From: a virus
Virus record (IMG/VR): IMGVR_UViG_3300008267_000388
Coordinates: 1-23,648 of that record
Strand: one strand, 5' to 3'
DNA length: 23,648 bases
Positions 1 to 23,648 of the stretch are shown here, piece by piece. The notes below the pieces were generated by a model. It was not told where the DNA came from, ran no database searches, and was given only the letters and a program-made list of their open reading frames with translations. The position numbers and the translations under genes were made by a program. Numbering within the stretch: the first letter of the stretch is position 1; every line of letters starts with the position of its first letter.

Positions 1-81
1 ATTCAAATGTCAACTAATATTGATAAAAAAGACAATGACTTATTTAAAATATTAAGTGAAATAAAAAGTAAAATAAAATAA
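1..81 (+). CDS. 3' end of an unidentified late gene (cut by window edge)
   Basis: Frame +1 is open from the first base to a TAA at 79-81 and reads IQMSTNIDKKDNDLFKILSE and then a short lysine-rich end. It is probably the C-terminus of a larger upstream protein. A 24-aa peptide starting at the ATG at position 7 cannot be excluded. It has the same direction as the following late genes. No function can be read from it. Confidence 0.4.
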   Translation: MQMSTNIDKKDNDLFKILSEIKSKIK

Positions 82-105
82 ATGTTTAAGTAAATAATTA
101 TAGTT

Positions 106-480
106 ATGGAAAGCACAATTACAAAAAATCAATTATTATCTATTAGCCAATCTTTAGCATATTTAAGCACCAAAGAGACTGAACAATGGTACGCTATTGC
201 TAAAAATGTTCGTGCTATAAAACCTCATTTAGAAGATCTTCAACAATTTCAAAAAGAGATTGTAGAAAGATTTGCTGATAAAGATGAGAATGGTCAAATC
301 ATTTTTGAAGAAAGAGGAACACCTAAAATTTCTAATATTGATGTATTAAATAAAACATTACATGAATTAGGAAATGAAACAATAGTTGTTGATTTTTATA
401 CTATTGAAAAAGAATCTTTATTTAAATATAATTTAGAACCTCGTTATGTTGAACCACTTGTAGATTTTATCTTATCATAA
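106..480 (+). CDS. DUF1617-like phage protein
   Basis: A 124-aa soluble protein. The pattern is an N-terminal helix pair (about residues 5-60), a DENGQIIFEERG-type turn near 59-70, and a C-terminal part with a 'LGNETIVVDFYTIEKESL' segment. This resembles the DUF1617 family of phage proteins, whose role is unknown and which often lie near tail and lysis genes. The family call rests on pattern recall, not an alignment. Its TAA overlaps the ATG of the next gene by one base, so the two are probably translationally coupled. Confidence 0.5.
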   Translation: MESTITKNQLLSISQSLAYLSTKETEQWYAIAKNVRAIKPHLEDLQQFQKEIVERFADKDENGQIIFEERGTPKISNIDVLNKTLHELGNETIVVDFYTIEKESLFKYNLEPRYVEPLVDFILS

Positions 481-647
481 TGCACGAGTTTAATTATATT
501 TCAGCTATATTTTTAGAAGCATCAAATCAAAATATACCAAGGTTTGAACAAAACTTACAAAAGCTTTTACAATTAACTTTTGATGCATCTAAATCATTTG
601 ATTCGTTTGAAGAATATTATGAATATATAATGGCATTAAAAGATTAA
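480..647 (+). CDS. 55-aa late protein of unknown function
   Basis: Short ORF starting MHEFNYISAIFLEASNQN and ending in an acidic helix (SFDSFEEYYEYIMALKD). The start codon shares the A of the previous stop codon (TAATG), and the stop lies two bases before the next ATG. This head-to-tail packing is the main evidence that it is real. It could be a small partner of the preceding protein. No membrane segment or known motif is visible. Confidence 0.6.
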   Translation: MHEFNYISAIFLEASNQNIPRFEQNLQKLLQLTFDASKSFDSFEEYYEYIMALKD

Positions 648-649
648 TT

Positions 650-934
650 ATGGCTGCTAATTCTATTTCTGGTTCTAAAAAAGGTACATCTAAATCTGCT
701 CGTTATTATCAAAATAATTTAAAAGCAAGAGTTAAAAAAAACTTATATAATAAGAAGTATCATAGTACAGATGAAAGAATAGAATATAGAAGTGAATTAA
801 ATAAAGAAGCAAGAAAGAAAGGAGTGTATGGAAGTAGGTGGGCTAATGGGAAGGATTTGAGTCATACAAAAACAGGGAAGATGGTTCTTGAATCAGCATC
901 TAAAAATCGTGCAAGAAATAGAGGAAAAAAATGA
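650..934 (+). CDS. Conserved small basic phage protein
   Basis: A 94-aa, very lysine/arginine-rich protein. The N-terminus carries SGSKKGTSKSARYYQNN. The middle has the pattern YHSTDERIEYRSELNKEARKKG (about residues 37-58), and the end has DLSHTKTGKMVLESASKNR. I recognise this as a type that recurs in Bacteroidota phages, but no function is known to me. The charge suggests nucleic-acid or virion binding, which is an inference. The KGT...SA.YY stretch recurs in the 48-aa late protein at 18452-18598. It overlaps the endolysin gene by 4 bases. Confidence 0.7.
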   Translation: MAANSISGSKKGTSKSARYYQNNLKARVKKNLYNKKYHSTDERIEYRSELNKEARKKGVYGSRWANGKDLSHTKTGKMVLESASKNRARNRGKK

Positions 935-1422
935 ATAACATATCAGAACATATAACATTTGCAGAAGCTACCAAATCACAAGAGGCAATAAGAAAAGGTA
1001 TTCCTAATGAACCGACTAAAGCAAATTTATTAGCTATGCAGTCGTTAGCTGAAAAAGTATTTGAACCTTTAAGAAAATGGCATGGTAAACCAATTGGTAT
1101 TTCATCTTTTTTTAGAAGTGAAAAAGTAAATAAAGCTATCGGGGGTAGTACAACATCACAACATTGCGCTAACAATGGTGCTTCTGCTATTGATATTGAT
1201 GCAGATATATTTAATAATGGTATATCTAATTCAGAAATTTTTAAATATATAAAAGATAACTTGCCATTTGATCAGTTAATTTGGGAATTTGGTAATGATA
1301 AAAATCCTGATTGGGTTCATGTTAGCACTTTTATTGATGTTACTAAAAATAGAAAACAAATATTAAAAGCAGTAAGAAAAAACCTTGCAGGAAAATCAGT
1401 AACTATTTACGAAAAATTTTAA
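931..1422 (+). CDS. Endolysin, peptidase M15-type (D-Ala-D-Ala / L-Ala-D-Glu peptidase)
   Basis: A 163-aa protein predicted to cut peptide cross-bridges of host peptidoglycan at the end of infection. It shows the M15_3 pattern. Residues 55-64 read IGISSFFRSE. Zinc ligands are probably H78 (SQH), D88 or D90 (AIDID) and H130 (WVHVS), with E118 (LIWEFG) as the likely catalytic acid. The spacing between SQH and the Asp is slightly longer than usual. There is no signal peptide, so release would depend on the holin gene immediately downstream. The start overlaps the previous gene (ATGA). Confidence 0.88.
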   Translation: MNNISEHITFAEATKSQEAIRKGIPNEPTKANLLAMQSLAEKVFEPLRKWHGKPIGISSFFRSEKVNKAIGGSTTSQHCANNGASAIDIDADIFNNGISNSEIFKYIKDNLPFDQLIWEFGNDKNPDWVHVSTFIDVTKNRKQILKAVRKNLAGKSVTIYEKF

Positions 1423-1423
1423 A

Positions 1424-1657
1424 ATGGAAGAAAACATTGATAAGTTAGATTTAAAATCTCTTAAAAAAAGAATTAAATCAGAAACACCTGATTTCTGGGT
1501 TAAAGTTAGAAATATAATGGTTGGTGTTGGTGTTGTTAGTACAGCAATTGTTGCTGCACCTGTTGCATTACCTGCTACTTTAGTTTCATTAGCATCATAT
1601 GGTATAGCCATTGGTTCAGTCGGTGCTGCATTATCACAATTAACAACAAAAAAATGA
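1424..1657 (+). CDS. Holin candidate with two membrane segments
   Basis: A 77-aa protein. A charged N-terminus (residues 1-24, KSLKKRIKSETPDFW) is followed by a hydrophobic stretch at about 28-52 and a second at about 54-72, then a short KK end. Size, topology and position directly after the endolysin fit a small phage holin that opens the inner membrane. The sequence resembles holin-type proteins of Bacteroidota phages (KRIKS.TP.FW..VRN). The start lies one base after the endolysin stop. Holin is an inference from context and topology. Confidence 0.7.
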   Translation: MEENIDKLDLKSLKKRIKSETPDFWVKVRNIMVGVGVVSTAIVAAPVALPATLVSLASYGIAIGSVGAALSQLTTKK

Positions 1658-1893
1658 TAAATAATATAGAAAGTTTATTTATAGATTTACCTATTGTTCA
1701 AAAGAATGAGGGGATAGAATATTATAGTATTAATGTATTAAACATTAACTATATAAGAAAATGGGTAGGTATTAAAGGTGAACTTCAATCTGTAATCTAT
1801 TTCAATGGAAGCGATAAGAAGTATTTAATTGTAAATCTTCCTAAAGCATCCATTGAACAAAAGATTAATAGTAGAGTATCAGTTATTGCTTAA
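1654..1893 (+). CDS. 79-aa protein of unknown function, last gene of rightward block
   Basis: Starts MINNIESLFIDLPIVQKNEG and overlaps the holin gene by four bases (ATGA). It is soluble, with alternating short beta-like stretches (EYYSINVLNINYI, LQSVIYFNGSDKKYLIVNLP), perhaps a small beta-sandwich. Its stop codon overlaps the stop codon of the convergent leftward gene in the palindrome TTAA at 1890-1893, leaving no room for a terminator between the two transcription units. Function not recognised. Confidence 0.65.
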   Translation: MINNIESLFIDLPIVQKNEGIEYYSINVLNINYIRKWVGIKGELQSVIYFNGSDKKYLIVNLPKASIEQKINSRVSVIA

Positions 1894-2078
1894 TAGCCAT
1901 TTCCATCGCCATCAAAATAATCATTTATATTAGATGGATATATTTCATTTATTATTCCAATAGCTTTAGATAAACCATCTACATAGCCACTATAATAATG
2001 ATTATAATTTTTCATTTGTTCCTCTATATTTTTTTTATGTAGTTCTAAATGATTAATTAATGTATCAATTTTTTCCAT
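1890..2078 (-). CDS. 62-aa protein of unknown function, last gene of leftward block
   Basis: Reads MEKIDTLINHLELHKKNIEE, then a helix, and ends DYFDGDGNGY. I chose the ATG at 2078. An in-frame GTG at 2090 would add four residues but is a weaker start. It overlaps the end of the upstream zinc-ribbon gene by 14 bases. The GYVDGLSKAIGIINEIY stretch is typical of small phage helical proteins with a 'GY.DGL..AI.II' pattern. No function is recognised. Confidence 0.6.
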   Translation of the reverse strand: MEKIDTLINHLELHKKNIEEQMKNYNHYYSGYVDGLSKAIGIINEIYPSNINDYFDGDGNGY

Positions 2079-2241
2079 ATTTAAGATCACAGCTTAAGCA
2101 ATTATAATTAGTTCCCTTTGTTACCTTTATTACATAAGGTTTATAAGATTTTTTCCAAAGATATCTGAAATTTTTGCACTTATAACAATGCTTATATATA
2201 AATTTAATATCTTTTATATTATTTAGTATATACCATATCAT
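2065..2241 (-). CDS. 58-aa zinc-ribbon microprotein
   Basis: A 58-aa ORF that fills the gap between two leftward genes. It has C-x2-C pairs at HCYKC (residues 19-22) and NCLSC (about 48-51), a Cys4 zinc-ribbon layout with about 25 residues between the pairs, and many basic and aromatic residues between them. Its ATG overlaps the upstream TGA (ATGA at 2238-2241), which supports translational coupling. A zinc-binding nucleic-acid or protein adaptor is the natural guess. Function unknown. Confidence 0.6.
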   Translation of the reverse strand: MIWYILNNIKDIKFIYKHCYKCKNFRYLWKKSYKPYVIKVTKGTNYNCLSCDLKYGKN

Positions 2242-2459
2242 AACTTATTAAGTTCTTTATTTATAGATTCCCAATATTTTAAATCATCTGATTTACCATA
2301 CCAAGTTTTTTCTTTTTCTTTAAAGTATTTACAGAATATATTAACTGCTATTTTAGCTATTTCTACAGATTCATAATAGTTCATAAATAGTTCATCTGTA
2401 AATTCATCTAAAAATTTTTGTGTTTCTATTTCTTCAAATGTTTTCAAATATTTATTCAT
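2238..2459 (-). CDS. 73-aa helical protein of unknown function
   Basis: Starts MNKYLKTFEEIETQKFLDEF and appears almost entirely helical and acidic, with a KEKTWYGKSDDLKYWESI segment near the end. It has the same direction and tight spacing as its neighbours: 11 bases after the radical SAM gene, and overlapping the zinc-ribbon ORF by four bases. No family recognised. Confidence 0.6.
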   Translation of the reverse strand: MNKYLKTFEEIETQKFLDEFTDELFMNYYESVEIAKIAVNIFCKYFKEKEKTWYGKSDDLKYWESINKELNKL

Positions 2460-2470
2460 GTTATTTTAGT

Positions 2471-3328
2471 TTAAAATATATATCTAATTGTATTCCAAGG
2501 TATTATTTCATTATGTAGTTTAACAAATGAATTTATAAATCCTCTTTTTAAATCATGTTTATACCTAATGTTTTTACCACCATATTGAGATATTTTATTT
2601 TCTTGTATAGTTGGAACCCATAAGTATTCTTCTTCACCTGGAATATTTTTTAGTAAATTATAATTGTGTTTATTTTTATTATGTGTTAAAAATATAACTT
2701 CAGCTTTGACAACATCTTTATAATCTACATAATCATTAACCATTTGAAACAATAATTTATATTGTTCTAACCAATTACCTGCAACAATAACAGGACTAAA
2801 ATTGATATGAACATCATAACCTGCATCTATAAATGCGTCAATAGCTTTTATTCTATCTATTATTTTAGATGTATTAGGTTCTAATATGTCAGACATGTCT
2901 TGTGGCATTAGACTAAATCTAATTCTTATTTTTTGTTTAGGATCATAATTAAGTAAATCTACATTTACATATTTTGTAGCAAATGAACCCATAGCTAATG
3001 GATGTTTTTTGAAAAATCCAAAGATTTGTTTTACATCATGGAATTTAGCGTGTAATGCAAAATCTTCATTACAACTAATGTCATATGTAATATATTCAGC
3101 ATGAGTTTGATTTGGCTTTTCTACATATGTAAACCATGCGTGATTGTTAATTTCTGTTAAAATTTGTTCTGTATTGGTATAAATTTCAAGACCTTCAGGT
3201 TTATGTCTTTTCATATAACAATATGAACATTTAAATAGACAACCAAATCCAAAACTTGGACTGATAAAATCTGTACTTCTGCCACTTGGTCTTATGGCAA
3301 AGCTTTTTAGTTTAGTTTTAGTTTGCAT
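2471..3328 (-). CDS. Radical SAM protein, spore-photoproduct-lyase-like
   Basis: A 285-aa protein in the chosen form, starting MQTKTKLKSFAIRPSG. It carries the radical SAM cluster motif C-x3-C-x2-C in GFGCLFKCSYCYMKR (Cys30, 34, 37), which binds a 4Fe-4S cluster and splits S-adenosylmethionine. The pattern 'SPSFGFGC' and a later YDISCNED (Cys86) are as in the SplB/SPL-like group. Cys86 sits about 56 residues after the first cluster cysteine, near where SplB has its hydrogen-donor cysteine. Its role could be direct repair of dipyrimidine lesions, but SPL-like proteins are diverse. An upstream in-frame ATG at 3355 would add nine residues. I prefer 3328 because its leader (AAAACCAAACACT) recurs before other starts here. 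Confidence 0.8.
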   Translation of the reverse strand: MQTKTKLKSFAIRPSGRSTDFISPSFGFGCLFKCSYCYMKRHKPEGLEIYTNTEQILTEINNHAWFTYVEKPNQTHAEYITYDISCNEDFALHAKFHDVKQIFGFFKKHPLAMGSFATKYVNVDLLNYDPKQKIRIRFSLMPQDMSDILEPNTSKIIDRIKAIDAFIDAGYDVHINFSPVIVAGNWLEQYKLLFQMVNDYVDYKDVVKAEVIFLTHNKNKHNYNLLKNIPGEEEYLWVPTIQENKISQYGGKNIRYKHDLKRGFINSFVKLHNEIIPWNTIRYIF

Positions 3329-3348
3329 AGTGTTTGGTTTTAGTGTTG

Positions 3349-3573
3349 TTAGCATCCTTCTTCTGGGTTAGTTAATCTTGTTTCTAATGTTGATTGTTCT
3401 TCTAAATATAATTTGATAACTGCTATAGTTTTTAAAAGGTCATCTTTGAATTGTCCTTTTTTTCTACAGCGTACTATTCTTTTTATTATATCAAACTCAT
3501 ATGCGTTTAATTTTTGTTGTTGAGCAAAAGCATAGAGAGAACCATGAGAATTATCATAATGTGTGTACTTCAT
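3349..3573 (-). CDS. DUF3310-like protein
   Basis: A 74-aa protein in the preferred form, starting MKYTHYDNSHGSLYAFAQQQ. The LNAYEFDIIKRIVRCRKKG stretch followed by a DDLLKTIAVIKLYLEEQ helix matches the layout of DUF3310 (SaV-like) proteins of phages. That family is often found beside nucleotide-metabolism genes, and its function is unknown. A longer form from the ATG at 3624 would overlap MazG by 35 bases and add 17 residues that do not fit the family. It lies between MazG and the radical SAM gene. Confidence 0.6.
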   Translation of the reverse strand: MKYTHYDNSHGSLYAFAQQQKLNAYEFDIIKRIVRCRKKGQFKDDLLKTIAVIKLYLEEQSTLETRLTNPEEGC

Positions 3574-3589
3574 ACAGCGTGATAGTGAT

Positions 3590-4168
3590 TTATTTATTAG
3601 TAATGTTTTCTTGCATTGTTTCATATTCTTTTTTTATGTTTCTGTTATTAGCATCATCAACATTGAATTTATCAGGAAACCTAACTTTTAATTTATTAAT
3701 ATTAGTGTTTAGCATTACATCTATTTTTGCTTCATGCATTTTACAAGTGTTAGCAACAAACATTTTAATGTTTTCTAAATGATTAATAACGCTGATATTG
3801 TTTATAGGTCTATTATAGTATATAGCTTTTTTGTATATATCTAATAGTTCAGTTGATTCTATTATTGTGTTACCCATATCAATATTATCAACTTTGTTTT
3901 TAATAACAGGTAAACCTTCTTCATTGTATTCAATAAGTCTTTCTAAATTGGCTATATACCAACATATATCACCTAACTCTTCAGTTATATTAACAGCATC
4001 TTTATTTACAATTGCTGTTATTAGTTCACCTAATTCTGTATTAATACCTATTGCACAATGCGCTTTGTTTAATGTATCTATTAGTTGTTTGTTATTTAAA
4101 TCTTTGTTTAAATCTTCAATGTAACTAAAAGTTCTTTCTGATAATTTTTTGTATTCTTTCCAGTTCAT
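3590..4168 (-). CDS. MazG-like nucleotide pyrophosphohydrolase
   Basis: A 192-aa all-helical protein with the MazG metal-binding signature: E45-x2-E48 (TELGELITAI) and, one helix later, E64-x2-D67 (EELGDICWYIANL). Such enzymes hydrolyse NTPs or dNTPs to monophosphates. Phage MazG proteins are thought to tune nucleotide pools or lower ppGpp. The C-terminal half (residues about 95-192) is an extra helical region with no motif I know. The upstream leader carries a five-codon minigene and a GC-rich hairpin. Confidence 0.85.
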   Translation of the reverse strand: MNWKEYKKLSERTFSYIEDLNKDLNNKQLIDTLNKAHCAIGINTELGELITAIVNKDAVNITEELGDICWYIANLERLIEYNEEGLPVIKNKVDNIDMGNTIIESTELLDIYKKAIYYNRPINNISVINHLENIKMFVANTCKMHEAKIDVMLNTNINKLKVRFPDKFNVDDANNRNIKKEYETMQENITNK

Positions 4169-4180
4169 ATTATTATTTTT

Positions 4181-4198
4181 TTATATTTGTATACGCAT
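4181..4198 (-). promoter_or_regulatory. Possible five-codon leader minigene before MazG
   Basis: The recurring leader AAAACCAAAACACT is followed by ATG CGT ATA CAA ATA TAA (MRIQI), ending 12 bases before the MazG start codon at 4168. The same leader precedes the starts of the radical SAM and exonuclease genes, so here it seems to deliver ribosomes to a minigene rather than directly to MazG. It may be a leader peptide or simply a decayed start. Confidence 0.35.
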
Positions 4199-4224
4199 AG
4201 TGTTTTGGTTTTATTGGTTTAATT

Positions 4225-4250
4225 GGGAGCAATTATTTGCTCCCTTTTTT
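4225..4250 (+). terminator. Rho-independent terminator shape, rightward
   Basis: GGGAGCAA-TTAT-TTGCTCCC forms a perfect 8-bp stem with a 4-base loop (4225-4232 with 4237-4244), followed on the + strand by six T. All genes around it run leftward, and on that strand the T-run precedes the hairpin as A6. So it would stop rightward (antisense) transcription, perhaps read-through from the late block ending at 1893. On the leftward mRNA it would be a hairpin in the MazG leader. Confidence 0.55.
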
Positions 4251-4383
4251 ATTTAATCATTTCATTATATTCTGCAATTATTTTTCTTATTGCATTGCCA
4301 AGATCATAATCATTTTGATTTTCTTGTGCTGCTTTTAAAACATCTATAAAAGCTTCTACCATTATTACAACATCTTTACTCAT
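4249..4383 (-). CDS. 44-aa small protein of unknown function
   Basis: Reads MSKDVVIMVEAFIDVLKAAQ and ends in a second helix (DLGNAIRKIIAEYNEMIK). It starts one base after the stop of the upstream winged-helix gene, which supports it as a real member of the operon. Its stop codon lies on the edge of the hairpin at 4225-4250. No known motif is present. Confidence 0.5.
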   Translation of the reverse strand: MSKDVVIMVEAFIDVLKAAQENQNDYDLGNAIRKIIAEYNEMIK

Positions 4384-4384
4384 A

Positions 4385-4744
4385 TTAATTATTTTTATTA
4401 GGTATAACAAACGATTTAGCTATTGCCAATATTGCTTCTGCTCTTTGTTTCAAAGATGAAATATAAAGCTCTATTTCTTCAGGGTCTTGTGAAACATAAT
4501 AACCTACTGATGTAGCTACAAGATTTTTAACTAAACCTTTTAATCTAATATAGTTAATCATCTTTCTTATTCTTACTTCAGATACATCATAGTTAGCTTC
4601 TTTTAATTTAGCAACCATTGTTTTATTTGTTATTGCGTTTTCTTTACCTATTTTATTTGACAATCCTTTAACAAGTATTGGAATTAATGTATTGAGTTCG
4701 TAACCTGATAGGTTATCTGTTTCCTCTTCAAAACCTATAATCAT
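4385..4744 (-). CDS. Winged-helix/HTH-type phage protein
   Basis: A 119-aa protein. Residues about 38-85 show an HTH-like order: NKTMVAKLKEANYDVSEVRI (helices), then RKMINYIRLKGLVKNLVATS and GYYVSQDPEEI as the wing. The C-terminus is one long helix (YISSLKQRAEAILAIAKSF). This layout is common in Bacteroidota phages, and the likely role is DNA binding (repressor or replication accessory). It overlaps the upstream Cro-like gene by four bases, so the two HTH proteins are co-translated. Confidence 0.6.
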   Translation of the reverse strand: MIIGFEEETDNLSGYELNTLIPILVKGLSNKIGKENAITNKTMVAKLKEANYDVSEVRIRKMINYIRLKGLVKNLVATSVGYYVSQDPEEIELYISSLKQRAEAILAIAKSFVIPNKNN

Positions 4745-4962
4745 ATTTTTTGTTTTATATAATTATTATTTAAATCATTTAATACTTTAGATGGAGCAAC
4801 TTTTAAAATTTGAGCCATTGCATTTATTGTTGTTATAGATAAATGACCAGTCCGTATATGATAATATAATAACTGTTTACTTATTTTTAACTTTCTTGCT
4901 AATAGCGTTTGTCTTATTTTGTGTTCCTTAATATATTTTAATGTGTTATATTTAATAATCAT
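4741..4962 (-). CDS. Cro/CI-type helix-turn-helix regulator
   Basis: A 73-aa protein in which residues about 8-60 form a Cro/C1-type HTH: HKIRQTLLARKLKISKQLLY as helices 1-3, then TINAMAQILKVAPSKVL. It is small, with no dimer or sensor domain. It overlaps the exonuclease gene upstream and the winged-helix gene downstream by four bases each. It probably controls early/late switching. The palindromic repeats at 18043-18116 are possible targets, which is speculation. Confidence 0.78.
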   Translation of the reverse strand: MIIKYNTLKYIKEHKIRQTLLARKLKISKQLLYYHIRTGHLSITTINAMAQILKVAPSKVLNDLNNNYIKQKI

Positions 4963-5798
4963 AGTACACCTTTTATTACATTATTTGAAATTCGTTCACC
5001 AAATAAATCTTCAACAAAATAATATTTATAAGTTTCTAATAAAGAAACAATTTCATTCCAACCTTTATTGATAGATTCAATTGACATTTCATACATTGCT
5101 ACTCTATATGGTGCTGATTTTTCTACTACAATAAATTTAAATTTACTTGCATTAAACATGTTTAAATAAAATGCAGCTTGTCTAAAATAACCATAGTCTA
5201 TACATGAATTTTTAAAATCATTTAATTCTACATTGTTAGTAGTTTTAATATCTATAATTGTAGAACCTTGTATTATATCAGCTTTAGCTTTACATGGTAC
5301 ACCATTAATCCATTTTAAAGCAATTGTTTCATACTTAGCACCTCTTATTTCAGACATGACTTCTTCTCTTCTATTGATTGAATCAATCATACCCATAACA
5401 TCATTATATTCTTTTGATGTTAATATAATTGAATCAGTATTGTTTTCTTTAAATTTATTAAGCCATTCTTTATTTACATTTGCTCTTAAAGTTTGGTCTG
5501 GACTTGGTAACATACTGTTATCCCATACAGCCATTTTAAGTTTATGTGGTTCTAATATTCCTTTATGCACAGCATCACCTATAGCAAATGCTTCGTTAAA
5601 ATCTTTTTGACCACTTAAATAAGCTGATAGTTTATCAGGTGATTGATATAGTTTACTTAACATGCTATTAGTAACATATCTTTTATCATCATAATAATTG
5701 TCATCATTTATAAAAGGTAATCCTTCTGCTAATGAATGATTGTCATTAGATGAATTATAAATAAATCCTGTTGCTTGAAAATTGTTTAAAGTTTCCAT
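4959..5798 (-). CDS. PD-(D/E)XK exonuclease (RecE/lambda-exonuclease-like)
   Basis: A 279-aa protein with the layout of phage DUF3799/RecB-type nucleases: NSMLSKLYQSPDKLSAYLSG near the start, GDAVHKGILEP with H78, CKAKADII with D174, IIDIKTT giving the D183-x-K185 motif, and YGYFRQAAFYLNMF with Q207. These are the metal-binding and catalytic positions of the family. Its likely role is to resect double-strand ends for the annealing protein encoded upstream at 7703-8143. The leader AAAACAAAACACT precedes the ATG at 5798. Confidence 0.83.
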   Translation of the reverse strand: METLNNFQATGFIYNSSNDNHSLAEGLPFINDDNYYDDKRYVTNSMLSKLYQSPDKLSAYLSGQKDFNEAFAIGDAVHKGILEPHKLKMAVWDNSMLPSPDQTLRANVNKEWLNKFKENNTDSIILTSKEYNDVMGMIDSINRREEVMSEIRGAKYETIALKWINGVPCKAKADIIQGSTIIDIKTTNNVELNDFKNSCIDYGYFRQAAFYLNMFNASKFKFIVVEKSAPYRVAMYEMSIESINKGWNEIVSLLETYKYYFVEDLFGERISNNVIKGVL

Positions 5799-5813
5799 AG
5801 TGTTTTGTTTTAG

Positions 5814-6215
5814 TTAGTTTATAATTGAAATTAATACTCCTGGTTTTTCTTTATTGTATTCGTAATCTATAAATATTGGTATTATACAATCGGCATTATC
5901 ATCATCTATCCAATTGTTATTTACCATTAAATCTTGTACTGTTTGTGCTGGATTTAAATAATCAAATTTTCTTTTACTATCTCTATAAAACTTAAATCCT
6001 ACTTTAACAGGTTTAGGTAATGAATCATATATCTCTCTAAACTTTTTGCTATTAGCAATATAATATGAAGTTGTTTTTGATTTATAGTTTTTAGTTGTTT
6101 TAGAATCAGTAAAGATTGGTACTTTTTCATTTCCTCTTTTAAACCATACAAGTTCTTTACTGTTTTTAGATGATGCTACATTGTATGGTATAAAAATTTC
6201 TATTAGTGTATTCAT
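5814..6215 (-). CDS. RusA-like Holliday junction resolvase
   Basis: A 133-aa protein matching RusA family layout: KFDYLNPAQTVQDLMVNNNW then IDDDNADCIIP. RusA uses three aspartates. Here D85 and D95, and the following D104-D106 cluster, are present, but the second Asp of the usual 'D-x-D-N' is replaced (FDYLN, Leu87). This variant is, from memory, usual in Bacteroidota phages, so I still expect junction cleavage. It overlaps the NinB-like gene by four bases (ATGA). Confidence 0.8.
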   Translation of the reverse strand: MNTLIEIFIPYNVASSKNSKELVWFKRGNEKVPIFTDSKTTKNYKSKTTSYYIANSKKFREIYDSLPKPVKVGFKFYRDSKRKFDYLNPAQTVQDLMVNNNWIDDDNADCIIPIFIDYEYNKEKPGVLISIIN

Positions 6216-6634
6216 ATAAAATCATTTTGATTTGGATCAGGTATGTTTATTCCACGCTCTGCCCAATAGGTTTGTATTTGATTTTTAAAATCCATAAACT
6301 CGGTTGTTGTCATATCACTTGTTCTTTTGTGAGTATATGTTATTATTGTTTCACCTAATGTTTCTTTAATTACTTTGTTTGCCTTAACTACTTTTTCTAA
6401 ATGAAATTCATGAAGATCTTCTTTGTTATATTCTTCACCTGTATATTCCAATATATTAGACATAATAATAGGCAATGCAACACCATAATACCAATTGTTT
6501 TGTGATAGACTTCTTTTCTTTTTAGGTTTAGATATTTCTATAACTACTTCTTGGTTGTTATATTCATCAGGTAAATTTTCTTCTACATGCAGTTTGTTGT
6601 TTACAACATTGCATTTTAAAATTAATGTTCCCAT
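6212..6634 (-). CDS. ninB: NinB-like recombination protein
   Basis: A 140-aa protein. The core has KKRSLSQNNWYYGVALPIIM (about residues 37-56) and near the end YWAERGINIPDPNQ, both typical of the NinB (lambda Orf) family. That family binds single-stranded DNA and SSB and can replace RecFOR in phage recombination. It is placed between SSB and RusA, as expected. The first 35 residues are a small beta region. It overlaps both neighbours by a few bases. Confidence 0.75.
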   Translation of the reverse strand: MGTLILKCNVVNNKLHVEENLPDEYNNQEVVIEISKPKKKRSLSQNNWYYGVALPIIMSNILEYTGEEYNKEDLHEFHLEKVVKANKVIKETLGETIITYTHKRTSDMTTTEFMDFKNQIQTYWAERGINIPDPNQNDFI

Positions 6635-6828
6635 CTTGTATCTATTTTATTTTTAATTTCAGTAATAGAATTTGATTCTGATGATTGTATAATTCTTCTT
6701 AGTTTAGATAATTCTATTTCAATTCCAGAAAAGTTTTTGTGTTTAATAGACAATAAGTTTACCCCTCTTATTGAGAGGGATAAACTATAATCATTGTCTA
6801 TTTTTTTAATTGTAAATGAATAATCCAT
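6622..6828 (-). CDS. 68-aa protein of unknown function
   Basis: Starts MDYSFTIKKIDNDYSLSLSI and ends in an acidic helix and a TRWEH tail. It fills the gap between the SSB and NinB genes, starting two bases after the SSB stop and overlapping NinB by 13 bases. A stem of 6 + 5 bp with one mismatch (6757-6785) lies inside the coding sequence. No motif recognised. Confidence 0.6.
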   Translation of the reverse strand: MDYSFTIKKIDNDYSLSLSIRGVNLLSIKHKNFSGIEIELSKLRRIIQSSESNSITEIKNKIDTRWEH

Positions 6829-6830
6829 AA

Positions 6831-7406
6831 TTAAAAAGGAAGTTCATCATCTGAATTAAAAGATGATTGCTTAGAGTTACTATTTAAAAATTCTAAGTCT
6901 TTATCTTCTTTGTTAGAATAATTTTTTTCTTTTTCATACTTAGAGTTTTCACTAATATACTTTTGCTTATCAGCTTCAGATAATTCAATCATCATTTTAG
7001 ATTCATCAGCTTTTAATGGTTTATCAACAGGACCACTATACCAAAATTCAAGATCATTATATATCATTGGTTTATTACCTTCTTTTAGTACAAGTCTTTC
7101 TTTTTGTTTTAAAGCTACCTTGCACTTCTTTCCAATGATTGAATCAAGTTCTGATGTTTTGGCATTGCAATGCTCAAAAAATTTATTTATTCTTTCTGAT
7201 TTAATTTTCTTTACTACTTCAGAATCACCATTCTTATGTGTCCAAAATAATAAATCAACCATTGCACCATCAGGTTCTGTTATGCATTTAAATTTTATAA
7301 ATGGTGATTTGTTATAATTAGGAATCTCATTTGATTTTTGTATTCCCATTACTTCAATTAAATACACACCTTTTTTTCTTAAGTAATTTGTTTTATTAAA
7401 ATCCAT
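6831..7406 (-). CDS. Single-stranded DNA-binding protein
   Basis: A 191-aa protein. An N-terminal domain (about residues 1-135) with beta-strand spacing is followed by a hydrophilic, disordered Lys/Asn/Ser linker, and it ends in the acidic tip DDELPF. That tip is the classic SSB tail that docks replication and recombination partners. The N-terminus (YLRKKGVYLIEVMGIQKS, FIKFKCITEPDG) resembles phage SSB-like domains rather than bacterial OB-fold SSB. Position between the annealing protein and NinB supports the role. Confidence 0.75.
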   Translation of the reverse strand: MDFNKTNYLRKKGVYLIEVMGIQKSNEIPNYNKSPFIKFKCITEPDGAMVDLLFWTHKNGDSEVVKKIKSERINKFFEHCNAKTSELDSIIGKKCKVALKQKERLVLKEGNKPMIYNDLEFWYSGPVDKPLKADESKMMIELSEADKQKYISENSKYEKEKNYSNKEDKDLEFLNSNSKQSSFNSDDELPF

Positions 7407-7701
7407 TGTTTTCTTTTATATAGGTTATACTTCCAAAGTATTCAGCAACTTTATAGTTAACTAAATCTTCATTTAAATTTACATCTTCTAATAAGTCTGG
7501 GTTAATTCCAACATATGCAATTGTTGTTTTATATTTTTCATATTGCTCTATGCTTCTAACTATAGACATTATCTCTTCAAGATTATTTTTTCGCAGCAAT
7601 AAAACATCGTTTATTTTTATATTAGTAGTATAAGGAAGTACAATTTGCACTTCCTCATTATCTACTAATATTGCTTTATCTATCTTGTACAGCAAACTCA
7701 T
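7396..7701 (-). CDS. 101-aa protein of unknown function
   Basis: I place the start at the ATG at 7701 (MSLLYKIDKAILVDNEEVQI), one base after the stop of the upstream gene. A longer form from 7761 would run 59 bases into that gene. It reads as a small alpha/beta protein (IVLPYTTNIKINDVLLLRKN). It overlaps the SSB gene by 11 bases. Position inside the recombination block suggests an accessory role, but no family is recognised. Confidence 0.6.
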   Translation of the reverse strand: MSLLYKIDKAILVDNEEVQIVLPYTTNIKINDVLLLRKNNLEEIMSIVRSIEQYEKYKTTIAYVGINPDLLEDVNLNEDLVNYKVAEYFGSITYIKENNGF

Positions 7702-7702
7702 A

Positions 7703-8143
7703 TTACTGTCTGTTAGGATTACTGCGTGCAAAATCTTCGGCTTCATCTTCGCCAAATACACCCATGCTATATGCTTTAGTAAGTTTTAAAACTACTCTTG
7801 AAAGCGCGCGTTTCTCTGCCATCTCTGCTACATACCATGTTGTACATGAACCTGAATCTACCCATTTGCCATCAACTTGTGTTTTTCTACCATACAAAGC
7901 AGAGCCAAATGTTTCTACAGTTTCATGTTGTGTTTTGCCTATTGCTTTAACAACAACAAAATCTTTTTGGCATTCTATTATTTCATATGATACACTTATG
8001 CCTTTAGCAAATTGTATTTTTTCTATACCAGTTCTTGTTATAATAGTATAGTGTTGATGTTGGTATACATCTTCTCTACTTAATCCACATTCTTTATAAA
8101 GTGAATTTAAAAGTTCTGTTTTGGTTAGTGTTTTGGTTTCCAT
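7703..8143 (-). CDS. Single-strand annealing protein candidate (Rad52/ERF-like)
   Basis: A 146-aa protein. The middle to end reads FGSALYGRKTQ, then TTWYVAEMAEKRALSRVVLK and GVFGEDEAEDF. The 'AE.AEKRALSR...L' helix with a following acidic G-DEA stretch is typical of Rad52-superfamily phage annealing proteins (ERF, Sak). Similar proteins occur in Bacteroidota phages. It would anneal single strands made by the exonuclease at 4959-5798. The assignment is from motif memory and position. Start ATG at 8143 follows an A-rich leader. Confidence 0.55.
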   Translation of the reverse strand: METKTLTKTELLNSLYKECGLSREDVYQHQHYTIITRTGIEKIQFAKGISVSYEIIECQKDFVVVKAIGKTQHETVETFGSALYGRKTQVDGKWVDSGSCTTWYVAEMAEKRALSRVVLKLTKAYSMGVFGEDEAEDFARSNPNRQ

Positions 8144-8165
8144 GGTTTTTGGTTTTTATTGGTTA

Positions 8166-8369
8166 TTAATTGTTTGAATACTTGAATATAAATCCCATCT
8201 CTGGGTAATTGTAATTTACTTTGTTTTGTTTCCTTATGTAAGGATTATACATAGTAAATGTTTTTGTGTAATTATTTTTATGTAATATATACACAGCAAA
8301 CTTGGTTACTTCTTCGCAGGATTGTCTTGAATCAGCTAATACCTGCATTGGAATCTTGTCTTTATCCAT
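8166..8369 (-). CDS. 67-aa protein of unknown function
   Basis: The start is placed at 8369 (MDKDKIPMQVLADSRQSCEE), because its leader ends in ACACT like other genes here. A start at 8384 adds five residues. The product has a Tyr/Asn-rich C-terminus with FTMYNPYIRKQNKVNYNYPE. It looks soluble, and no motif is recognised. Confidence 0.55.
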   Translation of the reverse strand: MDKDKIPMQVLADSRQSCEEVTKFAVYILHKNNYTKTFTMYNPYIRKQNKVNYNYPEMGFIFKYSNN

Positions 8370-8391
8370 AGTGTAAAAGTACAAATTATTT

Positions 8392-8583
8392 TTACTTTTT
8401 TAATTGTTTTGATTTATTTTTTTTATAATAAAATGTAGCAAAGCCGTTGATATTTATTTTCTTATTTTTCTTTAACAATTTTTTAATTCCTTTAGTAAGG
8501 TAATTGATTGCTAATTTTACTCTAAGTTCATCAATACCTGTTTGCTTTGCTACTTCTTTTATTATCTGACTATGTTGTTTCAT
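8392..8583 (-). CDS. Short HU/IHF-like protein
   Basis: A 63-aa basic protein with KEVAKQTGIDELRVKLAINY, a lysine-rich turn and ININGFATFYYKK, matching the N-terminal helices and first strand of HU. HU is usually about 90 aa. Here the C-terminal DNA-wrapping arm is missing and replaced by a short lysine tail. It may still dimerise or bind DNA through its charge. The ATG overlaps the DnaB stop codon (TAATG), so it is coupled to the helicase. Confidence 0.6.
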   Translation of the reverse strand: MKQHSQIIKEVAKQTGIDELRVKLAINYLTKGIKKLLKKNKKININGFATFYYKKNKSKQLKK

Positions 8584-9920
8584 TAAAATAAATTTGGTGT
8601 TTGTTTTTCTATTTCATCATAGTCATCTATTGGTGAAAGAAATTTAGTTTGTTCTGGTACAAATTTTAACATTGCCATACCAACGCCACTATTTCTACCT
8701 TTACCAACAATTATTTCTGCATCTTGAATAGGTGAATTATCACCATTGTAATAAGCTTCTCTGTATGCAAACATAATTGTATCAGCTGCTTGTTCTATTT
8801 CACCTGACTCTCTTAAGTCTGACATAATAGGTCTTTTGTTTTCTCTCATTGCAAGACTTCTATTAAGTTGAGATAAAGCAATAACACCTATACCTAATTC
8901 TTTAGCTATATTTTTTAATGTTCTTGCTATAGTTGCAACTTCTTGTTCTCTACTTTTTATAGATTTATCTGAATGAGATACTAATTGTAAGTAATCTATA
9001 AATATAAAATCTAATCCTTTAGTTAGTTTATATTTTTTTATCTTACTTATAATTTGAGAAAGCTTAGAAGATGTTTCATCTATCCAAAAAGTTTTACCTT
9101 TTAATGAGTTCATTTCTTTTCTTATGCGCTCTTTATCTATATCATCCAGGTCTTTATACCTTAATCGTTTTAAAGTAATTGCTGTGCGCATAGAAATAAG
9201 TCTGCTCATTAATTGGTTAGAGTTCATTTCTAATGTAAACATTAAAACTTTTTTATCTTTAATTATAAAGTTGTTCATTAATTTAAGAGCAAAAGATGTT
9301 TTACCCATTGATGATGCACCTGCTATAATTACAAGATCAGATTTTTCTATACCACCTATTACATAATCTAATTCATTTATGTATGTTGGCGTTAAGTTTT
9401 CATCCATCTTTGCATTAAGATGATTGTTAAAATTTTCAAGACACTCATCAATAGTCATGTCTTGTTTTATTGTTACATCAGAAACTTTCATCATTGAAGA
9501 ATTAATGTAATCAATTATTTCTTCATTTGGTTTTTCATTTCTAATAGATTCATTAATAAACTTTTCTATTTTACATAGTTCCCTCCGTTTTTTATATTCA
9601 TGTAATAAGTTTAAATGTGAATCAAAGTTATATGTACCACCTATTTTTTGTGTTAACCCAACAACATAGTATGGTATATTTAATTCTGATTCTCTCAAAT
9701 GTTTTGGCAGTTTATCTTTTAATTGCCTGGCTCTATCAATGACAGTTATTGTATCAATCTTACTTGTTTGTGCAACACTTTTAATTGATTCAAATATTAG
9801 TTTGTTTACATCATCAAAGAAACAATCAGGATCTAAAAGATCTGCATGCTCATAATATAAATGAGCTTCTAATAGTATTTCGCCTAATACCATTCTTTCT
9901 ACTTCAGTGTTAAAAATCAT
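8583..9920 (-). CDS. dnaB: Replicative DNA helicase, DnaB-like
   Basis: A 445-aa protein of normal DnaB length. The N-terminal domain (about 1-110) begins FNTEVERMVLGEILLEAHLY. Walker A is GASSMGKT (201-208), followed by LEMNSNQLMSRLISM. Walker B is FIFIDYLQLVSHSD. ALSQLNRSL and DLRESGEIEQAADTIMF match the later DnaB motifs. It unwinds DNA at the replication fork and would recruit host or phage primase; no primase is seen in this window. A helicase loader is not obvious, though the winged-helix or DnaA-IV proteins are candidates. Confidence 0.95.
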   Translation of the reverse strand: MIFNTEVERMVLGEILLEAHLYYEHADLLDPDCFFDDVNKLIFESIKSVAQTSKIDTITVIDRARQLKDKLPKHLRESELNIPYYVVGLTQKIGGTYNFDSHLNLLHEYKKRRELCKIEKFINESIRNEKPNEEIIDYINSSMMKVSDVTIKQDMTIDECLENFNNHLNAKMDENLTPTYINELDYVIGGIEKSDLVIIAGASSMGKTSFALKLMNNFIIKDKKVLMFTLEMNSNQLMSRLISMRTAITLKRLRYKDLDDIDKERIRKEMNSLKGKTFWIDETSSKLSQIISKIKKYKLTKGLDFIFIDYLQLVSHSDKSIKSREQEVATIARTLKNIAKELGIGVIALSQLNRSLAMRENKRPIMSDLRESGEIEQAADTIMFAYREAYYNGDNSPIQDAEIIVGKGRNSGVGMAMLKFVPEQTKFLSPIDDYDEIEKQTPNLF

Positions 9921-9924
9921 AGGT

Positions 9925-10776
9925 TTATAGTTTATAGTTTATAATTTCTTTTTGCAAATCATCATTACAAATTCTACATAGATGGCAATCATAATCGAAG
10001 TTGTAATAAATATCTTCACCTTTTAATTCTTCTTCACATGATTCACATCTTATATTTATTTCATCTTCATACCAATAATTATCATCTACATTAAAATCAT
10101 AATCATCATTTTCAAAGGTAAAATGTTTAAAATTATTTTTACTTTTTTTCTTTGATTTTTTATTCCATTTATTCCATGAGTAATCATATGTAAATGGTGA
10201 TTCACAATACATTTTAGACAACATCATACCTTTGTATTCATGCCATTTACCATAATACTTTATTCCATATTTGCTATGCAAGAATACTAATCTGCTACCA
10301 TCAATAAACTTTTCTATTAATAATTGCATTACTGTATTAGTATATATATCATGCACATTTATATGTGGTAAATATTCTGATGCAAATATCTGCGTGTCAG
10401 AAATGTCATGACTATTATTTAATTGAGATATAACACCATTGTGTGCAAAGAATAAATCATTAGAGCTTTTGTGCTTTGTTATAAAAGATATTTCTTTACT
10501 GTTGTCTACAACAAATGGGTGTGTAGCAGGTGCTGTTTTTTTACCTGATGTTGCCCATCTAAAATGAATAACAAGTAAATCTTTATCTGTTACATTATCT
10601 TTAATTGCATTTGTTAATTCTTTTAAAGTCATTAGACCTTTAATAAGTTGAACATCTTTTTCATTATGTTTTATAAACATAATACCTGCGCCATCAGGAT
10701 TATCTGACCAGTTTGAATTAATAAATTCATAGTTTGGTAGGCTTACATTTTTTGGTTTTACTGCAATGATACACAT
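9925..10776 (-). CDS. Class II glutamine amidotransferase with C-terminal zinc module
   Basis: A 283-aa protein. The N-terminal Cys2 (MCIIAVKP), exposed after Met removal, would be the nucleophile of class II glutamine amidotransferases. The fold signatures NPDGAGIMF (26-34), HFRWATSG (71-78), THPF (85-88), FAHNGVI (110-116) and SDTQIFASEYL follow. Such domains release ammonia from glutamine for a partner enzyme. A Lys/Asp-rich linker leads to a C-terminal Cys4 module (C244-x2-C247 ... C267-x2-C270). Its RCESC-x-E is shared with the zinc modules of the amidoligase encoded four bases upstream, so the two probably act together. Confidence 0.85.
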   Translation of the reverse strand: MCIIAVKPKNVSLPNYEFINSNWSDNPDGAGIMFIKHNEKDVQLIKGLMTLKELTNAIKDNVTDKDLLVIHFRWATSGKKTAPATHPFVVDNSKEISFITKHKSSNDLFFAHNGVISQLNNSHDISDTQIFASEYLPHINVHDIYTNTVMQLLIEKFIDGSRLVFLHSKYGIKYYGKWHEYKGMMLSKMYCESPFTYDYSWNKWNKKSKKKSKNNFKHFTFENDDYDFNVDDNYWYEDEINIRCESCEEELKGEDIYYNFDYDCHLCRICNDDLQKEIINYKL

Positions 10777-10780
10777 AGTT

Positions 10781-12079
10781 TTATTTTATTAAAGGGTTAA
10801 TGTTTTTAGATTTAATGTATTTAATTAATGTTTGATATTTGTTTTCTTGTAAAACATATTCATAAAATGTTTTCCATAATAAATTTGAATCACTTAATAA
10901 AAAGAAAGAAATGCCATGATGTTTTACAAAATCAATAGACACCTTAGAAAATTCTAACGCTGCAAAAAATGTAGATTCTTTTAATGTTCCTCTAAAGAAT
11001 CTAAACTCTATTGTTTTTGAATTGTTAAAATTAACAGCAGTATATCTATCATCACAACGAGGTGATATGTATGGATAATTTCTTTTACCAGAAACATTAG
11101 ATGATGATGCATATGAAGATGGCATTTTAAATTCACAATATCTATATATTTTTCTGCGAGAAAATATCTTTAACATATCTTGACATTTGTACATAAAATA
11201 CACAAGCTTCCACTGATTGAGATTGCTCAATGTTTTAGACACATGTATATGTAATCCGCAAGTATCTGTTTGATGTGATTTGCCATCATTAGATATAAGA
11301 TTAGTTAATATATCTCTCCATCCAAATAATTTTTTATGATACTTTAATGTCATTGGATGTGTTACTATTTCAAAACCTTTATTTAATGAACCATCTTTTT
11401 TACAATAAAGCAAATCATTTCTAAATAAAAATTGTTTTTGTGCTATTGATTGTTCAATTTCTACCTCTAATTCTACACCAAGGTATTCGTTTTCTTCAAA
11501 GTCATATTTCTTTCTAAACTTTGGTGTAGGTTTAAAGCTGTAATCATTGATGAAATTTTCATTTTCATCTTCTTCTTCATCTACATCATCAACACAATCT
11601 GAACAATAGCAAGAATCATTTCGCCAATATAGTGCATCATCATCATATCTTTCATCACACGATTCACATCTACGAGTTTGATTATTTGTGCAATCAGTAC
11701 AATAATCTTGTTCATCATTCCGTGAATTTCTTACAATATATGTATTAGATTGATTTACTCTTTCACCACAACAATAACATTCTGTTGTTTCATCATAACA
11801 ATCATTACATATATCTGTATCATCACTGATGTTTTCAATATGTGTTCTTTCATTGCAATGTTCACATATAAAATATCTATCATCTAATTGTTCGTGTGTA
11901 ACCATCTCTCGTGTTACATCATCATATACTAAATCATGGTTTGGATATAATTGTCCGTCATGATCAGACACACCATAATAATTATCGCAACATGATTCAC
12001 AAATGTAATCACCTTCAGCTGTTACTTTATAGTGCCCTGTCTCACTTAACAGGGCACTATTACATCTATCGCAGTTCAT
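10781..12079 (-). CDS. Amidoligase (Amidoligase_2 family) with four N-terminal zinc modules
   Basis: A 432-aa protein. Residues 1-165 hold four C-x2-C pairs-of-pairs (C3/6 with C27/30; C72/75 with C91/94; C101/104 with C127/130; C138/141 with C159/162). An acidic linker follows, and then a glutamine-synthetase-like COOH-NH2 ligase domain (about 195-390). Its markers are LGVELEVEIEQ, DGSLNKGFEIVTHP, CGLHIHVS and TIEFRFFRGTL. These are the conserved acid, His and Arg motifs of Amidoligase_2. The family is predicted to form amide bonds on peptides, proteins or cell-wall parts. Substrate unknown. A strong hairpin lies inside codons 7-17. Confidence 0.85.
   Translation of the reverse strand: MNCDRCNSALLSETGHYKVTAEGDYICESCCDNYYGVSDHDGQLYPNHDLVYDDVTREMVTHEQLDDRYFICEHCNERTHIENISDDTDICNDCYDETTECYCCGERVNQSNTYIVRNSRNDEQDYCTDCTNNQTRRCESCDERYDDDALYWRNDSCYCSDCVDDVDEEEDENENFINDYSFKPTPKFRKKYDFEENEYLGVELEVEIEQSIAQKQFLFRNDLLYCKKDGSLNKGFEIVTHPMTLKYHKKLFGWRDILTNLISNDGKSHQTDTCGLHIHVSKTLSNLNQWKLVYFMYKCQDMLKIFSRRKIYRYCEFKMPSSYASSSNVSGKRNYPYISPRCDDRYTAVNFNNSKTIEFRFFRGTLKESTFFAALEFSKVSIDFVKHHGISFFLLSDSNLLWKTFYEYVLQENKYQTLIKYIKSKNINPLIK
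12029..12060 (-). promoter_or_regulatory. 12-bp perfect hairpin just inside the amidoligase gene
   Basis: ATAGTGCCCTGT (12029-12040) pairs fully with ACAGGGCACTAT (12049-12060) around an 8-base loop. On the mRNA it begins 19 bases after the first base of the start codon. It has 6 G-C pairs in a very AT-poor-GC setting and no following T-run, so it is not a classic terminator. It could slow translation, protect the mRNA end after cleavage, or bind a regulator. Confidence 0.6.
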
Positions 12080-12098
12080 AGTTTTTAGTTTTAATTAG

Positions 12099-12974
12099 TT
12101 AATACATTATTTCTGTTTCAATAAAATTGTTAAACTTTTTAATTGTTGGATATAACATAAGCATATCATTAGTCATTGGTTTTAAATTTTCTGTACCTGC
12201 TTGTGTTAAATCCCATGCAGTAAATTGTCCATCAAGAATTCTATTTTTCTTTTTTAATATTTCTTCTTGCATTTTAATAACTTGACTTACATTTAATACT
12301 GATGATTTATTATTTCTATTTGCGTTAGCATCAACAGCTTTCTCAAATAATTTATTTGTAATAATTCTAATTACATTATCAGTTAATATTGTTGAATTAA
12401 GATATTCTATTGTCTTATAGTTTTCTTCTTGTAATTCACTTATTGATTTAATTTTTTCTTTAATAATTAATTTTAAATTATCAAATGAAAGTTTATTAGA
12501 ACCATAGGTAGCATAAAAGTTTTCACCAAATATATTCATGTTTGAACATGCTCTTACATTAGTACCCATTGCTACTTGTATTCCTTCTTCTGAATATGCA
12601 ATAGCTATTGATGGTATTAATTCATGTTCATTTAAATATTTTGTATGTGTTGGTATAAAAAATCTTGTAACTAATCTTGTAATTAATACTTGATTAATAG
12701 GACACATTTCATCTGGCTTACCTTTAAAGTTAATTCTTTTAGCATGGTTTTTACTAATTGCTATTGGCTCTATTATAACATCATTACCAAATTCTTTTGT
12801 TAAATTATATTTAATCCATTTGATAAACTCATGATGTTCTATTGGTCTTGATGGTTTAAAACCTCCTGTTGCCAATTGATCTATAGCAGACATTGATAAT
12901 GTCTCTAAATTAATTTCTTGGTTTTCTGTAAAAGATAAACCATTAACTGTCGGAATTAAAGCTTGATTTTTCAT
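12099..12974 (-). CDS. DUF932-like protein of unknown function
   Basis: A 291-aa protein, MKNQALIPTVNGLSFTENQE at the start. A central segment IAIAYSEEGIQVAMGTNVRA followed by CSNMNIFGENFYATYG resembles the 'V.CTN/CSNg' core of DUF932/phage-plasmid proteins of unknown role, and a long helical C-terminus follows (residues about 175-260). The family call is weak. It sits directly upstream of the amidoligase gene with a 19-base gap and could belong to the same pathway. Confidence 0.5.
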   Translation of the reverse strand: MKNQALIPTVNGLSFTENQEINLETLSMSAIDQLATGGFKPSRPIEHHEFIKWIKYNLTKEFGNDVIIEPIAISKNHAKRINFKGKPDEMCPINQVLITRLVTRFFIPTHTKYLNEHELIPSIAIAYSEEGIQVAMGTNVRACSNMNIFGENFYATYGSNKLSFDNLKLIIKEKIKSISELQEENYKTIEYLNSTILTDNVIRIITNKLFEKAVDANANRNNKSSVLNVSQVIKMQEEILKKKNRILDGQFTAWDLTQAGTENLKPMTNDMLMLYPTIKKFNNFIETEIMY

Positions 12975-13024
12975 AGTTGTAATTATTAAATTGTTTATTA
13001 TTAGATTTATTTTTATTAATTTTA

Positions 13025-13300
13025 TTAGATTGTAAATGTTGGTTTTATAAAATGTTTAGCTATAATCATTTCCATTAACCAACAACTAATTCTTAATGCA
13101 TCTTTTTCATTATCTGGGTCGATAATAAACATAAAATTATCTATGTTATCTATCATTTTACCAGCTTCCCATTTGTCTTTGAATACTGTAATATAAATTT
13201 TCTTTGTATGCCAAGTAACATCTATGTTACCTGTTAAAATATTATCAGAATTTAATCTGTCTAACAAATCAATAATCTGTTTAATTGGTTTTGTGTTCAT
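13025..13300 (-). CDS. 91-aa protein of unknown function
   Basis: The start is placed at 13300 (MNTKPIKQIIDLLDRLNSDN), after an AAAACCTAAAACC leader and clear of the upstream gene that ends at 13321. A longer open frame back to 13393 would overlap it. It has an alpha/beta pattern: GNIDVTWHTKKIYITVFKDK, then a helix, then DALRISCWLMEMIIAKHF. No family recognised. Confidence 0.6.
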   Translation of the reverse strand: MNTKPIKQIIDLLDRLNSDNILTGNIDVTWHTKKIYITVFKDKWEAGKMIDNIDNFMFIIDPDNEKDALRISCWLMEMIIAKHFIKPTFTI

Positions 13301-13320
13301 GGTTTTAGGTTTTAAATTGT

Positions 13321-13554
13321 TTATAATTGATTGTTTAAAAATTGTTCTACTACTTTTCTTTCTACTCCATATTGTCTGTATGTTTCTTTCCATGCAATTA
13401 AATCTACCATCATATTATATTCATCATCAGGTAAATTCCATGCATGTTTAGGTATTTGTTCATACCAATATGCTAATGTTTCTAATTTATTTTTTTGAAA
13501 AAAGTTTTTTAAACTCAAAAAACTTTTAACTATTTCTTGCATTTTGTTTTCCAT
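13321..13554 (-). CDS. 77-aa helical protein of unknown function
   Basis: Reads MENKMQEIVKSFLSLKNFFQ and continues helical with a WYEQIPKHAWNLPDDEYNMM middle and ETYRQYGVERKVVEQFLNNQ end. It shares one base with the DnaA-IV gene stop, so it is probably coupled to it. An A/T-only inverted repeat (13500-13527) inside it is likely a side effect of its Lys/Phe codons. Confidence 0.6.
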   Translation of the reverse strand: MENKMQEIVKSFLSLKNFFQKNKLETLAYWYEQIPKHAWNLPDDEYNMMVDLIAWKETYRQYGVERKVVEQFLNNQL

Positions 13555-14135
13555 TATTCTATAGGTTTAAACTTGTTTAAAAAATTATTGACATCAAAAC
13601 TTTTATATTCTTTTGAAGAATAATATACTCTGTAATATGGATTATCAAATAAATCTTTATCTACTAACTCATATACATATATATTATCATTAAATAGGTG
13701 ACAAGGTTCTAACAATAAACATCTTCCCATTGTTAAAACTTTTTTACTTGTTTCTATGATTTGTTTTTTTGATTGAATTGTTTCATCTGGTTTTTCAAAT
13801 GCTTTATTTTTATTTAATTCATTAATGATTTTATTATATGTAAGCTGATATGTTCTATCATTTTCATATAATAATTTATGATTTCTTAATGCATGTATAA
13901 TTGTAGCATGATCTCTATTAATCATACCACCAATTTTTGATAATGTAAACTTGTGATTTTCATTAATCAAATTAACTAACATCTTTCTTGTATCAGCTAT
14001 ATTCCTATGTCTATTAGGTGATATTAACTCTTGTGATGTTATACCTGTAATATCAAAGATTGCTTTGAATATTTCATCTATGTTAGATTTGATTTGTGAT
14101 TTCACAATTCCTGGTATTGCAAAATAATTAATCAT
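13554..14135 (-). CDS. Stand-alone DnaA domain IV-like DNA-binding protein
   Basis: A 193-aa protein. Residues about 20-90 match the DNA-binding domain of DnaA: a helix at TGITSQELISPNRHRNIADT, then RKMLVNLINENHKFTLSKIGG and MINRDHATIIHALRNH, where RDHATIIHA corresponds to the DnaA signature (RDHTTV.HA). There is no AAA+ domain. The C-terminal half (about 105-193) is a separate unknown domain with DKDLFDNPYYRVYYSSKEYKS. It could bind DnaA boxes in the phage origin or compete with host DnaA. Both are inferences. Confidence 0.75.
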   Translation of the reverse strand: MINYFAIPGIVKSQIKSNIDEIFKAIFDITGITSQELISPNRHRNIADTRKMLVNLINENHKFTLSKIGGMINRDHATIIHALRNHKLLYENDRTYQLTYNKIINELNKNKAFEKPDETIQSKKQIIETSKKVLTMGRCLLLEPCHLFNDNIYVYELVDKDLFDNPYYRVYYSSKEYKSFDVNNFLNKFKPIE

Positions 14136-14253
14136 AATGTTTTTGTATTAAAGATTTAACATATTTTATTGATGCTATTATTGGTGCTGCAAGCAATAGC
14201 AAACTTGGATGAGGCTCACCGCAGAGCCCCATCAAGTGCATTAATTCGTGCAT
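14128..14253 (-). CDS. 41-aa HELMH microprotein with hydrophobic helix
   Basis: Reads MHELMHLMGLCGEPHPSLLL followed by LAAPIIASIKYVKSLIQKHYD. It fills the gap between the GGCT-like and DnaA-IV genes, four bases after the former and overlapping the latter by eight. The first residues spell HExxH with C11 and H15 nearby, so metal binding is possible, but 41 aa is far too short for a metalloprotease. The hydrophobic stretch at 18-27 could touch membrane. I associate this small type with Bacteroidota phages; role unknown. Confidence 0.6.
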   Translation of the reverse strand: MHELMHLMGLCGEPHPSLLLLAAPIIASIKYVKSLIQKHYD

Positions 14254-14257
14254 AAAT

Positions 14258-14752
14258 TTATTTTTTATAGTTATGAAATGAACCTGTTTTTATGTGTGTA
14301 CTATTTTGAATTATGCTACTATTTTGATAGAAATATATCCATGCTTTTTGTTCATACCCTTTTATCATAATTGAAATAATTTTTCTTTTATACATATGAG
14401 GATGACCTTCAAGAAAATCTAAATACCTTAATGTTTCAGCATGTTTTAATTCATATAGTTCACCTTTGATATTTACATCTTTTATTTCTTCAAATACAAA
14501 TGGTATACTTGCGGCACAGATATAATAAGGTTCCTTAGTATGTCCTGTTGCTATATACTTTTCGTTTTTTAAAAAATAATTATTGTGATATCCTTTCATT
14601 AGTGTACCATACACAAATAATAAATTACATTTATGAAAATCATTACGAACAATATTCATTTTTTCATTTATGTATTGTTGATATTGATAATCATAATCGT
14701 TTATTGATTCCCATTCTTTGGTTTCCATAAACACTTCTTTCATTTTTCCCAT
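14258..14752 (-). CDS. Gamma-glutamylcyclotransferase-like (GGCT/AIG2) protein
   Basis: A 164-aa protein. The GGCT fold shows as LLFVYGTLMKG (44-54), which forms the substrate pocket, IKGELYEL (95-102), and LRYLDFLEGHPHMYKR (108-123), where E115 is the likely catalytic acid before the 'Y-R' pair. The family turns gamma-glutamyl-amino acids or amines into 5-oxoproline. Bacterial and phage members are known beside amidoligases, where they may edit or remove gamma-glutamyl groups. The first 40 residues are an extra polar helix. Here it lies about 2.2 kb upstream of the amidoligase in the same operon. Confidence 0.8.
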   Translation of the reverse strand: MGKMKEVFMETKEWESINDYDYQYQQYINEKMNIVRNDFHKCNLLFVYGTLMKGYHNNYFLKNEKYIATGHTKEPYYICAASIPFVFEEIKDVNIKGELYELKHAETLRYLDFLEGHPHMYKRKIISIMIKGYEQKAWIYFYQNSSIIQNSTHIKTGSFHNYKK

Positions 14753-14755
14753 AGT

Positions 14756-14980
14756 TTATTGATTTAAAAGGTTAATAATATCTCTTTCATTCATTGGCAT
14801 TTCTTTTGCTCTAATGTTTATTTCTTTTTCAATTTGTTCTTTCAAATAATAAAGTCTTGTCCATTCTATTTCATTAGACTTTATTACTTCTATTTGTTTG
14901 TCTTTTATTTTTTCAATTGTTTTGTTTAATTCTTCATTAGTGAATAACGAGAAATTAATTTTTGTCATAACATTTTCCAT
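14756..14980 (-). CDS. 74-aa coiled-coil-like protein of unknown function
   Basis: Reads MENVMTKINFSLFTNEELNK, then a long charged helix with heptad-like spacing, and ends MPMNERDIINLLNQ. Probably an extended helix or helical hairpin. The start at 14980 follows an A-rich leader. Its stop is three bases before the GGCT-like start codon. No family recognised. Confidence 0.55.
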   Translation of the reverse strand: MENVMTKINFSLFTNEELNKTIEKIKDKQIEVIKSNEIEWTRLYYLKEQIEKEINIRAKEMPMNERDIINLLNQ

Positions 14981-15021
14981 AATTTTTATTTTTTAATTAT
15001 TAATTTTAGTTAGGTTATTGT

Positions 15022-15447
15022 TTATTCATATACACTTCTGTATGAATCTTTACTGACAATTACATGATCTAATAAATCTATTTCAAGAAGTTTTAAAGCA
15101 TCTTTTATTTTGTATGTTAAATCAATATCTGCTTTAGATGGTTTTAGGTTTCCACTTGGATGGTTGTGGCTTAATATAACAGCTTTTGCATTTAACAAAA
15201 GAGCAGCAATACATACTGCTCTTGTATCAATTATTGTACCTGTTAAACCTCCCTCACTCAATTTGTGTACACCTATTACATCATTTGCCTGATTCAATAC
15301 AAGCATATATGATGTTTCTGTATATTCTATGGTTCTTTTATCATAAAAGTTATACATATATTCAGCTACATCAGAACTATCTTTTATTGTAGCTTGTGGT
15401 AAACTTTTATTTTTGTTTGACCATACAATTTTAAACTGATGTTTCAT
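15022..15447 (-). CDS. radC: RadC-like JAB/MPN-domain protein
   Basis: A 141-aa protein with the JAMM metal motif HNHPSGNLKPSKADID (H94, H96, S98, D107) and the preceding EGGLTG (E65). Full RadC proteins are near 220 aa and carry an N-terminal HhH region. That part is absent here, as in many phage and plasmid copies. The activity is unsettled: RadC is linked to DNA repair by name only, and JAB folds are usually isopeptidases or deaminase-like metalloenzymes. An isopeptidase role near an amide-forming system would be attractive but is unproven. Confidence 0.85.
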   Translation of the reverse strand: MKHQFKIVWSNKNKSLPQATIKDSSDVAEYMYNFYDKRTIEYTETSYMLVLNQANDVIGVHKLSEGGLTGTIIDTRAVCIAALLLNAKAVILSHNHPSGNLKPSKADIDLTYKIKDALKLLEIDLLDHVIVSKDSYRSVYE

Positions 15448-15449
15448 AT

Positions 15450-15656
15450 TTAATCCTCCAAGATTTCAACATTGAGTACTTTGCACCTGTTGTACACATG
15501 TACCCAATATTCGATTAGTTCTAATTCTGTCCAATACCAACCATCCCTGGCTGGATTGTATAATCTAATACTATTTGACTCTCTGTCATAAAGTGTTTTC
15601 ATAGTTCCTTTTAAACCTAATCCATTTTGGTAGGTTATAATTGCAAATTCTGTCAT
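15450..15656 (-). CDS. 68-aa protein of unknown function
   Basis: Reads MTEFAIITYQNGLGLKGTMK and continues YDRESNSIRLYNPARDGWYW, with an acidic end VEILED. The start codon is ATG at 15656, and the stop is two bases before the RadC start. The alternating pattern suggests a small beta-barrel-like domain. No family recognised. Confidence 0.6.
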   Translation of the reverse strand: MTEFAIITYQNGLGLKGTMKTLYDRESNSIRLYNPARDGWYWTELELIEYWVHVYNRCKVLNVEILED

Positions 15657-15675
15657 GATTTTTAATTTTTATAGG

Positions 15676-15885
15676 TTAATAATTATACCAACTTTCTATA
15701 TGTTGGTTTTGATTTATAAAATGATAACATCGTATAAATTCTTCATACGATTTATGTTTTCTGCATTCCTGCAGTTGCTCTAATATTTGTTTATCAGAGC
15801 ATCCTGCAAGTTGCATTTCTTTAATCAGGTTTGCCTTAAAGCGTTCTGATTGCAGAACCTTTATGGCTTTTAGTTTGCCTTTCAT
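15676..15885 (-). CDS. 69-aa protein of unknown function
   Basis: Reads MKGKLKAIKVLQSERFKANL, then LAGCSDKQILEQLQECRKH and a C-terminus rich in His, Tyr and Asn. It overlaps the upstream 76-aa gene by 50 bases, more than is usual here. An internal Met about 23 residues in (MQLAGCSDK) would remove that overlap, so the start is uncertain. Confidence 0.45.
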   Translation of the reverse strand: MKGKLKAIKVLQSERFKANLIKEMQLAGCSDKQILEQLQECRKHKSYEEFIRCYHFINQNQHIESWYNY

Positions 15886-16066
15886 ATTCTTTTACTTGTT
15901 TTAATATCATATTAAATATTCTGTCTTGTTCAGCATCTTCTATGCCAAACATATTGGATTTATTTTGTTCAATACCATTAACAATGTATTGAATGATTTC
16001 ACCATCTCTGATTAATTCTAATTTGTCACCTTTGACAATCTTAGACATGTAGAAAAACTTTTTCAT
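15836..16066 (-). CDS. 76-aa protein of unknown function
   Basis: Reads MKKFFYMSKIVKGDKLELIR, followed by GEIIQYIVNGIEQNKSNMFG and a helical end. It has the feel of a small beta domain plus helix. It starts one base after the stop of the membrane microprotein, so the two are co-translated. An internal Met at residue 7 is an alternative start. Confidence 0.55.
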   Translation of the reverse strand: MKKFFYMSKIVKGDKLELIRDGEIIQYIVNGIEQNKSNMFGIEDAEQDRIFNMILKQVKEYERQTKSHKGSAIRTL

Positions 16067-16067
16067 G

Positions 16068-16232
16068 TTATTTGTTTTTTAAACGGTTTATATAATTTTC
16101 TAATTTTTGGTCAGCATATCTTTCCATTTCTTTGAAAGTATATCCTTTGATTTTATCATTTTGAGGTTTAATGATGAAACCCATCATCATGCCTATGAAG
16201 AACACGATGATAATTAATAATGTTGTTACCAT
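16068..16232 (-). CDS. 54-aa single-pass membrane microprotein
   Basis: Reads MVTTLLIIIVFFIGMMMGFI, a clear membrane helix at residues 2-21, followed by a charged cytoplasm- or periplasm-facing helix (GYTFKEMERYADQKLENYIN). It lies between the terminator at 16269-16295 and the next gene with a one-base gap. It may be the first gene of the main leftward operon after that terminator. Role unknown; an early membrane-acting phage protein is plausible. Confidence 0.6.
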   Translation of the reverse strand: MVTTLLIIIVFFIGMMMGFIIKPQNDKIKGYTFKEMERYADQKLENYINRLKNK

Positions 16233-16268
16233 TTGATTTGACTTGTGATAGTGAATAATTAATTAATT

Positions 16269-16295
16269 AAAAAAATAAGCACCCGAAGGTGCTTA
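16269..16295 (-). terminator. Rho-independent terminator with UUCG loop
   Basis: On the leftward strand TAAGCACC-TTCG-GGTGCTTA forms an 8-bp stem with the very stable C(UUCG)G tetraloop, followed by seven T. It begins four bases after the stop codon of the 230-aa gene and separates it from the genes to the left. Confidence 0.9.
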
Positions 16296-16298
16296 ATG

Positions 16299-16991
16299 TT
16301 ATATACAACCTAATGTACGCGCATATTTATCGCGTTGTTGCGGTTGATTACTCATAACATATGCATATTTACCATATGTTTGCACATTGGCAATAGCACC
16401 ACTATTTCTAATGTTGCTTATTATACCAGTAACAAGTTTTCTTGTTTTGGCATAATCCATATTGTTATTAGTATTATATTCTGCTAATATTTGTTCCGCG
16501 CAGAATTTACGGAATTCATTTCTTATTTTATTAGGTATAAATACACCTAATTTATCAACAAGAAATTTTAATTTTTGTAAGAAGAACTCACTTTGTTCTT
16601 CTATACTCATTTTTGAATAATTATCATCATACAAATCAAATTTTGTATCGATGAAATATTCATTTATTTGAGCAAATATTTTTGCTCTATCATTTTTAAG
16701 TTTATTAAATCTATCTAAGTGTTTTAACTTAGTTTTTTCAGTTTTAGCTTTATCGGCTTTATCTAATGCATCTTGCATTGATATACCGAGCTCAGTTATT
16801 AACTTAATAAACTCTTTATTAGAATCTGTTGGCTTAATTAACTTAAGCTCTAAAACGGTTGGAATCTTACCAACTATTTTACCATTTCTAATAGGTAACT
16901 TAAATTGACCACATAAGATCATTAAGTCTTGTTTAACAAACTCACCTTGTTTGTTGTTAACCATTGATTGAAATACATTAATAGTATTCAT
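16299..16991 (-). CDS. 230-aa protein of unknown function, own transcription unit
   Basis: Starts MNTINVFQSMVNNKQGEFVK. A charged helical middle (DALDKADKAKTEKTKLKHLD) is followed by a C-terminal region, residues about 150-215, that could be a winged-helix-like DNA- or RNA-binding domain (IPNKIRNEFRKFCAEQILAE, KLVTGIISNIRNSGAI, then QTYGKYAYVMSN as a possible wing). It is the only gene here bounded by its own terminator (16269-16295) and a long non-coding leader (16992-17418). That isolation suggests high or separately controlled expression, as for origin-binding or autoregulated phage proteins. I do not recognise the family. Confidence 0.7.
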   Translation of the reverse strand: MNTINVFQSMVNNKQGEFVKQDLMILCGQFKLPIRNGKIVGKIPTVLELKLIKPTDSNKEFIKLITELGISMQDALDKADKAKTEKTKLKHLDRFNKLKNDRAKIFAQINEYFIDTKFDLYDDNYSKMSIEEQSEFFLQKLKFLVDKLGVFIPNKIRNEFRKFCAEQILAEYNTNNNMDYAKTRKLVTGIISNIRNSGAIANVQTYGKYAYVMSNQPQQRDKYARTLGCI

Positions 16992-16998
16992 AAAATTT

Positions 16999-17040
16999 AC
17001 CCTATGTTAAAACCTACAAGGGTGTTCATTTAGTAGGTTT
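16999..17040 (-). promoter_or_regulatory. Possible H-type pseudoknot before the 230-aa gene start
   Basis: On the leftward RNA, AAACCTAC (17040-17033) pairs with GTAGGTTT (17017-17010). In its loop ACCCT (17023-17019) can pair with AGGGT (17003-16999). Stems are 8 and 5 bp, and loops are 9, 1 and 6 bases. The second stem ends seven bases before the ATG at 16991, so folding would cover the ribosome landing site. The pairs are exact, but whether it folds or is used is inference. Confidence 0.4.
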
Positions 17041-17074
17041 GTTTTTAGTTTATTAAAAATTAAATAATTAGTTG

Positions 17075-17343
17075 ATTTTAGAGAGGTTTGTTGTGATAGT
17101 GAATGATAGGACTATCTTGCTACACAAAACACTCTCTAATGCTTTGTATTGCATTAATCATTAAGCATGTGCGTACTACTTAATGACGCTTACAGGAATA
17201 ACCGACACGCACTATCGGTTACGCAAGTAAGCTTTGCAATTTTAGAAAGGTATAACCACTAACTATAAAAAATAGTAGTTACATATTTCTACTAATTTTA
17301 GAAAGGTAATTACCCGGGATGTATTTACTATTTTGGAAAGGTA
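17075..17343. repeat. Four copies of a 14-bp element, ATTTTAGAAAGGTA
   Basis: Copies at 17075-17088 (ATTTTAGAGAGGTT, less exact), 17239-17252, 17295-17308 (both ATTTTAGAAAGGTA) and 17330-17343 (ATTTTGGAAAGGTA). The last two also share a preceding TACTA. All have the same direction, and spacings are 164, 56 and 35 bases. They may be iterons of an origin, binding sites for a phage regulator, or promoter parts on the other strand (TACCTTTC resembles the Bacteroidota -7 box TAnnTTTG except at its last base). Confidence 0.55.
17078..17232. ncRNA. Gene-free stretch with three consecutive stem-loops (candidate RNA)
   Basis: The 16992-17418 interval holds no convincing gene. Within it: TTAGAGAG (17078-17085) pairs with CTCTCTAA (17132-17139), with inner GATAG/CTATC (17095-17099 with 17112-17116). 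ATTAAG (17160-17165) pairs with CTTAAT (17179-17184). GCTTAC (17188-17193) pairs with GTAAGC (17227-17232) and encloses TAACCGA/TCGGTTA (17199-17205 with 17215-17221). The stretch is richer in G and C than its surroundings. It could be a leader of the 230-aa gene, a separate RNA, or a structured origin. No tRNA pattern was found. Confidence 0.45.
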
Positions 17344-17418
17344 CGGGCGGTAAGGTATATATGTCTCCTCACTCTCTCAATAATCATAAAACTAAAATAA
17401 AGCGTTATATGGGGTTAT

Positions 17419-17754
17419 TTATCTAAAGTCGAAGTTATAGTGGCATTGGTAGCATAGCAGTTGTATATTGTCTTTGGATAGTCTAAGTTCGGGGTGAGTA
17501 GATTTAGGTTTGATATGTGAGAAGTAGAATGTTTTAGGTTCGTTACCGAGGTTGATGTTACAGTGTTGACAAAAGTGAGGTCTTTCATTCCAGATGTCAA
17601 GGAATAGGTTTCTTTCTCCAGTAGGTTTTCTTTTATAGACATATTGTTTAGTTTTTTTATTGGCAGAGTTGCATAATTTACAAAGACCTTTTTTAACTAC
17701 TATAAGGGTATGTTTAAGGCATTTGATACAGGTGTTATAGTTAGGTTTAAACAT
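17419..17754 (-). CDS. HNH endonuclease with N-terminal zinc ribbon
   Basis: A 111-aa protein. An N-terminal Cys4-type part (CIKC at 9-12, LCKLC at about 24-28) is followed by an HNH domain: FCQHCN (C-x2-C), FYFSHIKPKS with the catalytic His of the HNH signature, the KDNIQLLC Asn region, and CYQCHYNFD with the last C-x2-C-H. It resembles small HNH proteins of Bacteroidota phages with the GERNLFLDIWNERPH-type lead-in. It may nick DNA in recombination (NinG-like) or packaging. It overlaps the upstream gene stop (TAATG). Confidence 0.8.
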   Translation of the reverse strand: MFKPNYNTCIKCLKHTLIVVKKGLCKLCNSANKKTKQYVYKRKPTGERNLFLDIWNERPHFCQHCNINLGNEPKTFYFSHIKPKSTHPELRLSKDNIQLLCYQCHYNFDFR

Positions 17755-18029
17755 TAGTAATTAGTATTACCGAGGTGTAGTATTTTATTTATGTCGATAA
17801 TGTTTATAATGAATTTATTTAAAGGCATATTAAGTTTAAGAGATAAGTCTTTTAATAGTTCTTTATTATCTAATGGTTCTTCTTCGTTATGTTTAAGGGT
17901 AATAATTGTTTCAATAGAAGTTTTTATAGGTTTATCTTTGGATATACCCCTGGGGTTTGATTTAGTAGGTTTAGGTATGGGGGTATAGTTTAGGGAAACT
18001 TTACAGTAGTAGATTGGAAATTTTTGCAT
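17754..18029 (-). CDS. 91-aa protein of unknown function, first leftward gene
   Basis: Reads MQKFPIYYCKVSLNYTPIPK, a Pro/Lys-rich linker, then a two-helix end LLKDLSLKLNMPLNKFIINI and LGNTNY. The C-terminal pattern (small helical domain ending in G-T/S-N-Y) looks like a small protein type I associate with Bacteroidota phages. It is the first gene left of the divergent control region and coupled to the HNH gene. CCC and GGG tracts (17949-17955) make its base use differ from neighbours. Function unknown. Confidence 0.6.
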   Translation of the reverse strand: MQKFPIYYCKVSLNYTPIPKPTKSNPRGISKDKPIKTSIETIITLKHNEEEPLDNKELLKDLSLKLNMPLNKFIINIIDINKILHLGNTNY

Positions 18030-18042
18030 GGTTTTGTGTATA

Positions 18043-18116
18043 TAGGTTAACTAAATAGGTTAACTAAATATATAGTTATATAATATTATATAGGTTATAT
18101 TAATTAGGTTAACTAA
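18043..18116. repeat. TAGGTTAACTAAA repeats in the divergent control region
   Basis: Two exact tandem 13-bp copies (18043-18055 and 18056-18068), a third copy at 18105-18116 (TAGGTTAACTAA), and a partial one at 18091-18097 (TAGGTTA). Each has near-palindromic arms (TTAG...CTAA) with a GTTAAC core, as expected for a dimeric operator. The region lies between the leftward gene start at 18029 and the rightward gene start at 18198, so it probably controls the early/late split. An origin is an alternative. Confidence 0.65.
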
Positions 18117-18173
18117 TAATGTAAAAATATATAAAGATTAAATTATGATGCAAATAATTTTATTAAAAGTTAT

Positions 18174-18181
18174 TATATTTG
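18174..18181 (+). promoter_or_regulatory. Candidate Bacteroidota -7 box for the rightward block
   Basis: TATATTTG matches the Bacteroidota -7 consensus TAnnTTTG exactly and lies 16 bases before the ATG at 18198, giving a very short leader. No clear TTG -33 box is visible at the usual distance, so strength or need for an activator is uncertain. Such boxes arise by chance in AT-rich DNA. Confidence 0.35.
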
Positions 18182-18197
18182 ATTAAACAACGCTGAT

Positions 18198-18440
18198 ATG
18201 GAAAGTATAGGTAATAAGTGTTACATACAAGTATATGAGTGTAATGATTTGTTTAGTATTTTTAATTTGATTGTATTTGAAAAGGAAAGGTTAGATTACG
18301 ATCATGATATATTGGTATATGACCATGAAATAAGTGTTGATTATGAGGAAGGTGAATTGATATTTTATTTAGATTTGTATTTTACAAGTAAGCAAGATAA
18401 AGATTTAGATGGACAAGAAGATGTAATTTTTAATTTTTAA
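18198..18440 (+). CDS. 80-aa acidic protein, first rightward gene
   Basis: Reads MESIGNKCYIQVYECNDLFS and is rich in Asp, Glu and Tyr (LVYDHEISVDYEEGELIFYL). It ends DLDGQEDVIFNF. It looks like a small beta domain with strong negative charge. As the first gene of the rightward block it may act as a regulator or DNA mimic. That is a guess from charge and position; no family is recognised. Confidence 0.55.
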   Translation: MESIGNKCYIQVYECNDLFSIFNLIVFEKERLDYDHDILVYDHEISVDYEEGELIFYLDLYFTSKQDKDLDGQEDVIFNF

Positions 18441-18451
18441 ATCTATATATT

Positions 18452-18598
18452 ATGAAAAAGGAAACAGTAAAAGCGCCAATGTTGACAGGTGCAAAAAAGG
18501 TAGGAACAGATATTAGACCAAGTTCTGCACAAAAAGGAACAGGTTCTGCTAATTATTACAATCATGTTCCAAAATCTTCTATTCAGAATCAAAAATAA
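18452..18598 (+). CDS. 48-aa basic late protein
   Basis: Reads MKKETVKAPMLTGAKKVGTD, then RPSSAQKGTGSANYYNHVPK and a short end. It fills the gap before the 172-aa gene and shares the A of its stop with the next ATG (TAATG). The KGT-GSA-YY stretch resembles the SKKGTSKSARYY part of the 94-aa protein at 650-934. Small proteins of this type precede packaging genes in phages I associate with Bacteroidota. Probably a virion or packaging accessory. Confidence 0.6.
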   Translation: MKKETVKAPMLTGAKKVGTDIRPSSAQKGTGSANYYNHVPKSSIQNQK

Positions 18599-19116
18599 TG
18601 TTGAGATTATTCAATATAGATTCTGATGGTGATGTAAAATTACAAGATGATACATTCCTTTTAATACCTGAACTTAAAACTATTTATGATAATAAGAAGT
18701 TAGGAAGTAAGGCTATTAAATGGATTGTATTATTTTGTGATTATAATTCACCATATAGACAATTATTAGTGTCTAAAAGAAAAGAAGAAATAAGTTTAGA
18801 CTTATATGGAAAGAATAAGGTAAAGGAATTAGAGTGTAAAGAAATATATGATGCTATTGAGAAGTATAAAAAATTACAATATGACCCTATATATGAGCAA
18901 TTTATTATATATACTAAGAAGATAGCAGAATTTAATAATTACATTGATTTAATGCCTATAAACTCAGAAACAGCACAAGAACTACAAAAGGTTATGCTTG
19001 GTCAAGAAAAGCTTATAGAAGCAAGAGAATCACTTAAGGAATTAATTTTAAAGAAACAAGATACAAAAGTAATGGGTGGTGGTGACTCATCATTTATTGA
19101 AGAATTTTTAAATTAA
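18598..19116 (+). CDS. 172-aa pre-terminase protein of unknown function
   Basis: Starts MLRLFNIDSDGDVKLQDDTF and is mostly helical, with a coiled-coil-like region (about 85-155) and a Gly-rich end KVMGGGDSSFIEEFLN. Its position two genes upstream of the terminase large subunit would suit a small terminase or its partner, but I see no clear DNA-binding helix-turn-helix. The GGGDSSFIEEFL tail could be a docking peptide. Confidence 0.6.
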   Translation: MLRLFNIDSDGDVKLQDDTFLLIPELKTIYDNKKLGSKAIKWIVLFCDYNSPYRQLLVSKRKEEISLDLYGKNKVKELECKEIYDAIEKYKKLQYDPIYEQFIIYTKKIAEFNNYIDLMPINSETAQELQKVMLGQEKLIEARESLKELILKKQDTKVMGGGDSSFIEEFLN

Positions 19117-19121
19117 CAATT

Positions 19122-19469
19122 ATGGCTTACATGGGTTTTAAAAAATTAGCAAAAAAGGTTGGTTCAAAAAGACTTGCTGCATGGATAGGTAGAAAGAAGT
19201 ATGGAAAAGAAAAGTTTCAAGAAGCTGCTGCACAAGGTAAATCTTTAAAAGGTGAAGAATCAAAATATATGTATGGAGGTAAATTACCAAAATATAGTGA
19301 AGGTGGAATGATAGAATATGAGGATAGTATGGTAGAAGAAAAATATCCAAATAAAAAAGCAAAGATGATGCATGAAATGAAAGAAGGTAAAAAGGAAGAG
19401 ATAATGGAAAAGAAATCTTCTAAGATGAAAGCATTTTTAAAGAAATCAAAAAAGAAATTAAAAAAGTAA
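19122..19469 (+). CDS. 115-aa highly basic late protein
   Basis: Starts MAYMGFKKLAKKVGSKRLAA, then AWIGRKKYGKEKFQEAAAQG, a Gly/Tyr-rich middle and a Lys-rich tail. The GRKKYGKEKF stretch resembles small late proteins of Bacteroidota phages. No membrane segment. Probably binds DNA or is packaged in the head; inferred from charge and its place between the pre-terminase gene and the terminase, one base before the terminase start. Confidence 0.6.
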   Translation: MAYMGFKKLAKKVGSKRLAAWIGRKKYGKEKFQEAAAQGKSLKGEESKYMYGGKLPKYSEGGMIEYEDSMVEEKYPNKKAKMMHEMKEGKKEEIMEKKSSKMKAFLKKSKKKLKK

Positions 19470-19470
19470 T

Positions 19471-21306
19471 ATGCTATTATATTCACCTGTTGCTAAAGAG
19501 GGAATACCAAATTTACCTAAAGGTTCTAAAGAGTACAATGCTTATTGGAAGTTACAGGTAGATAGGTGCCTTTATGGCTATAAACCTTCAGGTGGTGTAC
19601 AGATTAATGGAGCATATTATTTTTATTTAAATTTTTATAATATACTTGCAAGGAATGAAAGTACAAATAGAAAAAAGTTACAAAATCCTTGGTATAGAGA
19701 TTTAGATCATGAATATTTTGATGCTATATATGAAGCCAAAAAAAATGGCAATGGCATTATAGTATTAAAAGCAAGAGATAAAGGTTTTTCTTATATGAAT
19801 TCTGCTTTATGTTTATATGAGTGGATATTTTACAAGAATAACGAAATTGGGATAGGCGCACCAACACCTGCTTATGTTAATTCATTTAGACAAAAGATTG
19901 TTAATGCCTGGAATAACTTACCTGAAGCTATAAGACCTCGAAAAGATTTAATTGATAACGAAACCAAAATAATGGCAGGTTATAAAATTAAAGAAAATGG
20001 TGTATGGGTAGAAAAAGGTTTAAAGTCAATACTACATTTTAGATGTATGGACAATCCTGAAGCATTTAGAGGTGAACGATTAGGCATGATGGTTTTTGAA
20101 GAAGCAGGAGAGTTTAAAGATTTAGTAAGGTCATACATGTCATCTGAAGCTTGTTTTAAAGATGGTGCTGTACAATTTGGAGTTCCTATTATTGGAGGTA
20201 CTTCTAATAGTATGAATAAATCTAACGACTTTACAGAGATGTGGTATAATTGTGATAAGTATAATCTTAAACAAATATTTATACCTGCTACAAAAGCATT
20301 ATATGGTTTCTTTGATAAAAAAACTGGAAAGAGTGATGAAGAAAATGCATTAAAACATTTTGAAGAAAGAAGAAACTTATTATTAAATTCAAAAGATAAG
20401 ACAGCATATTATTTGCATATACAGGAATATCCAATAAAGCCTGAGGATGCATTTATGCAAAGTAATAGAAGTCCATTTGATTTAGAAAAAATAAACAATC
20501 AAATTGCTAAAATATTATCTGATAAAAATATACAAGGATTAATTCAAACAGGTAATTTAGTTTGGAAGAATAAAAATAAGTTTGAAGTAGAATGGGAATT
20601 AGATCCTCATGGAAAATTTAAAATATTATATCATCCTGATAAAACAAAACAAAATTTAGATATAGGTGCTGTAGATAGTTATTATAATAATGAAGCACCA
20701 AACTCTGCATCTAAAGGTTGTGCTATGATATTTAGAAGATGGGATATGTCATCTGATACTGAAACTAATTTACCAATAGCTATGTATTATGATAGACCAT
20801 ATACTAAAGAAGAATGGTATGATAACAATTTAAAATTATTTGCTTATTACAACGCTAAGGCATTAGTAGAATATACTGATGATGGTTATTTTAATTATTT
20901 TATAAATAATCAAGGAACAAAGTTTTTAAAGGAAAGACCAAAGGCTGCTGATTCACCATGGAGTAATGTATCTAATAAATATGGTGTTCACATGAAATCA
21001 TATCAAAAAAATATGGTTATTGATATGATTGATGATTATGTTAAAAAACATTGCGATAGTATTTATTTTTTAGAACTATTAGAGGATTTGTCTAATTTTG
21101 GTATAAAAAATACAGATATGGCAATTACATTTGGATTAGCTTTATTACATGATACAGATAATGCAAGTGTTAAAATTATCAGTTCTGAAGAATTAAATAT
21201 TAAAGACAATTATTTTTTACCTACATATAGGTATGAAAATGGAGTTTTAAAAGTATCAAATTCAAGAAATAATAATAACCCATTTGGGTTTAATTTAAAT
21301 AATTAA
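19471..21306 (+). CDS. terL: Terminase large subunit (packaging ATPase and nuclease)
   Basis: A 611-aa protein. The ATPase domain has a Walker A-like VLKARDKGFSY (98-108, K at 100 and no standard GxxxxGK, a variant seen in other phages), Walker B MMVFEE (206-211), and a coupling motif IIGGTSN (240-246). The RNase H-type nuclease part holds DIGAVDSYYN (397-406), ALVEYTDDGY (464-473) and KNTDMAITFG near the end, which would supply the three acidic metal ligands. It cuts and drives genome DNA into the prohead through the portal, encoded four bases downstream. Confidence 0.93.
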   Translation: MLLYSPVAKEGIPNLPKGSKEYNAYWKLQVDRCLYGYKPSGGVQINGAYYFYLNFYNILARNESTNRKKLQNPWYRDLDHEYFDAIYEAKKNGNGIIVLKARDKGFSYMNSALCLYEWIFYKNNEIGIGAPTPAYVNSFRQKIVNAWNNLPEAIRPRKDLIDNETKIMAGYKIKENGVWVEKGLKSILHFRCMDNPEAFRGERLGMMVFEEAGEFKDLVRSYMSSEACFKDGAVQFGVPIIGGTSNSMNKSNDFTEMWYNCDKYNLKQIFIPATKALYGFFDKKTGKSDEENALKHFEERRNLLLNSKDKTAYYLHIQEYPIKPEDAFMQSNRSPFDLEKINNQIAKILSDKNIQGLIQTGNLVWKNKNKFEVEWELDPHGKFKILYHPDKTKQNLDIGAVDSYYNNEAPNSASKGCAMIFRRWDMSSDTETNLPIAMYYDRPYTKEEWYDNNLKLFAYYNAKALVEYTDDGYFNYFINNQGTKFLKERPKAADSPWSNVSNKYGVHMKSYQKNMVIDMIDDYVKKHCDSIYFLELLEDLSNFGIKNTDMAITFGLALLHDTDNASVKIISSEELNIKDNYFLPTYRYENGVLKVSNSRNNNNPFGFNLNN

Positions 21307-21310
21307 AATT

Positions 21311-23629
21311 ATGTCATTATCTGAAGGTTTATTTCCTAAACAAAACATTCCTGATAATTTAAAGAATAAGGAATGGTGCAAACAAAATGTTCTCGCAATT
21401 TTATCTTATCAAAATTATACTACAAAATTTAATAGAGAAAGAAAAAAAGATTACGAAAACTATTTGCTATTTAATGGTGTATTTGATTCTAAAACATTTG
21501 AATATGTTACAAATACATATGGTATAAGTTCACCTGCAAGATTAGTTAATTTTCCTATTATAGCACCAAAGATTGAAGTTATTGTAGGTGAGTTTATGGC
21601 TAATGAATTAGAATTTACTGTCGAAGCTGTAAATGAAGATGCTATTGTAAGAAAATTAGAAAAGAAATATAATCTTCTTACTGAAAAATTAATAAAACCA
21701 TTTAGAGAAGAATTAAGTAAAGTAACAGGTATTGAATTTGAAGGTCAAGATTTTGGTCAAGAAATACCTGAAGATATAGAAAAGTTTATGAAATATAATT
21801 TCAGAGAAAAATCTGAAGTTGAAATATATCATGCTTTAAAATACTTGTTATATAAATACTATTTAAAACATACTTTTAAACAAGGTTTATATGATTTATG
21901 TATTACAGCTAAAGGTTTTTATAATGTATCTGTTAAAAATGGAGATCCATTTATTAGAAGAGTTGACCCCAGGTCTTTAATTTATGATATTAATACTGAA
22001 AGTGAAACATTGCAAGATAGTCAATGGGTAGCTGAAGAAAGGTTTTTATCTGTTAATGAAATTATAGATGAATTTAGTGATTATTTATCAGAAGAAGATG
22101 TTATAAAATTAGAAGAATTAAGACATAATGGACATGATTCATTAAGTAGATATAATAAACCATATCAATGGTATTATAAAGATGATTCAAATAGTCCTTT
22201 AAGAATAAGAGTTGTTACTGCTGTTTGGAAATCATTAAGAACATTGAGTTTTAAAATTAGTGAAAATAAACATGACCCTGAAGTTCCATTTAGAAAATGG
22301 GTAGGTGATGATTATAAAATTCAAAAAGGTGATAATATAGAAAAAAAGGTAGTAACAGATATATGGCATGCAACAATGATTGGACATGAAATTGTAGTTA
22401 ATGCAAGAAGAATGCCTAATCAAATAAGAAGAGAAGAAAATTATGCAAATGCTAAGTTACCATATGTAGGTATAATTAAAAACAACATTGATGGAATTAC
22501 ATTATCTATTGTAGATTCATTAAAAAATGTTCAATTATTATATAACATTGTAATGTATCATATTGAACTTGCTCTTGCTCGCTCTGGTGGTAAAGCTGTT
22601 GTTTATGATGTTTCACAAAAACCAAAAGGATTAGCATTAGATGATGTATTTTATCATGCAAAAAATAGTGGTGTTATACCAATTAATTCAAAACAAGAAG
22701 GTCAATTACACAGTAGTGGATTTAATCAGTTTCAACAAATAGATTTTACTTTGTCTAATTCAGTTAGTCAATTAATAAATCTAAAAATAATGTTAGAACA
22801 AACTGCTGAAACATTATCAGGTATAAATAGGTCAAGAGAAGGATTTAATAAAACAGATGCTGTTGGTGTTAATGAAAGAAATGTTGTTCAATCATCATTA
22901 ATTACAATGCCTTTAATGTCAATACATTCAAGAAATATTGAAATGTGTTTTCAATATGCAAGTGATTTAATGAAAATATGTTGGGAAGAAGGTAAAAAAA
23001 TTAATTATTTTTTAGGTGATGTAGGTGCTAAATTTTTTGAAATTACTAAAGATTTCAAAAATGATGACTATGGTATTTTTGTTAGAAATACAATGAAAGA
23101 AAGAAGAGATAAAGATACATTAATTAATCTTGGTCAAAGCGCATTAGCATCGGGTGGTATTGATTTCTTAAGTATGATTAAAATAATTAATTCTGATACT
23201 GCAAAAGATGCTGAAGTTGTATTAGAACAAGCTATGGATTTTATGAAGCAACAACAAATGCAACAACAACAAGCTATGGCACAAGCTGAACAAGCTAAGG
23301 CACAAGCTATGAGTGATAAGGCACAAATTGATGCTCAAATAAAACAAGCTGAATTACAAACAAAAATACAGGTAGCACAAATTCAGGCAGATTCATTATT
23401 AAACTCTGCTAAATTAAAAGTAGAAGGTGGACAAGAATCAGCAGATTTTAGACATGAACATGAAAAGAAAATGGAATTATTAAAAACTGCTAATAAAATG
23501 TCTAATGATGCATTTAATAATGATTCTAATATTCTTTTAAATCAACAAAAAATGCAAGAACAATTAAATTCAGAACAAAAAATTGATAATGCTACTGTTA
23601 AAACATCGAAAAAAGCAAATAAAAAATAA
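21311..23629 (+). CDS. Portal protein
   Basis: A 772-aa protein directly after the terminase. Typical portal features: an N-terminal region ending SPARLVNFPIIAPKIEVIVG, FIRRVDPRSLIYDIN (stem/wing), LSIVDSLKNVQLLYNIVMYH, a crown-side helix, and a long Gln/Ala-rich coiled coil from about 645 to 705. That tail is the barrel-type helix of larger podovirus-like portals. Length and layout fit the portals of crAss-like and related Bacteroidota phages, but assignment to a group needs a search. The stop leaves 19 bases to the window edge. Confidence 0.87.
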   Translation: MSLSEGLFPKQNIPDNLKNKEWCKQNVLAILSYQNYTTKFNRERKKDYENYLLFNGVFDSKTFEYVTNTYGISSPARLVNFPIIAPKIEVIVGEFMANELEFTVEAVNEDAIVRKLEKKYNLLTEKLIKPFREELSKVTGIEFEGQDFGQEIPEDIEKFMKYNFREKSEVEIYHALKYLLYKYYLKHTFKQGLYDLCITAKGFYNVSVKNGDPFIRRVDPRSLIYDINTESETLQDSQWVAEERFLSVNEIIDEFSDYLSEEDVIKLEELRHNGHDSLSRYNKPYQWYYKDDSNSPLRIRVVTAVWKSLRTLSFKISENKHDPEVPFRKWVGDDYKIQKGDNIEKKVVTDIWHATMIGHEIVVNARRMPNQIRREENYANAKLPYVGIIKNNIDGITLSIVDSLKNVQLLYNIVMYHIELALARSGGKAVVYDVSQKPKGLALDDVFYHAKNSGVIPINSKQEGQLHSSGFNQFQQIDFTLSNSVSQLINLKIMLEQTAETLSGINRSREGFNKTDAVGVNERNVVQSSLITMPLMSIHSRNIEMCFQYASDLMKICWEEGKKINYFLGDVGAKFFEITKDFKNDDYGIFVRNTMKERRDKDTLINLGQSALASGGIDFLSMIKIINSDTAKDAEVVLEQAMDFMKQQQMQQQQAMAQAEQAKAQAMSDKAQIDAQIKQAELQTKIQVAQIQADSLLNSAKLKVEGGQESADFRHEHEKKMELLKTANKMSNDAFNNDSNILLNQQKMQEQLNSEQKIDNATVKTSKKANKK

Positions 23630-23648
23630 TTTAATTTAATATAATATA

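Follow-up and report, generated by a model that had tools for sequence, protein, structure and literature searches.

The window, as we call the whole 23,648-nt stretch of viral DNA analysed here, carries genes for an amidoligase (AL), a class-II glutamine amidotransferase (GAT) and a gamma-glutamyl cyclotransferase (GGCT). Their open reading frames lie exactly where an earlier note on this DNA had placed them, and profile and fold comparisons confirmed their identities (Table 1). AL and GAT are adjacent, as that note had remarked, with a gap of 4 nt; another 4 nt separate GAT from DnaB. PHROGs profile search of the 23,648-nt fragment identified the carrier as a crAss-like phage (Crassvirales), with matches of TerL to phrog_6681 (2e-70) and of the portal to phrog_6547 (8e-103); the portal is 25-29% identical to crAss-like portals. 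The AL-GAT pair was not found in any annotated crAss-like genome searched.

The genes had been read as a single leftward operon. Their common orientation is real, but AL, GAT, GGCT and a RadC/JAB gene are members of the phage's whole leftward early/replication block. Because the "operon" is this entire block, co-orientation with GGCT or RadC weighs little. The RadC/JAB gene (15022-15447) is genuine (Pfam, 2e-36); its supposed contribution to the system was rejected, since the neighbour survey gave no conserved link to AL-GAT. The gene at 12099-12974, once described as DUF932-like, has no DUF932 match in Pfam, PHROGs or NCBIfam, and we drop that description. Neither base-modification enzymes nor RNA or tRNA features were found within the 23,648-nt fragment, and known anti-phage defence families gave no PADLOC match.

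Table 1. Features of the AL, GAT and GGCT genes (positions in the window)
Feature	Position	Strand	Basis
AL, 432 aa: four N-terminal Cys4 zinc modules and predicted GCS/GS-fold carboxylate-amine ligase domain	10781..12079	-	Pfam, PHROGs, fold
AL zinc module 1, aa 1-36, Cys 3, 6, 27, 30	11972..12079	-	CxxC positions
AL zinc module 2, aa 66-97, Cys 72, 75, 91, 94	11789..11884	-	CxxC positions; Cys >=90% conserved, 86 homologues
AL zinc module 3, aa 98-133, Cys 101, 104, 127, 130	11681..11788	-	CxxC positions and homologue conservation
AL zinc module 4, aa 134-168, Cys 138, 141, 159, 162; closest to GAT module	11576..11680	-	CxxC, conservation, shuffle test
AL catalytic domain, aa 195-425	10805..11497	-	Predicted fold and invariant residues
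GAT, class-II (Ntn) glutamine amidotransferase, 283 aa	9925..10776	-	Motifs; GlmS/GFAT by profile and fold
GAT Ntn catalytic core, aa 1-190	10207..10776	-	AF2 pLDDT mostly >90
GAT disordered linker, aa 194-237	10066..10197	-	AF2 pLDDT <50
GAT C-terminal zinc module, aa 241-282, Cys 244, 247, 264, 267, 270, tethered by linker	9931..10056	-	CxxC, AF2, shuffle test
GGACT-type gamma-glutamyl cyclotransferase, catalytic Glu115 and YGTL motif	14258..14752	-	PF06094

AL matches Amidoligase_2 (PF12224) above the cut-off (8e-8, 32.8 bits vs 22) and phrog_16683 at 1e-49 (PHROGs). In a Foldseek search its AF2 model (pLDDT 87) came closest to YbdK (8e-4, probability 1.00), followed by GS, GmaS and Dop/PafA; the predicted fold is thus of GCS/GS type. 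Among 86 sequences the residues E203, E205, D229, S231, E237, H277, H279, R309, N350, T356, E358 and R360 are invariant. GAT scores slightly below the cut-off of Pfam GATase_4 (1.4e-4, 21.4 bits vs 23). Its family profile finds the GlmS glutaminase domain in PDB (5e-13), and its predicted Ntn fold resembles GFAT/GlmS (6e-7), with EgtC also among the neighbours of the predicted fold (7e-4). The protein carries a C2 nucleophile and the motifs HFRWAT, HPF, HNG and SDT; C2, H71, R73, H86, H112, N113 and G114 are conserved, and in an alignment with GlmS (1xff) the glutamine-site motifs (HxRWAT, HPF, HNG) are of GlmS type. By its N-terminal Cys nucleophile and HxRxxT/HPF/HNG motifs, GAT is a predicted class-II amidotransferase. 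The catalytic residues on which the earlier note had staked its reading are present in the alignments of both proteins.

Both proteins also bear zinc modules. In AL, eight CxxC dyads (residues 3, 27, 72, 91, 101, 127, 138 and 159) make up four Cys4 modules; shuffled sequences contain 1.3 dyads on average and reached eight in 0/2000 shuffles. GAT has three CxxC motifs towards its C-terminal end; the expected number is 0.14. The claimed likeness of the N-terminal AL modules to the GAT module withstood testing, as the alignment of the GAT module with AL module 4 beats 99.8% of Cys-fixed shuffles (P=0.0013), extends past the cysteines and is about as close as that between AL modules 3 and 4. Across homologues, nearly every AL carries such modules (85/91); on GAT they are sporadic (53/91). 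A family profile of the AL N-terminal part finds LIM domains in PDB (E 8e-5), and one AL relative (L013) matches Pfam LIM at 6e-9; the window AL itself has no Pfam LIM match, and its half-site spacing is unlike that of canonical LIM. Two relatives (L065, L090) have N-terminal repeats that lost their cysteines and yet kept an intact catalytic core, which argues for a structural, not catalytic, role of the modules.

The survey of relatives supports common action of the two proteins. A GATase-II gene lies near AL on the same strand at all 78 testable phage loci among the best 80 matches, and at 77 of the 79 testable loci among 80 chromosomal copies, nearly always as the next gene directly 3' of AL. 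The conserved unit is the AL-GAT pair. It was not lost in relatives, and the earlier proposal that the two act together is supported by this, also because two very distant GATase-II subfamilies, set apart by a 3.4 changes/site branch (support 100/100), serve one AL family: the partner was exchanged while the pairing was kept. The GAT of Oscillospiraceae is GlmS/PurF/AsnB-like (NCBIfam 1.5e-19, 7e-13, 8.5e-7). The exchange shows that the pair depends on its glutaminase enough for this partner to be replaced and not lost. Whole-gene dN/dS, in pairs where it was estimable, is 0.05-0.27 for AL and GAT alike, showing that, as judged from substitutions, both are under purifying selection.

The pair is carried by many unrelated phages and bacterial mobile elements, whose hosts range from actinobacteria through to Gram-negatives. 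Chromosomal AL copies belong mostly to integrative elements of Oscillospiraceae, which are multi-copy in rumen/gut members of this family. No natural AL-GAT fusion occurs among ~170 loci. We also considered a conserved third gene as the substrate and rejected it, none being shared across phage lineages in the neighbour survey. The frequent neighbours WhiB-like and terminase mark one actinophage clade only, and DUF960 and DUF4314 accompany AL-GAT in Oscillospiraceae elements only.

The GGCT gene, which had been proposed to encode an editing partner, is real (PF06094, 1e-21, 78 bits vs cut-off 22.8), and its Glu115 aligns in 3jub with the Glu that is replaced by Gln in 3jud. The case for partnership is weak. 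GGCT occurs in 4/50 phage records with the zinc-bearing pair and is absent from the other 46, and none was found at the loci around all 80 chromosomal AL copies; as a core part it was therefore rejected. Because it is close to the pair in two of the four GGCT-bearing records (L019, L023) and exists in phage C75C1 as a fusion with a GAT, we regard it as an optional third part.

We propose that mobile elements carry, in AL and GAT, the two subunits of one glutamine-dependent amidoligase, with zinc modules serving for docking, and we give this reading a probability of roughly 60%. Joint action is suggested by the fixed pairing, the swap of GAT subfamily included. GAT, an Ntn glutaminase with Cys2 as nucleophile once Met is removed, would hydrolyse glutamine and pass the ammonia to AL. 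AL would then use ATP to activate a carboxylate, as GCS/GS enzymes do, and convert it into an amide. The zinc modules would be docking repeats that join AL to GAT, to a macromolecular substrate, or to both. GGACT, where present, would open a gamma-glutamyl-amine bond. The invariant catalytic positions, the resemblance of the AL model to YbdK, GS and GmaS, and the predicted suspension of the GAT zinc module on a disordered linker favour this reading; ammonia channelling, a physical AL-GAT complex and the docking role are inferred. Several points speak against it. EgtC, a fold neighbour of GAT, cleaves a gamma-glutamyl bond and feeds no ligase. Clostridioides phage AR1086-1 encodes a close AL relative that is devoid of zinc modules, and a search of its whole genome detected no GAT, so some AL relatives work alone. 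Nor do we know of a solved precedent in which a separate GATase-II passes ammonia to a ligase of GCS/GS fold.

Two kinds of substrate are the best candidates for such an amidoligase. In the published prediction, the pair would amidate or re-link a cytoplasmic peptidoglycan-stem precursor at an early stage of infection and thereby hamper adsorption or lysis by competing phages (superinfection exclusion). It was made for cassettes of Amidoligase_2, GATase, GGCT, COOH-NH2 ligase and ATP-grasp (PMC5498523, PMC10580990 and PMC11945000, as they cite Iyer 2009). We give it a somewhat less than even chance; in its favour are the early-gene position adjoining DnaB and the breadth of hosts, all of which have peptidoglycan. 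However, COOH-NH2 ligase (PF14395) was detected in the positive control, phage tf, but in 0/50 records of the zinc-bearing class and not in the 23,648-nt fragment, and GGCT is usually missing. As the cell-wall reading of the cassette came from these two components, their lack counts against a wall role. Tandem LIM-like modules would also be odd for a small-molecule substrate.

In the other reading, these modules would dock a host protein, the amidation of which could serve host takeover or counter-defence. Besides the LIM matches described above, this somewhat unlikely alternative draws on the appearance of the Pup ligase/depupylase PafA/Dop among the fold neighbours of the AL model, on carriage by phages and integrative elements both, and on the AL N-terminal part, which often evolves faster than the catalytic part. 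It has no target; the LIM likeness is driven largely by Cys spacing, and the repeats may merely join AL to GAT. That the LIM-like repeats in phages and integrative elements alike recruit a host protein, with AL-GAT turning its carboxylates into amides by means of glutamine nitrogen, strikes us as doubtful; to our knowledge, such host-protein amidation is known from no phage.

The presence of EgtC among the fold neighbours allows a different chemistry altogether, in which AL makes a temporary gamma-glutamyl amide and GAT (or GGACT) removes the glutamate without any ammonia transfer, as in EgtA/EgtC or BtrJ/BtrG. GGACT in the window and the GAT-GGCT fusion of C75C1 would suit gamma-glutamyl chemistry, and the AL model is closest to YbdK-type glutamate ligases. 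Against this, GAT retains the GlmS-type glutamine-site motifs, the exchanged partner is GlmS/PurF-like, and GGCT is mostly absent, which makes such a route improbable. Modification of DNA bases or tRNA, like the preQ0/archaeosine routes with GATase, might be suspected from the zinc modules and the adjoining replication genes, and is very improbable: QueC is missing in 50/50 records, no third nucleic-acid gene is conserved across lineages, and the scan of the window brought up no base-modification enzymes.

Taken together, the recurrence of the zinc-bearing pair in many unrelated phages and mobile elements suggests a common way of chemically altering the host cell. We have placed it in a crAss-like phage and in integrative elements of rumen/gut Oscillospiraceae, where it is multi-copy. 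This distribution suggests that the pair serves in conflicts of mobile elements with cells. Predictions of phage amidoligase cassettes go back more than 15 years, with no substrate known to us. The zinc-bearing variant reduces this problem to two genes. These also occur where cultivation is possible (Marvin-type phages on M. smegmatis, Ruminococcus elements), so that a direct search for the reaction is feasible.

A ligase paired with a glutaminase-type partner or domain is also seen in EgtA/EgtC (ergothioneine) and in MurT/GatD and AsnB/LtsA (peptidoglycan amidation). EgtC, however, hydrolyses a gamma-glutamyl bond, and MurT/GatD and AsnB are built on other ligase or GATase folds. YbdK, glutamine synthetase and GmaS share the predicted catalytic fold of AL; they are not known to carry zinc repeats or to have a GATase partner of their own. 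Amidoligase_2 and GATase cassettes of phiEco32, LUZ24/tf and RIO-1 were predicted to modify peptidoglycan (Iyer 2009, as cited in PMC5498523 and PMC10580990). Like them, the window combines Amidoligase_2 with GATase-II, and also GGCT, among early genes near helicase/primase. Unlike them, it has no COOH-NH2 ligase in this 23,648-nt fragment and no ATP-grasp ligase among the 20 of its ORFs scanned with Pfam, and GGCT is optional. The AL of tf has zero CxxC where the window AL has four zinc modules, and the window GAT is different from the cassette GATase, shorter and GATase_4-like. The window pair is a two-gene form, with zinc modules, of the "peptidoglycan modification cassette" that Iyer et al. 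predicted, minus its second ligase. Mycobacteriophage Marvin is an unrelated phage; its AL has fewer zinc modules, its GAT has another zinc spacing, and no GGCT was found at the locus. Its gp105/gp106 nevertheless repeat the arrangement of the window, an AL with zinc modules and, as the very next gene, a GAT that also bears zinc.

The genes of the amidoligase (AL), the class-II glutamine amidotransferase (GAT) and the GGACT-type cyclotransferase (GGCT) all lie where the earlier note had placed them (see table). In profile searches, AL and GGCT score above the Amidoligase_2 and GGACT cut-offs, and GAT slightly below that of GATase_4. Judging from its family profile (5e-13 against GlmS 1xff) and its predicted fold (6e-7 against GFAT/GlmS), GAT is clearly a class-II GATase. 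Only 4 nt separate AL from GAT, and another 4 nt GAT from DnaB. The catalytic residues, whose absence from alignments would have spoken against the earlier note, are in place: E203, E205, D229, S231, E237, H277, H279, R309, N350, T356, E358 and R360 are invariant among 86 diverse AL sequences, and C2, H71, R73, H86, H112, N113 and G114 among 46 GATs. Glu115 of GGCT aligns to the Glu of human GGACT 3jub, which is Gln in the otherwise near-identical 3jud.

Features of the window and of related loci
Feature	Source	Position	Strand	Length
Amidoligase (AL)	window	10781-12079	-	432 aa
Glutamine amidotransferase (GAT)	window	9925-10776	-	283 aa
Cyclotransferase (GGCT)	window	14258-14752	-
Gene immediately upstream of AL	window	12099-12974		291 aa
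Radical SAM protein, spore-photoproduct-lyase-like (PF20903, 3e-24)	window	2471-3355
GATase-II + GGCT fusion	L010 (Phage C75C1)	6001-6897
AL without zinc modules	L008 (Clostridioides phage AR1086-1)	5683-6795
AL, N-terminal cysteines nearly all lost	L065	3712-5010
AL, N-terminal cysteines nearly all lost	L090	2248-3546

A scan of viral contigs with an AL alignment yielded at least 469 relatives, the best 80 of which were kept; the survey is skewed toward best matches. A same-strand GATase-II gene is found near AL in 78 of these 80 loci, although the counts are not independent because about half of the loci come from one lineage with a common WhiB-like gene and terminase. The other two contigs end just past AL; among these relatives the pairing was not seen to be lost. 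Of the 78 GATs, 77 follow AL, usually at a distance below 50 nt; the distance is about 0.8-0.9 kb in the phage loci L019 and L068, and in L023 GAT lies upstream. The pair is also carried by Marvin-type mycobacteriophages, OM43 Zobellviridae, Acinetobacter phage 313, podovirus ctgrD200 and this crAss-like phage. Of the proposed three-gene set, the AL-GAT pairing holds, but GGCT is no regular member: PF06094 appears in only 4/50 whole records, in two of them no more than about 3 kb from the pair (2.2 kb in the window).

Some relatives deviate from this arrangement. Phage C75C1 encodes its fusion protein near a zinc-less amidoligase. In AR1086-1, no GAT was detected across the 130-kb genome, and its AL, a close relative, is apparently solitary. 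ALs of six loci (L020, L024, L034, L040, L062, L074) reach 554-730 aa, several with long extensions C-terminal to the amidoligase domain. MT839723.1 (L007) was deposited as 'Bacteriophage sp.' but, with its Lgt-like gene and its AL-GAT-DUF3846 set of Oscillospiraceae type, is probably bacterial or element DNA.

A genome scan gave 457 AL relatives. The best 80, toward which this survey is skewed, are nearly all from Ruminococcus/Oscillospiraceae, with several copies per genome (at least 4 in R. flavefaciens YAD2003). GAT is near AL in 77 of these 80 loci, within 300 nt in 75 of them, and one of the three remaining loci ends at a contig end. GGCT was found at none of the 80, and at most one has a zinc-bearing GAT; common companions are DUF960 (58/80) and DUF4314. 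Because a gene of site-specific recombinase, relaxase, MobC or TraG-like type lies no more than 7 kb away in 65/80 loci, most chromosomal pairs sit in integrative elements. Zinc AL-GAT pairs are multi-copy in such Oscillospiraceae elements (L099-L178; e.g. L115, L144, L162).

In the trees, AL sequences form one continuum with Oscillospiraceae AL nested among phage AL, and GATs split with full support into two subfamilies 3.4 changes per site apart. The Oscillospiraceae-type GAT, which is GlmS/PurF/AsnB-like, is used by two phages of about 125 kb (L013, L023), and the phage-type GAT by L019. That one glutaminase gave way to another, distant one while the pairing persisted is the strongest evidence for a need of AL for glutaminase-type activity. 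Purifying selection acts on both genes (whole-gene dN/dS 0.05-0.27 for pairs with unsaturated dS), and the zinc part often evolves faster than the core.

We suggest that GAT would be the glutaminase, AL the ATP-dependent amidoligase, and that the two would work together; we put the probability of this joint action at roughly 0.6. The substrate is a separate question from the chemistry, so our confidences overlap and are not meant to add up to one. Tentatively, it might be a cell-wall precursor or, with slightly lower confidence, a host protein to which the zinc repeats dock. A gamma-glutamyl attach-and-remove scheme of EgtA/EgtC type, improbable as we consider it, is a real rival because EgtC is a fold neighbour of GAT and GGACT suits gamma-glutamyl chemistry.

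As to the zinc modules, the cysteine modules of AL and GAT are far above chance expectation. Even with cysteines held fixed, the GAT module resembles AL module 4 (P=0.0013), and the claim that both proteins carry the same kind of module is therefore right for this phage. With CxxC counts as a proxy for zinc, 85 of 91 loci examined have an AL with at least two CxxC ahead of the catalytic domain, and 53 a GAT with a C-terminal pair. The AL model (AlphaFold2, pLDDT 87) comprises tandem small beta modules (residues 1-168) followed by a GCS/GS-fold domain; Foldseek ranks YbdK first (8e-4, probability 1.00), then glutamine synthetase, GmaS and Dop/PafA. A sequence profile of the N-terminal part hits LIM domains (8e-5), and one relative exceeds the Pfam LIM cut-off (6e-9). 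In the GAT model (pLDDT 84), an Ntn core spans residues 1-190, and a disordered linker (194-237) joins it to a folded zinc module (241-282). Since the L065 and L090 ALs lost nearly all N-terminal cysteines yet kept the catalytic core, the AL modules probably serve as structural or docking elements; the adjoining GATs retain their zinc module.

The carrier is a 23.6-kb viral fragment of about 24-29% G+C. Its TerL matches phrog_6681 (2e-70) and its portal phrog_6547 (8e-103), with 25-29% identity to crAss-like portals across most of its length. The closest TerL relatives are on two contigs, which share 87% identity with it, and on five more that share about 56%; AL, GAT and GGCT were not found in these seven, none of which spans the operon region, and AL had no match in crAss-like records of the annotated phage collection. 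The early/replication region is a leftward block (about 18.0 to 2.2 kb) that also encodes HNH, RadC, DnaA-C-like, DnaB, HU-like, RusA, NinB, PDDEXK (DUF3799), MazG and the radical SAM protein. The gene immediately upstream of AL has no significant family in Pfam, PHROGs, NCBIfam or PADLOC. Among minus-strand starts at 8583-17754, Shine-Dalgarno sequences are mostly missing from early genes, RadC with GGAGG being unlike most of them; several starts, among them those of AL, GAT, DnaB, GGCT and the upstream gene, show an A-rich stretch followed by CTATG, a pattern like that of Bacteroidota.

Phages of phiEco32, LUZ24/tf and RIO-1 type carry Amidoligase_2, GATase, GGCT, COOH-NH2 ligase and ATP-grasp genes, and peptidoglycan modification has been the reading of this cassette since Iyer 2009, which PMC5498523, PMC10580990 and PMC11945000 cite for it. 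COOH-NH2 ligase was found neither in the window, a fragment, nor in 50 other zinc-class records, and was detected in the control phage tf, whose AL has no CxxC, in contrast to the CxxC modules of zinc-class ALs. On these grounds, the pair described here would work like part of the known cassette, but is a reduced, zinc-bearing variant of it.
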